Shown piece after piece: positions 1 through 64,000 of a stretch of 64,000 nucleotides of DNA (within the stretch, counting starts at the first letter, position 1; every line of letters starts with the position of its first letter). Both the position numbers and the translations under genes were made by a program. The DNA comes from Pseudomonas mendocina (GTDB lineage: Bacteria; Pseudomonadota; Gammaproteobacteria; Pseudomonadales; Pseudomonadaceae): the NCBI RefSeq assembly GCF_900636545.1, contig NZ_LR134290.1:2170001-2234000 (forward strand). Reading direction: 5' to 3'. The notes under the pieces were generated by a model. It was not told the origin of the DNA. It saw nothing but the letters and a program-made list of their open reading frames with translations, and made no database searches.

Positions 1-486
1 GCGAAAGATGTTCCTGATACCTATTTCGTCTTTATTGGCGGTGGTCGTCTTGATGGGGTGTTGCAAACGATTGCGCAGGAGGCGGGGGTGGCCGATCGTG
101 TTCGCTTTATTTCGACAGTCGCTTTAGCTGAGTTACCTAGCTATACCGCTTCTGCAGACATTGGTGTTCAGCCCATCGAGAATACCTGCTTCAACCACTT
201 CACGACCGATTCCAACAAGCTTTTCGAGTACGTACAGGCAGGGCTGCCTGTCATTGCCTCAGACCTTCCCGAAATCCGCCTCATTGTGCGGCAATACGAT
301 CTTGGTGTATTGGTCAAGCCGGGTGACTCCGCAGCGCTTGTTGAGGCCATTGGCAGGCTTGTTGGCGACAGAGCGCTTCGCCTTCACTATGCCGAGCGTG
401 CGCGTCAGGCATCCAGTCAACTCTCTTGGGAGGCCCAGGAGCATGAGTTGGTGGATCTTTATAAAAAAGTTCTCGGCACTCAATGA
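1..486 (+). CDS. Glycosyltransferase family 4, C-terminal part (5' end outside window)
   Basis: The frame is open from base 1 to the TGA at 484-486, so this is the last 161 codons of a gene that starts upstream. The visible part is the nucleotide-sugar-binding half of a GT-B enzyme. It has a beta strand ending in IGGGR, the segment SKLFEYVQAGLPVIAS typical of GT4 enzymes, and the usual C-terminal helix. Proteins of this kind add a sugar to a growing lipid-linked glycan at the cytoplasmic face. Its position at the start of a locus ending in wbpL-wbpM suggests O-antigen or another surface polysaccharide. The donor and acceptor cannot be read from this fragment. Its stop overlaps the ATG of a 31-codon ORF (ATGA). 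Confidence 0.85.
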   Translation, partial: AKDVPDTYFVFIGGGRLDGVLQTIAQEAGVADRVRFISTVALAELPSYTASADIGVQPIENTCFNHFTTDSNKLFEYVQAGLPVIASDLPEIRLIVRQYDLGVLVKPGDSAALVEAIGRLVGDRALRLHYAERARQASSQLSWEAQEHELVDLYKKVLGTQ

Positions 487-578
487 GTAATTGGCGTGCT
501 TCTCATTCTACTTCGACTTCGAAAAAAGAGAGTAATTTTGAACAACTCTATGCGTGGAACCGAGGGCTGAGCTCATGA
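483..578 (+). CDS. 31-aa ORF joining the glycosyltransferase to the next gene by ATGA overlaps
   Basis: The ATG at 483-485 overlaps the TGA of the glycosyltransferase, and its own TGA at 576-578 overlaps the ATG at 575 of the next gene. Both junctions are therefore ATGA, the classic form for translational coupling. The peptide begins MSNWRASHSTSTSKK and ends NFEQLYAWNRGLSS. It is Ser/Thr-rich, with no membrane segment and no domain I recognise. No good independent ribosome binding site is visible, so translation would depend on ribosomes arriving from the upstream gene. It may be a real small protein, a coupling leader for the membrane protein, or a leftover of a larger deleted gene. Confidence 0.45.
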   Translation: MSNWRASHSTSTSKKESNFEQLYAWNRGLSS

Positions 579-2287
579 TGGCTTCCGTGACGCAGACGTT
601 GCGTTGGGCACTGTCTCTCGGCGCAAAATTTGCGCGCGTTGTGCCAGCGAACACATTAACGATTGTAGGCTTGACCCTGGTTTCGCAAATATCCTCTCTG
701 TTGGCTTTTTTCCTACCGTTGAAAGTCATTATCTTGCTGGGTTCAGAGCGCGTGCCGCGGTATTTTCCCGAGCGTCTGGCTGCGTTGGATTGGGAGATAC
801 TGATTGGTTCTTTATGTTTGGGAACTATAGGTTTTTACTTGCTGCACCTATTGGCAGAAAAGCTGATTCGCAGTATCACCACTCAAGGCGCGCAGCGTCT
901 GCTCTTGCGTAGCCATAAGATGGCGCTATTCGATAATCAAGATGAATTAGCCCGAGATGCTTATTCGCGCTTCTCTCGGGCCTTGGCAAGCGGTGTGTTC
1001 ATCGCTTTTGCCTTGGGAGGCTTGGGTTATTTCTACCCGACGATGTCGGCAGTGTTGTTCGGGTATATGCTGCTGGCTTGGGTAGTGATTTACAGCCTGC
1101 ACACGTGGAGTCAAGGCTTTCGACAGAAGCTTGAGCGGAATCTGGCGAGCGTTCTGGCGATAGCTTCCGGGTTCGGCTTTTTCTTCGCTTTCGGTTACCT
1201 GGTCTGCGATTTCATTCTATGGACTCCGCCTGGAGTTATTGTTGGTATCGTCGCGCTCCTGTTGAGCAGGCAGTTGATGCAGCGTATGGCTGGCATGATA
1301 GGTGATCTTGCCAACCTGAGGCGGCAGCAAAGCAAGCTGGATGCGTTATTTTTCCACGGTAAGGTTCTTTTACCTTCGTCCTCGCACGAGAAGGGCGAGT
1401 TTTTGCGTCTGTTAGACCCTGAGTGTCGCAAAGACTGGGTTCAGTCTTTGCTGCGTGAACACACTGCCTGGCAAGGCGACGACGTGGATATTAGCTGGCA
1501 ACAGACGGGTATCGCGAATGTCGCTGCCTTGGCGATCAAGTTCGGCGCCGAGGGATACCTGATAAAGCTTTATGACGCCAACCGACGCACGCTGGCGCTG
1601 CATGAGTCCGTGCTGGCTTCTGAAGCTCTAACCGATTTGCCGGCATTACGCCTATGTGGTGTAACGAAAGTGGCAGGGCTGCATTGTTTGTTGTATGAGC
1701 AGCCCGACGGCGCTCTCGTAAGCATGTTGGCGGGCAGAAGGCTTCGTAGGCAGTTACTTGCAAGCTTGATGCATGTTCAGCCGAGCAGTGCTCTGATGCA
1801 GCGCTATAAACGTTCACGGCCTTGTCTATGGCAGAGGCTGCATGCTGACAATCTGCAGAAGATGCGGATCGCAACCATCGACACCTCCCAGCGACAGCAG
1901 TTGGATCGCTTTGTAGAGGCTCTGCCAAAACTGATTGAGCTGTTACAGCGTCTACCTGTATGGATATTCACCCCCGATACCGGCTTCGCTAATATTTACC
2001 AGTGTGCAAACTCTGGGCCGGTTCTGCTGAATTGGGGGCGCTGGAGCATGGAGCCGATTGGAGCGGGATGGCCAGTGCTGCGTTTGGGGGATTTGGCCGA
2101 GCTGCTGGGCCAGGCACAGTTGCTACGGAAGGAGTTGCAGGGCCTAGAGGCGTGGCAATTGGAACTCGCCGCACTGTGCGCCGCGATCGAGGCAAGCTGC
2201 AATGCGCAGCGCTATTCAGATGCGATAGCCTTGCTGCCTGCTGTGCTTGAACGTCTCGATGGATACTCGGAGATTGCCCAGGCTTGA
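575..2287 (+). CDS. Polytopic membrane protein with a large, possibly kinase-like cytoplasmic tail
   Basis: I chose the ATG at 575 because GAGGG at 562-566 lies 8 bases upstream; a GTG at 554 is in frame but less likely. The 570-aa product has about five or six hydrophobic segments in its first 260 residues, with spacing that recalls the transmembrane domain of ABC exporters. There is no Walker A or LSGGQ signature. The last 300 residues are soluble. One stretch, with YLIKLYDANRRTLALHES followed by a hinge-like YEQPDGA, vaguely resembles the N-lobe of aminoglycoside-phosphotransferase or protein kinase-like folds. I do not recognise the family. Its place between a glycosyltransferase and cysC suggests a role in making, modifying or exporting the polysaccharide. 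Confidence 0.6.
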   Translation: MMASVTQTLRWALSLGAKFARVVPANTLTIVGLTLVSQISSLLAFFLPLKVIILLGSERVPRYFPERLAALDWEILIGSLCLGTIGFYLLHLLAEKLIRSITTQGAQRLLLRSHKMALFDNQDELARDAYSRFSRALASGVFIAFALGGLGYFYPTMSAVLFGYMLLAWVVIYSLHTWSQGFRQKLERNLASVLAIASGFGFFFAFGYLVCDFILWTPPGVIVGIVALLLSRQLMQRMAGMIGDLANLRRQQSKLDALFFHGKVLLPSSSHEKGEFLRLLDPECRKDWVQSLLREHTAWQGDDVDISWQQTGIANVAALAIKFGAEGYLIKLYDANRRTLALHESVLASEALTDLPALRLCGVTKVAGLHCLLYEQPDGALVSMLAGRRLRRQLLASLMHVQPSSALMQRYKRSRPCLWQRLHADNLQKMRIATIDTSQRQQLDRFVEALPKLIELLQRLPVWIFTPDTGFANIYQCANSGPVLLNWGRWSMEPIGAGWPVLRLGDLAELLGQAQLLRKELQGLEAWQLELAALCAAIEASCNAQRYSDAIALLPAVLERLDGYSEIAQA

Positions 2288-2563
2288 GGTTTTGCTGGGG
2301 CGGCACGGATTTTGTGCTTGCAGCGTCTGGTTGACCGGTTTGTAGGTCTGCGCTTGGTTACTGCTTAGGTTAAAATCCCTCTAGCGTTTTGGCTTGCTGT
2401 GGCTCTGAGTTTGATTACCAGCAACTGGATCGGAGCCGGCAGGCTTTAATCCATTCGAAGAAAGCCTTATGCGAGGTAGGAGCATATCTAGCAAGAGCGC
2501 TTTCAGTAAGCCCAAAAAATCTGGAACGATTTTATTTTTAACGATTGGAAACGACTTCACTAC
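2288..2563. other. AT-richer intergenic stretch before cysC
   Basis: These 276 bases have no supported gene. They are clearly richer in A+T than the flanking genes, especially 2360-2380 and 2505-2560, and probably hold the promoter for the cysC group. I could not match a convincing -35/-10 pair with proper spacing. There is no strong terminator for the preceding gene. Confidence 0.4.
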
Positions 2564-3172
2564 ATGAGCATAAACTCCAACATCGTCTGGCAGACCTACA
2601 AGGTCAACAAGGCGCATCGCTCCGAACAGAAACGTCAGCAGCCATGTGTTCTCTGGTTTACGGGGCTTAGTGGGTCTGGCAAATCGACCCTGGCCAACGC
2701 ATTGGAGCAGAGGTTGTTCGAGCTTAACCATCACACCTATCTACTGGATGGCGATAACGTTCGACATGGGTTGAACAAAGACTTGGGGTTCTCCGATCAG
2801 GACCGGCAGGAGAACATTCGCCGTATAGGAGAGCTTTCAGCCCTGTTTGTCGATGCCGGAATGCTGGTGTTGGCCGCCTTCATCTCGCCGTTTCGCGCTG
2901 AGCGAGAAATGGTTCGAGAGCTCGTTGGCCCTGGCGAGTTCGTGGAAGTCTACGTGGCTACGCCGTTGAGCACTTGTGAATTGCGCGACCCCAAAGGGCT
3001 ATACAAGAAAGCTCGCGCGGGGGAGATCCGTAATTTTACTGGCATCGACTCGGATTACGAGGTGCCTGAAAACCCTGAGCTGTCGATTGATACTTCTGTG
3101 CTTGACCTTGATGAGGCGGTGATGAAAATCGTCGAGTTTCTCAAGAGTCGCAGCATCTTGAAGGAAGTTTGA
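2564..3172 (+). CDS. cysC: Adenylyl-sulfate (APS) kinase
   Basis: The 202-aa product is a full-length stand-alone APS kinase, which phosphorylates APS to PAPS with ATP. The P-loop GLSGSGKST lies at residues 34-42. It is followed by the APS-binding segment [16 protein letters not shown], by FISPFRAER, and by [10 protein letters not shown] with FTGIDSDYE, all hallmarks of CysC. Pseudomonads usually make PAPS for cysteine synthesis with a fused CysNC protein, and no cysD/cysN is seen here. A separate cysC in a polysaccharide locus therefore points to a PAPS supply for sulfotransfer. The stop is one base from the next ATG, so it is co-transcribed with the DHH gene. Confidence 0.95.
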
Positions 3173-3173
3173 G

Positions 3174-4133
3174 ATGCAAAGTTATGATGTATTCAATGGA
3201 GACGCTGACGGTATTTGCGCGCTAATACAGTTGCGTTTGGCCGAGCCGCGAGAGTCGGTTCTCGTTACGGGGGTTAAGCGCGATATAAGCCTCTTGCGCC
3301 AGTTACCGTTGGGTCATGCGCTGGATGTGACAGCGCTAGATATAAGTCTGGACAAGAATCGCGAAGCACTCGAAGCGTTGTTGCTGGCCGGTAGCCGTAT
3401 TTTTTATTGCGATCATCATTATCCAGGTGAGGAAATACCCTCTCACCCCGCTTTTACTGCATTGATTGATACGGGATCCTCTACTTGCACTAGCTTGCTG
3501 GTAGACCAACATTTGAAAGGGCGCTTTCACCATTGGGCCATTGTTGCTGCATTTGGTGACAATCTTAACGCGGTGGCCGAGAAATTATCAGCTGAGGCTG
3601 GCTTGAGTTCAGCGCAGGCGCAGTCGCTACAGCATCTGGGCATCTGTGTGAACTATAACGGTTACGGTGCCGCTCTACCTGATCTTCACTACCATCCAGC
3701 CGATCTGTTCCAAGCCCTTTTGCCTTTCTCCGATCCTCTAATGTTGATGGCAGAGCAGCCAGAAGTGTGGCGCAACTTAAGTGCAGGATACGCTGAGGAT
3801 ATGAGTAAGGGGTTAGCATGTCCGGCGTTGCATCATTGTAATTCGGCATTGGTCGTTGTACTGCCTGACGAGGCGTGGGCTCGTAGGGTGAGTGGTGTGC
3901 TGGGTAATGAGCTGGCAAATCGCAATCCCGATCAGGCTTGTGCGGTGGTGACTGAGGCAGGCGGTGAGCATGTTCAGGTCAGCATACGTGCTCCGTTGAA
4001 TAATCGAAAAGGTGCCGATGATTTGGCTCGCCGCTTCCCCACTGGCGGTGGGCGGCAAGCTGCTGCCGGTATTAATGAGCTTCCGTATGCTCAGCTAGAG
4101 GATTTCGTGGCAGCAATGGCGCAGCAGTGGTGA
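3174..4133 (+). CDS. DHH/DHHA1-family phosphoesterase, possible PAP phosphatase
   Basis: The 319-aa protein shows the DHH superfamily metal-binding motifs in order: NGDADG at residues 8-13, an aspartate at 56 (ALDIS), CDHH at 79-82, and IDTGSST near 98-104. A C-terminal GGGRQAAAG matches the DHHA1 substrate-binding motif. Relatives include NrnA, which hydrolyses nano-RNA and also 3'-phosphoadenosine 5'-phosphate (PAP), the by-product of PAPS-dependent sulfotransfer. The gene follows cysC after one base, with GGAAG as a probable ribosome binding site in the end of cysC. From that context I infer that it removes PAP. The family could equally act on another phosphodiester, and the substrate is unproven. 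Confidence 0.8.
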   Translation: MQSYDVFNGDADGICALIQLRLAEPRESVLVTGVKRDISLLRQLPLGHALDVTALDISLDKNREALEALLLAGSRIFYCDHHYPGEEIPSHPAFTALIDTGSSTCTSLLVDQHLKGRFHHWAIVAAFGDNLNAVAEKLSAEAGLSSAQAQSLQHLGICVNYNGYGAALPDLHYHPADLFQALLPFSDPLMLMAEQPEVWRNLSAGYAEDMSKGLACPALHHCNSALVVVLPDEAWARRVSGVLGNELANRNPDQACAVVTEAGGEHVQVSIRAPLNNRKGADDLARRFPTGGGRQAAAGINELPYAQLEDFVAAMAQQW

Positions 4134-4206
4134 TAGCTTGCAGGTGACGTGCTAAGTAAGTACGTGGTGATTTCGCTGCGTATTCAGCTTTTATTTCAAG
4201 ACAGCG

Positions 4207-4240
4207 CCCCACCTCCTCGAGGTGGGGTTCTGCTTTTTTG
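4207..4240 (+). terminator. Rho-independent terminator after the DHH gene
   Basis: A perfect 9-bp stem, CCCCACCTC at 4207-4215 and GAGGTGGGG at 4219-4227, with a 3-base loop is followed by a T-rich tail containing six Ts in a row. It lies between the DHH gene and the permease and so separates them, or acts as a partial attenuator. The hairpin also shows that the GTG at 4222 is not the permease start. Confidence 0.75.
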
Positions 4241-4266
4241 CTTGTAGATACTCAAGTGGGTGGTTT

Positions 4267-6033
4267 GTGAGCTTGGATGCGTTTTTTACATTGTTTGTAG
4301 TTGCCAGTGTTTTGCTGGCTCTAGCTATTACAAAGCTGTCGGCAGATCTCGTCCTGCTGAGTGCCATGACGTGCTTACTTGCCACTGGCATCTTGACGCC
4401 GGCACAAGCGTTGGCAGGATTTTCCAATACCGGCGTGATCACTATTGCTACTTTGTATGTGGTTGCCGCGGGTCTTAAGGAGACTGGTGCCGTGCAGTGG
4501 ATATCTGCACGGTTACTGGGGCAGCCGCATTCAGTGCAGGGTGCGCTGGGGCGTATGCTGTTGCCGGTCGGCATTTTGAGTGCGTTTATGAACAATACCA
4601 CCGTTGTAGCTATGTTTATACCTGCTATTCAAGATTGGTCTCAGCGCCTGGCAATTCCCGCGTCCAAATTACTATTACCACTTAGTTATGCCACTATCTT
4701 GGGAGGCACTTGCACACTGATTGGTACTAGTACCAATCTTGTAGTAAACGGTCTATTGCAAAGCCAAACAGGAACCCACCTGGGGCTATTTGATGTGGCC
4801 TTGGTTGGGGTGCCGATCCTGCTTGCCGGTACCGTATTTATGATGCTATTCGCCGGCAAGATTTTGCCCAGTCGTGATGGTGTGCAGGAGCAACTCGATC
4901 AGGCTCGAGAGTATGGGGTGGAGGTTGAGGTTGAGGGCTCGGGTCCTTTGCCAGGCAAGACCATCGCTCAGGCTGGTTTGCGTAACCTGATGTATGGCTA
5001 CTTGGCCGAGATTGAGCGCAATGGCGACTTGATTACTGCTGTGGAGCCTAATCGTACCCTGCAGGGGGGCGATAAACTTTACTTCATTGGTGCTCCGGAG
5101 TGTGCAAGTGAACTGCGCCGAATACAGGGCCTGAAGCCGGCCAGTGGTAGTATTCATAAGCTGGATGTAGCCAATCATCAGCGTTGCCTGGTCGAGGTTG
5201 TGTTGAGTGCTGAATTTCCGGCTCTTGGTAAAACTATACGTGAATCACGTTTTCGCACTTGTTTCAATGCTGTTGTCCTGTCCGTATCTCGTGAGGGTAA
5301 TCGGCTCCCAGGAAAACTGGGTAGCATCGAATTGCAGGCAGGTGACACGCTTCTGTTGGAAGCCAGCCATGAGTTTGTCGAGCAATATCGTTTTCGCCGA
5401 GATTTCCTTTTGCTCAGTGCGTTGAACGATTCGACTCCGCCTGATTTCTCCAAGGCTCCTTTGGCCTTGGGGATTCTATTGAGCATGGTGTTACTATCAG
5501 CGCTGGGCGTTTTGCCATTACTGGAGGCTGCGCTTATCGCAGCAGGAGCCATGGTAACCTGCCGCTGTATTACGGCGAGCAAAGCGAGGCAGCATATTGA
5601 TCTACCCGTTATTGTGGTGATCGCGGCGTCATTCGCTTTGGGTAATGCTATGACTGTAACGGGGGCGGCAGCAGATATTGCGCGCTTTGTATTTTCGGGT
5701 GACCAGGTGTCACCATGGATTGCATTGCTAGGTGTTTATCTACTGACTGTTTTTTTTACCGAGCTGATTACAAATAATGCTGCAGCTGTTTTGATGTTTC
5801 CTGTGGGGATGGCTGTGTCGGAGCAGTTGGGCGTGTCGTTTTTACCGTTTGTGATTGCAATTATGTTTGCGGCATCGGCAAGCTTTTTGACTCCTATCGG
5901 CTATCAAACGAATCTTATGGTTTATGGTCCGGGGCGTTATAAATTTTCGGACTATTTCAGGCTTGGGCTTCCTGTAAGCTTTTTGGTTGCGATAATTGTC
6001 GTGCTTCTAGTGCCTATGATATGGATTTTTTAG
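4267..6033 (+). CDS. SLC13-type permease with two central TrkA_C (RCK_C) domains, probable sulfate/anion importer
   Basis: I take GTG at 4267 (product MSLDAFFTLF...) as the start because the frame upstream runs into the terminator hairpin; no strong ribosome binding site is visible, so this is moderate. The 588-aa product has a hydrophobic N-terminal half with the signatures MNNTTVVAMF and GTSTNLV. A hydrophilic middle (about residues 200-390) contains two TrkA_C-like regulatory units, and the hydrophobic C-terminal half has ITNNAAAVLMFP and TPIGYQTNLMVYGPG. This is the layout of the SLC13/DASS group, which includes sulfate and dicarboxylate transporters. Next to cysC and a possible PAP phosphatase, sulfate uptake is the natural inference. 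Confidence 0.85.
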   Translation: MSLDAFFTLFVVASVLLALAITKLSADLVLLSAMTCLLATGILTPAQALAGFSNTGVITIATLYVVAAGLKETGAVQWISARLLGQPHSVQGALGRMLLPVGILSAFMNNTTVVAMFIPAIQDWSQRLAIPASKLLLPLSYATILGGTCTLIGTSTNLVVNGLLQSQTGTHLGLFDVALVGVPILLAGTVFMMLFAGKILPSRDGVQEQLDQAREYGVEVEVEGSGPLPGKTIAQAGLRNLMYGYLAEIERNGDLITAVEPNRTLQGGDKLYFIGAPECASELRRIQGLKPASGSIHKLDVANHQRCLVEVVLSAEFPALGKTIRESRFRTCFNAVVLSVSREGNRLPGKLGSIELQAGDTLLLEASHEFVEQYRFRRDFLLLSALNDSTPPDFSKAPLALGILLSMVLLSALGVLPLLEAALIAAGAMVTCRCITASKARQHIDLPVIVVIAASFALGNAMTVTGAAADIARFVFSGDQVSPWIALLGVYLLTVFFTELITNNAAAVLMFPVGMAVSEQLGVSFLPFVIAIMFAASASFLTPIGYQTNLMVYGPGRYKFSDYFRLGLPVSFLVAIIVVLLVPMIWIF

Positions 6034-6124
6034 GGGAGGCTTTGTTTGGATTTATGATGCGCTCTAAAAATAGTTGGCTAATGTAAGCCCTTCTGTCGAT
6101 TTCTGGTTATTTATAGGGGTAAGT

Positions 6125-6571
6125 ATGAGGAATAGTGGAGTAATTGTGTGTTTTTTTTCGGCGCTGCTTGCTGGTTGTGGCGAGGATATTGAGAGGCCGC
6201 AAGATCGGTCAGCCGATAATAACAGGCCTGTGCCTGTCCGTGAGTTTGTTAAAAATGCTATTAACTTGGATCGCGATGGGGCACTTGTCTTTGAAGGTCG
6301 TATTGTGCGATACGATCTGATCCGTAATGAGCGAGGTACATTTGATCGTTATGTGGTCGAGTCGCCAAAATCTTTGATGGGGCTGGAAGCTGCAGTTTTT
6401 CATGATCTAGCTCGCAAGGGATATACCCGCCGTGTTAGGCAAGAAACACCTAAGCGATTTTTGGTACACTATCTACAAAAGGGCATGAAAACGGTTATTG
6501 CAGATTATCGTGCAAAAGATGGTTCCAACACACTGCAGCGCCTCGTTATTACTGTGCGAGCTGATGACTGA
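6125..6571 (+). CDS. Hypothetical lipoprotein
   Basis: The start is ATG at 6125, with AGGGG at 6115-6119 as ribosome binding site; an earlier in-frame start at 6074 would bury the signal peptide. The 148-aa product begins with a short hydrophobic signal ending in the lipobox LLAGC, with the lipidated Cys near residue 18. The mature part is hydrophilic and mixed alpha/beta, with no domain I recognise. The gene is AT-rich compared with the core genes. It follows the permease by about 90 bases and precedes a glycosyltransferase, so it is part of the variable polysaccharide island. Confidence 0.75.
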   Translation: MRNSGVIVCFFSALLAGCGEDIERPQDRSADNNRPVPVREFVKNAINLDRDGALVFEGRIVRYDLIRNERGTFDRYVVESPKSLMGLEAAVFHDLARKGYTRRVRQETPKRFLVHYLQKGMKTVIADYRAKDGSNTLQRLVITVRADD

Positions 6572-6581
6572 TTCGAGGTGC

Positions 6582-6770
6582 ATGCTATATGAAAATTTTT
6601 ACATTAGATGTATTGCGCTAATTATGGTTTCGTTTTTTTTTAGTGCTTGTTTTGGTTTTTATAGTGGGCTTTATATGGCCGTTGTTACGTGCGGCGTTGA
6701 GGCTGGATATCCGGACTTGGTATATGTTGCTCAATATCTACCAAGTATCACTGCTGTCAGAGTCATATGA
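6582..6770 (+). CDS. Possible 62-aa membrane peptide, ATGA-overlapped with the next gene, or gene remnant
   Basis: An ORF from ATG 6582 to TGA 6768-6770 encodes 62 residues with one strongly hydrophobic stretch (IALIMVSFFFSACFGFYSG). Its stop overlaps the ATG of the next glycosyltransferase as ATGA. The nearby GAGG at 6575-6578 is only 3 bases from this ATG. It is better spaced for ATG 6589 in another frame, but that frame stops after 10 codons and then reopens as another hydrophobic sequence reaching 6837. The AT-rich composition and the two competing frames suggest either a real small membrane protein or a frameshifted remnant. Confidence is low. Confidence 0.3.
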   Translation: MLYENFYIRCIALIMVSFFFSACFGFYSGLYMAVVTCGVEAGYPDLVYVAQYLPSITAVRVI

Positions 6771-7957
6771 CCTGCCGAATTCTGTTGTTGACGTTCTTCT
6801 ACCCGCCAGATCTTTCGGCTGGGTCTTTTCGGGCTAGCGCGCTTGTTGAGCGGCTCCAGCGCTACGAAGATGCTGGTGTCCAGCTTGATGTGCTGACGAC
6901 TCAGCCCAATCGTTACACCGACCATAGTGTCGAGGCTGTATCGATGGAGGAGTTGCCCGGGCTGCGAATAAAGCGTGTACGTTTGCCGATGATACGCCAA
7001 GGTTTTGTTGGTCAGGCGCTGTCATTCGTACGTTACGCCCGGAAGGTTCATCGTCTTACTTCAAGCCAGGAATACGACATAGTGGTGGCGACATCGTCTC
7101 GCCTTATGACTGCTGCACTCGGTGCCTGGGTCGCCTATCGCCGGCGATCATATCTGTACCTGGACATTCGCGATATTTTCGTCGAAAGCCTGCCGCTACT
7201 TTTTCGTTACCCGCTCGGAAGCTTTCTGGGGCTTGTGTTTGGTGCTGTCGAGCGCTGGACCGTAGGCCGGGCGGATCGCGTCAACCTGGTTTCAAGGGGG
7301 TTTCTTGAATATTTCCAGCGACGTTACCCTGGGCGGGCTTTCTCCCTTTTTTCCAATGGAGTAGATGACGCGTTTGTGAATCTCGCGGCTACTGCCAGGG
7401 GAAGTGCACGTGAAGCTGTCGAGCCGATACAGGTGCTGTATGCCGGTAATCTGGGGGACGGGCAGGGCATGCACCTGATCCTGCCTGAACTCGCGCGGCG
7501 CCTGGGGCCAAGGGTTCGGTTCCGTATCGTGGGGGCGGGTGGGCGTCTTGATGTGTTGCGTGATTATCTTCAAACCAGTGATCTGGACAATGTGGAGTTG
7601 TTGCCGCCTGTCGCAAGAGAGGATCTATTAGAATTGTATCGGGGGTGCGACGTTCTCTTCTTGCACCTCAATGATTATCCCGCATTCAAGCGAGTGCTGC
7701 CTTCTAAACTGTTCGAGTATGCCGCGACCGGTAAACCCATCTGGGCCGGAGTCGCGGGCTATGCAGCAGAGTTTATCGCCGCCGAGCTGACCAATACCGC
7801 AGTGTTTGCGCCTTGCGACGCAGAGGCCGCGCTTGAAAGTTTCGAGCGACTGGAGCTTGGGCTGACTGATCGCGCTGCGTTTGTCCAGCGCTATGCGCGT
7901 CAGCGCATCATGGACGAGATGGCGCAGGACATACTGCAATTGCTGGAGCCGGCCTGA
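6767..7957 (+). CDS. Glycosyltransferase family 4
   Basis: The 396-aa product is a complete GT-B glycosyltransferase. The N-terminal domain begins RILLLTFFYPPDLSAG, a strand and loop typical of WbuB-like enzymes acting on deoxy-aminosugars. The C-terminal domain has VLYAGNLGDGQGM near residue 225, FRIVGAGG, and PSKLFEYAATGKPIWAG near 310-325, which bind the nucleotide sugar. It works on the cytoplasmic face of the inner membrane. Its stop overlaps the next ATG (TGATG), and with the reductase, wbpL and wbpM it forms a tight operon. It probably adds the second sugar to the WbpL product, but donor and linkage are not readable. Confidence 0.88.
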   Translation: MTCRILLLTFFYPPDLSAGSFRASALVERLQRYEDAGVQLDVLTTQPNRYTDHSVEAVSMEELPGLRIKRVRLPMIRQGFVGQALSFVRYARKVHRLTSSQEYDIVVATSSRLMTAALGAWVAYRRRSYLYLDIRDIFVESLPLLFRYPLGSFLGLVFGAVERWTVGRADRVNLVSRGFLEYFQRRYPGRAFSLFSNGVDDAFVNLAATARGSAREAVEPIQVLYAGNLGDGQGMHLILPELARRLGPRVRFRIVGAGGRLDVLRDYLQTSDLDNVELLPPVAREDLLELYRGCDVLFLHLNDYPAFKRVLPSKLFEYAATGKPIWAGVAGYAAEFIAAELTNTAVFAPCDAEAALESFERLELGLTDRAAFVQRYARQRIMDEMAQDILQLLEPA

Positions 7958-8916
7958 TGCAGGTATTGGTTAGTGGAGCCAATGGCCTGGTTGGCGCGGC
8001 ACTTCTGCGCCGTCTGACGCGTGAGCCCGCCGTGCAGCCGGTTGCCGGTGTGCGCCTGCTGGCGTCGGGCGATCTTCATTGCGAGCAGCGGGCGCTGGGC
8101 GATCTGGCCGAGGGGCGGGTCGCTGCTAAGGCGCTGTGTGGGATTGAGGTGGTGGTGCACACGGCCGCTCGGGTGCATGTGATGGAAGAGAGCCAACAGA
8201 ATCCGCTAGCGGCATTCAGGGCGGTCAATGTGGAGGGGACACGAGCTCTGCTCGAGGCTGCCGCTGGGGCCGGTGTGCGGCGCTTCGTTCTGGTCAGTTC
8301 GATCAAGGTGAATGGCGAGGTTAGTCTTCCGGGCAGGCCTTTTTCCGAACGGGACGCGGCGAACCCTCAGGATGCCTATGCCCAGTCCAAGTGGGAAGCA
8401 GAGCAGCTTGTACAAGCATTTTGTGAGCAGCACGGTATGGAATGGGTGGTGGTTCGGCCGCCACTGGTCTACGGACCTGGGGTGCGGGCCAACTTTCGGC
8501 GCATGATGCAGGCGCTTGCGCGTGGCCTGCCGCTACCGCTGGGGAGTTTGCACAATCTACGCAGCCTGGTGGCGCTGGAGAACCTGGTCGATTTTCTTGT
8601 CTGTTGCATGACTCATCCGGCGGCCGCCAATCAGCGTTTTCTGGTGAGCGATGGCAGGGATCTGTCCGTGACCGAGTTGAGCCGCGCTCTCGCCACCGCG
8701 CTCGGTTCGCGCTCTTGGTTGGTGCCATTGCCTGGCGCCTGGCTGCATGCAGGCTTTTATCTGCTGGGACGGGCGGCGGCATCGCAACGCCTGTGCGGCG
8801 AGTTACGGGTCGACAGCGGTAAGGCACGCAGCTTGCTGCATTGGCAGGCGCCGCAGGGTGTCGATGAGGCATTGGCCGCGACTGCGCAGGATTTCCTGCG
8901 AGGGCGCGAGCAATGA
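7957..8916 (+). CDS. NAD-dependent epimerase/reductase, WbpV-like UDP-4-keto-sugar reductase
   Basis: The 319-aa product is an extended SDR. It has the Rossmann motif GANGLVGAAL at residues 6-15, HTAARVHVM as the NNAG-like segment, a serine pair VSSIKVNG, and the catalytic YAQSK (YxxxK) near residue 140. Proteins in this position just upstream of wbpL-wbpM in pseudomonads (WbpV, WbpK types) reduce or epimerise the 4-keto product of WbpM to a UDP-6-deoxy-HexNAc such as UDP-QuiNAc or UDP-FucNAc. Which epimer is formed cannot be told from the sequence alone. The stop overlaps the wbpL ATG (ATGA), so the products are made in step. Confidence 0.85.
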   Translation: MQVLVSGANGLVGAALLRRLTREPAVQPVAGVRLLASGDLHCEQRALGDLAEGRVAAKALCGIEVVVHTAARVHVMEESQQNPLAAFRAVNVEGTRALLEAAAGAGVRRFVLVSSIKVNGEVSLPGRPFSERDAANPQDAYAQSKWEAEQLVQAFCEQHGMEWVVVRPPLVYGPGVRANFRRMMQALARGLPLPLGSLHNLRSLVALENLVDFLVCCMTHPAAANQRFLVSDGRDLSVTELSRALATALGSRSWLVPLPGAWLHAGFYLLGRAAASQRLCGELRVDSGKARSLLHWQAPQGVDEALAATAQDFLRGREQ

Positions 8917-9920
8917 TTCCGATATGGCTAGTGGGAGTGTTGCTGGTGTCTTGGGGGCTGACAGGCGGTGTGCGTCGTTACGCATTGGCGCGTAGCCTAC
9001 TGGATGTGCCTAATGCACGCAGCTCGCATGTGGTGCCAACTCCCCGTGGCGGCGGGCTGGCGATTGTCTTGGCGTTTCTCGCGGTGCTGCCCATATTGGC
9101 CGCGGAGGCGGTGTTGCAATGGCCGGTGATGTGGGCGCTGTTCGGTGGCGGCGCCTGGGTGGCGGCGCTAGGTTTTCTCGACGATCACGGCCATATCGCT
9201 GCGCGCTGGCGTTTGCTCGGGCATTTTGCTGCGGCAGCCTGGGTCTTGGTCTGGCTGGGTGGCTTACCGCCATTGCGAGTGGTCGATGTATCTTTAGAGT
9301 TGGGCTGGCTGGGTCATGGATTGGCGCTGGTAGGCCTGGTGTGGCTGCTTAACCTCTATAACTTCATGGATGGAATTGACGGTATTGCGGCAGTTGAGGC
9401 CATTTGTGTATGCCTCAGTGGTGCTTTGCTCTATGGGCTACTTGGCCATCATTCTCTGGCATGGACGCCTTTGGCGCTGGGGCTGGCGGCATTGGGCTTT
9501 CTGTACTGGAATTTCCCGCCGGCTCGAATCTTCATGGGAGATGCCGGCAGTGGCTTTCTCGGTTTGATGCTGGGTGCTCTGGCGTTGCAGGCGGCGTGGG
9601 TAGCGAGCGAGCTGCTGTGGTCTTGGCTGATCCTGCTCGGCGTTTTCGTAGTGGATGCGACCTGGACTCTGTTGCATCGCCTGATAAGGCGCGAGCGGGT
9701 CTACGAGGCGCACCGTAGTCATGCCTACCAGTTTGCTTCGCGCCGGTTTCGACGACATTTACCGGTAACGCTGGCGGTCGCGTTGTTGAATTTGATATGG
9801 CTATTGCCCCTGGCCGTTGGTGTGGCGCTGGGCTATTTGGATGGCGTTGTGGGATTGCTTTTGGCATATAGTCCCTTGGCGTGGTTGGCATGGCGTTTCG
9901 AGGCGGGAGCGGTGGAGTAG
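8913..9920 (+). CDS. wbpL: Undecaprenyl-phosphate sugar-1-phosphate transferase
   Basis: The 335-aa product is a polytopic inner-membrane enzyme of the MraY/WecA/WbpL family, with about ten hydrophobic segments. Family motifs are visible: TPRGGGLAI near residue 47, LDDHGH near 90 (the DD pair), NLYNFMDGIDGIAA near 148-161, and FMGDAGSGFLG near 208. It moves a HexNAc-1-phosphate from UDP-sugar to undecaprenyl phosphate, which starts the O-antigen unit. It is translationally coupled to the upstream reductase. About 105 bases separate it from wbpM, with no clear terminator between. Confidence 0.93.
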   Translation: MIPIWLVGVLLVSWGLTGGVRRYALARSLLDVPNARSSHVVPTPRGGGLAIVLAFLAVLPILAAEAVLQWPVMWALFGGGAWVAALGFLDDHGHIAARWRLLGHFAAAAWVLVWLGGLPPLRVVDVSLELGWLGHGLALVGLVWLLNLYNFMDGIDGIAAVEAICVCLSGALLYGLLGHHSLAWTPLALGLAALGFLYWNFPPARIFMGDAGSGFLGLMLGALALQAAWVASELLWSWLILLGVFVVDATWTLLHRLIRRERVYEAHRSHAYQFASRRFRRHLPVTLAVALLNLIWLLPLAVGVALGYLDGVVGLLLAYSPLAWLAWRFEAGAVE

Positions 9921-10025
9921 CTCTGGCGCAGTTTGGGGGAGCGTATGCGGGTATTCGGTGTTATTTAAGTTAGCGCGAGTCGATATGAGATCGACGGCCT
10001 ACCACTGGACGATCAAGAGGAACGG

Positions 10026-12026
10026 ATGACGGATAAGCTGCGCAAGAGGCTGGTCAAGTTGCCACGGCGCTACAAGCGTCTGCTGCAGGTTACGGTGGAT
10101 ATCGGCTTGGTCTGGCTAGCGCTGTGGCTGGCATTTGTGGTGCGCCTGGGATTCGACCAGCGCATCGAGCCATGGGGTGACCACCTCTGGTTATTCGTCG
10201 TGGCTCCATTTATCGCCATTCCCTGCTTTGTCCGGCTGGGTATGTACCGCGCGGTAATGCGCTATTTCGGCAATGATGCGCTGTTGGCGATTTTCAAGGC
10301 GGTCACGTTCTCCGCCTTGACGCTGGCGCTGGCTGTTTACTGGTATCGCGATCCGCCAGCGCTGGTGCCTCGTTCGCTTGTGTTCAACTACTGGTGGTTG
10401 AGTCTGTTCATGATCGGCGGGCTGCGCTTGCTGATGCGTCAGTACTTTATGGGCGACTGGTATGTGGCGGCGCGGAAGATGCCGTTCGTTAATGCCAGTC
10501 GTGCGGGTGCTTTGCCCAAGGTGGCTGTTTACGGAGCTGGGGCTGCGGGTAATCAGCTTGTCGCTGCGCTTCGGATGGGGCGATCTATGCAGCCGGTGGC
10601 GTTCGTCGATGATGACGACAATATTGCCACGCGAATCATCGCCGGTCTCCAGGTCTACAAGCCCAAACACATCCAGCAGATGATCGAAGAGACCGGGGCG
10701 CAGGAAATTCTACTAGCGGTGCCCTCTCTCTCGCGGGCGCGGCGGCGTGAAATACTTGAAGACTTGGAGGGTTTTCCGCTGCATGTTCGTTCTGTGCCTG
10801 GTTTCATGGATCTAGCTAGTGGGCGGGTGAAGGTCGACGACCTGCAGGAGGTCGATATTGCCGACTTGCTGGGGCGAGACCCAGTACCGCCAAACCAGGC
10901 ATTGCTGGACCGCTGCATCAAAGGCCAGGTGGTAATGGTCACCGGTGCGGGCGGTTCTATCGGGTCCGAGTTGTGTAGGCAGATCGTTGCAAGTGCTCCA
11001 AGGGTGCTGGTGCTGTTCGATCACTCGGAATACAACCTTTACAGCATTCACGCCGAGTTGGAGGAACGTATTCAGCGCGAATACCTGCCCTTGCAGCTAG
11101 TTCCCATTTTGGGGTCTGTACGTCACGCAGCTTGGCTGCTGGATGTTATGCAGACTTGGCATGTTAATACTGTGTACCACGCTGCGGCCTATAAGCATGT
11201 GCCCATAGTTGAGCACAACATTGCCGAGGGCGTACTTAACAATGTGGTAGGGACGTTAAATGTCGCCCAGTCTGCGATTCAGGCGGGTGTGGAGCATTTC
11301 GTGCTTATTTCAACTGACAAGGCGGTCCGACCTACCAATGTGATGGGTAGTAGCAAGCGTCTTGCCGAGATGATTCTACAGGCGTTGAGTGATGAGTCGG
11401 CCCCCGTTCTATTTGGTGAGGATGGTGTTCATCGCGTTAATAAAACGCGCTTCAATATGGTTCGTTTCGGCAATGTATTGGGTTCGTCTGGCTCAGTGAT
11501 TCCGAGGTTTCATGAGCAGATTCGGCGCGGTGGGCCACTTACCGTTACTCACCCCAATATCACTCGCTACTTCATGACGATCCCGGAAGCAGCACAATTG
11601 GTGATACAGGCTGGCTCGCTGGGTCAGGGCGGAGATGTGTTTGTTCTAGACATGGGGCCGCCGGTTAAGATCCTCGATTTGGCCGAGAAGATGATCCATT
11701 TGAGTGGCCTGAGTGTGCGTTCTGAGCGCAATCCGCAAGGCGATATCTCGATAGAATTTACCGGTTTGCGGCCAGGTGAAAAGCTGTACGAAGAGCTGTT
11801 GATTGGTAATGACGTCAGTGAGACACAGCATCCCATGATCATGCGAGCGAACGAGGAGATGCTCTCCTGGGATGTGTACAAGCGTGTATTGAGGGAGCTA
11901 CTGGGAGCATTGGAAAGTGACGATTATGACCGAGTGCGACAGTTGCTTCGGGAGACGGTCAGTGGCTATCGCCCGGAGGGGGATATTGTCGACTGGATTC
12001 ATATGCGGCAACGTTCAGATAACTGA
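10026..12026 (+). CDS. wbpM: UDP-GlcNAc 4,6-dehydratase, membrane-anchored
   Basis: The 666-aa length is right for WbpM/FlaA1-type long dehydratases. The first 110 residues hold about four membrane helices. A CoA-binding-like Rossmann unit (VAVYGAGAAGNQLV, residues 160-280) follows, and then the catalytic SDR domain with the nucleotide-binding TGAGGSIGSELCRQ near residue 300. The active site carries STDKAVRPTNVMGSSKR, where Met replaces the usual SDR tyrosine, as is typical of this group. The reaction gives UDP-4-keto-6-deoxy-GlcNAc, the substrate of the upstream reductase. GAGGAAC just before the ATG is a strong ribosome binding site. The gene marks the conserved end of the O-antigen locus. 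Confidence 0.95.
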   Translation: MTDKLRKRLVKLPRRYKRLLQVTVDIGLVWLALWLAFVVRLGFDQRIEPWGDHLWLFVVAPFIAIPCFVRLGMYRAVMRYFGNDALLAIFKAVTFSALTLALAVYWYRDPPALVPRSLVFNYWWLSLFMIGGLRLLMRQYFMGDWYVAARKMPFVNASRAGALPKVAVYGAGAAGNQLVAALRMGRSMQPVAFVDDDDNIATRIIAGLQVYKPKHIQQMIEETGAQEILLAVPSLSRARRREILEDLEGFPLHVRSVPGFMDLASGRVKVDDLQEVDIADLLGRDPVPPNQALLDRCIKGQVVMVTGAGGSIGSELCRQIVASAPRVLVLFDHSEYNLYSIHAELEERIQREYLPLQLVPILGSVRHAAWLLDVMQTWHVNTVYHAAAYKHVPIVEHNIAEGVLNNVVGTLNVAQSAIQAGVEHFVLISTDKAVRPTNVMGSSKRLAEMILQALSDESAPVLFGEDGVHRVNKTRFNMVRFGNVLGSSGSVIPRFHEQIRRGGPLTVTHPNITRYFMTIPEAAQLVIQAGSLGQGGDVFVLDMGPPVKILDLAEKMIHLSGLSVRSERNPQGDISIEFTGLRPGEKLYEELLIGNDVSETQHPMIMRANEEMLSWDVYKRVLRELLGALESDDYDRVRQLLRETVSGYRPEGDIVDWIHMRQRSDN

Positions 12027-12243
12027 CTTGATACTGGGAAAGCGGCTTTGGGCGGTAGGTGGAGGGCTTGGAGTCTTCTTGCATTGGGCGTCAATGCGCG
12101 TTGCGACTTCATCTATCTTCCCCGTTGTGCCCATTCTCTCCTTCGTCTCTCTGGCTACTACTGCCACGACGAGTCGGAGGTCAACACCTGGCCGCTCTTA
12201 GGCTTTCACGAATTTATGCCATCTACCTGCGAATGGCTTCGAT
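12027..12243. other. Non-coding stretch after wbpM, nothing recognised
   Basis: Short open frames occur here, but none has a ribosome binding site, a family resemblance or codon use like the neighbours. In the P. aeruginosa order I recall, a ComEA-like gene lies at this place; I see no trace of it. Confidence 0.4.
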
Positions 12244-12357
12244 TGGTTCCAAAACCTGGGCTCGCCAGCGAAGCTGAACGCGCTCTAGCGCAGCGCTGGA
12301 AGGGGGGGGCGAAGCGAATAACCTGGGACGCAGTACCTTGTTGGGAGTCTGCAGGTA

Positions 12358-12384
12358 ATAAAAAACCCAGCACTAGGCTGGGTT
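12358..12384 (-). terminator. Minus-strand terminator-like hairpin in the repeat unit
   Basis: CCCAGC at 12366-12371 pairs with GCTGGG at 12377-12382. A run of six A at 12360-12365 reads as a T tail on the minus strand. It occupies the same place in its repeat unit as the hairpin following tRNA-Asn. Confidence 0.5.
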
Positions 12385-12504
12385 CTTGAATTTGGCTCCG
12401 CGACCTGGACTCGACAGCGAAGCTGAACGCGCTTCAGCGCGGCCCCGAAGGGGTGAGCGAAGCGAATAACCTAGGAGCAGTCCCTGGAGAGAGTTCAGAG
12501 GAAA

Positions 12505-12535
12505 TGAAAAAGCCCCGGTATGAACCGAGGCTTTG
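12505..12535 (-). terminator. Terminator of tRNA-Asn
   Basis: AAAGCCCCGG (12509-12518) pairs, with one mismatch, with CCGAGGCTTT (12525-12534), and the A run at 12507-12511 is a T tail on the minus strand. It lies 5 bases beyond the tRNA 3' end. Confidence 0.7.
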
Positions 12536-12539
12536 AATT

Positions 12540-12615
12540 TGGCTCCGCGACCTGGACTCGAACCAGGGACCCAATGATTAACAGTCATTTGCTCTACCGA
12601 CTGAGCTATCGCGGA
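12540..12615 (-). tRNA. tRNA-Asn (GTT)
   Basis: The minus strand reads a 76-base cloverleaf starting TCCGCGA and ending TCGCGGAGCCA, with CCA encoded. The D arm is GCTC..GAGC. The anticodon loop CTGTTAA gives GTT for Asn, and the T arm contains GGTTCGAGTCC. A copy of its 3' end is duplicated downstream at 12386-12414, which is what integrases using tRNA 3' ends leave behind. Confidence 0.97.
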
Positions 12616-12777
12616 ACAACGACGCGTATGTTACTGATTAAAAAAGAGAAGTCAACCTTTTGGATGGCCTGCTGTTCTGCAGAGGTCTCACTGGTGCGCC
12701 ATCACCATTCCTTTGATGGCATTTTGCCTTTCGCGCTGCATTCTGTGATAGGTTTCACAAAAAATGGAGCGTGGCGA
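12616..12777. other. Intergenic stretch upstream of tRNA-Asn
   Basis: This holds the region where the tRNA-Asn promoter should lie (minus strand) and no gene I can support. With the element at 12881-13023 it makes most of the 508-base gap between the tRNA and tyrB. Confidence 0.4.
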
Positions 12778-12882
12778 ATGGCAGGAAGTCGTAAGCGTTT
12801 TTACGTGTGTTGCATGTGCGTGTTGATTCTTTCCTATGCAATGCTGTCGGTAGCAGGGATGGGTATTGCATCGCCGTTGTAG
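12778..12882 (+). CDS. Possible 34-aa small membrane peptide
   Basis: ATG at 12778 opens 34 codons ending TAG at 12880-12882. The N-terminus is basic (MAGSRKRFY) and is followed by a Cys-rich hydrophobic stretch of about 20 residues, so the peptide could insert in the inner membrane. A GGAG lies about 11 bases upstream. Its stop codon falls exactly at the edge of the repeat element at 12881, so the end may have been created by insertion. No homologue is recognised. Confidence 0.25.
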   Translation: MAGSRKRFYVCCMCVLILSYAMLSVAGMGIASPL

Positions 12883-13023
12883 GGCACCTCTAGAAACTAC
12901 CTGCGTTGCCATCGTTGCGTTAAAAAACAGCCTCAGAATGCTCATTTACAACACGTAAACTGCGCTTCTTCGCCTGTTTTTGCCTTGCGCTGACTACCTC
13001 GCCTACGTTTTTAGAGGCGCCCT
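12881..13023. mobile_element. 143-bp MITE-like element with 17-bp terminal inverted repeats
   Basis: AGGGCACCTCTAGAAAC at 12881-12897 is repeated inverted at 13007-13023 with 2 mismatches in 17. The interior has no ORF. It is bounded by unrelated sequence on both sides. I believe very similar sequences are scattered in Pseudomonas genomes, but this is from memory. Size and ends suit a miniature element moved by a transposase elsewhere. Confidence 0.6.
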
Positions 13024-13077
13024 GTAGCGTGGGCTTGTTGCTATAGTGGCGGCATTTCGTCCCTCTCAGGCGTAAAC

Positions 13078-13109
13078 AAAAAAACGCCGGCTCGAAGCCG
13101 GCGTTTTTT
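13078..13109 (-). terminator. Terminator after tyrB
   Basis: A GC-rich stem (ACGCCGGCT / AGCCGGCGT) is flanked by an A run and a T run, so it can work in both directions. It ends 15 bases before the tyrB stop codon. Confidence 0.85.
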
Positions 13110-13124
13110 GTTTATCGCAGCGGC

Positions 13125-14321
13125 TTAAAGCACTGCGTGGATGGCGCGAGTGACGCTGTCCAGGTTGCCGTGGTTCAGCGCGGCGACGCAGATGCGGCCG
13201 GTGCCTACGGCGTAGATGCCGAACTCTTCCTTGAGGCGCTCCACTTGCTCCACGGTGAGGCCGGAGTAAGAGAACATGCCGCGCTGCTCGGCTACGAAGC
13301 TGAAGTCGCGTTTGGCGCCCAATGCCGCCAGTTGCTCGACCATGGCCAGGCGCATGCTACGAATGCGATCGCGCATTTCGCCCAGCTCGGCTTCCCACAT
13401 GGCGCGCAGTTCCGGGCTGTTGAGTACGCTGGCGACCACGGTGGCGCCATGGGTTGGCGGGTTGGAGTAGTTGGTGCGGATCACGCGCTTGAGTTGCGAC
13501 AGTACGCGGCCCGACTCTTCACGGCTGCTGGTGACCAGCGACAGGGCGCCGACACGCTCGCCATATAGGGAGAACGATTTTGAGAAGGAGCTGGAGACGA
13601 AGAACTCCAGGCCTGACTCGGCGAACAGACGCACGGCTTCGGCGTCCTGGTCGATGCCGTCACCGAAGCCCTGGTAAGCGATGTCGAGGAAGGGCACGTG
13701 CTCACGCTCGCGCAGGACTTCCAGCACGGCTTTCCAGTCTTCCAGCTGCAGGTCGACGCCAGTCGGGTTATGGCAGCAGGCGTGCAGCACGACGATGGAG
13801 CGGGCCGGCAGGTTGCGCAGGTCTTCGAGCATGCCTCCACGGTTCACGCCATTGCTGAACGGATCGTAGTAGCGGTAGTTGTGCACCGGGAAGCCGGCGG
13901 ATTCGAACAGTGCGCGGTGGTTTTCCCAGCTCGGGTCGCTGATGGCCACGGTGGCGTCCGGCAGCAGGCGCTTGAGGAAGTCGGCACCGATCTTCAGTGC
14001 GCCGGTGCCGCCCAGGGCCTGGGTGGTGATCACGCGGCCGGCTTCGATCAGGGCTGCGCCCTTGCCGAACAGCAGCTCCTGCACGGCCTTGTCATAGGCG
14101 GCGATGCCTTCGATCGGCAGATAGCCACGCGGGGCGTGAGCCTCGATACGCGCTTTTTCGGCTTCTGCGACGGCGCGCAGCAGCGGAATTCGCCCCTCCT
14201 CGTTGTAGTAGACGCCCACGCCAAGGTTGACCTTGGTGGTGCGGGGGTCGGCGTTGAATGCTTCGTTGAGGCCCAGGATGGGATCGCGCGGAGCCATTTC
14301 GACGGCAGAGAAGAGACTCAT
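13125..14321 (-). CDS. tyrB: Aromatic-amino-acid / aspartate aminotransferase
   Basis: The 398-aa product is a class I PLP aminotransferase of the AspC/TyrB subgroup. Its N-terminus MSLFSAVEMAPRDPILGLNE is typical, so I start at 14321 rather than the longer frame. The active-site segment SSSFSKSFSLYGERVG carries the PLP lysine, and HACCHNPTGVDL and NYSNPPTHG are conserved cofactor and substrate contacts. It swaps amino groups between aromatic amino acids or aspartate and 2-oxoglutarate in the cytoplasm. It stands alone, divergent from uvrB, with its own terminator. Confidence 0.93.
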   Translation of the reverse strand: MSLFSAVEMAPRDPILGLNEAFNADPRTTKVNLGVGVYYNEEGRIPLLRAVAEAEKARIEAHAPRGYLPIEGIAAYDKAVQELLFGKGAALIEAGRVITTQALGGTGALKIGADFLKRLLPDATVAISDPSWENHRALFESAGFPVHNYRYYDPFSNGVNRGGMLEDLRNLPARSIVVLHACCHNPTGVDLQLEDWKAVLEVLREREHVPFLDIAYQGFGDGIDQDAEAVRLFAESGLEFFVSSSFSKSFSLYGERVGALSLVTSSREESGRVLSQLKRVIRTNYSNPPTHGATVVASVLNSPELRAMWEAELGEMRDRIRSMRLAMVEQLAALGAKRDFSFVAEQRGMFSYSGLTVEQVERLKEEFGIYAVGTGRICVAALNHGNLDSVTRAIHAVL

Positions 14322-14566
14322 GATGGGTGCGGCAACTCGAGTGAGGGGTGGGTGGCCAGGCGTCCCCAACGAAAGCGCTAGGGAGCGCGTAAACGGGGCG
14401 TTAGTATAACGACCCTGAATCCAGGGGGCGACAGCGCAAAGCCCTGAATTAAGGCCTTTTGCCAGGTAATTCGACTCTACTTGGACCTATCGCCAGATCG
14501 CCCCGCAATTCATGGCTTTTGACGCAGTCCGAAAGGATGCGTCACAGTCATTTGTCGAGGTGCTGC

Positions 14567-16582
14567 ATGTCCGAGTTTCAGTTGGTGACCCGCTTCAAGC
14601 CTGCCGGCGATCAGCCCGAGGCAATCCGGCAGATGGTCGAGGGGCTGGAGGCCGGTCTTTCCCACCAGACCTTGCTGGGGGTGACCGGCTCGGGCAAGAC
14701 CTTTTCCATCGCCAACGTGATCGCCCAGGTGCAGCGCCCGACCCTGGTGCTGGCGCCGAACAAGACCCTGGCCGCGCAGCTCTATGGCGAGTTCAAGGCG
14801 TTCTTCCCGAACAACGCGGTGGAGTATTTCGTCTCCTACTACGATTACTACCAGCCGGAAGCCTATGTGCCGTCGTCGGACACCTTCATCGAGAAGGATG
14901 CCTCGATCAACGACCATATCGAGCAGATGCGTCTGTCGGCGACCAAGGCGCTGATCGAGCGCAAGGACGTGATCGTGGTCTGCACCGTGTCCTCGATCTA
15001 CGGCCTGGGCAGCCCTGAGGAGTACCTGAAAATGGTGCTGCACCTCGATCGGGGCGACAAGATGGACCAGCGCGCGCTGCTGCGGCGCTTGGCCGAGCTG
15101 CAGTACACGCGCAACGACATGGATTTCGCCCGTGCGACTTTCCGCGTGCGCGGCGATGTGATCGACATTTTCCCGGCGGAGTCGGATCTTGAAGCGATTC
15201 GTGTCGAGCTGTTCGATGACGAGGTGGAGAGCATCAGCGCCTTCGATCCACTGACTGGCGAGGTGATCCAGAAGCTGCCGCGCTTCACCTTCTACCCCAA
15301 GAGCCACTACGTCACGCCGCGCGAAACCTTGCTGGAGGCGGTGGAGCACATCAAGGTCGAACTGCAGCAGCGTCTGGAATACCTGCGTGGCGCCAACAAG
15401 CTGGTGGAGGCGCAGCGTCTGGAGCAGCGCACGCGTTTCGACCTGGAGATGATCCTCGAGCTGGGCTACTGCAACGGCATCGAAAACTACTCGCGCTACC
15501 TGTCCGGTCGTCCGGCCGGCGCGCCGCCGCCCACCCTCTACGACTATCTGCCTGACGAAGCGCTGCTGGTGATCGATGAGTCCCACGTTTCGGTGCCGCA
15601 GGTCGGTGCGATGTACAAGGGCGACCGCTCGCGCAAGGAAACCCTGGTGGAGTACGGCTTCCGTCTGCCGTCGGCGCTGGATAACCGGCCAATGCGTTTC
15701 GAGGAGTGGGAGGCGGCGAGCCCGCAGACAATCTTCGTTTCCGCCACGCCCGGCCCTTACGAGGCCGAGCACGCCGGTCGGGTGATCGAGCAGGTGGTAA
15801 GACCTACCGGCCTGGTCGATCCTGAAGTGGAGGTGCGCCCGGCGCGCACCCAGGTCGACGATCTGCTCTCGGAAATTCGTCTACGGGTGGCGGCAGGGGA
15901 TCGTGTGCTGGTTACCACGCTGACCAAGCGCATGGCCGAGGACTTGACCGACTATCTGGGTGATCATGATGTCAAGGTGCGTTACCTGCACTCGGACATC
16001 GATACCGTGGAGCGGGTAGAGATCATCCGCGATCTGCGCCTTGGCGCTTTCGATGTACTGGTGGGCATCAACCTGCTGCGCGAGGGCCTGGATATGCCCG
16101 AGGTGTCGCTGGTGGCGATCCTCGATGCGGACAAGGAGGGTTTCCTGCGCAGCGAGCGCTCGCTGATCCAGACCATTGGCCGTGCGGCGCGCAATCTCAA
16201 TGGCAAGGCGATTCTCTACGCCGACAACATGACCGGCTCGATGCAGCGCGCCATTGGTGAGACCGAGCGGCGCCGCGAGAAGCAGATCGCCTTCAACGAA
16301 GCCAACGGCATCGTGCCCAAGGGGGTGCAGAAGGACGTCAAGGACATCCTCGAAGGTGCGGTGGTGCCGGGGGCGCGCAGCAACAAGCGCAAAGGTATGG
16401 CCAAGGCCGCGGAGGAGAGTGCTCGCTACGAGAACGAGCTGCGCTCGCCAAGCGAGATCACCAAGCGCATTCGCCAGTTGGAAGAGAAGATGTATGCCCT
16501 GGCGCGCGACCTGGAGTTCGAGGCTGCGGCGCAGTTGCGTGACGAGATTCAGAAGCTGCGGGATCGGTTGCTGCAGGTTTGA
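14567..16582 (+). CDS. uvrB: Excinuclease ABC subunit B
   Basis: The start is ATG 14567 ([17 protein letters not shown]), preceded by CGAGG, giving 671 aa as in the family. The Walker A motif GVTGSGKT is at residues 38-45. The beta-hairpin that threads between DNA strands is seen in [15 protein letters not shown], the helicase DESH box is VIDESH, and the C-terminal UVR domain ([17 protein letters not shown]) binds UvrC. It verifies lesions in nucleotide-excision repair. I looked for a LexA box (CTG-N10-CAG) upstream and found no clear one. It is transcribed alone, divergent from tyrB. Confidence 0.97.
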
Positions 16583-16600
16583 TGCATCAGTGAGTGTGGT

Positions 16601-16693
16601 GAGGCGCTTTCGACTCTGGCATCCCGCTTCGTTCTACCTCCTGCATCCATGCAGTTGTAGCGGCGACGGTCGCGGCTGAAGCCCCTCCCACAG
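16601..16693 (+). repeat. Copy 1 of a roughly 95-110 bp interspersed palindromic repeat
   Basis: The segment from CTTTCGACTCTGGCATCC to GCCCCTCCCACA matches, in inverted orientation and with scattered differences, bases 21954-22061 after gltX. The ends are related inverted repeats, GGGGCTTT-type in copy 2. It lies between uvrB and the efflux operon. Confidence 0.7.
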
Positions 16694-16721
16694 GTCTGGC
16701 GGTATCTATGGAGTCTGTGTT

Positions 16722-16790
16722 GGAGCCTCGCCCCGGGGCGAAGCGGTTGGCTTCGCGGTGTTCTTGCGATTCGCCGCGGGGCGAGGCTCC
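16722..16790. repeat. REP-like palindrome, possible bidirectional terminator
   Basis: GGAGCCTCGCCCC at 16722-16734 is repeated inverted as GGGGCGAGGCTCC at 16778-16790, with inner arms rich in TTCGC. It sits between the convergent ends of uvrB and the MFS gene, the usual place for extragenic palindromes. Confidence 0.6.
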
Positions 16791-16802
16791 TACGGAGCAG
16801 GG

Positions 16803-18356
16803 TCAGTGCGCCGCGCCGCCACCCGCCATGTTCTGCGGCAGCTTTCGTGTCAGCAGGATCGCCAGCATGCTCACACCCAGGGCGATGCCGATGAAATGGA
16901 ATGCGTCGTTGTAGGCCATGATGATCGCTTGCTCGTGGACGATCTGGCTTAGCTTGGCCAGTGCAGCCTGTTCGCTACCCAGGGTTTGCGTCAGCAGGTG
17001 CAGGCGCTCCTCCACCTGTGGATTGGTCGGCACGATGGATTCGCGCAGGTAGTCGAAATAGACCTTGGCGCGCGCATCCAGCAGGGTGGCGAGCAGGGCG
17101 ATGCCGATGGCACCGCCGAGGTTGCGCAGGATGTTGAACAGGCTGGAGGCCGAGCCGGCATCCTGCGGCAGGATGTAGGCGGTGGCGATCAGCGACACTG
17201 TGACCATCACCAGCGGTTGGCCCAGAGCGCGGATGATCTGGATGTGCTGGAACTGCTCGCCGGCGAAGTCCGGGTTGAGCACGCCGGAGAAGAAGCTCGC
17301 CGCGCCGAACAGGGCAAAGCCCAGGGCGCACAGCCATTTCGGCGAGATGATCTTCATCAGCTTGGGTACCAGCGGGATCAGGAACAGCTGCGGCACGCCC
17401 ATCCACATGATCACTTCGCCGATCTGCATGGCGTTGTAGCCCTGAATCTGTGCCAGATACAGCGGCAACACATAGATCGAACCGTACAGTCCGACGCCGA
17501 GGCCCAGGCTGGAAATGCTGGCCAGGCCGAAGTTGCGTTCGCGCAGCACGCCTAGGTTGATCAGTGGATTGGGGCGGGATATCTGCAGGATGACGAACAG
17601 GATCAGGCTCACCAGGGCCACGCTGCCCAGGCCGACGATCAGCTGAGATTCCAGCCAGTCCTTGCGGTGGCCTTCTTCGAGAAATACCTGCAGGCAGCCT
17701 AGGCCTATGCCCAGGGTGACGATGCCGGCGTAGTCGGTGGTCTTCAGCAGCTCCCAGTGTGGCGCCTTTTTCTCCAGGCCATAGAGCAGGCCGGCGATCA
17801 TGATCAGGCCGGGCGGCACATTGATGTAGAAGATGTACTCCCAGCCCCAGTTCTCGGTCAGCCAGCCACCCAGCGTCGGCCCGATGGAGGGCGCGAAGGT
17901 GGCGGTGATGGCGAACAGGGCCATGCCCTTGGCGCGGTGATGCTCGGGCAGTTTGATCAGCGTCATGGTGAACGCCAGCGGGATCAGCGCGCCGCCGGTG
18001 AAACCCTGCAGGGCGCGGAACACGATCATGCTCTCCAGGCTCCAGGCCATGGAGCAGAGCAGCGAGGCGATCAGGAAACCCACCGACACCCACACGGCCA
18101 GGCGCCGCGCCGAGAGTAGCTGAACCAGCCAGGCGGTCAGCGGGATCATGATGATCTCGGCCACCAGGTAGGAGGTGGAGATCCATGAACCTTCTTCCAG
18201 GGTCGCGGAGAGCGCGCCCTGGATGTCTTTCAGCGAGGAGTTGGTGATCTGGATATCCAGCACCGCCATGAAGGCGCCGAGCATGGCGCTCATCACGGCG
18301 ATCCAGTCGCGGCGGCTGGGCTCCGCCGTGGGGCGGATCAGCGCATCACCCGTCAT
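16803..18356 (-). CDS. DHA2-family multidrug efflux MFS transporter (EmrB-like)
   Basis: The 517-aa product has about 14 hydrophobic segments and typical DHA2 signatures: MLGAFMAVLDIQITNSSL in TM1, the GSWISTSYLVAE segment of TM2, and ALQGFTGGALIPLAFT near TM4-5. Such proteins exchange protons for toxic organic molecules in the inner membrane. In Gram-negatives they work with a membrane-fusion protein and an outer-membrane channel. The start overlaps the end of the membrane-fusion gene by 11 bases, so the two are translated together. No outer-membrane factor is nearby. The substrate is unknown. Confidence 0.9.
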   Translation of the reverse strand: MTGDALIRPTAEPSRRDWIAVMSAMLGAFMAVLDIQITNSSLKDIQGALSATLEEGSWISTSYLVAEIIMIPLTAWLVQLLSARRLAVWVSVGFLIASLLCSMAWSLESMIVFRALQGFTGGALIPLAFTMTLIKLPEHHRAKGMALFAITATFAPSIGPTLGGWLTENWGWEYIFYINVPPGLIMIAGLLYGLEKKAPHWELLKTTDYAGIVTLGIGLGCLQVFLEEGHRKDWLESQLIVGLGSVALVSLILFVILQISRPNPLINLGVLRERNFGLASISSLGLGVGLYGSIYVLPLYLAQIQGYNAMQIGEVIMWMGVPQLFLIPLVPKLMKIISPKWLCALGFALFGAASFFSGVLNPDFAGEQFQHIQIIRALGQPLVMVTVSLIATAYILPQDAGSASSLFNILRNLGGAIGIALLATLLDARAKVYFDYLRESIVPTNPQVEERLHLLTQTLGSEQAALAKLSQIVHEQAIIMAYNDAFHFIGIALGVSMLAILLTRKLPQNMAGGGAAH

Positions 18357-19395
18357 GACTGTCGTCGCTGCGCAGGTCCACGGTGACCTCCACCGACATG
18401 CCGGGGCGGATCAGGCCACGCAGCGGATTGTCGGCAGCGAAGGTCAGCTTGACCGGGATGCGCTGCACCACCTTGGTGAAGTTGCCGGTGGCGTTGTCCG
18501 GCGGTAGCAGGCTGAACTGCGCGCCAGAGGCGGCAAACAGGCTGTCGATGCGGCCTTCGATCGGCGTGTCCGGGTAGCTGTCGAACAGCAGCTCGGCCTT
18601 TTGTCCCGGGCGCATGCGGCCTATCTGGGTTTCCTTGAAGTTGGCCTGAATCCAGATGTCCTGATCCGGTACCAGCGACAGCAGGTAGGCGCCGCTTTGC
18701 ACCACCTGGCCTTCACGCGCCGAGCGCTGGCCGACCATGCCGCTGATTGGCGCGTGAATCTGTGTGCGCGAGAGATTGAGGTCGGCCTGTTCCAGGTCGG
18801 CCTGTGCGGAAAGAATCAGTGCATCCAGGCGCTTGAGCTCGGCTTCCAGGCTGGAAACCTGCTGACGCTGCGCCTGCAGATCGGCCTGAGCCTTGGCCAC
18901 TTGCGAACGGGCCACACGGTTGTCGGCGGCCAGGGTGGTGACCCGCTCTTCGGAGACATAGCCCGGCTTGCGCAGGGTCTGGGCGCGGCCGAGGTCGAGC
19001 CTGGAGCGATCCAGCGTGGCCTGGCTGGCGGCGACATCGGCCTGGCTGGCGGCGATCAAGCTGGCCTGCTGGTCGAGTTTGCTCTGCGCCTGGGCGCGCT
19101 CGGCCTGGTGGGTTTCCAGGGCTGCGAGGGCGCGCTGGCGAGTCAGGCGGAAATCGGCGTCTTCCAGCACGGCCAGCAACTGACCGGCTTCCACGTGCTG
19201 GTTGTCGCGTACCAACACCTTTTCGATGCGTGCATTCAGCTGGCTCGAGACGCGGGTGATCTCGCCCTGTACGTAGGCGTTGTCCGTGCTCTCGTGGTAG
19301 CGGCCGACCAGTAGCCACTGGGCGAGCAGGGCGCCGACGATGAGGGCCAGGACGATTGCGAAGACGAGAAGGCGACGTTGCAGTTTGGCAGGCAT
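18346..19395 (-). CDS. HlyD/EmrA-family membrane-fusion protein
   Basis: The 349-aa product has one N-terminal membrane anchor (VFAIVLALIVGALLAQWLL, residues 11-29). It continues with the biotinyl-lipoyl-like segment STDNAYVQGEITRVSSQLNA and a long alpha-helical hairpin of about 110 residues rich in Ala, Gln and Leu. The conserved TQIHAPISGMVGQRSAREGQVV follows, then the beta-barrel. It bridges the EmrB-like pump to an outer-membrane channel. It is the first gene of the two-gene operon and diverges from a LysR regulator 107 bases away. Confidence 0.92.
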   Translation of the reverse strand: MPAKLQRRLLVFAIVLALIVGALLAQWLLVGRYHESTDNAYVQGEITRVSSQLNARIEKVLVRDNQHVEAGQLLAVLEDADFRLTRQRALAALETHQAERAQAQSKLDQQASLIAASQADVAASQATLDRSRLDLGRAQTLRKPGYVSEERVTTLAADNRVARSQVAKAQADLQAQRQQVSSLEAELKRLDALILSAQADLEQADLNLSRTQIHAPISGMVGQRSAREGQVVQSGAYLLSLVPDQDIWIQANFKETQIGRMRPGQKAELLFDSYPDTPIEGRIDSLFAASGAQFSLLPPDNATGNFTKVVQRIPVKLTFAADNPLRGLIRPGMSVEVTVDLRSDDSHDG

Positions 19396-19502
19396 GCTTG
19401 AGGCTCGGGATGCGGCAAAGAAATGTAAGTAAATTTAACAGTGTTCCCTTTGAGCTAGTAGACTCTAGACTTGGCATGCTTTGTTGCTTATGAGGAACAA
19501 TC

Positions 19503-20423
19503 ATGGGGCTTGATGACGCACTGATCTTTACCCGAGTGGTGGAATGCCACAGCTTCACCCAGGCCGCGACCAGCATGGGCATGCAGAAGTCGACGGTTAG
19601 TCGGCGCATCGCGCTGCTCGAAGAGCGTCTCGGTGTCCGCCTGCTCAATCGCACCACGCGCAAGTTGCGTTTGACCGAGGTGGGACAGGCCTATTACGAG
19701 CGTTGCCGGCAGATCATGCTCGATTTCGCCGAAGCCGAGCAGGCGGTGATGCAACTGCAGCGCGAGCCCTCCGGGCTATTGCGCATCACGTCCCCGATTG
19801 AATTCGGCCAGCTCTTTCTCGGGCGAGTACTGGGCGAGTTCATGCGCCAATACCCACAGATCGATGCAGAGGTGGAGCTGACGTCGCGCTCCGTCGACCC
19901 ATTGGAGGAGGGCGTGGACATCGCCATTCAGGTCGGTCAGCCGCAGGATTCCACCTTGATTGCGCGCAAACTGTTCGAAAGCGGCCGGCGTCTGTGTGCG
20001 AGCCCTGCCTATCTGGCTGCGCACGGTACACCGCGCAGCGTCGCCGAACTGGAGGGACATCGGGCTATCCTCCTGCAGCACGATGCGCCGCGCTACTGGC
20101 CGCTGCTGGGCGAGCATTTGCCCTGCCAGCGCGTGATGACCTGCAACAACATCACCTTTGCTCGTGAGGCGACCCTGGCCGGCGCGGGCATCTCCGGGCT
20201 GCCGGTGATGATCAGCGAAGAGGCTGTGCGTAGCGGGCGTTTGGTCGAGCTACTGCCTGAGGCGCGCTTGCCGGTGGGCGAGGTCTATGCCATCTATCCG
20301 TCGCGGCGCTTCCAGGCGATGAAGGTCAAGACCTTCCTCGACTTTCTCATCGCCAGCTTGCCCATCACACGGGGCGGCCTGCTGGAGCCGGGGGCCGTCG
20401 GCCTGCTAACATCGCCCGCTTGA
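19503..20423 (+). CDS. LysR-family regulator divergent from the efflux operon
   Basis: The 306-aa product has the LysR winged helix in residues 1-65 ([20 protein letters not shown], then [20 protein letters not shown]). A periplasmic-binding-like effector domain follows from about residue 90. Its N-terminal style and the segment [13 protein letters not shown] resemble AaeR/CrgA-type regulators of efflux genes. The ATG follows GAGGAACAATC. It shares a 107-base divergent promoter region with the EmrAB-like genes and probably controls them. The ligand cannot be read. Confidence 0.88.
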
Positions 20424-20457
20424 TTCAAAACCTCGTGTCTTCCATCCGAGAGCATTC

Positions 20458-21939
20458 ATGACCACCGTTCGTACCCGTATCGCGCCATCACCGACCGGCG
20501 ACCCCCATGTCGGCACCGCTTACATCGCACTGTTCAACCTGTGTTTCGCTCGTCAGCACGGTGGTCAGTTCATCCTGCGCATCGAAGACACCGACCAGCT
20601 GCGTTCGACCCGCGAGTCCGAGCGGCAGATCTTCGACGCCCTGCGCTGGCTGGGTATCGAATGGGACGAAGGCCCGGATGTCGGCGGCCCGCATGGCCCG
20701 TACCGGCAGAGCGAGCGCGGCGAGATCTACAAGAAGTATTCGGACGAACTGGTCGCCAAGGGTCATGCCTTCCCGTGCTTCTGCTCCGCCGAGCGCCTCG
20801 ATGAAGTGCGCGCGCAGCAGATGGCCAACAAAGAAACTCCGCGTTACGACGGTCACTGCATGCACCTCGAGCCGGCCGAGGCGCAGCGCCGCATCGCCGC
20901 AGGCGAGTCGCACGTAGTGCGCATGAAGGTGCCGAGCGAGGGCGTTTGCGTGGTGCCGGACATGCTGCGTGGCGATGTCGAGATTCCGTGGGATCGCATG
21001 GACATGCAGGTGCTGATGAAGGCCGATGGTCTACCGACCTACTTCCTGGCCAACGTGGTCGATGACCACCTGATGGGCATCACCCACGTGCTGCGTGGCG
21101 AAGAATGGCTGCCGTCCGCGCCCAAGCTGATCAAACTCTACGAATACTTCGGCTGGGAACAGCCGGCGCTGTGCTACATGCCGCTGCTGCGTAATCCGGA
21201 CAAGAGCAAGCTGTCCAAGCGCAAGAACCCCACCAGCATCACCTTCTACGAGCGCATGGGGTATCTGCCGCAGGCCATGCTCAACTACCTCGGCCGCATG
21301 GGCTGGTCGATGCTGGACGAGCGCGAGAAGTTCTCCCTAGCCGAGATGATCGAGCATTTCGACATCAACCGCGTGTCGCTCGGCGGGCCGATCTTCGACC
21401 TGGAAAAGCTGTCCTGGCTCAACGGTCAGTGGCTGCGGGAGCTGCCGGTGGAAGCCTTCGCCGCCGAAGTGCAGAAATGGGCGCTCAACCCCGAGTACCT
21501 GATGAAGATCGCGCCGCACGTGCAGGGCAGGGTGGAGACCTTCAGCCAGATCGCACCGCTGGCCGGTTTCTTCTTCTCCGGGGCGCTGAACCTGGACGCC
21601 AAGCTGTTCGAGCACAAGAAGCTCTCGCCCGACCAGGTGCGCCAGTTGATGCAACTGGTCCTGTGGAAGCTCGAAGCGCTGCGCCAGTGGGAAAAAGACC
21701 GTATTACCGGCTGCATCCAGGCTGTGGTCGAACATCTGGAGCTGAAGCTGCGTGACGCCATGCCGCTGATGTTCGCCGCCATCACCGGCCAGGCCAGCTC
21801 GGTGTCGGTGCTCGATGCCATGGAAATCCTCGGCCCGGATCTGACCCGCTTCCGCCTGCGCCAGGCTCTGGAGCTGCTCGGTGGCACCTCGAAGAAAGAG
21901 GCCAAGGAGTGGGAGAAGCTGCTGGCGGCCATCAACTGA
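20458..21939 (+). CDS. gltX: Glutamyl-tRNA synthetase
   Basis: The 493-aa product is a class I synthetase. The HIGH-type motif appears as [16 protein letters not shown] near residues 9-24, and the KMSKS-type loop as [10 protein letters not shown] near 253. Length and the C-terminal anticodon-binding helices match bacterial GltX. It charges tRNA-Glu with glutamate. Notably, the gene lies directly upstream of three tRNA-Glu genes, its own substrates. Confidence 0.97.
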
Positions 21940-21953
21940 GTTGAGGCGCGAGC

Positions 21954-22061
21954 GTGTGGGAGGGGCTTTAGTCGCGATGATTTGATTTTGTCGCAGCCAC
22001 GACTGCATGGGTGCAGGGGGCAGAACGAAGCAGGATGCCAGAGTCGAAAGCCCCTCCTACG
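21954..22061 (-). repeat. Copy 2 of the interspersed palindromic repeat, inverted relative to copy 1
   Basis: Read on the minus strand it runs from CGTAGGAGGGGCTTTCGAC through GACTCTGGCATCCTGC to GACTAAAGCCCCTCCCACAC, closely following copy 1 at 16601-16693. Its ends are imperfect inverted repeats: GTGGGAGGGGCTTT at the left on the plus strand and AAAGCCCCTCCTAC at the right. Confidence 0.7.
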
Positions 22062-22183
22062 GTCGATGTTTACTCTCTGTAGGCTCTAAGTAATTGTTCT
22101 AGTGGCAAAAACTTTTGGCTGGCAGGAAAAATGTTGTTGACAGCCAATCGGGGCGCTCTTAACATGCGCCCCGTCCTCGAGAT

Positions 22184-22259
<76 letters not shown>

Positions 22260-22319
22260 ATCTCGACTCCTTAGGGAGTGCCAGAATCGATGTGAGTCGG
22301 TTCGCGATAAGGGTCTTGC

Positions 22320-22395
22320 GTCCCCTTCGTCTAGTGGCCTAGGACACCGCCCTTTCACGGCGGTAACAGGGGTTCGAGTCCCCTAGGGGACGCCA
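22320..22395 (+). tRNA. tRNA-Glu (TTC), copy 1
   Basis: A 76-base cloverleaf runs from GTCCCCTTCGTC to AGGGGACGCCA. The anticodon loop CTTTCAC gives TTC, and CCA is encoded. Confidence 0.97.
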
Positions 22396-22444
22396 CTTAT
22401 TCCAGCCGCAGCGCTCAGGCGTTGCAGCCAGACCGCAAGGTTTC

Positions 22445-22520
<76 letters not shown>

Positions 22521-22568
22521 AACACTGACAAGGCCAGCGTAGTGCTGGCCTTGTTCTTCGAAGGTTTT

Positions 22569-22644
22569 GTCCCCTTCGTCTAGTGGCCTAGGACACCGCC
22601 CTTTCACGGCGGTAACAGGGGTTCGAGTCCCCTAGGGGACGCCA
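22569..22644 (+). tRNA. tRNA-Glu (TTC), copy 2
   Basis: Identical to the copy at 22320-22395. The spacer before it holds a small hairpin, AAGGCCAGC paired with GCTGGCCTT. Confidence 0.97.
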
Positions 22645-22691
22645 TTTTCCAGTCGTGACGCGCAAGCGTTGCGAGCCGACCGCAAGGTTTC

Positions 22692-22767
<76 letters not shown>

Positions 22768-22815
22768 ATCACACACAAGGCCAGCCTAGCGCTGGCCTTG
22801 TCGTTCGAAGGTTTC

Positions 22816-22891
22816 GTCCCCTTCGTCTAGTGGCCTAGGACACCGCCCTTTCACGGCGGTAACAGGGGTTCGAGTCCCCTAGGGGACGCCA
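22816..22891 (+). tRNA. tRNA-Glu (TTC), copy 3
   Basis: Identical to the other two tRNA-Glu copies. It is the last gene of the cluster and is followed by a strong terminator. Confidence 0.97.
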
Positions 22892-22918
22892 TTTTTCTTG
22901 CCGCATTTGCGGGACTCA

Positions 22919-22949
22919 GGGGCCACCTCTTCAGAGGTGGCCCCTTTTT
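22919..22949 (+). terminator. Terminator of the tRNA cluster
   Basis: GGGGCCACCTCT at 22919-22930 pairs perfectly with AGAGGTGGCCCC at 22933-22944 and is followed by five Ts. Confidence 0.9.
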
Positions 22950-23028
22950 GTTTTCGTCTTCTTTGTCTGGCGCTCGGCCTGCGTTTCCGCAGTGCGGACC
23001 AATGGTCGTACAGGCCGCTTGCAAATTA

Positions 23029-23060
23029 ATATGATGATCGTAATATTGTTTGCATCATAT
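23029..23060. promoter_or_regulatory. Inverted repeat, probable operator of the TetR-type gene
   Basis: ATATGATG at 23029-23036 and CATCATAT at 23053-23060 form a perfect 8+8 inverted repeat around a 16-base AT-rich spacer. It ends 13 bases before the ATG at 23074. TetR-family proteins usually bind such sites at their own promoters, so autorepression is likely. Confidence 0.55.
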
Positions 23061-23073
23061 AAAGGACAAGGTC

Positions 23074-23613
23074 ATGAGTGGGCGCAAGCGTGAAACCCGT
23101 GAACGCATTATCGCCGCGGCTGGTCGTGTACTCGCCGAGCGAGGGCCGGGCGACCCGGCCGTGGCCGAAGTGATGGCGGCAGCCGGGCTGACGGTGGGCG
23201 GCTTCTATGCGCACTTCGTCAGCAAGGACGCATTGATGCTGGAGGCGTTCGAGCAGGTACTCCGGATCCGCCGGGAGCGTGTCGCCATGGTCGACTCGAG
23301 CTTGAGCGGCAGAGAGCGCAGGGTGTTGCTGGCGGCTTTCTATCTCTCGCGCAAGCATCGTGACGATGTGGAGGGGCGTTGTCCCTTGCCGAGCTCGCTG
23401 GCGGAAATCGCACGCTTGCCAGAGGGGTTCCGGCAGGCTCTGGCCGAACACGTTGAGTTGATGGTGGCGCAGATGAGTCAAGCACCAGAAGAGGCGGAGG
23501 CGGCGTTGGCCGACCTGGCGTTGATGGTAGGCGGTCTGGCGTTGGCGAGGGCATTGGGTCCGGGGATTTTGTCCGACCGGCTGTTGCGTGCTGCCAAGTC
23601 GGCAGTGATCTGA
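23074..23613 (+). CDS. TetR-family regulator
   Basis: ATG 23074 follows AAGGAC and gives a 179-aa protein. The N-terminal helix-turn-helix reads RERIIAAAGRVLAERG ... VMAAAGLTVGGFYAHFVSKDALM, the normal TetR form in the first 60 residues. The rest is helical and binds an unknown ligand. The hydrolase gene starts 22 bases after the stop, so it is probably in the same operon and under the same control. A palindrome lies at the promoter. Confidence 0.88.
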   Translation: MSGRKRETRERIIAAAGRVLAERGPGDPAVAEVMAAAGLTVGGFYAHFVSKDALMLEAFEQVLRIRRERVAMVDSSLSGRERRVLLAAFYLSRKHRDDVEGRCPLPSSLAEIARLPEGFRQALAEHVELMVAQMSQAPEEAEAALADLALMVGGLALARALGPGILSDRLLRAAKSAVI

Positions 23614-23635
23614 TCAAGAGCGTGAGGAGAGGGTG

Positions 23636-24475
23636 ATGAACCAGATGACGTGGGTACGCGGTGTCAATGCAACGCTGGGCAGGGTCGCTCCGCAATTGGT
23701 CGCCAGCCGTTTGCGCGAGCGCTTCATGACGCCGCGTAACCTGCCGCCACGTGAGTGGGAGCTGCCCCTGTTGACCAGTGCCGAGCGCATCACCTTGCGC
23801 TTCGGGCTGTCTGCCTTGCGCTGGGGCAGTGGGCCTACGGTCCTGCTGATGCACGGCTGGGAGGGCCGGCCGACGCAGTTCTCGGCGTTGATTCACGGGT
23901 TGGTAAAGGCGGGCTACGGCGTGGTTGCGCTGGATGCTCCGGCGCACGGGCGCTCGCCTGGTCGCGAGGCGAATGTCGTGCTGTTTGCGCGAGCACTGCT
24001 TGAGGCTGCCAGCGAGCTGCCGCCATTGCAGGCGGTAGTCGGTCACTCGATGGGCGGCGCCAGTGCGTTGCTGGCTACGCAGATGGGGTTGCGTACCGAG
24101 GCGCTGGTTTCCATATCGGCGCCGAGCCGGATTCTCACGATGCTGCGTGGTTTTGCCCATTTCATGGGTTTGCCGGCCGAGGCACGTGCGCATTTCGTTC
24201 GTCAGGTGGAGAGAACTGCAGGCATTCCCGCTGCGCATCTCGACGTACGGCGTTATCAGCTGGAGTTGCCTGGCTTGATCGTCCATGCGGAGGATGATCG
24301 GGTGGTGCCGGTGGATGAGGCCGAACTGATTCACGCTGCCTGGTTCGACAGCCAGTTGCTGCGCCTGCCGGCCGGCGGGCACCAGCGCCTGTTGGGTGAT
24401 CCGCTGATGGTAAAGGCGGTGCTCGATCTGTTGAAACAGGTGCCTCAGAGGTCGTTGAAGGCCCTGGCCTCGTAG
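23636..24475 (+). CDS. Alpha/beta hydrolase
   Basis: The start is ATG 23636, after GAGGAGAGGGTG; a GTG three bases earlier is also possible. The 279-aa product has the hydrolase fold markers LLMHGWEGRPTQF (oxyanion region, near residue 70) and the nucleophile elbow VVGHSMGGAS with Ser as GxSxG. Near the end come an acidic residue in IVHAEDDRVVP and a histidine in LPAGGHQRLLG. It likely acts on an ester or a similar bond; the substrate is unknown. Its end overlaps the convergent diguanylate cyclase gene by 31 bases. Confidence 0.85.
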   Translation: MNQMTWVRGVNATLGRVAPQLVASRLRERFMTPRNLPPREWELPLLTSAERITLRFGLSALRWGSGPTVLLMHGWEGRPTQFSALIHGLVKAGYGVVALDAPAHGRSPGREANVVLFARALLEAASELPPLQAVVGHSMGGASALLATQMGLRTEALVSISAPSRILTMLRGFAHFMGLPAEARAHFVRQVERTAGIPAAHLDVRRYQLELPGLIVHAEDDRVVPVDEAELIHAAWFDSQLLRLPAGGHQRLLGDPLMVKAVLDLLKQVPQRSLKALAS

Positions 24476-26379
24476 CTGACCACACGGTTGCGCCCGTCTG
24501 ACTTGGCGCGATACAGGGCTCGGTCCGCCAGTTCGAGCCAGTGCTCGCCGCAGCAGGGGTCGCTCGGTACGCCGGCGTGTAGGCCGATGCTCAGACTCAG
24601 TGGGATCGATTGTTGCTGATAGCTGCAAGGAGTTCTGGCGATGTCTTCGCGTAGCTGTTCGGCCAGGTCGAGTGCGCCAGTAAGGTCGGTACTGTCGAGC
24701 AGGGCGACGAATTCCTCACCGCCGAAACGCGCCAGCAGATCGCTGCTACGCAGGCGCTGCTGAATGCGCTGGGCTGCATGGCGCAGGCAGGCGTCGCCGG
24801 CCAGGTGGCCATGGTGATCATTGACCTGCTTGAAGTGATCCAGGTCCATCATCAGAATTGCCAGCGATTGTCGGCTACGCTCGGCCCGGGCGCAGGCGCG
24901 CGCCAATTCCTCGCTCAACGTCTGGCGATTGAACAGGCCGGTGAGGCCGTCGCGGCGATTCAGCTCGGCCAGGCGCAGGTTGGCGTTGGACAGTTGTTGC
25001 AAGGTATCGCGCAGGGTCGCGGTGCGCTCTTGTACGCGTTGTTCCAGACTTTCACTTATCTGTGTCTGCAGCTCCAGGTGCTTGGCTTGTTCGTTGCGCA
25101 GGCGGCGCTCCTGATCGATCAGCTTGGCTTGCGCCTGGCGTTCGGCTTGTTGTGCCTGGCGTATACGAGCGGCAAGGGCGATGGAAAACACTGTCATCTC
25201 GATCAGGCCGCCAACCTGCTGGGCATGCAGGGTCAGCAGAGAATAAGGCAGCAGTCCGGTGCCGGTAAGGATGCTGGCGAGGCTGGCGGCGATCAGTACG
25301 AACCAGCCGAGGGCGAACAGGCGTGCGGCCGCGTAGCCACTGCGCCAGCGCAGCAGGGTGATGATGAAGGCCGCCACGGCGCAGGCGATCACCAGCACGA
25401 AGCTGCCAATCAGCGCGGGAGTATAAGGCCCGAACAACGCCATGCCGAGCACCAGCCAGGCACACACCTTGAGTGTCTGGGTGGTCCAGCGGTAAGGCTT
25501 CGCAGCTTTGTCCAGCTCCAGCACGCTATAGGTGAAGTGAATGCCGAAGAGCGTGGCCAGTGCCGAACTGAGCGGGAAGCTGAGCTGATGCCAGGTCAGG
25601 GCGTTGGGCCACAGCCATTGCAGGGCGAAGCCGAGCTGGATGAATTGGTACAGGCTGAAACTGCCGACGAACAGGCTGTACCAGAGGTAATTGCGGTCGC
25701 GCGTGATGCAGAAAATGGTCAGGTTGTAGATCAGCATCGCGATCAGAGCGCCGAAGAACAGCCCCTGGAGCAACAGGCCGCTCTGCTCCTGATGGTCGAA
25801 GGCCTCGTGTGTCATCAGGCTGGCGCTGAGGTTGGCCGAGCCTGCAGTCTGCATGCGCAGCCAGATGCGCCGCTGCTCGCCCGCCTCTACGTGCAAGGGG
25901 AGCGCAAGTTGGCGATGCTCGACCCAGCGCCAACTGAAGGGGCGCTGGTCGCCGGCGCGGTAGACTCGCTCTCCGTCCAGACCGTAAGCGTCGAGGTAAT
26001 CCAGCAATGGATTGCCGACCAGCAGCACCCAGCCAAGCGAGCGACTGTGCGGGTTGTGCACGTCCAGGCGCAGCCAGTAGGCGCTGCCGCTGTAACCGAA
26101 GCTGGCGTCTCGTCTATCGACTGCTTGCCAGGCCGAGTCGGGTAGGGCGCGGATATCCGAGAAGCTGGCCTCGCCGCTCGGGTCTCCCCAGAAAGACAGG
26201 TAGGGGCCGGGCAGTATCTGCGTCTGGCCGATAGGCAACGGTAGGCTGTCAGCCCAAGACAGTGCAGGCAGCAGCAGAAGCATCAATAGGCGCAGAATGG
26301 CTGTCAATTGCTCGGTCTCGGGCGCTCTGGCGAGTGCCGCATTATGGCGCGCCACCATCAGGTGATGAAAGCTCGGCAC
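24445..26379 (-). CDS. Diguanylate cyclase with 7TMR-DISM sensor
   Basis: The 644-aa product (start uncertain; an in-frame Met at residue 8 is an alternative) has a signal peptide ending near LPALSWADS. A periplasmic 7TMR-DISMED2-type domain (about 50-190) is recognisable from DASFGYSGSAYWLRLDV. Seven membrane helices (about 200-410), a short coiled coil and a GGDEF domain follow. The catalytic motif is intact as RFGGEEFVAL, and the segment RDGLTGLFNRQTL begins the domain. It makes cyclic di-GMP at the inner membrane in response to an unknown, perhaps carbohydrate, signal. It is convergent with the hydrolase. Confidence 0.92.
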   Translation of the reverse strand: MPSFHHLMVARHNAALARAPETEQLTAILRLLMLLLLPALSWADSLPLPIGQTQILPGPYLSFWGDPSGEASFSDIRALPDSAWQAVDRRDASFGYSGSAYWLRLDVHNPHSRSLGWVLLVGNPLLDYLDAYGLDGERVYRAGDQRPFSWRWVEHRQLALPLHVEAGEQRRIWLRMQTAGSANLSASLMTHEAFDHQEQSGLLLQGLFFGALIAMLIYNLTIFCITRDRNYLWYSLFVGSFSLYQFIQLGFALQWLWPNALTWHQLSFPLSSALATLFGIHFTYSVLELDKAAKPYRWTTQTLKVCAWLVLGMALFGPYTPALIGSFVLVIACAVAAFIITLLRWRSGYAAARLFALGWFVLIAASLASILTGTGLLPYSLLTLHAQQVGGLIEMTVFSIALAARIRQAQQAERQAQAKLIDQERRLRNEQAKHLELQTQISESLEQRVQERTATLRDTLQQLSNANLRLAELNRRDGLTGLFNRQTLSEELARACARAERSRQSLAILMMDLDHFKQVNDHHGHLAGDACLRHAAQRIQQRLRSSDLLARFGGEEFVALLDSTDLTGALDLAEQLREDIARTPCSYQQQSIPLSLSIGLHAGVPSDPCCGEHWLELADRALYRAKSDGRNRVVSYEARAFNDL

Positions 26380-26510
26380 TGCATGTGCTGGCGCTGCGGC
26401 GTATCATGCAGCACCTGATTGGCGGTCGCTGGGATACTGGCGGCCACTGTTTAGCTGGATCACCCGCCAGCCGCGACTCTGCGTGCCGGCTGCAACCTGG
26501 AGGTACCGCA

Positions 26511-26960
26511 ATGAACTGGGAGCTGCCCAGCCCCTTCGTCATCGATATCGAAGTGACGGCGGAGGACATCGACGGTCTCGGCCATGCCAACAACGCCGTA
26601 TACGTGAGTTGGCTGGAGCGTTGCGCCTGGCGGCATTCGCAGTTCTTGGGGCTGGATCTGGTCGAGTACCGCCGTCTGGACCGCGCCATGGCCGTGGTGC
26701 GTCACGAGATCGATTATCTGGCCAGCGCCTATGAAGGGCAGCATTTGCAGATGGGCACCTGGATCGTCGAGTCCGATCAGCGCCTGAAGATGGATCGCCG
26801 CTTCCAGCTGATACGTCCCGAGGATGGGGTGACGCTGCTCAGGGCTAAGACCACCTTCGTTTGCATCGAGCTGTCCAGTGGGCGCCCCAGGCGCATGCCG
26901 GCGGAGTTCGTCGAAGGTTACGGCAAGGCGTTGACGCCGCCTTATCCGCTGGAGCTGTAA
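26511..26960 (+). CDS. Acyl-CoA thioesterase, hotdog fold
   Basis: ATG 26511 lies after TGGAGG and gives 149 aa, the usual length of 4HBT proteins. Residues EDIDGLGHANNAVYVSWLE near 18-36 contain the conserved acidic/His/Asn group of the YbgC-like subfamily. The middle strand (AMAVVRHEIDYLASA) fits the hotdog core. Members hydrolyse short or medium acyl-CoAs in the cytoplasm. The exact chain length is not readable. A longer in-frame extension upstream lacks a ribosome binding site. Confidence 0.88.
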   Translation: MNWELPSPFVIDIEVTAEDIDGLGHANNAVYVSWLERCAWRHSQFLGLDLVEYRRLDRAMAVVRHEIDYLASAYEGQHLQMGTWIVESDQRLKMDRRFQLIRPEDGVTLLRAKTTFVCIELSSGRPRRMPAEFVEGYGKALTPPYPLEL

Positions 26961-26966
26961 CGCCGT

Positions 26967-27362
26967 TTAGTCGATTACCGGGGCGAGAAATACCTGCTCG
27001 GGCTCGACCACCACGGCGAATTGGCGGGTTTCGCCGGGCCGTAACAGTACCGATTGCGCGACCTCCGGCCCGCGGCCGCCGCAATAGCCGTCCGGCGAAA
27101 GGGCCACGGCGATGCTCAGCTCGCCGCTGGGCAGGTCCAGGCTGGTTTGCTCGCTCGGGCCAAGTCTTGCTACTACCTGCTGGTTGACGTAAAGCTCAAC
27201 GTCACAGGCGTTCGGCGCGTTGTTGTCGCGGCTGAAGATCAAGCGAGCCGGGGCCTCGGCTACCGGATCTGGCGGCATCTGCTCGATGGCTGTCGGGCGC
27301 GTGTCATTGGCCTGTACGCCCAGGCAGTAGATACCCAGAACGATCAGCGCGAGATAACGCAT
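26967..27362 (-). CDS. Hypothetical secreted protein
   Basis: The start at 27362 is set by AGGAGG on the minus strand and by the signal peptide MRYLALIVLGIYCLGVQA, cleaved before ND. The mature protein of about 112 residues has two cysteines (NACDVELYVNQQ and DGYCGG) that could form a disulfide, and an overall beta-sandwich look. Its carbohydrate-free sequence gives no function. It is convergent with the thioesterase (6 bases apart) and divergent from dusC. Confidence 0.75.
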   Translation of the reverse strand: MRYLALIVLGIYCLGVQANDTRPTAIEQMPPDPVAEAPARLIFSRDNNAPNACDVELYVNQQVVARLGPSEQTSLDLPSGELSIAVALSPDGYCGGRGPEVAQSVLLRPGETRQFAVVVEPEQVFLAPVID

Positions 27363-27570
27363 GGCGAGCCTCCTGTTTGGTGGTCGGCCAGTGTGGCCTA
27401 TCTTGCGCGTCGCGCGCGACCCTGCCGCGACACGTGTCCGTGTGTCGCCGGCGCCTGTTTGAATGCCGATGCGGATACCTCCGTGTACTGTCTTCTGCTT
27501 CGCCTGACCTTCGCTCGACGGCACTCCGTGCAGAACCTAAACTGTGTGCCCCTTTTTTCCGGAATACCCC

Positions 27571-28539
27571 ATGCAAATCGCCCTGGCGCCCATGGAGGGG
27601 CTGGTCGACGAGATCCTGCGCGACGTCCTGACCCGTATCGGTGGCATCGACTGGTGCGTGACCGAGTTCATTCGCGTCAGTGAGCGACTGTTGCCGGCTG
27701 CCACCTATCACAAGCTGGCCCCCGAGCTGTTCAATGGCTCACGGACCCAGGCTGGTACGCCGATGCGTGTGCAGTTTCTCGGCTCCGATCCACAGTGCCT
27801 GGCCGACAATGCTGCCTTTGCCTGCACCCTTGGTGCGCCCGTGATCGATCTCAACTTCGGTTGCCCGGCCAAGACGGTGAACAAGTCGCGTGGTGGTGCG
27901 GTGCTGCTCAAGGAGCCGGAGTTGCTGCATGCCATCGTCCGTGAAGTGCGGCGCACTGTGCCAGCCGATATCCCGGTGACGGCGAAGATGCGCCTGGGGT
28001 TCGAGGGCAAGGAGGGCGCGCTGGACTGCGCGCGGGCGCTGGCCGAAGGTGGTGCGAGCCAGATCGTCGTGCATGCGCGCACCAAGGTCGAGGGGTACAA
28101 GCCGCCGGCGCACTGGGAGTGGGTCGCACGGGTGCAAGAGGTCGTCGGCGTGCCGGTGTTCGCCAATGGTGAGGTGTGGACGCTGGACGATTGGCGCCGC
28201 TGCCGCGAGATCAGTGGCGTGGATGACATCATGCTGGGCCGCGGTCTGGTATCGCGCCCTGGCCTGGCGCGGCAGATCGCGGCGGTCAGAGCTGGAGAGG
28301 CGCCCGCGGAAATGAGCTGGGCCGAACTGCAGCCGCTGCTGCTCGACTTCTGGCAGCAGGCGCGCCGCAAGCTGGCGCCGCGCTACGCGCCCGGCCGCCT
28401 TAAGCAGTGGCTGGCGATGCTCACTCGTACCTATCCGGAGGCCGTCGCGCTGTTTGCCGAGGTGCGTCGCGAGCAGGATTGCGAGCGTATCGACCAGTTG
28501 CTGATGATGCCCCCAGTTAAAACCTCGTGGCCTGGATGA
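27571..28539 (+). CDS. dusC: tRNA-dihydrouridine(16) synthase
   Basis: The start [14 protein letters not shown] at 27571 is the standard Dus N-terminus, giving 322 aa. The FMN barrel is shown by [19 protein letters not shown] near residues 90-108, where the Cys in GCPA is the catalytic acid. KMRLGFEGK and [16 protein letters not shown] are typical of DusC, as is the conserved GEVWTLDDW. It reduces uridine 16 of tRNAs with NADPH. The C-terminal helical domain is present, so the gene is intact. Confidence 0.93.
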
Positions 28540-28661
28540 AATCCAGGCGGCGGGCACATTTCCTTGCTGAGCTTTGCCGCGCATGGCGCACGCTGCGGTA
28601 GGGACGGGCGTGGCTGGTGACCACATGCTTCTATGCCGGCTGTAAACGAATTTTTCAGACT

Positions 28662-28689
28662 CTTGAAAAATATTCTGGCGACCCTAGAT
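28662..28689 (+). promoter_or_regulatory. Sigma-32 heat-shock promoter of ibpA
   Basis: CTTGAAA at 28662-28668 and CCCTAGAT at 28682-28689 are separated by 13 bases. This is close to the RpoH consensus (CTTGAAA, then CCCCATNT) with normal spacing. It is 70 bases upstream of the start codon. Confidence 0.75.
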
Positions 28690-28730
28690 ACGTGACTGCG
28701 GGATGCCGAAGTCGGGTTCCGCGATATGAA

Positions 28731-28754
28731 CCTTGCTGAAATTTTCAGGAGAAT
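28731..28754 (+). promoter_or_regulatory. ROSE-type RNA thermometer covering the ibpA ribosome binding site
   Basis: TTGCTGAA at 28733-28740 folds back on TTCAGGAG at 28744-28751, which hides the AGGAG ribosome binding site. The G at 28735 faces a G, the mismatch or bulge typical of ROSE elements (U-U/C-G-C-U motif). Heating would melt this short stem and allow translation. Confidence 0.75.
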
Positions 28755-28758
28755 ACTC

Positions 28759-29208
28759 ATGAGTAACGTACTGTCTCTGGCCCCTCTGTTTCGCCAGTCC
28801 GTCGGTTTCGACCGTTTCAACGATCTTTTCGAATCTGCTCTGCGCAGCAATGACGCCGGCAGTTCCTACCCGCCCTATAACGTCGAGAAGCATGGCGAAG
28901 ACCACTACCGCATCGTGGTCGCGGCTGCGGGCTTCGAGGAAGACGACCTGGAGTTGCAGGTCGAGCGGGGCGTGCTGACCGTGGTCGGCAACAAGCGCGA
29001 TCGTAGCGCCGAGAGCATCAGCTACCTGCATCAGGGCATTGCCCAGCGCGCGTTCAAGCTGTCCTTCCGCCTGGCCGACCATATCGAGGTCAAGGGTGCC
29101 AACCTGGTAAATGGTCTGCTCCATGTCGATCTGGAGCGCATCGTGCCGGAAGAGGCCAAGGCCAAGCGCATCCCCATCGGCAGCCAGCGTCCTGCGCTGG
29201 AAAACTGA
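28759..29208 (+). CDS. ibpA: Small heat-shock protein, Hsp20/IbpA
   Basis: ATG 28759 follows AGGAG by 7 bases and gives 149 aa. The N-terminus (LAPLFRQSVGFDRFNDLFES) and the alpha-crystallin domain (YNVEKHGEDHYRIVVAAAGFEE ... LTVVGNK) match the IbpA group. The IPIGSQRPALE tail contains the IxI-type motif that joins subunits into oligomers. It holds unfolding proteins for refolding by DnaK and ClpB. Both its promoter and its leader show heat control. Confidence 0.95.
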   Translation: MSNVLSLAPLFRQSVGFDRFNDLFESALRSNDAGSSYPPYNVEKHGEDHYRIVVAAAGFEEDDLELQVERGVLTVVGNKRDRSAESISYLHQGIAQRAFKLSFRLADHIEVKGANLVNGLLHVDLERIVPEEAKAKRIPIGSQRPALEN

Positions 29209-29221
29209 GTCGATGCAGATG

Positions 29222-29248
29222 AAAAAGGCGCCGCGGGGCGCCTTTTTC
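29222..29248. terminator. Bidirectional terminator between ibpA and the PAS-GGDEF-EAL gene
   Basis: AAAAAGGCGCC and GGCGCCTTTTT pair perfectly around a short loop, with the A and T runs giving tails in both directions. Confidence 0.88.
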
Positions 29249-29261
29249 GTTGGGCTGGGTT

Positions 29262-32200
29262 TCAGCCGTTCTGCATGCTCAGTAGGTCGCGGAAGGCTTC
29301 CTGCGGCAGCGGTTTGCTGAACAGATAACCCTGGTAGAGATGACAGCCCTGCGACTGCAGGAACTCCAGCTGGTCCTGCTGCTCGACGCCCTCGGCGATC
29401 AGCGCCAGGCCCAGGCTACGCGCCATGGCAACGATGGCGCGGATGATCTCGGCGTCGTTGGGGTCGTTGGTCGCGTCACGCACGAACGACTGGTCGATCT
29501 TCAGCATGTCCACCGGCAGGCGCTTGAGATAAGTCAGTGAGCTGTAGCCTGTGCCGAAGTCATCCATGGCAAAACTGACGCCATGCTTCTTCAGGCGCAG
29601 CATCTTGCCCACGGTGTCGTCGATGTTCTGAATGACGATGCCCTCGGTGATTTCCAGCTTGAGCATGGCGTTGGGCAACTGGCTGTCGCGCAGGCAACTG
29701 GCTACGCGCTCGACGAAGTCGTGCTGGCGGAACTGGCGGGGGCTGATGTTGACGCAGAGGCTGAAGCGCTCGCTATCGACCAGGCCGCCAGTCAGTAACT
29801 GCGAGCAGAAGTGGCAGGCTTCGGCCAGCACCCAGCCACCGACTTCGACGATCAATCCGCTTTCTTCCAGTACCTGGATGAAGTGCGCCGGCGATTGCGG
29901 CCCCAGTTGCGGATGCTGCCAGCGCAGCAGGGCTTCGGCGCCGACTACCTTACCGTCACGGGCGTCGACCTGGGGTTGGAAGTGCAGTTCGAATTCGCCG
30001 CGAGCCAGCGCCAGGCGCAGATCATTCTCCAGGCGCAGGCGAGCACTGGCAGCATCCTGCATGGTGGTACGAAACAGCTGGATGGCATTGCGGCCAGAGT
30101 CCTTGGCGCGGTACAGGGCGATATCGGCGCGTTTGAGCAAGTCCGCCGGGGTATTGCCGTGGTCGGGAATCAGCGCGACGCCAATGCTCGGCGTGACCTG
30201 CAGGCGGTGGCCGTCCAGCAGCATCGGCTCGGCGAGCAACTGGCGTAGCTTGTCGGCGACCTGGCGGACGTGGCGGGTGACCTCCGAGCGTTTGCCCTCC
30301 AAACCCGAAAGCAGGACCACGAATTCGTCGCCGCCCAGGCGTGCCACGGTATCCTCCAGACGCACGCTGGCCTCCAGACGGGCGGTGACCAGACGCAGCA
30401 CGGAGTCACCGACGGGGTGGCCGAGCGAGTCGTTGATGTGCTTGAAGTGGTCGAGGTCGAGGAACAGCAGGGCGCCGCGCAGGTCATGCCGCTTGAGCAG
30501 TGAAATCTGCTGAGTCAGGCGATCCATCAGCAGGGCGCGATTGGGCAGGTTGGTCAGTGCATCGTGGTAGGCCAGGTGCTGAACCTGCGCCTGGGCCTGC
30601 TTGAGTTCGCTGATGTCGCGCGCGGTCAGCAGTAGGCAGGGTACGCCATCGAGCTCGATGGGCTGCACGGAGACGTCCACCAGGCGTACCTCGCCGCTGC
30701 GATGCTTGCCGTGCATTTCCAGATGCAGCACTTGGCCATTGCGAGCCAGTTGCTCGAGCAACTGCTGGCGCTCATCGGGGAAGGCCCAGATGTCCATCTC
30801 GAATGCCGTACGTCCGACCACCTCGTCCGGCGAATAGCCGGTGAGGCGGGTGAAACCCTCGTTGACCTCGATGTAGCGGGCACTGTCGCGCTCGGTGATG
30901 GTGATGGCGTCGGGGCTGGAATGAAACGCCTTGGCGAACTTCTCCTCCGAGGCCCTGACGCGCTGCTCGCGCATTAGCCGCTCGCTGATGTCGACCAGCG
31001 TGCCGACCATGCGCAGCGGCTGGCCGGCCTCATCGAGTTGCAGCTTGGCGGTGCTTTCGAGATAGCGCAGGCCGCCATTCTCCAGGTGTACGCGGTAGGT
31101 GACCTGATAGTGACTGCGGCGCTCCTGCACCAGGCGTTGATAGCTCTGGCGCAGGTTGTGTCGATCCTCCATCGGTACTTTGCGGAAGAAATCGAGGAAG
31201 GCGCCTTCGAAGGTTGCTGCCTCCAGCCCCTGGAGTTGTGATGCCCGCGCACTGGCGATCAGCCGGCTGCTGGGTATATGCCAGTCCCAGGTGCCGAGAT
31301 CGGCGGATTCCAGGGCCAGGCGCAGGCGTTGCTTGCTTTCGTTGAGGGCCTGTTCCTGGGCGCGCTGTTCGGTGATGTTGCGCACGGTGAGGACCAGGCA
31401 GGTGGTGCCATTGAGTTCGATTTCTCCGCCGAACAGCAGGTTGCTGGTGACACTGCCATCGCGACTGAACAGGCGTACCTCGAGGTTATCCAGGCGCCCG
31501 GCCCGTGCAGCTTCGAGCATGCGCTGACGATCCCTTGGGTCAGCCCATATTCCCAGCTCAAGGGAGGTGTGGCCCACTGCTTCCATGCTGCTCCAGCCGA
31601 ACTGCCGCTCGAAGCTCGGGTTGACCTCGATGAAGCGACCCGTTTCCCGGTCGGTGATGGCCACCGCGTCAGGAGTATGCATGAAGGCCTTGGCGAACTT
31701 TTCCTCGCTGGCGCGCAGCGCGTTTTCTGCACGCTTGCGCTCGCTGGTGTCGAGAAAGGTGCAGAGCATCAGGCGGTCGCCCTGCAGTTCGATGTACTGG
31801 CTCGACAACACGCCGTCGAGAATGTCGCCGGCGCGGGTGCGCAGCTGCACTTCCTGAATCACCGGCTCACGGCTCAGTGGTGCCTGCTGGCGCAACTGAT
31901 CACGCTGGCTGGCGTGTACCCAGAGATTCAGCTCATGGGTCGGGCGACCAAGAATATCACTGGCGTTCCAGCCGAAGGCGTGGGTGAAGTGCTGGTTGAC
32001 CTCGACGATCTCGCTGTTGTCGTAGCGCACCAGCATCATGATGTCGGGGCTCAGGCGGAACAGGCTGGCGAAGCGTTCTTCCGAGGCGCGCAGGGCCTCG
32101 GCACGCTCCTGCTGGGCGCTGATATCGCGGATCACGCCAAACATCCGTGGCCGGCCGTCGGCCTCGCGTTGCAGACTGCCGGTGATCTCCAGCCAGTGCA

Positions 32201-32549
32201 GGCTGCCGTCCGGCCAGCGAATGCGGTGGCGCAGGGCGTTGGAAATCTGTTCGCCCTTGAGGATGGCCTCGAATGTCGCCAGGACTTCGGCGCGCTCCTC
32301 CTCGGGGATCAGTTCGATGTAATGCAGTTCTCGCGTCACCGGGCGATTGGGGTCGAGGCCGAACAACGCCTGTGCGCCGCGCGACCAGTTGACCTGGCCG
32401 CTGCGAATGTCCCAGTACCAGGTGCCGAGGTGCGCACCATTCAGGGCAGCCAGCAAGCGCGGTGCGTCTTGCCAGGTTTGCTCGAATTCGGCGGGATCCA
32501 TCGCCGGGATATGTGGCAGTGGCGGGGTCTGGTCAGTCGATCTGGCCAT
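29262..32549 (-). CDS. PAS-PAS-PAS-PAS-GGDEF-EAL signalling protein
   Basis: The 1095-aa product has no membrane segment. About four or five PAS/PAC units occupy residues 30-660, with repeated signatures such as FAKAFMHTPDAVAITDRETG and FAKAFHSSPDAITITERDSA. A GGDEF domain (about 670-830) carries the intact RLGGDEFVVL, and an EAL domain (850-1090) carries EALLRW with the DDFGTGYSSL loop. Both catalytic motifs look intact, so it may make or degrade cyclic di-GMP depending on the PAS signals. It is a single gene, convergent with ibpA. Confidence 0.95.
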   Translation of the reverse strand: MARSTDQTPPLPHIPAMDPAEFEQTWQDAPRLLAALNGAHLGTWYWDIRSGQVNWSRGAQALFGLDPNRPVTRELHYIELIPEEERAEVLATFEAILKGEQISNALRHRIRWPDGSLHWLEITGSLQREADGRPRMFGVIRDISAQQERAEALRASEERFASLFRLSPDIMMLVRYDNSEIVEVNQHFTHAFGWNASDILGRPTHELNLWVHASQRDQLRQQAPLSREPVIQEVQLRTRAGDILDGVLSSQYIELQGDRLMLCTFLDTSERKRAENALRASEEKFAKAFMHTPDAVAITDRETGRFIEVNPSFERQFGWSSMEAVGHTSLELGIWADPRDRQRMLEAARAGRLDNLEVRLFSRDGSVTSNLLFGGEIELNGTTCLVLTVRNITEQRAQEQALNESKQRLRLALESADLGTWDWHIPSSRLIASARASQLQGLEAATFEGAFLDFFRKVPMEDRHNLRQSYQRLVQERRSHYQVTYRVHLENGGLRYLESTAKLQLDEAGQPLRMVGTLVDISERLMREQRVRASEEKFAKAFHSSPDAITITERDSARYIEVNEGFTRLTGYSPDEVVGRTAFEMDIWAFPDERQQLLEQLARNGQVLHLEMHGKHRSGEVRLVDVSVQPIELDGVPCLLLTARDISELKQAQAQVQHLAYHDALTNLPNRALLMDRLTQQISLLKRHDLRGALLFLDLDHFKHINDSLGHPVGDSVLRLVTARLEASVRLEDTVARLGGDEFVVLLSGLEGKRSEVTRHVRQVADKLRQLLAEPMLLDGHRLQVTPSIGVALIPDHGNTPADLLKRADIALYRAKDSGRNAIQLFRTTMQDAASARLRLENDLRLALARGEFELHFQPQVDARDGKVVGAEALLRWQHPQLGPQSPAHFIQVLEESGLIVEVGGWVLAEACHFCSQLLTGGLVDSERFSLCVNISPRQFRQHDFVERVASCLRDSQLPNAMLKLEITEGIVIQNIDDTVGKMLRLKKHGVSFAMDDFGTGYSSLTYLKRLPVDMLKIDQSFVRDATNDPNDAEIIRAIVAMARSLGLALIAEGVEQQDQLEFLQSQGCHLYQGYLFSKPLPQEAFRDLLSMQNG

Positions 32550-32652
32550 GGCCGAACCGTTCTCCGGAATGCGCGATGCGCGGGGCGGGCATTAATGGCA
32601 TCTAGACACTTTTTTTATCGTTATGTCGCCACGTTAGTCTGATGCCGGTGGC

Positions 32653-33534
32653 CTATGCAAGGTCGTCCCGCTGGCTATCGAGCAGATCCATGAATGCCCG
32701 TGCCGCATTGGACAGCGTGCGTTCGGTATGCAGGATGTAGCCCAGCTGGCGGGTCAGCTGAATGCCGGGTATCGGCAGGCGTGCGACCTGCTCGTCGAGC
32801 ATGGTGCGTGGCAGCACGCTCCAGGCCAGACCGATGGAAACCATCATCTTGATGGTTTCCAGGTAGTTGGTGCTCATGGCGATGTTCGGTGTCAGGCCCT
32901 GAGCCTCGAACAGGCGCTGCACGATGTGATGGGTAAAGGTGTTGCCTCCGGGGAACACCGCGGGGTGTTGCGCCACGTCGGCCAGGCTGATCACCTGGCT
33001 GCGCGCCAACGGATGTTCCGGCGCGGCGACGAAGTCCAGCGGGTCATCCCAGACCGCCACGGCACGAATCGGCTCGCGTGTCTCCGGGGCGAGGGTAATC
33101 ACCGCCAGCTCGGCACGGCCATGCAGGACTTCTTCATAGGCCACTTCCGAGTCGAGAAACTGGATATCCAGTGCCACCTGTGGGTGGGCGCGGGTGAATG
33201 CGCGCAACAGGGCAGGGAGGCGATGCAGGCCGATGTGGTGGCTGGTGGCCAGGGTCAGACGGCCGCTGACTTCACCGGACAGGTTGGTCAGCGCGCGGCG
33301 CGTGTCGTCCAGCACGTTGAGAATCTGGTAGGCGCGTGGCAGCAGGGCGCGGCCGGCCTGGGTGAGGCCGATCTCGCGACCGAGGCGGTCGAACAGGCGC
33401 ACGCCCAGTTGCTGTTCCAGGCCGGCAATGCGCTTGCTCACGGCTGGCTGGGTCAGGTGCAGGCGTTCGCCAGCTTCGGAAAAGCTGCCGGTTTCGGCGA
33501 TGGCGATAAAGGCATTGAGGTTGGCCAGATCCAT
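32653..33534 (-). CDS. LysR-family regulator divergent from leuCDB
   Basis: I start at 33534 (MDLANLNAFIAIAETGSFSE), which gives 293 aa and the usual LysR N-terminus; a longer version from 33561 is possible. The winged helix SFSEAGERLHLTQPAVSKRI is followed by LEQQLGVRLFDRLGREIGLT. The effector domain has no readable ligand. Its position, back to back with leuC and sharing a 15-base palindrome at 33571-33585, suggests control of leucine synthesis and perhaps of itself. Confidence 0.88.
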   Translation of the reverse strand: MDLANLNAFIAIAETGSFSEAGERLHLTQPAVSKRIAGLEQQLGVRLFDRLGREIGLTQAGRALLPRAYQILNVLDDTRRALTNLSGEVSGRLTLATSHHIGLHRLPALLRAFTRAHPQVALDIQFLDSEVAYEEVLHGRAELAVITLAPETREPIRAVAVWDDPLDFVAAPEHPLARSQVISLADVAQHPAVFPGGNTFTHHIVQRLFEAQGLTPNIAMSTNYLETIKMMVSIGLAWSVLPRTMLDEQVARLPIPGIQLTRQLGYILHTERTLSNAARAFMDLLDSQRDDLA

Positions 33535-33570
33535 GGAGCGCTCCGGGTATGGAAGATACATTGAGCATAC

Positions 33571-33585
33571 ATTCCAATGCGGAAT
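33571..33585. promoter_or_regulatory. LysR-type binding palindrome in the divergent leuC promoter region
   Basis: ATTCCAATGCGGAAT is a palindrome with 5-base arms and a T-N11-A core, the form bound by LysR regulators. It lies 37 bases upstream of the chosen lysR start and 171 bases before leuC. Confidence 0.5.
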
Positions 33586-33756
33586 CCTTTGAATAAAAAA
33601 TATGAATTTGAGTTATTTCGTGCCCGGCAATAGCATTCTCCCTATAAGCCAAAGGGCCTTTTCGCCCGGGCATAGAAAGGTGCACTTCTGACGCCGGGCG
33701 GTGATCACGCAGGCAGTTCATGGATGTGCTCAAAAGGCGCTGATGAGGTAAGGCTG

Positions 33757-35184
33757 ATGACTGGCAAGACGCTCTACGACAAGCTCTGGGAAATGCACGA
33801 AGTGAAACGTCGCGACGACGGTTCCTCGTTGATCTACATCGATCGCCACATCCTCCATGAGGTGACCTCGCCGCAGGCATTCGAAGGTCTGCGTCTGGCC
33901 GGGCGTAAGCCGTGGCGCATCGACGCCAACATCGCCACCCCGGATCACAACGTGCCGACCACCAAGGCCGAGCGTCAGGGTGGCCTCGAAGCCATCGCTG
34001 ACGAAGTTTCGCGCATCCAGGTGCAGACCCTCGACGAGAACTGCGATGACTTCGGCATCCTCGAATTCAAGATGAACGATGTGCGTCAGGGCATCGTTCA
34101 CGTGGTCGGGCCGGAGCAGGGCGCTACCTTGCCGGGCATGACCGTAGTTTGCGGCGACTCGCACACCTCCACTCATGGCGCCTTCGGTGCGCTGGCCCAC
34201 GGCATCGGTACCTCCGAGGTCGAGCACGTGCTCGCGACCCAGTGTCTGGTGGCCAAGAAGATGAAGAACATGCAGGTGCGCGTCGAAGGCAAATTGCCGT
34301 TCGGCGTCACCGCCAAGGACATCGTCCTGGCCGTGATTGGCAAGATCGGCACAGCCGGCGGCAACGGTCATGCGCTGGAGTTCGCCGGCAGCGCGATCCG
34401 CGACCTTTCGCTGGAAGGGCGCATGACCATCTGCAACATGTCCATCGAAGCTGGCGCTCGTGTGGGGCTGGTAGCGGTGGACGAGAAAACCATCGCCTAC
34501 GTCAAGGATCGTCCGTTCGCGCCCAAGGGCGGCGACTGGGACAAGGCCGTGGCGCAGTGGCAGAACCTGGTCTCCGACGCCGATGCGGTGTTCGACACCG
34601 TGGTCGAGCTGAAAGCCGAAGACATCAAGCCGCAGGTCAGCTGGGGCACCTCGCCGGAAATGGTCCTGGCCGTCGACCAGAACGTGCCGGACCCGGCCGT
34701 CGAAGCCGACCCGGTGAAGAAAGACTCGATCACTCGTGCGCTGAAATACATGGGCCTCTCCGCGAACCAGCCGATCACCGATATCCAGCTGGATCGCGTG
34801 TTCATCGGTTCCTGCACCAACTCGCGTATCGAGGATCTGCGCGCCGCCGCCGAGGTGGCCAAGGGCCGCAAGGTCGCCGCGACCGTCAAGCAGGCGCTGG
34901 TGGTGCCGGGCTCCGGCCTGGTCAAGGCGCAAGCCGAGGCGGAAGGGCTGGACAAGATCTTCATCGAAGCCGGTTTCGAATGGCGTGAGCCGGGTTGCTC
35001 CATGTGCCTGGCGATGAACCCGGACAAACTGGGCAGCGGCGAGCATTGTGCCTCGACCTCCAATCGTAACTTCGAAGGCCGTCAGGGCGCGGGTGGTCGT
35101 ACCCACCTGGTCAGCCCGGCCATGGCTGCCGCTGCTGCGGTGACAGGCCGCTTCATCGACGTTCGTGAATTGATCCAGGCCTGA
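33757..35184 (+). CDS. leuC: 3-isopropylmalate dehydratase large subunit
   Basis: The start [16 protein letters not shown] at 33757 follows GAGGTAAGG and gives 475 aa. Aconitase-type Fe-S ligands are seen in [10 protein letters not shown] and [36 protein letters not shown] holds substrate and cluster contacts. With LeuD it isomerises 2-isopropylmalate to 3-isopropylmalate in leucine synthesis. It is the first gene of leuCDB, with leuD beginning 11 bases later. Confidence 0.97.
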
Positions 35185-35195
35185 GGAGACCGCAC

Positions 35196-35843
35196 ATGAA
35201 AGCTTTCACCCAACACACTGGCCTGGTTTGCCCACTTGATCGTGCCAACGTCGACACCGACCAGATCATTCCCAAGCAGTTCCTGAAGTCGATCAAGCGC
35301 ACCGGCTTTGGCCCGAACCTGTTCGACGAGTGGCGCTACCTGGATATCGGCCAGCCGAACCAGGACAACTCCAAGCGTCCGATCAATAAGGATTTCGTGC
35401 TGAACTTCCCGCGTTACCAGGGCGCCAGTGTGCTGCTGGCTCGCGAGAACTTTGGCTGCGGCTCCTCGCGTGAGCACGCGCCCTGGGCGCTGGATGAGTA
35501 CGGTTTCCGCACCGTGATCGCGCCGAGCTTCGCCGACATCTTCTTCAACAACAGCTTCAAGAACGGCCTGCTGCCGATCATCCTCAAGGATGAAGAGGTC
35601 GATGCGCTGTTCGAGCAGGCCGAGGCTACCGAGGGTTATCAGCTGACCGTCGACCTCGAGGCGCAGACTGTGACCCGCCCCGATGGTGTGCAGTACAGCT
35701 TCGAAGTCGATGCCTTCCGCAAGCACTGCCTGCTCAACGGTCTGGACGACATCGGCCTGACCCTGCAGGATCAGGACGCGATCAAGGCCTTCGAAGCCAA
35801 GTACCAGCAGAGCAGCCCCTGGCTGTTCGGCGCAATCAAATAA
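35196..35843 (+). CDS. leuD: 3-isopropylmalate dehydratase small subunit
   Basis: The 215-aa product starts [22 protein letters not shown]. It carries the swivel-domain motif [15 protein letters not shown] near residues 86-100, the substrate loop of LeuD. AGGAGACCGC lies before the ATG. It pairs with LeuC. The next gene, leuB, is separated by an 82-base spacer that contains a palindromic repeat. Confidence 0.97.
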
Positions 35844-35849
35844 CAGCGG

Positions 35850-35909
35850 CTGCAAGCGACAGGCTGCAGGCTTTTTGCTTGCGGCCTGAAGCCTGTGGCC
35901 CGCAGCCTT
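35850..35909. repeat. Extragenic palindrome inside the leu operon
   Basis: The 24-base arms at 35850-35873 and 35886-35909 are inverted repeats with 20 of 24 positions matching. They form a large hairpin with a T-rich loop between leuD and leuB. Similar GGCTGCAAGC / CAGGCTTCAGG sequences are, from memory, widespread in pseudomonads. It could protect mRNA ends or lower leuB expression. Confidence 0.65.
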
Positions 35910-35925
35910 TTCCGAAGGAAAAAAG

Positions 35926-37008
<1,083 letters not shown>

Positions 37009-37015
37009 TCTTCCC

Positions 37016-37047
37016 AGCCCCGCCGGGGTGGTTCCGGCGGGCTGTTT
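37016..37047 (+). terminator. Hairpin after leuB, weak terminator
   Basis: AGCCCCGCCGG pairs with CCGGCGGGCT with one bulged C. The tail is only GTTTATAT, so it may stop transcription partly between leuB and asd. Confidence 0.5.
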
Positions 37048-37064
37048 ATATAGGTGTAGTCGTT

Positions 37065-38177
37065 ATGAAACGTGTAGGTCTGATCGGTTGGCGTGGCATG
37101 GTCGGTTCCGTGCTCATGCAGCGCATGCTGGAAGAGCGGGACTTCGACCTGATCGAGCCGGTGTTCTTCACCACCTCCAATGTCGGCGGCCAGGGCCCTG
37201 CCATTGGCAAGGACATTGCTCCGCTGAAGGACGCCTACAGCATCGACGACCTGAAGGGCCTGGACGTGATCCTGACCTGCCAGGGTGGCGACTACACCAA
37301 TGAAGTCTTCCCCAAGCTGCGTGAAGCCGGCTGGCAGGGCTACTGGATCGACGCGGCTTCCAGCCTGCGTATGGATGACAGTGCGGTGATCGTGCTCGAC
37401 CCGGTCAACCGCAAGGTCATCGACCAGGCGCTGGATGCCGGCAGCAAGAACTACATCGGCGGCAACTGTACCGTCAGCCTGATGCTGATGGCCCTCGGTG
37501 GTCTGTACGAAGCCGGTCTGGTCGAGTGGATGAGCGCCATGACCTACCAGGCAGCTTCCGGTGCCGGCGCGCAAAACATGCGCGAGTTGATCAAGCAGAT
37601 GGGCGCGATCAATGCCAGTGTCGCCGATGAGTTGGCCGATCCGGCCAGTGCCATCCTCGACATCGACCGCAAGGTCGCCGAAACCATGCGTGGCGAAGGT
37701 TTCCCGGTCGATAACTTCGGCGTGCCGCTGGCCGGCAGCCTGATCCCCTACATCGACAAGGAGCTGCCGAACGGGCAGAGCCGTGAAGAATGGAAGGCCC
37801 AGGCTGAGACCAACAAGATCCTCGGTCGCTTCAAGAACCCGATTCCGGTCGACGGCATCTGTGTGCGCATCGGCGCCATGCGTTGCCACAGCCAGGCGCT
37901 GACCATCAAGCTGAACAAGGACGTGCCGATGGCTGACATCGAGGGCTTGATCAGTCAGCACAACCCTTGGGTCAAGCTGGTGCCGAACCATCGCGAAGAC
38001 TCCATCCGCGACCTCGGCCCGACTGCTGTGACTGGCACCCTGAGCGTTCCGGTAGGTCGTCTACGCAAGCTGAACATGGGCTCGCAGTACCTGGGCGCCT
38101 TCACCGTCGGCGACCAACTGCTGTGGGGCGCTGCCGAACCGCTGCGCCGTATGTTGCGGATTCTGCTGGAGCGCTAA
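37065..38177 (+). CDS. asd: Aspartate-semialdehyde dehydrogenase
   Basis: The 370-aa product has the NADP-binding start [18 protein letters not shown], the catalytic cysteine in GGNCTVSLM near residue 135, and [11 protein letters not shown]. Length and style match the gamma-proteobacterial Asd. It reduces aspartyl phosphate to the semialdehyde for lysine, threonine, methionine and diaminopimelate, so it is essential for the cell wall. A paralogue without the cysteine follows at 38320. Confidence 0.96.
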
Positions 38178-38208
38178 GCTTCAGGCCGAACGCCCGTAGT
38201 CAAACAAT

Positions 38209-38240
38209 GCCCTTCTGTTTCGGCAGAAGGGCTTTGTCTT
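38209..38240 (+). terminator. Terminator after asd
   Basis: GCCCTTCTG pairs with CAGAAGGGC around a 6-base loop and is followed by TTTGTCTTTTT. Confidence 0.88.
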
Positions 38241-38319
38241 TTTATGGGCGCGCGCGCCGATTGCTCGGACGAGGGGCGTGCAGTTACAGTGCCGCTCCTT
38301 CCGTGTTGTAGGTCAGTCC

Positions 38320-39330
38320 ATGAGTCAGCCCATCAATGTCGCCCTGATCGGCGCCACCGGTAACGTCGGTGAAACGCTGGTCGAGTTGCTCGAAGAGCGT
38401 GAGTTTCCGGTCAAGGACCTACATCTGCTGGCCAGTAGCGAGTCGGCTGGGCAGAGCTTGTCCTTCCGTGGCCGCCAGGTGCGGGTCCGTTCGCTCGAGA
38501 CTTTCGATTTCTCTCAGGTGCAATTGGCATTCTTCGCGGCCGGTGCAGACGTGACGCGTGCCTGTCGTGAGCGTGTGCTGGCGGCCGGTTGCTCGCTCAT
38601 CGATCTGAGCGCTGCGTTGCCGCTGGAGCAGGCGCCATGCGTGCTGCCCGAGCTGGGAGTCGAGGGGCTGCCGGCTTTGAGCAAGCCATGCTGTGTGAGT
38701 GCGCCGACGCCCTCGGCGGTCGCCTGCGCATTGGTGCTGGCTGCATTGAAATCCGTGCTGCAACCGCAGCGGTTGCAGCTGACAGCCATGTTGGCCATCT
38801 CGACCCTGGGGCGTAGTGGTGTACAGGAGTTGGCGCGGCAGACCGCGGAGTTGCTCAACGCGCGTCCACTGGAGCCCAAGACGGTGGATCGCCAAGTTGC
38901 CTTCAACTTGTTGGCGCAGATTGGCGAGGTCGATGGGCAAGGGCATGCGCAGCTGGAAAAACGCCTTGCCCTGGAAGTCCAGCAACTTCTGGGCGCGCCT
39001 CAGCTTCCGGTGGCTGCGACGTGCGCACTGGCGCCCGTTTTTTTTGGCGATAGCCTGGCGCTGGGTGTGCAGGCTGATGGGGATATCGACCTTGTTGCGG
39101 TGCGGCAGGCCCTCGAGGCTGCTCAGGGTATCGAGCTGGTTGAGGCGGGCGATTACCCGACCGCAGTGGGTGACGCAGTAGGGCAGGATCAGGTCTATGT
39201 CGGGCGTGTGCGTCTTGGCGTCAGCGATCCACGTCAACTCAATTTGTGGATTGCGTCTGATAATGTAAGAAAAGGCGCCGCCCTGAATGCTGTGCAGATA
39301 GCCGAGTTATTGATAAAACACTATCTGTAA
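38320..39330 (+). CDS. Aspartate-semialdehyde dehydrogenase-like protein (Usg-type), catalytic Cys absent
   Basis: The start MSQPINVALIGATGNVGET gives 336 aa with the Asd Rossmann fold. In true Asd proteins the active site reads N-C-S/T-T or similar; here the matching stretch reads CVSAPTPSAVACALVL, with no cysteine at that position. The protein therefore probably cannot form the acyl-enzyme. The related E. coli Usg also lies near truA (hisT). It may have a regulatory or structural role. It sits between asd and fimV, as in P. aeruginosa from memory. Confidence 0.8.
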   Translation: MSQPINVALIGATGNVGETLVELLEEREFPVKDLHLLASSESAGQSLSFRGRQVRVRSLETFDFSQVQLAFFAAGADVTRACRERVLAAGCSLIDLSAALPLEQAPCVLPELGVEGLPALSKPCCVSAPTPSAVACALVLAALKSVLQPQRLQLTAMLAISTLGRSGVQELARQTAELLNARPLEPKTVDRQVAFNLLAQIGEVDGQGHAQLEKRLALEVQQLLGAPQLPVAATCALAPVFFGDSLALGVQADGDIDLVAVRQALEAAQGIELVEAGDYPTAVGDAVGQDQVYVGRVRLGVSDPRQLNLWIASDNVRKGAALNAVQIAELLIKHYL

Positions 39331-39485
39331 AAGATACTTACCTAGAAATTTGAAGAATCTTTCTAGCTTGGCAATACTGGCTGAGTTGATTGCTGAATGG
39401 GGAGCCGCTCTTGGAGCGGAGGCAGGCAGCAGTTCTCAAGACCCTCTCGCATGCCGAGAAAAAAGCTAAAACAAGGGATAACGCT

Positions 39486-42321
39486 ATGGTTCGGGTTCGC
39501 AAACTGGTGCTGGCAATCGCAGCCGCTTCCGCGCTGTCTTCCGGTATGGCGCATGCGCTGGGTTTGGGTGAAGTTACCCTGCAATCTTCGTTGAATCAGC
39601 CGTTGGTAGCGGGAAATCGAATTGCTGGAGGTGCGCGACCTAGCCTCCAATGAGGTGATTCCGAGCCTTGCGTCCCCTGAAGAGTTCGTCAAGGCGGGGG
39701 TTGATCGTCAGTACTTTCTGACCGATCTCAAGTTCACTCCCGTATTGAAGCCTAATGGCAAGAGCGTTATTCGTGTCACTTCAAGTAAGGCCGTCCGCGA
39801 GCCTTATCTCAACTTCCTGGTGGAAGTGCTCTGGCCAAACGGTCGCTTGCTGCGCGAATACACCCTGCTGCTCGATCCGCCACTTTACTCTCCGCAAACG
39901 ACAGTGGCTGCTGCTCCACAACTGCCGATCGCCGCGCCAGCGCCGCGTCCGTCTGTGGCTCCGGCACCAGTGCCGCGCAGTGCCGCTCCTGCTCCGGCTC
40001 CACGTCCTGCAGCGCCGGCCCCGGCTTCACGCGCCATTTCCGGTAACGAATACAGAACCACTGCCAACGATACGCTCTGGGAAATCGCTCAGCGTGTCGG
40101 TGGTGGTTCTTCGGTCAATCAGACCATGCTGGCCATCCAGGACCTGAATCCTGACGCTTTCATTGGCGGCAATATCAACCGCATGAAGAGCGGCCAGGTG
40201 CTGCGCCTGCCGGACGAGCAACAGATTCGCAGTCGCAGTAATGCAGAGGCGGTTGCTCAGGTGGCTGAGCAGAATGCCGCCTGGCGCGAAGGTCGCGCCG
40301 TTGCCTCGCGCCAGCTGGATGCCACCCGCCGTACCACCGCAGGTTCTGCGCCGGCCACTGCCGAGTCGGCCGATAGCCTGAAACTGGTTGCGGCTGAGGC
40401 AGGTCAGTCCACTCGCGGTAGCGATACCGGGTCTGCCAACAGCAAGGCGCTGGCTGACAAGCTGGCCGTGACCCAGGAAAGCCTGGACTCGACCCGTCGC
40501 GAGAACGCCGAGCTGCAGAGTCGCGTCGGTGACCTGCAAAGTCAGCTGGATAAGCTGCAGCGGCTGGTCGAACTGAAAGATAGCCAGTTGGCCAAGTTGC
40601 AGGCCGATCTGTCGGCTGCTCCAGCTGCTGAGGAAGGCGCAACTGCACAAGCCCCGGTCACCGAGCCTGCCTCGCAAGCTCCTGCTGCACAGCCTGAGGC
40701 AGCGCCGCCCGCTGCGGAGGCTGCAACGCCGCCGGCTTCGCCGCCCGAAGAGGCGGCGCCTGATTACAACTATTCCGAGGAGCCCGCGGCGTCCGTTGAA
40801 GACAGCGCCGCCGCCAATGAACAGCCGGCCGAGGAGCCGGCTGCTGCCGTTGAGCCTGCTGCTCCGGCCAAGCCGGCTGAGGATGCCAAGCCCGCGGCGC
40901 CGTCTCCTGCACCCGCTCCGGCCCCACAGAGCTTTATCGATGACCTGATGGCCAACCCGATGACTCTGGGGCTGGCTGGCGGCGGTGCGCTGCTGCTTCT
41001 GCTGGTCGCTCTGATGGCGCTGTCGCGTCGTAATGCGATGAAGGAGGCCGAGCTGCAGGACGAGCTGGCCGACGACCTTTCTCAGGATCAGGCCTTTGCA
41101 TCCGATCTGGATATGCCGGCAGACAGTCTCGCTGGGCTCGATGACGAGCCGGTTGCCACTCCGGTCGCAGGTGAGGAGCGAGTTACCGCGCAGACTGGTG
41201 ATGCGCTGGGTGAGGCGGATATCTACATCGCCTATGGTCGTTTCAATCAGGCAGCTGAACTGCTGCAGAATGCGATCAACGACGAGCCGCATCGTAGCGA
41301 CTTGCGCCTGAAGCTGATGGAGGTTTACGCCGAGCTGGGTGACCGCGAAGGCTTTGCCCGTCAGGACAACGAGTTGCGCGAGATCGGTGGGGCGACCGCC
41401 GAAGCTGAGCAACTGAAGTCCAAGTACCCGGCCATTGCTGCCTTTGCAGGTGCTGGCGTGGTGGCTGCTGCGGCGTCCGCTGAGGACGACGTGGACGCGT
41501 TCAGCCTGGATGATCTCAGTCTGGATGAACCGGTCGCTGAGGCCCCTGTTGCCGCATCGGGTGATCTGGATGATGCCTTCGATCTGAGCCTCGACGATCT
41601 TGAGGCTGATCTGGAGAATGACCTGCAGTCCGCCAAGGCTGACGAAGCGCCGCTGTCGCTGGATGACGAGCTGGATTTCGGCCTGATCGACGAGCCAGCC
41701 GCTCCGACCGCTGCCGCTGATGACGACCTGGACTTCGATCTGGCCCTGGGCGACGACAAGGTCGAGCTGTCCCAGCCGGCTGACGATCTCTCTGCGTTCA
41801 GCCTCGATCTGGACGAGCCTGCTGCCGCCTCCAGCGACGAAACGGATGAGTTCCTGCTCAGCCTCGACGATGATATGCCGCTGAGTCAGCCGGCCGATGA
41901 CCTGTCCGGCTTGAGCCTCGACCTGCCAGAAGAAACGCCGGCTGCCGACCTTGATCTACCTGCCGATTTCGACCTATCGCTCGAAGACGAGGCGCCGGTT
42001 CAGCCTGCTGTAGAGCCGGACAGCTTCGCCGCGCAACTCGACGAAGTGACTGCCGAGCTGGATCAGCTGTCGAATGGCTTCGATGAGCCGCAAGCCCCCC
42101 CATTGGCCTCGGTGGACAGCCTTTCCAGCGATCTGGATGGTGACGACGACTTCGATTTCCTCTCCGGAACCGATGAGACGGCGACCAAGCTCGACCTGGC
42201 GCGCGCCTACATCGACATGGGGGACGCCGAAGGGGCTCGCGACATTCTCGACGAAGTGGTCGCCGAAGGTAACGACGCACAGCAGCAGGAAGCTCGCGAG
42301 ATGATTTCCAAGTTGGTTTGA
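39486..42321 (+). pseudogene. fimV: Pilus-assembly/peptidoglycan-binding protein FimV, with an apparent one-base frameshift
   Basis: The ATG at 39486 opens the FimV signal peptide MVRVRKLVLAIAAASALSSG and LGLGEVTLQSSLNQPL. That frame goes wrong after codon 40 and stops at 39653. The next frame takes up FimV exactly at EIELLEVRDLASNEV and runs to 42321. Removing one G from GGG at 39611-39613 restores the reading. Downstream, all parts are present: a LysM domain (YRTTANDTLWEIAQ), a coiled coil, a Pro/Ala-rich linker, one membrane helix (LGLAGGGALLLLLVALMAL), an acidic repeat-rich cytoplasmic part and a C-terminal TPR-like cap. FimV supports type IV pili and polar localisation. Confidence 0.8.
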
Positions 42322-42329
42322 TCGATTCC

Positions 42330-43193
42330 ATGTCTGAAGCAGTACCTGTAGCGGCCGCCGAAATGGCGGCCGCTGGCTTTTCCAGAGTCGCCCTGGGCCT
42401 CGAATACAAGGGCGCACGTTATCGTGGTTTCCAACGCCAGGGTGGCAAGGTCGCCTCCATCCAGGGTTGCCTGGAGGATGCGCTGTCGAAGGTGGCAGGC
42501 GGTGCGCCTGTCACTATTCACTGTGCAGGGCGCACCGATGCTTCCGTGCATTCCAGTGGTCAGGTGGTGCATTTCGATACCACCGTTGAGCGCTCGCTGC
42601 ATGCCTGGGTCATGGGGGCCAACATGAACCTGCCCAGCGACATCAGCGTCACCTGGGCGAAGGTGATGCCGGCGCACTTTCACGCGCGTTTTTCGGCTAT
42701 GGCGCGACGCTATCGCTACGTTATCTATAACGATCCGATTCGTCCGGCGCACATGGCCGAAGAGGTCACCTGGAATCATCGCCCGCTTGATGTGGCGCGC
42801 ATGCGTGAAGCGGCTCTGGCCTTGGTAGGCACGCATGATTTCAGTGCCTTCCGCGCTACGCGGTGCCAGGCCAAATCCCCGATAAAGACCGTTCACCATC
42901 TGCAACTGATCGAACATGGCCGCTTTATCGTTCTGGATATCCGCGCCAATGCGTTTCTACACCATATGGTGCGTAACATCGCCGGTGTATTGATGACCAT
43001 TGGTGCCGGCGAGCGGCCGCCCGAGTGGGCGCGCGAGGTTCTTGAGCGCGGGGATCGCCATAGTGGAGGGGTGACAGCACACCCCTACGGCCTGTATTTG
43101 GTGCAGGTCGATTATCCGGAAGAGTTCGAGTTGCCGTCGCGCTATCTGGGGCCGCATTTTCTATCCGGCCTGGTAGATGTGCGCCGCGGCTGA
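42330..43193 (+). CDS. truA: tRNA pseudouridine(38-40) synthase
   Basis: The start at 42330 ([12 protein letters not shown]) follows fimV by 8 bases and gives 287 aa. [17 protein letters not shown] begins the fold, and the catalytic aspartate lies in [31 protein letters not shown] and [18 protein letters not shown] are also family motifs. It isomerises uridines 38-40 in the anticodon stem of many tRNAs. The short N-terminal extension is slightly longer than in E. coli. Confidence 0.95.
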
Positions 43194-43233
43194 GCCTTTG
43201 CTACCATCCGGCGTCCGACAGACAAAAGGCATG

Positions 43234-43890
43234 ATGCGAATGCGTGTGCGCAGCAAGATTTGCGGCATTACCCGTGTGGAGGATGCGCTGGCCACCGTAG
43301 AGGCCGGGGCGGATGCCATAGGTCTGGTGTTCTACGCCAAGAGCCCGCGTGCGGTGAGTGTCGAGCAGGCTGCGGAGATCGTGCAGGCCTTGCCGCCGTT
43401 CGTGACTAGCGTCGGTCTGTTCGTGAACATGCCGCGTGAACAGTTGCTGGCCGTACTGCAGCAGGTACCGCTGGACCTTCTGCAGTTTCATGGTGACGAG
43501 TCGCCCGCTGAGTGCGAAGGCTATGGCCGGCCCTACATAAAGGCGCTGCGTGTCCGTCCTGGTGAGGATCTGGCTGCCGCGATGGCGCCTTATGCTGGTG
43601 CGCGCGGCATTCTTCTCGACACCTTCGTCGAGGGGGTGCCCGGGGGAACCGGGGCGGCCTTCGACTGGTCGCTTGTACCACAGGGTGTGGCTAAACCGAT
43701 CATTCTTGCCGGCGGCCTGGAGGCGCACAACGTCGCTGCGGCGATTCGCCAGGTTCGGCCTTATGCAGTCGATGTCAGCGGTGGAGTCGAGGCCAGTAAA
43801 GGCATAAAGGATGCAGGCAAGATTCGTGCATTCGTGAAGTCCGTACGCGACACGCAATGTGACGGCGATCAAGGCGGGGCCGTCAACTAG
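43234..43890 (+). CDS. trpF: Phosphoribosylanthranilate isomerase
   Basis: The product is a TIM barrel with [28 protein letters not shown] at the N-terminus, where the Cys is the general base. [14 protein letters not shown], the acid Asp in [10 protein letters not shown], and [13 protein letters not shown] with VDVSGGVE hold the phosphate. It catalyses the third step from anthranilate to tryptophan. The start is uncertain: ATGs at 43231, 43234 and 43240 are in frame, and the AAGG at 43226-43229 suits the latter two. It follows truA closely. Confidence 0.95.
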
Positions 43891-44012
43891 CCTGTCACGC
43901 CGCCATGATGGTCCGTTTCGACGGGCATGAGTGCGGCAAAAAGAGAATTGCTGGAGATGGGCGCTCACGATGACGCGCCCATCCGAACCAACGGTTATGG
44001 AGAAATGACAGC

Positions 44013-44897
44013 ATGAGCAACTGGTTGGTAGACAAACTCATTCCCTCGATCATGCGTTCCGAGGTGAAGAAGAGCTCTGTGCCCGAGGGCCTGTGGCACA
44101 AATGTCCGTCCTGTGATGCCGTGCTTTACCGCCCCGAACTGGAAAAGACCCTCGACGTCTGCCCCAAGTGCAACCACCACATGCGTATCGGCGCGCGCGC
44201 GCGTATCGATATTTTCCTCGATGCCGAAGGCCGCGAGGAGATTGGCGCTGACCTGGAGCCGGTGGACCGCCTGAAATTCCGCGACAGCAAGAAGTACAAG
44301 GATCGCCTGGCCGCTGCCCAGAAGCAGACCGGCGAGAAGGACGCGCTTATCTCCATGAGCGGCACCCTCGAAGGCATGCCGATCGCCGTTTGCGCGTTCG
44401 AGTTCTCCTTCATGGGCGGTTCCATGGGGGCCATCGTCGGTGAGCGTTTCGTTCAGGCGGCCAATGTCGCGCTGGAAAAGCGCTGCCCGCTGGTGTGCTT
44501 CTCCGCCTCTGGTGGTGCGCGCATGCAGGAGGCACTGATCTCGCTGATGCAGATGGCCAAGACTTCCGCTGCGCTGGCGCGTCTGCGTGAAGAAGGTCTA
44601 CCGTTCATCTCCGTGCTGACCGACCCGGTCTATGGTGGCGTTTCTGCCAGCCTGGCCATGCTCGGCGACGTGATCGTGGCCGAGCCGAAGGCGCTGATCG
44701 GCTTCGCCGGCCCGCGTGTGATCGAGCAGACCGTGCGCGAGAAGCTGCCGGAAGGCTTCCAGCGCAGTGAGTTCCTGCTGGAGCATGGCGCCATCGATAT
44801 GATCATTCCGCGCAGCGAGCTGCGTCCGCGTCTGGCGCGTCTGTTGGCGCAGCTGATGAATCGTCCGTCCCCGGTTTCCCTGCCGGCCACTGCATGA
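44013..44897 (+). CDS. accD: Acetyl-CoA carboxylase carboxyltransferase subunit beta
   Basis: The 294-aa product has the zinc ribbon [11 protein letters not shown] ... CPKCN near residues 30-52, the carboxybiotin/acetyl-CoA segment [16 protein letters not shown], and [19 protein letters not shown]. It forms the carboxyltransferase with AccA, making malonyl-CoA for fatty acids. In many gamma-proteobacteria it is followed by folC, as here, with an ATGA overlap. GGAGAAATGACAGC is upstream. Confidence 0.96.
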
Positions 44898-46171
44898 CCG
44901 AACGTAGCCTGGGCGAGTGGCTCGCCTACCTCGAACAGCTGCACCCCTCTGCCATCGACATGGGGCTGGAGCGCTCGCGCGAGGTGGCGCGCAGGCTCGG
45001 TCTGGGCAGGCCCGCGCCCCTGGTGATCACGGTCACCGGTACCAACGGCAAGGGCTCCACATGCGCCTTTCTCGCCAGCCTGATCAGTGCTCAGGGGCAG
45101 CGTGTAGGTGTCTACAGCTCGCCCCATCTGCTGCGTTACAACGAGCGTGTGCTGATGGATGGTTGCGAGGCGAGCGACGAGGCGCTGTGCCAAGCTTTCG
45201 CAGCGGTCGATTCTGCGCGTGGCGAGATATCGCTGACCTACTTCGAGATGGGCACGCTGGCAGCCTTCTGGCTGTTCGAGCGTGCCGGCCTGGATGCCGT
45301 GGTGCTCGAAGTCGGCCTGGGCGGGCGTCTGGATGCAGTCAATCTGGTGGATGCCGACCTGGCTCTGATCACCAGCATTGGTCTGGATCATGCCGACTGG
45401 CTCGGTGATACCCGTGAGTCGGTGGCGTTCGAGAAGGCTGGGATCATGCGCGCCGGCAAACCTGCCTTGTGCGGTGATCTGGATCCGCCGCTGCCTTTGC
45501 TGCATCAGGTCGCGACCCTGGACGCGCCGTTGTTCCTGCGTGGCCGTGACTATGACCTGAGCATCAAGGCGCAGGACTGGTCATGGTATGGCCTTGACGC
45601 CCAGGGCCAGGTGTTGCGCCTGGAGCAGCTGCCAATTCTCGATCTGCCAATGGAAAACGCTGCGCTGGCACTGCAGGCCTATGCGCTTTTGCCGCTCCCC
45701 TGGGACATGCAAAAGATCGAGCAGGCGTTACTCGCCACACGCGTGGCTGGCCGTCTGGACCGGCGTGTGCTGGATTGGCGAGGCAAGTCACTCACGCTGT
45801 TGCTCGATGTTGGGCATAATCCTCATGCGTCCGATTATCTGGCGCGGCGTCTGGAAAGTCGCCCGCCAAGTGGCAAGCGCTGGGCTGTGTTCGCGTTGTT
45901 GGCCGACAAGGATTTGCCCGGTGTCGTCGCACCGCTTCTGGGTCTCATTTCTGGCTGGGCGGTGGCGCCGCTCAATACGCCGCGTTCGCGTTCTGCCTGC
46001 GAGCTGGCAGGGCACCTGCGGGCGCAGGGGGCCGCAGTGGCGCAATACCCTGATGTGCATACTGCGCTCGAGGCGCAGTGTGAGCAGGCGGCAGAGGGTG
46101 ACGAGATACTGTTGTTCGGATCGTTTTTCTGCGTGGCCGAGGCCCTGGATTGGCTGGCCCGCCCGGCTTGA
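44894..46171 (+). CDS. folC: Dihydrofolate/folylpolyglutamate synthase
   Basis: The 425-aa product is a Mur-ligase-like enzyme with the P-loop [16 protein letters not shown] near residues 44-59. [12 protein letters not shown] and [12 protein letters not shown] are also family motifs, and the C-terminal domain begins near [13 protein letters not shown]. It joins glutamates to folates and makes dihydrofolate. The start overlaps the accD stop (ATGA), so they are co-translated. Confidence 0.95.
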
Positions 46172-46186
46172 TAAGGGGATTGGGGG

Positions 46187-46804
46187 ATGGCAATGCTGGA
46201 CAAGGGGCTCAAGCAGCGCATGGTCGGTGCGCTGGTGCTGGTAGCGCTGGCGGTGATCTTCCTGCCGATGCTGCTGTCACGTGAAGACGAGATGCGTCGT
46301 GTGGTGGTGGAGGCCCCGGCAATGCCTCAGGCTCCGGCCGCTACCGAGATCGTGGTCGAGCCTGCCGAGGTCGTCGAGCCCGAGCAACTGCCGCAGGAGC
46401 ATGTGCCGGTCGAAGAGGTGGAGCCGCAGATCGTCGAGGTGCCGGAGCAGCCCAAGCAAGCGCCGGTACCTGCCGTTCAGCCAAGCGCGCCGGAGCAGGC
46501 CAAGACCGAGCAGAGCGTCGCGACAGCTTCCGCCAAGCCCGAGGGGCGTCTGGATGCCAACAACCTGCCGATCAGTTGGTCGGTACAGTTGGCCAGTCTG
46601 TCCAGTCGCGGCGGTGCGGAGAACCTGCAGAAGACCCTGCGTAGTCAGGGTTACAACGCCTATATCCGTACCTTCGACGGCATGAACCGTGTGTTCGTCG
46701 GTCCGTTGATCGAGCGTGCCGAAGCCGAGCGTCTGCGCGACCAGCTCAACCGTCAGCACAAACTCAGCGGGTTTGTCGTGCGCTTCCAGCCAGAGGCCGG
46801 TTGA
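46187..46804 (+). CDS. SPOR-domain protein, DedD-like
   Basis: The 205-aa product has one membrane helix (MVGALVLVALAVIFLPMLLS, about 12-31), then a Pro/Glu/Val-rich linker, and a C-terminal SPOR domain of about 75 residues (SWSVQLASLSSRGGAENLQK ... RVFVGPLIERAEAE). SPOR domains bind stripped peptidoglycan at the division septum. Its position between folC and cvpA is the usual place of dedD. A second ATG six bases later is an alternative start. Confidence 0.9.
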   Translation: MAMLDKGLKQRMVGALVLVALAVIFLPMLLSREDEMRRVVVEAPAMPQAPAATEIVVEPAEVVEPEQLPQEHVPVEEVEPQIVEVPEQPKQAPVPAVQPSAPEQAKTEQSVATASAKPEGRLDANNLPISWSVQLASLSSRGGAENLQKTLRSQGYNAYIRTFDGMNRVFVGPLIERAEAERLRDQLNRQHKLSGFVVRFQPEAG

Positions 46805-46889
46805 GCCCATCGTTGATGTGCAACGCCCGGTTACCCGATTCGCCGGGCTCTGCTAAAATGCTCCGCCTTTTCCGCTGGTAGGCCGCACC

Positions 46890-47411
46890 GTGGTATTCAC
46901 CTGGGTCGATTGGGCGATCATCGCCGTCATCGCCATTTCTAGTCTGATCAGCCTCAAGCGCGGCTTCGTCAAGGAAGCCTTGTCGCTGCTGACCTGGATC
47001 ATCGCAGGTGTGGTCGCCTGGATGTTTGGTGGCGCACTGGCCCAGCATCTCGTCGAATTCATCGAAACACCTTCGGCACGGGTGATCGCCGCCTGTGCCA
47101 TTCTCTTCATCGCCACCTTGCTGGTGGGCGCGCTGGTCAATTTCCTGATCGGTGAGCTGATCCGTGTGACAGGCCTGTCCGGTACCGACCGTTTTCTCGG
47201 CATGGTATTCGGCGCTGCGCGGGGTGGCTTGCTGGTCGTGCTGCTGGTCGGGCTGATCAGCCTGGCACCGGTGGAGCAGGATACGTGGTGGCAGCAGTCG
47301 CAACTGGTGCCGCATTTTCTGATGGTCGCCGACTGGTCGAAGAACCTCATTCTGGGGTGGTCCGAGCAGTGGTTTACCGGTGGTTCGGCTAACCCAGCCG
47401 ATCTGCTTTAA
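46890..47411 (+). CDS. cvpA: Colicin V production protein homologue
   Basis: The 173-aa inner-membrane protein with a GTG start (MVFTWVDWAIIAVIAISSLI) has four hydrophobic segments and the family segment SLKRGFVKEALSLLTWI. FIATLLVGALVNFLIGELI and DRFLGMVFGAARGGLLV follow. It is linked to envelope homeostasis and septation in some bacteria. It lies right before purF, the conserved pair in gamma-proteobacteria. Confidence 0.93.
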   Translation: MVFTWVDWAIIAVIAISSLISLKRGFVKEALSLLTWIIAGVVAWMFGGALAQHLVEFIETPSARVIAACAILFIATLLVGALVNFLIGELIRVTGLSGTDRFLGMVFGAARGGLLVVLLVGLISLAPVEQDTWWQQSQLVPHFLMVADWSKNLILGWSEQWFTGGSANPADLL

Positions 47412-47486
47412 AAGAGTGGCCGGTGCGGACCAACCGCTGCGCCGGACGCTGAATTAGCCTGAATTATCTAGCAGGGGTCGTGGCAC

Positions 47487-48995
47487 ATGTGTGGCATCGT
47501 CGGTATCGTCGGTAAATCGAACGTCAATCAGGCGCTGTATGACGGGCTGACCGTCCTCCAGCACCGCGGCCAGGATGCTGCCGGTATTGTCACCAGCCAT
47601 GATGGCCGCCTGTTCCTGCGCAAGGACAATGGTCTGGTGCGCGATGTCTTCCAGCAGCGCCACATGCAGCGCCTGGTCGGCCATATGGGCATCGGCCACG
47701 TGCGTTACCCAACTGCGGGCAGCTCCAGCTCGGCCGAAGCGCAGCCGTTCTATGTCAACTCTCCGTATGGCATCACCCTGGCGCACAACGGCAACCTGAC
47801 CAACGTCGAGCAGTTGGCCAAGGAAATCTACGAGTCCGACCTGCGTCATGTGAACACCAATTCCGATTCGGAAGTGCTGCTCAACGTATTCGCCCATGAG
47901 CTGGCCCAGCGCGGCAAGCTGCAGCCGACCGAGGAAGACGTGTTCGCCGCCGTCACTCACGTGCATGAGCGCTGCCTGGGTGGCTACGCCGTAGTGGCGA
48001 TGATCACCGGCTATGGCATCGTCGGCTTCCGCGACCCCAATGGCATTCGCCCGATCGTCTTCGGTCAGCGTCACACCGACGAAGGCGTGGAGTACATGAT
48101 CGCCTCGGAAAGTGTGTCGCTGGATGTGCTCGGCTTCACCCTGATCCGCGACCTCGCCCCGGGCGAAGCGGTGTACATCACCGAAGAAGGCCAATTGTTC
48201 ACTCGTCAGTGCGCTGCCAATCCAAAATACGCGCCATGCATTTTCGAGCACGTCTACCTGGCTCGTCCTGATTCGATCATGGACGGCATCTCGGTGTACA
48301 AGGCGCGCCTGCGCATGGGCGAGAAGCTGGCCGACAAGATTCTCCGCGAGCGTCCTGACCACGACATCGACGTTGTCATCCCGATTCCCGACACCAGCCG
48401 CACTGCAGCGTTGGAGTTGGCCAATCACCTGGGCGTGAAATTCCGCGAGGGCTTCGTCAAGAACCGCTACATCGGCCGTACCTTCATCATGCCCGGCCAG
48501 GCGGCGCGCAAGAAATCCGTGCGGCAGAAACTCAATGCCATCGAGCTGGAGTTCCGCGGTAAGAACGTGATGCTGGTCGATGACTCCATCGTGCGTGGCA
48601 CCACCTGCAAGCAGATCATCCAGATGGCCCGCGAGGCCGGCGCGAAGAATGTCTATTTCTGCTCGGCTGCGCCAGCGGTGCGCTACCCGAACGTCTATGG
48701 TATCGACATGCCCAGCGCCCACGAGCTGATCGCCCATGGCCGCACCACCGAGCAGGTGTGCGAGCTGATCGGCGCCGACTGGCTGGTTTATCAGGACCTG
48801 CCGGACCTGATCGAAGCGGTCAGCGGCAGCAAGAAGATCAAGATCGACAACTTCGACTGTGCGGTATTCGATGGCAAGTACGTGACCGGCGACGTCGACG
48901 ATGCCTACCTGAACCGCATCGAGCAGGCGCGCAACGATGCCAGCAAGGCCAAGTCGCAGGCGGTCAGTGCGATTATTGATTTGCACAATAACTGA
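47487..48995 (+). CDS. purF: Amidophosphoribosyltransferase
   Basis: The 502-aa product starts [20 protein letters not shown], so Cys2 is the N-terminal nucleophile of the glutaminase domain (no propeptide). [14 protein letters not shown] follows. The PRPP-binding loop of the transferase domain is [17 protein letters not shown] near residue 360. It starts purine synthesis by making phosphoribosylamine. It is intact and probably in one operon with cvpA. Confidence 0.97.
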
Positions 48996-49068
48996 GCGGC
49001 ACACTCTGCATAATCGTTTGAAGTCCGGGCCCTAGTGGCCCGGCCTGTTTTCTGGATGAGGAATTGCT

Positions 49069-50280
49069 ATGACACTGGAATGGGAAGCGGGTCGGCTAGA
49101 CAGCGATCTGGACGGCGTTGGCTTCGACACCTTGGCGGTGCGTGCCGGTCAGCATCGCTCGCCGGAAGGGGAGCACGGCGAGGCGCTGTTTCTGACCTCC
49201 AGCTATGTGTTCCGTACCGCAGCTGACGCGGCTGCACGTTTTGCCGGTGAAGTGCCGGGCAACGTCTATTCGCGTTACACCAACCCCACCGTACGCACTT
49301 TCGAGGAACGCATCGCGGCGCTGGAAGGCGCCGAGCAGGCGGTGGCGACCGCGTCCGGCATGTCGGCGATCCTCGCCATCGTCATGAGCCTGTGCAATGG
49401 CGGCGACCACGTGCTGGTGTCGCGCAGCGTGTTCGGCTCCACCATCAGCTTGTTCGAGAAGTACCTCAAACGCTTCGGCATCGAGGTGGATTACGTGCCG
49501 CTGGCTGATCTGAATGCCTGGCAGGGCGCGTTCAAGCCCAATACCAAACTGCTGTTCGTCGAGTCGCCCTCCAATCCGCTGGCCGAACTGGTGGATATTG
49601 CCGCGCTGGCCGAGATCGCCCATGCCCGTGGTGCACTGCTGGCGGTGGACAACTGCTTTTGCACACCGGCGCTGCAACAACCGCTGAAGCTCGGTGCCGA
49701 TATCGTTATGCACTCGGCGACCAAGTACATCGACGGCCAGGGCCGTGGCCTGGGTGGTGTGGTCGCGGGGCGCAGCGAGCAGATGAAGGAGGTGGTGGGC
49801 TTCCTCCGTACCGCCGGGCCGACCCTCAGCCCGTTCAACGCCTGGATGTTCGTCAAGGGCCTGGAAACCCTGCGCATTCGGATGCGTGCGCAGAGCGAGA
49901 GCGCGCTGCAGCTGGCGCTGTGGTTGGAGCAGCAGCCACAGGTCGAGCGTGTGCATTACGCCGGTCTACCCAGCCACCCGCAGCACGAGCTGGCGAAAAA
50001 GCAGCAGAGCGCCTTCGGTGCCGTGGTCAGTTTCGAGGTCAAGGGTGGCCGCGAGGCTGCGTGGAGGGTGATCGATGGCACGCGTGTCATCTCCATCACC
50101 ACCAACCTGGGCGACACCAAAACCACCATCGCTCACCCGGCTACTACCTCGCATGGCCGCCTGACGCCGCAGGAGCGCGCCAATGCCGGTATCAGCGACA
50201 GCCTGATTCGCGTTGCGGTGGGCCTGGAAGAGCTGGAAGACCTGAAAGCAGACCTGGCGCGCGGCCTGGCTACGCTCTGA
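49069..50280 (+). CDS. metZ: O-succinylhomoserine sulfhydrylase
   Basis: The 403-aa PLP protein is of the Cys/Met-metabolism family. [20 protein letters not shown] near the N-terminus, [12 protein letters not shown], and the PLP lysine in [17 protein letters not shown] place it in the MetZ group. It makes homocysteine from O-succinylhomoserine and sulfide. GAGGAATTGCT precedes the ATG. Its stop overlaps the start of the SDR gene by one base (TGATG). Confidence 0.94.
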
Positions 50281-51056
50281 TGTTGGAGTGGGGAAGTGAT
50301 GACACGTCCAATAACGGGCGTGTCGCGCTGGTCACCGGTGCAGCGCGCGGTATAGGTCTTGGGATCAGTGCCTGGTTGATCACCGAGGGCTGGCAGGTCG
50401 TGTTGGCCGACGTCGATCGTGAGCGTGGCTCAAAGGTGGCGCGCGTGCTGGGTGACAATGCCTGGTTCGTCGCTATGGATGTGGCGAAGGAAGATCAGGT
50501 CAGTGTCGGCGTTGCCGAGATTCTTGGCCAGTTCGGTCGTCTCGACGCGCTGGTGTGCAATGCGGCGATTTCCGATCCCTACACGCCGCCGCTGGAGTCG
50601 CTTGATCTCAAGCGCTGGAATCGCATGCTCGCGGTGAATCTGACCGGCGCCATGCTGCTGGCCAAGCACTGTGCGCCTTATTTGCGAGGGCACCGAGGCG
50701 CCATTGTCAACATCGCTTCTACTCGCGCCAGCCAGTCCGAGGCCGACTGCGAGGCATACGCCGCGAGCAAGGGTGGGCTGGTCGCACTGACCCATGCGTT
50801 ATCCGTCAGTCTCGGTCCCGAGGTTCGCGTCAATTGTGTCAGTCCGGGGTGGATCGATGCCCGGGACCCGTCGCAGCAACGGCTGGAGCCGCTATCGGTA
50901 TTCGACCATGCTCAGCATCCGGTCGGCCGAGTGGGCACGGTGGAGGATGTGGCGGCTCAGGTCGCCTGGCTGCTGTCCGATGCGGCAGGTTTCATCACGG
51001 GGCAGGAGTTCGTCATCGACGGTGGCATGAGCCGCAAGATGATCTTTCAGGATTGA
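50280..51056 (+). CDS. SDR-family oxidoreductase
   Basis: ATG 50280 overlaps the metZ stop, giving 258 aa. It shows the classical SDR motifs: [12 protein letters not shown] near residue 20, NAAI as the NNAG-like stretch, and the catalytic serine in NIASTRAS followed by YAASKGG (YxxxK). VNCVSPGWI follows, and it ends with FVIDGG. The substrate is unknown. It is the last gene of the purF-metZ run. Confidence 0.9.
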
Positions 51057-51067
51057 ATGCTTGGGCA

Positions 51068-51117
51068 GCGAGCTCTGCTCGCCGAGCGCGGCCCTGAAGC
51101 CTTCGAGCACAGCTCGC
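51068..51117. repeat. Small extragenic palindrome
   Basis: GCGAGCTCTGCTCG at 51068-51081 and CGAGCACAGCTCGC at 51104-51117 are inverted repeats with one mismatch in 14. It lies between convergent genes, next to the terminator. Confidence 0.5.
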
Positions 51118-51139
51118 TCCTGCGGATTCAACAGAAACG

Positions 51140-51165
51140 AAAAAGGCTCCCGAGGGAGCCTTTTT
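51140..51165. terminator. Bidirectional terminator between the SDR gene and the ETF-QO gene
   Basis: AAAAAGGCTCC pairs with GGAGCCTTTTT around the loop CGAG, with tails on both sides. Confidence 0.9.
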
Positions 51166-51179
51166 CATGCGGGCCTGAA

Positions 51180-52844
<1,665 letters not shown>

Positions 52845-52950
52845 AGGCTATCTCCTACTCAAGGCTCTTCGATGTTTTATAGGGGAGGGCGCGGCTCGCT
52901 CCCTAAGCACGGCGTGGGCATTATATCTACACCCTCTCGACGGGCCAATA

Positions 52951-52988
52951 CAAACGTTTGTTTGAATTTTCTGTAGGCCTGTTAGAAT
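52951..52988 (+). promoter_or_regulatory. PsrA-like operator overlapping the probable etfBA promoter
   Basis: CAAACGTTTGTTTG at 52951-52964 fits the published PsrA consensus (G/C)AAAC-N2-4-GTTTG/C with a 4-base spacer. A -35-like TTGAAT at 52962 and a -10-like TAGAAT at 52983-52988 overlap or follow it, with spacing of 15 to 19 depending on the -35 chosen. A repressor here would block RNA polymerase. The rest of the 325-base gap (52845-53169) shows no gene. Confidence 0.65.
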
Positions 52989-53169
52989 CGTACTACATCG
53001 CGGATGACCGGCCAGTTCGCTGTATTGACCGGGCCAGGCCGCGGGGTCAAGATACGGGCGGTTTTGCGCTCGCCGTCTGAGCTGAAAGGTTGGTTTGCGG
53101 CCCATTTTGCATCACTGGCCAGGCTCGCTTGGGCGACATTCTTATTCACCGGAGAGTAACGAGGAATCC

Positions 53170-53919
53170 ATGAAGGTTCTTGTAGCTGTCAAACGAGTGG
53201 TCGACTACAACGTCAAGGTCCGCGTAAAGGCGGACAACAGCGGCGTCGACCTCGCCAACGTCAAGATGTCCATGAACCCCTTCTGCGAAATCGCCGTGGA
53301 AGAAGCCGTACGCCTGAAGGAGAAAGGCGTGGCGAGCGAAATCGTCGTCGTCTCCATTGGCCCGGCTACTGCCCAGGAGCAACTGCGCACCGCGCTGGCC
53401 CTCGGCGCCGACCGTGCCATCCTGGTCGAATCCAATGATGAGCTGAACTCCCTGGCCGTCGCCAAGCTGCTCAAGGCAGTGGTCGACAAGGAGCAGCCGC
53501 AACTGGTGATCATGGGCAAGCAGGCCATCGACAGCGACAACAACCAGACCGGCCAGATGCTGGGCGCCCTGACCGGCTTCGGCCAAGGCACCTTCGCCTC
53601 CAAGGTCGAAGTGGTTGGCGACAAGGTCAACGTCACCCGTGAAATCGATGGCGGTCTGCAGACCGTTGCACTTAACCTGCCGGCGATCGTCACCACCGAT
53701 CTGCGCCTGAACGAGCCGCGCTACGCATCGCTGCCGAACATCATGAAGGCCAAGAAGAAGCCGCTGGAAACCGTTACCCCGGACGCTCTGGGCGTTTCCA
53801 CCGCCTCCACCGTCAAGACCCTGAAAGTCGAAGCGCCGGCCGCTCGCAGCGCTGGCATCAAGGTCAAGTCCGTGGCTGAACTGGTCGAGAAACTGAAGAA
53901 CGAGGCGAAGGTAATCTAA
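53170..53919 (+). CDS. etfB: Electron-transfer flavoprotein beta subunit
   Basis: The 249-aa product starts [20 protein letters not shown]. It has the adenine-nucleotide-binding loop [19 protein letters not shown] and the recognition loop region [20 protein letters not shown], which contacts partner dehydrogenases. It binds AMP and joins EtfA. GAGGAATCC precedes the ATG. It is co-transcribed with etfA, which follows directly after the stop. Confidence 0.97.
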
Positions 53920-54849
53920 ATGACTATCCTGGTTATCGCTGAACACACCAATGCCGCTCTGGCTGCCGCTACCCTGAACACCGTTGCTGCTGCGCAGAAG
54001 ATCGGTGGCGATATTCACGTTCTGGTCGCTGGTGCCAACGCTGGCGCTGCTGCCGAAGCCGCTGCCAAGATCGCTGGTGTGGCCAAGGTACTGGTTGCCG
54101 ACAACGCCGCCTATGCCAACCAGTTGCCGGAGAACGTCGCTCCGCTGGTAGCTGAGCTGGGCAAGGGCTACAGCCACATCCTGGCTGCCGCCACCAGCAA
54201 CGGCAAGAACATCCTGCCGCGCGTCGCTGCTGCACTGGACGTCGATCAGATCTCCGAGATCATCGCCGTTGAAAGCGCCGACACCTTCAAGCGCCCGATC
54301 TATGCCGGTAACGCCATCGCGACCGTACAGTCCTCGGCTGCCATCAAGGTGATCACCGTGCGTAGCACCGGTTTCGACGCCGCTGCTGCCGAAGGTGGCT
54401 CCGCTACCGTTGAAGCCGTTTCCGGTCCGGCTGATGCCGGCAAGTCCGCCTTCGTCGGCGAAGAACTGGCCAAGTCCGATCGTCCGGAACTGACCGCTGC
54501 CAAGATCGTCGTATCCGGCGGCCGTGGCATGGGCAATGGTGACAACTTCAAGCACCTCTACGCCCTGGCCGACAAGCTCGGCGCTGCCGTCGGCGCCTCC
54601 CGCGCTGCGGTCGATGCCGGCTTCGTACCGAACGACATGCAGGTCGGTCAGACCGGCAAGATCGTCGCGCCGCAGCTGTACATCGCCGTCGGTATCTCCG
54701 GTGCGATCCAGCACCTGGCCGGCATGAAGGACTCCAAGGTGATCGTGGCGATCAACAAGGACGAAGAAGCGCCGATCTTCCAGGTTGCCGACTACGGTCT
54801 GGTTGCCGACCTGTTCGAAGCTGTACCGGAGCTGGAAAAGTTGGTCTAA
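53920..54849 (+). CDS. etfA: Electron-transfer flavoprotein alpha subunit
   Basis: The 309-aa product has the N-terminal Rossmann-like domain and the C-terminal FAD-binding domain. The FAD segment [17 protein letters not shown] is near residue 196, with [29 protein letters not shown] further on. It carries electrons from acyl-CoA dehydrogenases to ETF-QO, whose gene is divergent in this cluster. ATG follows the etfB stop without a gap. Confidence 0.97.
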
Positions 54850-54864
54850 GCCATTTTCCGCTAC

Positions 54865-54894
54865 GAAAAAACCCGCTCTCGAGCGGGTTTTTTT
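54865..54894 (+). terminator. Terminator after etfBA, probably bidirectional
   Basis: AAAAAACCCGCTC pairs with GAGCGGGTTTTTT in a perfect stem, with seven Ts following on the plus strand. Confidence 0.92.
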
Positions 54895-54916
54895 ATGGCT
54901 CAGCGTCAGCACTCCA

Positions 54917-55858
54917 TCATGGGTTCAGACTCTGCAGAAATTCACGATAGAGCAGGGCGCTTGCTTCGGGGCGCTCGAGCATGGGCGCGTGGCCGACGTT
55001 ATCCATGATTACCACGCTGGAATTGCGCAGCAGGGGCTTCATGATCTCGATGCTGGATACATCGAGCACGCGATCCTGTTTGCCCCAGAGTAGCAGCGTG
55101 GGGGCCTGGATTTTTGTCAGCTCGGGTTCCAGGGGAATGCTGCGTTCCACCAGTTGTTTGAACACCAGATCGTAATGCTCGGCTTTAGCCATGGAGCGCT
55201 CGCCTAGATAGTGCTTGAGCGATTCCGGCAGATAGGGCGGTTCGACGAAAACGAACCGCAGCAATTTTTCGAAGTCTTGCGGCTGCTTGACCACCAGTGG
55301 ATTGGGTTCGCCACGAATCAATAGTTGGTACAGCTCACTCTTGTTCGGGCTGTCGATGCCGGCATTGGCGAACAGTGCCAGCGAGCGCACTCGATCCGGG
55401 TAGCGCGCTGCATAGAGTGCGGCGATCTGTCCGCCCATCGAGTTACCCAGCACGTGTGCCTGTTGAATGCCCATGGCATCGAGGATGTTCGCCAGGCGCT
55501 CAGCCTGGGTGCCGACGTCATAGCTGCCAGGCGGCAAGTCGCTGTCGCCGAACCCGGGCAGGTCCAGCGCGATGACGCGATAGTCCTTGGTCAGGTAGCG
55601 AGAAAAGCGCAGCCAGTTATCCTTGTCTGCGGCAAACCCGTGGAGCAGCACCAGGGTTTCGCCGCTCGCCGGTCCTCCCTGGTAATAATGGATGTTAAGA
55701 TTGTGGACAGCTAGCTGCTCATGACTCAGTCCGGCGCGGTACTGTTCTATCAGACGAAGACTGGCCAGTTGAGTCGCAGGAAAGAAGTACAGGGTGGCCG
55801 CCATGCCTGACAGCAGGAGCAGCAATAAGAGCAGCAATAAGAGCAGCAGTTTTTTCAT
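54917..55858 (-). CDS. Alpha/beta hydrolase, lipase-like, with a poly-leucine signal anchor
   Basis: The 313-aa product starts MKKLLLLLLLLLLLLLSGMAATLYFF, a very long leucine run in its signal segment, encoded by a 12-bp repeat. The fold has LVLLHGFAADKDNW (oxyanion region), the nucleophile in HVLGNSMGGQIAAL, and near the end a His in VGHAPMLERPEA. The family (PA2949-like lipases, from memory) includes membrane-linked esterases. It is convergent with etfA, with a shared terminator between. Confidence 0.88.
   Translation of the reverse strand: MKKLLLLLLLLLLLLLSGMAATLYFFPATQLASLRLIEQYRAGLSHEQLAVHNLNIHYYQGGPASGETLVLLHGFAADKDNWLRFSRYLTKDYRVIALDLPGFGDSDLPPGSYDVGTQAERLANILDAMGIQQAHVLGNSMGGQIAALYAARYPDRVRSLALFANAGIDSPNKSELYQLLIRGEPNPLVVKQPQDFEKLLRFVFVEPPYLPESLKHYLGERSMAKAEHYDLVFKQLVERSIPLEPELTKIQAPTLLLWGKQDRVLDVSSIEIMKPLLRNSSVVIMDNVGHAPMLERPEASALLYREFLQSLNP
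55815..55850 (-). repeat. 12-bp tandem repeat coding leucine runs in the hydrolase signal segment
   Basis: GAGCAGCAATAA is repeated twice and followed by GAGCAGCAG. On the coding strand each unit encodes four leucines, so gain or loss of a unit keeps the frame and changes the length of the hydrophobic segment. Confidence 0.7.
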
Positions 55859-55969
55859 GGCGCGTCCTTATCGCGAATTATTATGGCGACGCCATTAAGC
55901 TAGCATGAACACAGAGGTTTCCGGGGGGCCAAGCCTACCCGCCGATCAACGCATAACCGAGAGTAGCCA

Positions 55970-56803
55970 ATGCCTGAGCGTTGTCTGTTTAAGTCGCTGT
56001 TGCTGTGGTGTGCACTGGCCGTGATGCCCAGCATTGCCTTGGCCGCGGGTAAGTGCGAACGGCTGGTGGCGACCGGCAACCCCGAGTATCCGCCGTATCT
56101 CTGGCGCGATCCGCAGAATCCGCAGCAACTGGTCGGTGCCAATGTCGATATGCTCAAGCATCTGGCCAAAGAGCTGGGAGTGGTGATCGACGTGATCTAT
56201 ACCGGGCCTTGGTCGCGCGCGCAGGACGAAGTGCGCACGGGCCGTGTCGACCTGCTTGCAGGCGCGTTCTTGACGCTGCCGCGCCTGGAGAGCATGGACT
56301 ACGTACACCCGGCATTCTTCTTCACTCCGAGCGTGGTCTGGGTGCGCAAGGGCGAAGCTTTCCCCTACGGCAGCTGGATCGACCTGCAGGGGCACACTGG
56401 CGACACGCTGGTGGGCAACAGCTTCGGTCAGCAGTTCGATACCTTTGCCAAGCAGAACCTGACGCTCGAGGGTGTGTCCAGTCTGACCCAGGCGTTCCAG
56501 AAGTTGTTGCTCGGTCGCACTGACTACGTGCTCTATGAGCGTTACCCCGGCTTGGCGCTGGCCGAGACACTGGGTATGGACGATGATCTTGAGGTGCTGG
56601 ACCCGCCAATCTCCAGCGAGGGCCTTTACCTCACCCTTTCGCATAATTCGGCGTGTAACGAGCCCTGGCTGCGTGGTCAGCTGGCGCGGAAGATGACAGA
56701 AATGGTCGCCGCCGGGCTGCCTGAGCAGTTCCTGAAAAGCAATCTGGAACTGTGGAAGGCGCAGCAAATGCAGCCCGATCCGGTCGGCGACGTTACTCAG
56801 TAG
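55970..56803 (+). CDS. Periplasmic amino-acid-type substrate-binding protein
   Basis: The 277-aa product has a signal peptide (SLLLWCALAVMPSIALAAG) and the SBP_bac_3 fold, with ATGNPEYPPYLWRD at its start and VGANVDMLKHLAKELGV following. No permease or ATPase lies nearby. It is therefore probably not an importer subunit and could sense or buffer a ligand. It runs in the same direction as two envelope genes, with the next start 9 bases on. The ligand is unknown. Confidence 0.88.
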   Translation: MPERCLFKSLLLWCALAVMPSIALAAGKCERLVATGNPEYPPYLWRDPQNPQQLVGANVDMLKHLAKELGVVIDVIYTGPWSRAQDEVRTGRVDLLAGAFLTLPRLESMDYVHPAFFFTPSVVWVRKGEAFPYGSWIDLQGHTGDTLVGNSFGQQFDTFAKQNLTLEGVSSLTQAFQKLLLGRTDYVLYERYPGLALAETLGMDDDLEVLDPPISSEGLYLTLSHNSACNEPWLRGQLARKMTEMVAAGLPEQFLKSNLELWKAQQMQPDPVGDVTQ

Positions 56804-56812
56804 GAAATTTTC

Positions 56813-57163
56813 GTGATTAATCGACCCCTTCCCTTGCTGCTGGCGCTGGGCCTGACGGCTTGCGCGAGCGATCCCGCGCCCACCGAGCAACTGCGCCTGA
56901 CCGAGCAGGCATTGGCGCAGACCAAGTCCCTGGGTGTAGTCAGCGAGCAGTCCGAGTCGTTGCGCCGGGCTGAAGAGAAGTTCGCTCAGGCCCAGGCGGC
57001 CATGCAGGACGGTGAAAACAAACAGGCACGCCAACTCGCCGAGCAGGCGGAGCTGGATGCGCGCCTGGCCGAGGCCGAGCATCTTAATGGCAAAGGCCGC
57101 GAGCAACTGACCGAGCTCAACCAACGTATCGGCCGTCTGCGCCAGCAACTGGGGGCGATGTAA
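56813..57163 (+). CDS. DUF4398-type lipoprotein
   Basis: The GTG start gives 116 aa. The signal peptide ends in the lipobox LGLTACAS, with the Cys near residue 17. The mature part is almost all helical (RLTEQALAQTKSLGVV ... EKFAQAQAAMQDGENKQARQLAEQAELDARLAEAEH), typical of DUF4398 domains. The stop overlaps the ATG of the OmpA-family gene by one base. It probably anchors in the outer membrane beside that protein. Confidence 0.82.
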   Translation: MINRPLPLLLALGLTACASDPAPTEQLRLTEQALAQTKSLGVVSEQSESLRRAEEKFAQAQAAMQDGENKQARQLAEQAELDARLAEAEHLNGKGREQLTELNQRIGRLRQQLGAM

Positions 57164-57975
57164 TGAGGGCTTTGGTTTATCTCGGTGGCCTGGCTCTAGT
57201 CGGTGTATTCCTTAATGGTTGTGCGAGCAATCAGCCGGCGGGCGAGCAAGCGCTGGAAGAGGCGCGCCTGAGCTTCCAGTCGGTCAAGGAGGACCCCAAC
57301 GTCCTACGTGCCGCGCCCAAGGACGTGATCCGGGCGGGGGAGTCGCTGGCTCGTGCCGAACGGCTTTCCAGCTACTGGGGCAGCGGCGATGATGTGCGTC
57401 ATTACGCTTACCTCAGCCAGCGCTATGCCGAGATCGCTCGGCAGCACAGCGATATCAGTCTCAATCACGAGCGTGCCGCCAAGCTCGAGTTGGAGCGTCA
57501 GCGCCTGCAATTGACCTTGCGTGAGGCCAAGCTGCTCAGCGTGCAGCAGCACAACGGCTGGCTGGAAGAGCAGATGGTCAGTCTGGCTACCAGCGAGACC
57601 GAGCGTGGACTGGTCATGACCCTGGGCGACATGTTGTTCGACGCCGGTCGTGCCGATCTGCAGCCGGCGGCCAATCGCACCGTGCTCAAGCTCGTCCAGT
57701 TCCTGCAGATCAACCCACAACGACGCGTACGTATCGAGGGTTATACCGACAATACCGGTGATGCCGCCGAGAATCTCGAGCTCTCGCGGGCGCGCGCGCA
57801 GGCTGTGGCCGACTTGCTGGTCGACCTGGGCGTGGATGCCAAGCGTATTCAGGTGGTTGGCTACGGCGTGGACTTTCCCGTCGCAGAAAACGCCTCGGCA
57901 CGCGGCCGGGCGCAGAATCGGCGGGTGGAGATCGTCTTTTCCGACGAGCGAGGTCAGCTGGGCGCAGAGCGTTGA
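57163..57975 (+). CDS. OmpA-family outer-membrane lipoprotein
   Basis: The 270-aa product has a lipobox-like GVFLNGCASN near residue 21, a DUF4398-like helical part (about 30-130), and a C-terminal OmpA domain. That domain shows MLFDAGRADLQPAANRTVLKL, VRIEGYTDNTGDAAENLELSRARAQAV and NRRVEIVF, and binds peptidoglycan. It would link the outer membrane to the cell wall. It is translated with the small lipoprotein upstream. Confidence 0.92.
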   Translation: MRALVYLGGLALVGVFLNGCASNQPAGEQALEEARLSFQSVKEDPNVLRAAPKDVIRAGESLARAERLSSYWGSGDDVRHYAYLSQRYAEIARQHSDISLNHERAAKLELERQRLQLTLREAKLLSVQQHNGWLEEQMVSLATSETERGLVMTLGDMLFDAGRADLQPAANRTVLKLVQFLQINPQRRVRIEGYTDNTGDAAENLELSRARAQAVADLLVDLGVDAKRIQVVGYGVDFPVAENASARGRAQNRRVEIVFSDERGQLGAER

Positions 57976-57994
57976 GTCGCTGACACAGAATCTG

Positions 57995-58021
57995 AAAACC
58001 CCGGCGCGTCCGGGGTTTTTT
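57995..58021 (+). terminator. Terminator after the OmpA-family gene
   Basis: CCCCGG at 57999-58004 pairs with CCGGGG at 58010-58015, extended by A/T pairs, with a T run following. Confidence 0.88.
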
Positions 58022-58156
58022 ATGCTTTGAAGATAGCGACGACTCGTCGCGTCTCCCGCAGACCTGGCCGTATCAGAAAAACAGATTGCATCTGTGCCGG
58101 TACAATTGTGTAGCAATAGGTTACTGTTATGCTCAAGTACCCAGGAGGATATCGCC

Positions 58157-59602
58157 ATGACCAATCTGCTGCTCTATCAACGTATCGCCCAGCAGTTGGC
58201 CGAGGATATTCGTCGTGGTGTCTATCAGCCCGGTGAGCGCGTGCCTTCGGTGCGCAAGATGAGCGCCCAGCTCAATGTCAGCCATGCCACGGTGTTGCAG
58301 GCGTACGCCAATCTCGAGGATCAGGGCCTGATCCGAGCGCGGCCACAGTCGGGCTTCTACGTACATCAGACACCGGCACTGACCGCGCCGACGCCGGATA
58401 TCGCCAAGGTCGAGCGGCCAGGCCTGGTCACTCGTGCCAGCATCATCAACCAGGTCCTCACCGAGTCGCGCCGCGAAGGTGTGTTCCCGCTAGGCGCAGC
58501 GGTGCCGCATGTCGATTACCTGCCGGTGCGCGCACTGCACCAGCAACTGGCCAAGGTTACCCGTTTTCACAGCCCGCGCGCCTTCAGCTACATGTTCAGC
58601 CCCGGTTTCGAGCCGTTGCGCCGCCAGGTGGCGATCCGCATGCGCGATGCCGGCGTGGTGGTCGACCCGTCCGAGGTGGTGATTACCCACGGCTGCGTCG
58701 ATGCGCTGCAGATGAGCCTGCGCGTGCTGACCAAGCCGGGCGATCTGATCGCGGTGGAGTCGCCGACCTACTACGGCTTGCTGCAACTGGCAGATCTGCT
58801 GGGGCTCAAGGTCATCGAGATCCCTTGCGACCCGACCACAGGCATCAGCCTCGAAGCGCTGCAGTTGGCGGCCAACCAGTGGCCGATCAAGGCGCTGGTG
58901 CTCACTGCACGCCTATCCAATCCACTGGGTGGCACCATCCCCGAGGAGCGTCAGCGCCAGTTGCTGCGCCTGGCAGGTGATTACGATTTCCAGATCGTCG
59001 AGGACGATATCTACGGTGAGCTGATGTTCGAACAGGGGCCGACCAAGGCGCTGAAATCGCATGATCGCGACAGCCGGGTGATCTATTGCTCGAGCTTCTC
59101 CAAGACGCTTTCGCCCGGGGTGCGCATCGGCTGGATCGTCGCCGGCAAGTATCAGGACGAGATCCAGCGGCTGCAGACCTTCTCCACCCATTCGGCGTGC
59201 AGCGTTACCCAGATGGCGGTGGCGGCCTACCTGGAGAATGGCGGGTACGACCGTCACCTGCGGCATATCCGCCAGGAGTACCGCAAGAACCTCAGTGCCT
59301 TCCAACTGGCGGTGCAGCAGTATTTCCCGGTCGGTACGCAAATGACCCGGCCCAAAGGCGGCTTCATTCTCTGGGTCAGCCTGCCGGCACGGGTCAACAC
59401 CAAGGATCTGCACGTGCGTGCGCTGCAACAGGGCATCTCCATCGCGCCGGGGCTGATCTTCAGCAACACCGAGCAGTTCAACCACTGCGTGCGCCTCAAC
59501 TGCGGCATCCCGTGGAACCGCGAGGCCGAAAGAGCGCTGATGACCTTGGGCATGCTGGCTACGCAGCTATGCCAGGAGGCGGGCGGTTCCTGGGAAGATT
59601 GA
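58157..59602 (+). CDS. MocR-type regulator (GntR winged helix + aminotransferase fold)
   Basis: ATG 58157 follows AGGAGG at 58143-58148, giving 481 aa. The GntR DNA-binding part (about 5-72) reads YQRIAQQLAEDIRRGVYQPGERVPSVRKM and NVSHATVLQAYANLEDQGLI. From about 90 the type-I aminotransferase fold starts, with the PLP lysine in CSSFSKTLSPGVRIGWIVAG. Such regulators use PLP and an amino compound as signals, for example in GABA or taurine use. No obvious divergent target gene is present, so the target is unknown. Confidence 0.92.
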   Translation: MTNLLLYQRIAQQLAEDIRRGVYQPGERVPSVRKMSAQLNVSHATVLQAYANLEDQGLIRARPQSGFYVHQTPALTAPTPDIAKVERPGLVTRASIINQVLTESRREGVFPLGAAVPHVDYLPVRALHQQLAKVTRFHSPRAFSYMFSPGFEPLRRQVAIRMRDAGVVVDPSEVVITHGCVDALQMSLRVLTKPGDLIAVESPTYYGLLQLADLLGLKVIEIPCDPTTGISLEALQLAANQWPIKALVLTARLSNPLGGTIPEERQRQLLRLAGDYDFQIVEDDIYGELMFEQGPTKALKSHDRDSRVIYCSSFSKTLSPGVRIGWIVAGKYQDEIQRLQTFSTHSACSVTQMAVAAYLENGGYDRHLRHIRQEYRKNLSAFQLAVQQYFPVGTQMTRPKGGFILWVSLPARVNTKDLHVRALQQGISIAPGLIFSNTEQFNHCVRLNCGIPWNREAERALMTLGMLATQLCQEAGGSWED

Positions 59603-59687
59603 AATAACCCTCCAGGCTTAACCCGCTTCATCGAAGGTCTGCGTCTACCTGAGCGAAGGTCTCGTGCCATTGCTCAGGAGGTGCACC

Positions 59688-61388
59688 ATGCCCGTTTATT
59701 CTTCGCTGCTCGTTCGTCCATTCGCCGTCGGTTTTTCGGCGGGTACATTGCTCCTACTCGTCGCCTGCAGCGCCTCTGGCCCGGAGCCGGAAGCCCAGGC
59801 CAATTCGGAGCCGGCGCCGTCACTCGTACGTGAACGCCTGGCTGCGCCTGCGGCGGCCGAGATGCATGTCGAGGCCAGTCAGAAGCGCATGGCGCCGATG
59901 GCCTACGCGCCGGCCCCCATCGCCGATATCCTGCCGCCGAGCTACCGTGATGAGTCGCGCGAGCAGTACCAAGCCTATGCCGACAATCCGGTATTCGCCG
60001 TTGCCGAAACGCCGGTGTCCACCTTCAGCATTGACGTCGACACCGGTAGCTATGCCAACGTGCGGCGCTTCCTCAATGACGGGCAACTGCCACCGAAGGA
60101 TGCCGTGCGACTCGAAGAGCTGGTCAACTACTTCCCCTATGCCTATCCGTTGCCGCAGGGGGATGTGCCTTTCGGCGTCAGCACCGAACTGGCGGTGACG
60201 CCGTGGAACCCGCAGACGCGTCTGCTGCGCATCGCCATCAAGGCATCGGATCGCAGCGTCGAGGAGCTACCGCCGGCCAACCTGGTGTTTCTGGTCGATG
60301 TGTCCGGGTCGATGCACCGCCGCGAAGGCCTGCCCATGGTGCAGGGCACGCTGAAGTTGCTGGTCGATCAGTTGCGCCCGCAGGATCGGGTGTCACTGGT
60401 TACCTACGCTGGTGACAGCCAGGTGCTGCTGGACTCCGCGCCAGGCAGCGATAAGGCGAAGATTCGTGCGGCCATCGATCAACTGACAGCCGGTGGCTCG
60501 ACGGCGGGCGAGTCGGGCATTCAGCTGGCTTACCAGCAGGCGAGCAAGCACCTGATCGATGGCGGCATCAACCGCATCCTGCTGGCCACCGATGGGGACT
60601 TCAACGTCGGCATCAGCGGCTTCGACAGCCTCAAGCAGTTGGCTGCTGACAAGCGCAAGAGTGGTGTTTCGCTGACTACCCTGGGTTTTGGCGTGGACAA
60701 CTACAACGAGCGCCTGATGGAGCAACTGGCCGACGCCGGCAACGGCAACTACGCCTACATCGACAACCTGCGCGAGGCGCGTAAGGTGTTGGTGGATCAG
60801 CTCAGCTCGACCCTCGCCACCGTGGCCAGCGACGTGAAGCTGCAACTGGAATTCAACCCGAGCGAGATTAGCGAGTACCGCTTGCTGGGCTACGAGAACC
60901 GCGCACTCAAGCGCGAGGATTTCAGCAATGACAAGGTCGATGCCGGTGATATCGGCGCTGGTCACACCGTCACTGCGCTATACGAGATTGTCCCCGCCGG
61001 CGGCAAGGGCTGGCTGGAGCCGCTGCGCTATCAGGCCGCGACCTCGCCAGCGGGCAAGACGGGCGAACTGGCCTGGCTGCGGATTCGCTACAAGGCGCCG
61101 GGGGAGGTGAGCAGTCGACTGCTGGAACGCCCCATCGCGCGTGCCGAGGCCAAGCCGATGAACTCCGCCAGCGAGGATCTGCGCTTCGCCGCTGCGGTCG
61201 CGGCCTTCGCCCAGCAGCTCAAGGACGGTCGTTACACCGGTGACTTCGGTCTGGCGCAGAGCATCGAGCTGGCGCGCTCGGCCAAGGGTGAGGATCGCTT
61301 CGGCCTGCGTGGCGAGTTCATCCAACTGGCCGAAATTGCCCAGAGCCTGCACACTTCCGGCTCCACCCCTGCACGAGTTCAGCAGTGA
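59688..61388 (+). CDS. von Willebrand factor A-domain lipoprotein, YfbK-like
   Basis: ATG 59688 follows CAGGAGGTG. The 566-aa product has a lipobox (LLLLVACSAS), a Pro/Ala-rich linker, a conserved N-terminal VWA-associated domain (TFSIDVDTGSYANVRRFLND), and a VWA domain with an intact MIDAS motif, DVSGSM. A C-terminal DUF3520-like region follows. It probably sits at the outer or inner membrane. Its stop overlaps the start of an ECF sigma gene (GTGA), so it is made with the sigma factor. Confidence 0.9.
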   Translation: MPVYSSLLVRPFAVGFSAGTLLLLVACSASGPEPEAQANSEPAPSLVRERLAAPAAAEMHVEASQKRMAPMAYAPAPIADILPPSYRDESREQYQAYADNPVFAVAETPVSTFSIDVDTGSYANVRRFLNDGQLPPKDAVRLEELVNYFPYAYPLPQGDVPFGVSTELAVTPWNPQTRLLRIAIKASDRSVEELPPANLVFLVDVSGSMHRREGLPMVQGTLKLLVDQLRPQDRVSLVTYAGDSQVLLDSAPGSDKAKIRAAIDQLTAGGSTAGESGIQLAYQQASKHLIDGGINRILLATDGDFNVGISGFDSLKQLAADKRKSGVSLTTLGFGVDNYNERLMEQLADAGNGNYAYIDNLREARKVLVDQLSSTLATVASDVKLQLEFNPSEISEYRLLGYENRALKREDFSNDKVDAGDIGAGHTVTALYEIVPAGGKGWLEPLRYQAATSPAGKTGELAWLRIRYKAPGEVSSRLLERPIARAEAKPMNSASEDLRFAAAVAAFAQQLKDGRYTGDFGLAQSIELARSAKGEDRFGLRGEFIQLAEIAQSLHTSGSTPARVQQ

Positions 61389-61957
61389 ACGTACCTCTCA
61401 CGGATGACGACGCCGCTCTATTGCGGCGTTACCGCCGCGGCGATGCCGCGGCCTTCAACGCGCTGTACCAGCGTCATCGGCCGGGCTTGTTCCGCTTTCT
61501 GCTCGGCCTGTGTGGCGACCATGCCCTGGCCGAGGAAGTGTTCCAGGAAACCTGGATGAGCCTGATCCGCAGCCAGAGCGAGCAGCGCGAGGCGGTGCTG
61601 TTCAAGACCTGGCTGTACCAGATCGCCCGCAACCGCCTGATCGACCACTGGCGCAAGACGGGCCGTCATCAGGCCGGACATGACGAGTATGACGAAGGCC
61701 AGCACGCCCAGGCCGACCCGCGACCCGGCCCCGAGCAGCAATGGAGCTTGAGCCGCGATAGCGAACGACTGCAGGCGGCACTGGCCGATCTGCCGGAAGA
61801 TCAGCGCGAGGTGTTCCTGTTGCGTGCTCATGGCGACCTGGAACTGAACGAGATTGCCGAGTTGACCCGCACACCGGCCGAGACGGTCAAGAGCCGTCTG
61901 CGCTATGCCCTGCAGAAACTGCGCCGGCTGCTGGCCACCGAGGAGTTGTCCGCATGA
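61385..61957 (+). CDS. ECF-type RNA polymerase sigma factor
   Basis: The GTG start overlaps the VWA gene stop. The 190-aa product has sigma region 2 (AFNALYQRHRPGLFRFLLGL ... EEVFQETWMSLIRS) and sigma region 4 (LPEDQREVFLLRAHGDLELNEIAELTRTPAETVKSRLRYA). It would direct RNA polymerase to a small group of genes. The next gene overlaps by ATGA and is likely its anti-sigma factor. The promoter it reads is unknown. Confidence 0.93.
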   Translation: MNVPLTDDDAALLRRYRRGDAAAFNALYQRHRPGLFRFLLGLCGDHALAEEVFQETWMSLIRSQSEQREAVLFKTWLYQIARNRLIDHWRKTGRHQAGHDEYDEGQHAQADPRPGPEQQWSLSRDSERLQAALADLPEDQREVFLLRAHGDLELNEIAELTRTPAETVKSRLRYALQKLRRLLATEELSA

Positions 61958-62616
61958 CCCATGAACGAGAACCGCTGGATCACGAACAAGAGCTGTTGGC
62001 GCATTTCCGTGCCCATGGCAGCGGTGAACCCTCTGCCGAGATGGATGCACGTATTCTGGCGGCGGCCAGTGCGGCTGCCCGTGAAACGCAGCAGGCCGCC
62101 AAGGCTGAATCGAGCTGGGCGCAGCGCTTGCACCAATGGCTGTTTGGCAGCGGTCGCCAGCGCTGGTCGGTGGCGGTAGCCGGTCTGGCTTGCCTGGGGA
62201 TCGGCGTCAGCCTGACCTGGCGTACGCTGGAGCAAACGCCTGAGGCCTTCGATGCCGTGCCGCCGAGCGTGGCGATGAGCCCTGCCGCGCCAGCACCTGC
62301 GCCGATGGCGGCCAAGCGTGCGGCCGAGACTGAATCGATGGCGCGTATGGCTGTTCCTCAGGAGCGCATGAGGAGCCAGGCCCCTTCTACCGATAGAGCG
62401 GAGGCACCGATGGCCAGCGCGGCGGCAATTGCTCCGATGGCAGAACTGGTGATCCAGAGCGAACCACGCGAGGCGTTGCTGCGTCTGCTGGAGCTGCGCA
62501 AGGCCAATAAGCAGGAGGAGGCGCAGCGGTTGCTGGAGCAGCTCAAGGCCGATTATCCGCAACTGGATATCGAGGCCGAGCTCGAGCATCTGGCTAAGGA
62601 GCCGTCAGCCGAATGA
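61954..62616 (+). CDS. Probable anti-sigma factor, single-pass membrane protein
   Basis: The 220-aa product overlaps the sigma gene by ATGA. The first 70 residues are cytoplasmic (EQELLAHFRAHGSGEPSAEM). A membrane helix (WSVAVAGLACLGIGVSLTW, about 70-88) follows, then a Pro/Ala/Met-rich part and a final helical tail. No zinc motif HxxxCxxC is seen, so it is not a ZAS-type anti-sigma. The role is inferred from position and topology only. Confidence 0.6.
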   Translation: MTHEREPLDHEQELLAHFRAHGSGEPSAEMDARILAAASAAARETQQAAKAESSWAQRLHQWLFGSGRQRWSVAVAGLACLGIGVSLTWRTLEQTPEAFDAVPPSVAMSPAAPAPAPMAAKRAAETESMARMAVPQERMRSQAPSTDRAEAPMASAAAIAPMAELVIQSEPREALLRLLELRKANKQEEAQRLLEQLKADYPQLDIEAELEHLAKEPSAE

Positions 62617-62706
62617 GCTTCCGGGTAAAAGTCGTGTAAGTCGACTTGTCAGGCGCGCCCAGGCGGAGGAGCATGGGCACGTTACTGATCGAGTTACCCT
62701 TGTCCC

Positions 62707-63207
62707 ATGATGCGTAAGTCCATTTTACTGTTGCTGTGTTTAGGGCTCCTTAGTGCGTGTGAGCGTGCGCCTGAGCCTGTTGCGCAGCAGCCTGCACCTG
62801 AGCCCGCAGTGTTCACCGCGCCTGAGCCAGCGCCCGTTGCCGAGGTTGCCAAGCCCAAACCGGTCGAACCTGCACCGCCTGCCAAGGTGGTCGAAAACAA
62901 ACCCCTGCCTCCCGCCAAACCGCCCGTCGCCGCCAAGCCCAAGCCTGCTGCGGCACCACAGCCCAAGACAGCCGAGCCCGAATCGAAGCTGGCGCTGGAT
63001 CTCAGCGTGCCGCAGGAACTGTTCGAGCAGGCACTGGAAAGCGAAACCCACGAAGAGCTCTCGCCGGTGCTGCCACCGCTGTTTGGCGAGAAACCCGAAG
63101 TCCAGAGCCCGTTCCAGATCAGCGGTCGGCTGATCAGTAACGAGCGAGTGGATGACTACTGGGATTCCATCGAAGGCGCCGAGGTGCAGTTCGAGTTCAA
63201 GCAGTAG
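62707..63207 (+). CDS. Hypothetical Pro/Ala-rich lipoprotein
   Basis: The 166-aa product starts MMRKSILLLLCLGLLSACERAPE, with a lipobox LLSAC and the Cys at residue 18; the second Met is an alternative start. The middle is an extended linker of Pro, Ala, Glu and Lys, enough to span part of the periplasm. The C-terminal 60 residues (LDLSVPQELFEQALESET ...) look structured. No domain is recognised. It follows the sigma operon by 90 bases and is convergent with the acyl-CoA synthetase gene. Confidence 0.75.
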   Translation: MMRKSILLLLCLGLLSACERAPEPVAQQPAPEPAVFTAPEPAPVAEVAKPKPVEPAPPAKVVENKPLPPAKPPVAAKPKPAAAPQPKTAEPESKLALDLSVPQELFEQALESETHEELSPVLPPLFGEKPEVQSPFQISGRLISNERVDDYWDSIEGAEVQFEFKQ

Positions 63208-63208
63208 C

Positions 63209-64000
63209 TCAAAAGCGATAACGCTGCTGCTCGATGGCCGCATGGGTTTCACGACTCAGCGGCTGGAAGCTGTCTGCGCCGGGCAGGCGCACGTAGAGTG
63301 GGCCATCGACCTGGTTCGGGTCATAGCCGGCCTGCTTCAGGTCGGTCTTCTTGTACTTGAAGGTGCCAGTGGTCTCGACTTCGCCGAGTAGGCGCACGAA
63401 CAGCGGCGCGGCGTAGGCCGGCAGCTCCGCATCCAGGTGAGCGGCCAGCGCCGCGCCATCCAGCACGCAACCCGGCGCCAGGCGCAGCGCGGCCATGCCG
63501 CAACGGCCATTGGTGCCGGGAATCTCCACGCCGTAGACCACCGCATCTTCCACGCCGGGGAAGGCGCCCAGCACATTTTCCACCTCGGTGGTGGAGACGT
63601 TCTCGCCTTTCCAGCGAAAGGTGTCGCCGAGGCGGTCGACGAATTGCGCATGCTTGCAGCCGATGTCGCGCATCAGGTCGCCGGTGTTGAACCAGGCGTC
63701 GCCCTTCTTGAACACGTCGCGCAGGATCGCCGCCTCGCTCTTGGCGGGGTCGGTGTAGCCGTCGAACGGCCACTTGGCGCTGATCTCGCTGATCAGTAGG
63801 CCGGCTTCGCCCTTGTCGGCCTTCTGCAGGAAGCCATTGTTGCCGCGCACGGGGCGGTCGTTCTCCAGGTCGTAGCGGACGATGGCGTAGGTGGCCGGTG
63901 TGTAGCCGACGGTATTGTCGAAGTTGAAGACGTTGGTGAAGCCGATGTTGCCTTCGCTGGAGGCATAGAACTCGGTGATCTGCTCGACGCCGAAACGCTG
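63209..64000 (-). CDS. Long-chain acyl-CoA synthetase, C-terminal part (start outside window)
   Basis: The frame is open from the window end to the TGA at 63209-63211, giving the last 263 codons. FYASSEGNIGFTNVF near the visible start is the FATP/FadD-like A5 motif. The hinge and C-terminal domain show FNTGDLMRDIGCKHAQFVDRLGDTFRWKGENVSTTEVE and near the end FKYKKTDLKQAGYDP. It belongs to the bacterial FATP-like synthetases that activate long or very long fatty acids with ATP and CoA. The N-terminal AMP-binding loop is not in view. Confidence 0.9.
   Translation of the reverse strand, partial: QRFGVEQITEFYASSEGNIGFTNVFNFDNTVGYTPATYAIVRYDLENDRPVRGNNGFLQKADKGEAGLLISEISAKWPFDGYTDPAKSEAAILRDVFKKGDAWFNTGDLMRDIGCKHAQFVDRLGDTFRWKGENVSTTEVENVLGAFPGVEDAVVYGVEIPGTNGRCGMAALRLAPGCVLDGAALAAHLDAELPAYAAPLFVRLLGEVETTGTFKYKKTDLKQAGYDPNQVDGPLYVRLPGADSFQPLSRETHAAIEQQRYRF

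Follow-up and report, generated by a model that had tools for sequence, protein, structure and literature searches.

Gene content of the polysaccharide locus

The window, a stretch of 64,000 nucleotides of the Pseudomonas mendocina genome (positions 2170001-2234000 of contig NZ_LR134290.1), carries near its start genes for an APS kinase (cysC), a DHH/DHHA1 phosphoesterase and a CitMHS/SLC13-type permease, surrounded by polysaccharide genes (Table 1). Judged from sequence, all genes of this module are present and intact and sulfotransferases lie in the same cluster, so that a PAPS gene and a sulfotransferase gene stand together inside a polysaccharide locus.

Table 1. Features of the locus. Positions count from base 1 of the window; those prefixed L008 lie upstream of it.
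Feature	Position	Strand	Evidence
Sulfotransfer_2 domain, N-terminus of a larger protein	L008:8173-11931		Pfam, 41.6 bits
Sulfotransfer_2 protein	L008:17521-18174 (end 827 bases before base 1)		Pfam, 61.2 bits
Glycosyltransferase, 3' part (whole protein 414 aa; start upstream, L008:18243)	1-486	+	Pfam Glycos_transf_1
Membrane protein, start uncertain	554-2287	+	AF2 model and fold search
cysC, predicted APS kinase (APS to PAPS)	2564-3172	+	APS_kinase, apsK and 3uie matches
DHH/DHHA1 phosphoesterase, predicted PAP phosphatase	3174-4133	+	8a8k fold match, metal motifs, recurrent cysC linkage
Terminator-like hairpin and T run, separating the DHH gene from the permease gene	4206-4228	+	folding of stretch 4195-4245
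CitMHS/SLC13-type permease, two TrkA_C stretches, predicted sulfate importer	4267-6033	+	frame open from 4222
Glycosyltransferase	6767-7957	+	Pfam
NAD-dependent epimerase/dehydratase	7957-8916	+	Pfam Epimerase
Initiating glycosyltransferase, family 4 (presumably wbpL-like)	8913-9920	+	Pfam Glycos_transf_4
Nucleotide-sugar dehydratase (presumably wbpM-like)	10026-12026	+	Pfam Polysacc_synt_2, 411.8 bits

An earlier note on this DNA had proposed a stand-alone APS kinase with neither cysD nor cysN nearby, and both statements hold. The cysC product scored 232.6 bits with Pfam APS_kinase (cut-off 21.1) and 269.1 bits with the curated NCBIfam family apsK (cut-off 138.7), and matched the plant APS kinase 3uie with 213 bits. 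The cysD gene of the genome (G000:C1:1093020) and a cysN-cysC fusion (at about 1095252) are 1.08 Mb away from the window. When plasmids were searched with the trio, 221 records gave partial cysC matches only, covering at most 15% of the query and none reaching 80% coverage.

The note had further predicted a sulfotransferase upstream of base 1, where we found two Sulfotransfer_2 proteins above the Pfam cut-off. A search of the 5.19 Mb genome with PF03567 returned these two matches only, both located among glycosyltransferases. In the PDB, the upstream sulfotransferase had no sequence match. A third, sulfotransferase-like protein (L008:15667-16680) was not counted, as its Sulfotransfer_1 score of 14.3 bits is below the cut-off of 22.

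For the membrane protein preceding cysC, there was no match in Pfam or NCBIfam; its model is predicted to combine an ABC-exporter-type transmembrane domain with a degenerate phosphotransferase/kinase-like domain. Relatives of this protein adjoin a sulfotransferase in one locus (L152) and a cysC-permease pair in another (L154); four other loci with a relative had none of the queried genes nearby. Literature searched by title or abstract start gave no description of such a fusion protein.

The permease announced in the earlier note is present as a CitMHS/TrkA_C protein, with a revised start. The stretch 4195-4245 contains a strong terminator-like hairpin (folding energy -24.8 kcal/mol, z -5.5), and since GTG 4222 lies inside it, the in-frame GTG 4267 is the likelier start codon. 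The hairpin also parts the permease gene from cysC and the DHH gene, so that the trio need not share one transcript. With 248.4 bits for CitMHS, two TrkA_C stretches and 32.5 bits for Na_sulph_symp (cut-off 27), the protein belongs to the wider CitMHS/IT group; its score with the NCBIfam dass model for SLC13/DASS permeases (TIGR00785), 115.8 bits, is below the cut-off of 198.6. Close relatives adjoin cysC in four loci (L049, L050, L091 and L154), those of L049 and L050 being 71-73% and that of L154 70% identical to it. From this context the permease may be a sulfate importer.

The wbpL-wbpM pair named in the note agrees with the Pfam matches. These two genes end the cluster, which is situated between rpsA/cmk-type genes and uvrB, and both this site and the two genes fit the O-specific antigen locus of Pseudomonas. 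This argues against a sulfation target other than the O-antigen, e.g. a lipid-linked or secreted exopolysaccharide. In favour of such a target, which we consider rather doubtful, Pfam recognized nothing of the Wzx, Wzy or Wzm/Wzt type among the cluster proteins scanned (not all of the small ORFs), and the cluster encodes a heparinase II/III-like protein (49.5 bits).

Fold and motifs of the DHH/DHHA1 protein

That a DHH/DHHA1 phosphoesterase gene starts one base past the cysC stop, as the note had it, is borne out by the position, the DHHA1 score and the predicted fold. Pfam alone is weak evidence, because DHHA1 scored 27.6 bits (cut-off 25.9) and DHH only 19.9 bits, below its cut-off of 28.1. 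Despite this, an AF2 model and PDB fold matches spanning residues 1-319 predict the two-domain fold of the superfamily. The best solved fold, according to both programs, is the PAP phosphatase 8a8k, which equals the DHH protein in length (317 versus 319 residues). The likeness to NrnA suggested earlier thus has to be corrected, the nearest solved relative being this archaeal enzyme. At the sequence level, phmmer found no match to the DHH protein in the PDB at E 0.1, 8a8k included, and for the family profile A1 the sole match was RecJ (5f54, E 0.07).

Our search scored at least 8000 relatives of the DHH protein. Among the fetched loci (one of them, without a called DHH ORF, was left out of tree and motif count), the metal residues of motifs I-IV, D10, D12, D56, D80-H81-H82 and D129, are present in 99 of 99 rows. 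A pattern search of a set of genome contigs with the DHH protein gave 182 pattern matches and 0 confirmed relatives. The DHH-DHHA1 architecture is shared with the NrnA/pApase group (Bacillus NrnA, Pyrococcus pApase), whose known members have PAP phosphatase activity (PMC8268124). The GGGH motif VII, given there as a feature of the NrnA subfamily, is missing from the family studied here, in which position 294 is R in all 99 rows; the AF2 model is uncertain in this GGGR loop.

Linkage to cysC

Neighbourhoods were drawn from a class sample (72 DHH places, of which five were the window or previously fetched; 58 of the remaining 67 were fetched and nine were not), a phylum sample (39 loci, 20 from gammaproteobacteria and 19 from others) and two further loci from the genus. 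In 27 of the 99 fetched loci, and in 17 of the 58 new loci of the class sample, cysC is found no more than 8 kb from the DHH gene. The linkage is beyond chance; the binomial p for 17/58, 1e-15 to 1e-25 if the chance rate per locus is assumed to be between 2% and 0.5%, serves only as a guide because the loci are related. A place near sulfate-activation genes, as for an MtPAPP-type enzyme, is thereby found for the DHH family. The complete trio, whose recurrence the note had suggested looking for, occurs within 8 kb in 11 of the 99 loci.

Many bacteria use cysC and sulfate permeases for cysteine synthesis, and the trio might be a general assimilation set that came to lie in an O-antigen locus by happenstance. 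The sole other PAPS_reduct protein of the genome resembles PAPS-reductase models more than those of APS reductase, with every score below cut-off, so that PAPS may also supply assimilation here. We nevertheless regard this explanation as highly improbable: cysD and cysN-cysC exist elsewhere in the genome, sulfotransferases sit in the cluster, none of the linked loci showed a cysH-type gene over the range fetched (tblastn, 1e-8), and polysaccharide genes surround the cysC-linked loci. The latter was seen in a neighbour scan covering 111 of 139 candidate proteins of linked loci (28 were omitted, 17 from four permease-only loci and 11 others) and 106 of 121 from 26 of the 36 unlinked loci.

Alternatively, PAPS could be made for a sulfated glycan, with PAP cleared by CysQ and the DHH protein acting as a nuclease or a cyclic-dinucleotide/oligonucleotide phosphodiesterase (RecJ/NrnA/PggH-like). 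This is unlikely in view of the fold match to a PAP phosphatase of the same length, the recurrent cysC linkage and the distribution of Orn, which was found in 18/18 DHH-positive gammaproteobacteria and in 53/62 DHH-positive genomes of family f32 (the Orn list comprising 150 of the 153 rows over the cut-off plus the three next best by E-value). As Orn is mostly present alongside the DHH protein, we rejected the idea that the latter replaces it. Taken together, the data strongly suggest a PAP phosphatase, by which PAP would be hydrolysed.

Proposed pathway and related systems

We think it likely that the genes form a module supplying PAPS for sulfation of a surface glycan, in which a PAP phosphatase of the DHH type takes the position that CysQ has in other such loci. 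The two sulfotransferases upstream and the recurrence of the trio support the sulfated-glycan interpretation put forward in the earlier note. Sulfate would enter through the permease, and APS made by the housekeeping CysD and CysN-CysC would be phosphorylated to PAPS by the local CysC. The Sulfotransfer_2 proteins would then transfer sulfate to a sugar of the glycan assembled by the neighbouring glycosyltransferases, and the DHH protein would remove the 3'-phosphate of the by-product PAP to give AMP, thus relieving product inhibition. We infer that the glycan carries sulfate, and only by inference can one of its sugars be proposed as acceptor or the glycan be taken for the O-antigen.

Against this reading count the presence of sulfotransferases near the DHH gene in only one of the 27 other cysC-linked loci, the CysQ (TIGR01331) encoded elsewhere in the genome, and the finding that DHH and CysQ are not mutually exclusive within gammaproteobacteria. 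Replacement of CysQ by the DHH protein is supported by co-occurrence in family f32, not inside gammaproteobacteria. For the family as a whole, we lean towards a widespread bacterial PAP phosphatase, the everyday one in lineages lacking CysQ, which in sulfated-glycan loci was repeatedly recruited to clear PAP alongside CysC and either converged on the archaeal sulfate-pathway enzyme or diverged from it beyond sequence recognition.

That a polysaccharide locus with PAPS genes and sulfotransferases points to a sulfated glycan is already known; the novelty lies in their companion, a large DHH family without an assigned role that recurs beside cysC. Searched by title or abstract start, the literature gave nothing tying this family to bacterial sulfation. 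Should the family prove to be a PAP phosphatase, annotations as "DHH family phosphoesterase" or "ssDNA exonuclease" would need revision in thousands of cases, its occurrence next to cysC would mark sulfated surface glycans, and a further enzyme would be at hand for PAP removal when producing sulfated sugars. The surface-sugar cluster seems to encode its own enzymes for activating sulfate, joining it to a glycan and disposing of the toxic by-product.

CysQ has the same proposed function as the DHH protein, differing in fold and metals. MtPAPP of Methanothermococcus thermolithotrophicus (8a8k) shares the overall fold according to the model, at 13% identity and with no sequence match, so that sequence homology is not apparent; His6 of MtPAPP corresponds to Asn8. 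This archaeal enzyme serves sulfate reduction rather than sulfation (PMC10322725), unlike the role proposed here.

Among gene clusters, that for the sulfated capsule of Vibrio sp. KMM 8419 is likewise a polysaccharide locus, with second copies of cysC, cysN and cysD and sulfotransferases, which its authors call a hallmark of sulfated polysaccharide synthesis (PMC11641403); a DHH protein or SLC13 is not named in that text (0 occurrences). In Cobetia marina KMM 1449, whose capsule has been shown to carry sulfate, a single polysaccharide locus combines genes for PAPS synthesis, a PAP phosphatase, a sulfate permease, glycosyltransferases and a sulfotransferase (PMC11766843), the same set as proposed here. 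The Cobetia cluster has cysN/cysC, cysD and cysQ, whereas in the P. mendocina locus cysC stands alone and CysQ's place is taken by a protein of the DHH type.

Gene trio and upstream sulfotransferases

The genome consists of one contig of 5,192,837 bases, of which the window covers 2170001-2234000. As the earlier note had described, cysC, the gene of a DHH/DHHA1 phosphoesterase (a predicted PAP phosphatase) and a permease gene follow one another, all on the plus strand, with the cysC stop and the DHH start one base apart. A terminator-like hairpin with a T run (4206-4228) separates the DHH gene from the permease gene; folding of 4195-4245 gave -24.8 kcal/mol (z -5.5 versus 200 shuffles), and consensus scans for terminators and promoters showed no excess. 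Since the first GTG of the permease frame falls within this hairpin, the later in-frame GTG is the likelier start. Given the one-base spacing and the hairpin, cysC is tightly coupled to the DHH gene, and transcription of the permease may be separate.

The sulfotransferase expected just upstream was indeed found: L008, the stretch directly preceding window base 1, encodes two Sulfotransfer_2 proteins among glycosyltransferase genes (see table), and a PF03567 search of the genome returned no further Sulfotransfer_2 protein. The larger one has a long middle part weakly matching coiled-coil SMC models; the smaller one has 548 relatives at E 1e-3, the closest named being from Pseudomonas sp. CC6-YY-74 (80%). 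A heparinase II/III-like protein 51% identical to that of L008 adjoins a sulfotransferase in another locus (L152). The GC content is 39-55% over L008 8001-20000 and window 1-7000, versus 62-64% farther out, which fits acquisition of the locus.

Features of the gene cluster, L008 entries in gene order
Feature	Position	Strand	Remarks
UDP-GlcNAc 2-epimerase and UDP-sugar dehydrogenase genes	L008		first in order
1252-aa protein	L008:8173-11931		N-terminal Sulfotransfer_2 (41.6 bits, cut-off 22), C-terminal glycosyltransferase domain
Second glycosyltransferase	L008		after 1252-aa protein
Heparinase II/III-like protein	L008:14064-15656		inside biosynthetic cluster
Sulfotransfer_1-like protein	L008		weak (14.3 bits, under cut-off)
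Hydrolase-like protein	L008		before 217-aa protein
217-aa Sulfotransfer_2 protein	L008		61.2 bits
Glycosyltransferase	L008		last; extends into window
cysC	2564-3172	+	first of trio
DHH/DHHA1 gene	3174-4133	+	second of trio
CitMHS/SLC13-type permease	open from GTG 4222; likelier start GTG 4267	+	third of trio

Two further proteins adjoin the trio. The one at 554-2287, with relatives chiefly in Halomonas, Marinobacter and Pseudomonas, is an unclassified predicted fusion of an ABC-exporter-type transmembrane domain and a degenerate kinase/phosphotransferase-like domain replacing the ATPase; it could be the exporter otherwise missing from the locus. The other (6074-6571), encoded after the permease and before the glycosyltransferase that follows it, has 165 aa, no Pfam or NCBIfam match and a start that looks like a lipoprotein signal.

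Sulfur genes of the genome and proposed pathway

Of the six places in the genome that match APS kinase, the strongest are the window cysC, a second stand-alone cysC (4992881) and a cysN-cysC fusion (1095252). Together with cysD at 1093020, this fusion lies far from the trio, in line with the reported lack of cysD and cysN nearby. CysQ is encoded at 494952 (277.2 bits, cut-off 228.8). The sole non-CysD PAPS_reduct match (2811043, in stretch L012) is below the cut-offs of both the PAPS- and APS-reductase models and closer to PAPS reductase.

According to our proposal, which draws on family knowledge for every reaction and on the observed genes and their order, the permease would import sulfate, CysD/CysN encoded elsewhere would produce APS, and the local CysC would convert it to PAPS. 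The upstream sulfotransferases would then put sulfate on a sugar, leaving PAP, which the DHH protein would hydrolyse to AMP; the genome's CysQ could take part. A second PAP-removing enzyme would make sense where sulfation yields PAP equal to the sulfate used.

The second lone cysC (L010:14795-15406, within G000:C1:4978000-4997999) adjoins polysaccharide-type genes. These include glycosyltransferases, an ABC transporter like Wzm/Wzt that scores below the cut-offs of those families, and two Sulfotransfer_3 domains (31.3 and 29.4 bits against a cut-off of 27). This stretch is a candidate second sulfated-glycan locus. A third, weak Sulfotransfer_3 place (G000:C1:824758-825081) is distant from both cysC loci.

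DHH neighbourhoods in relatives

Among 99 fetched DHH loci, 27 were linked, i.e. had cysC or a cysN-cysC fusion within 8 kb: 9/20 gammaproteobacterial loci and 0/19 outside the class in the phylum sample, 17/58 (across 12 family codes) in the class sample and 1/2 in the genus pair. Two (L047, L089) are weak cases, with cysC 6-7 kb away on the opposite strand. A permease lay within 8 kb in 15/99 and cysC or permease in 31/99; the complete trio was present in 11/99. Gene order varies, for example DHH-cysD-cysN-cysC-permease (L049, L050), cysD-cysN-permease-cysC-DHH (L051, L058, L062, L063) or DHH-cysC-permease (L091). That order and strand vary in this way favours function over inherited order as the reason for the linkage. 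The linked state takes 20 changes on the DHH tree (at least seven on supported branches; shuffled expectation 27), in which the window protein clusters with L049, L050 and L091.

Neighbours of linked loci (n=111) are foremost polysaccharide families (Epimerase 10, GDP_Man_Dehyd 9, Bac_transf 7, NTP_transferase 7, UDPG_MGDP_dh_N 5, Glycos_transf_1 5). None of these six is among the 25 families listed for unlinked loci (n=106), which include response regulators, cytochrome c assembly and TauE. A Sulfotransfer_2 profile (120 relatives) matched in 1/27 linked and 0/72 other loci, which counts against sulfation; this profile is narrow, missing even the 1252-aa fusion protein, and flanks spanned at most 10 kb, so that few matches do not mean absence.

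In family f32, outside the gammaproteobacteria, SpoU methylase and FolB genes often lie after the DHH gene (e.g. L067-L079 of the phylum sample), with no cysC within reach; this is a housekeeping setting of the same DHH family.

CysQ, Orn and known systems

CysQ (counted over cut-off), DHH and Orn were compared over the same 299 genomes. Family f32 has the DHH gene in 62/74 genomes and CysQ in 0/74, and four more DHH-positive genomes outside the gammaproteobacteria also lack CysQ. Within the gammaproteobacteria (87 genomes) there was no DHH-CysQ association, CysQ being absent from 4/18 DHH-positive versus 19/69 DHH-negative genomes. The pattern, mainly that of the f32 lineage, fits a PAP phosphatase able to replace CysQ. 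A role as Orn replacement is disfavoured, Orn being present in 87/87 gammaproteobacteria and 53/62 DHH-positive f32 genomes.

A link of the DHH family to sulfation was not found in the titles and abstract openings of the open-licence papers listed in literature searches. Sulfated-glycan loci with PAPS genes are already known: sulfated capsule loci carry cysN, cysD and cysC in a Vibrio (PMC11641403), and cysN/cysC, cysD, cysQ and a sulfate permease in Cobetia marina (PMC11766843). Compared with the latter, what is new in the window locus is the DHH protein in the place of CysQ.
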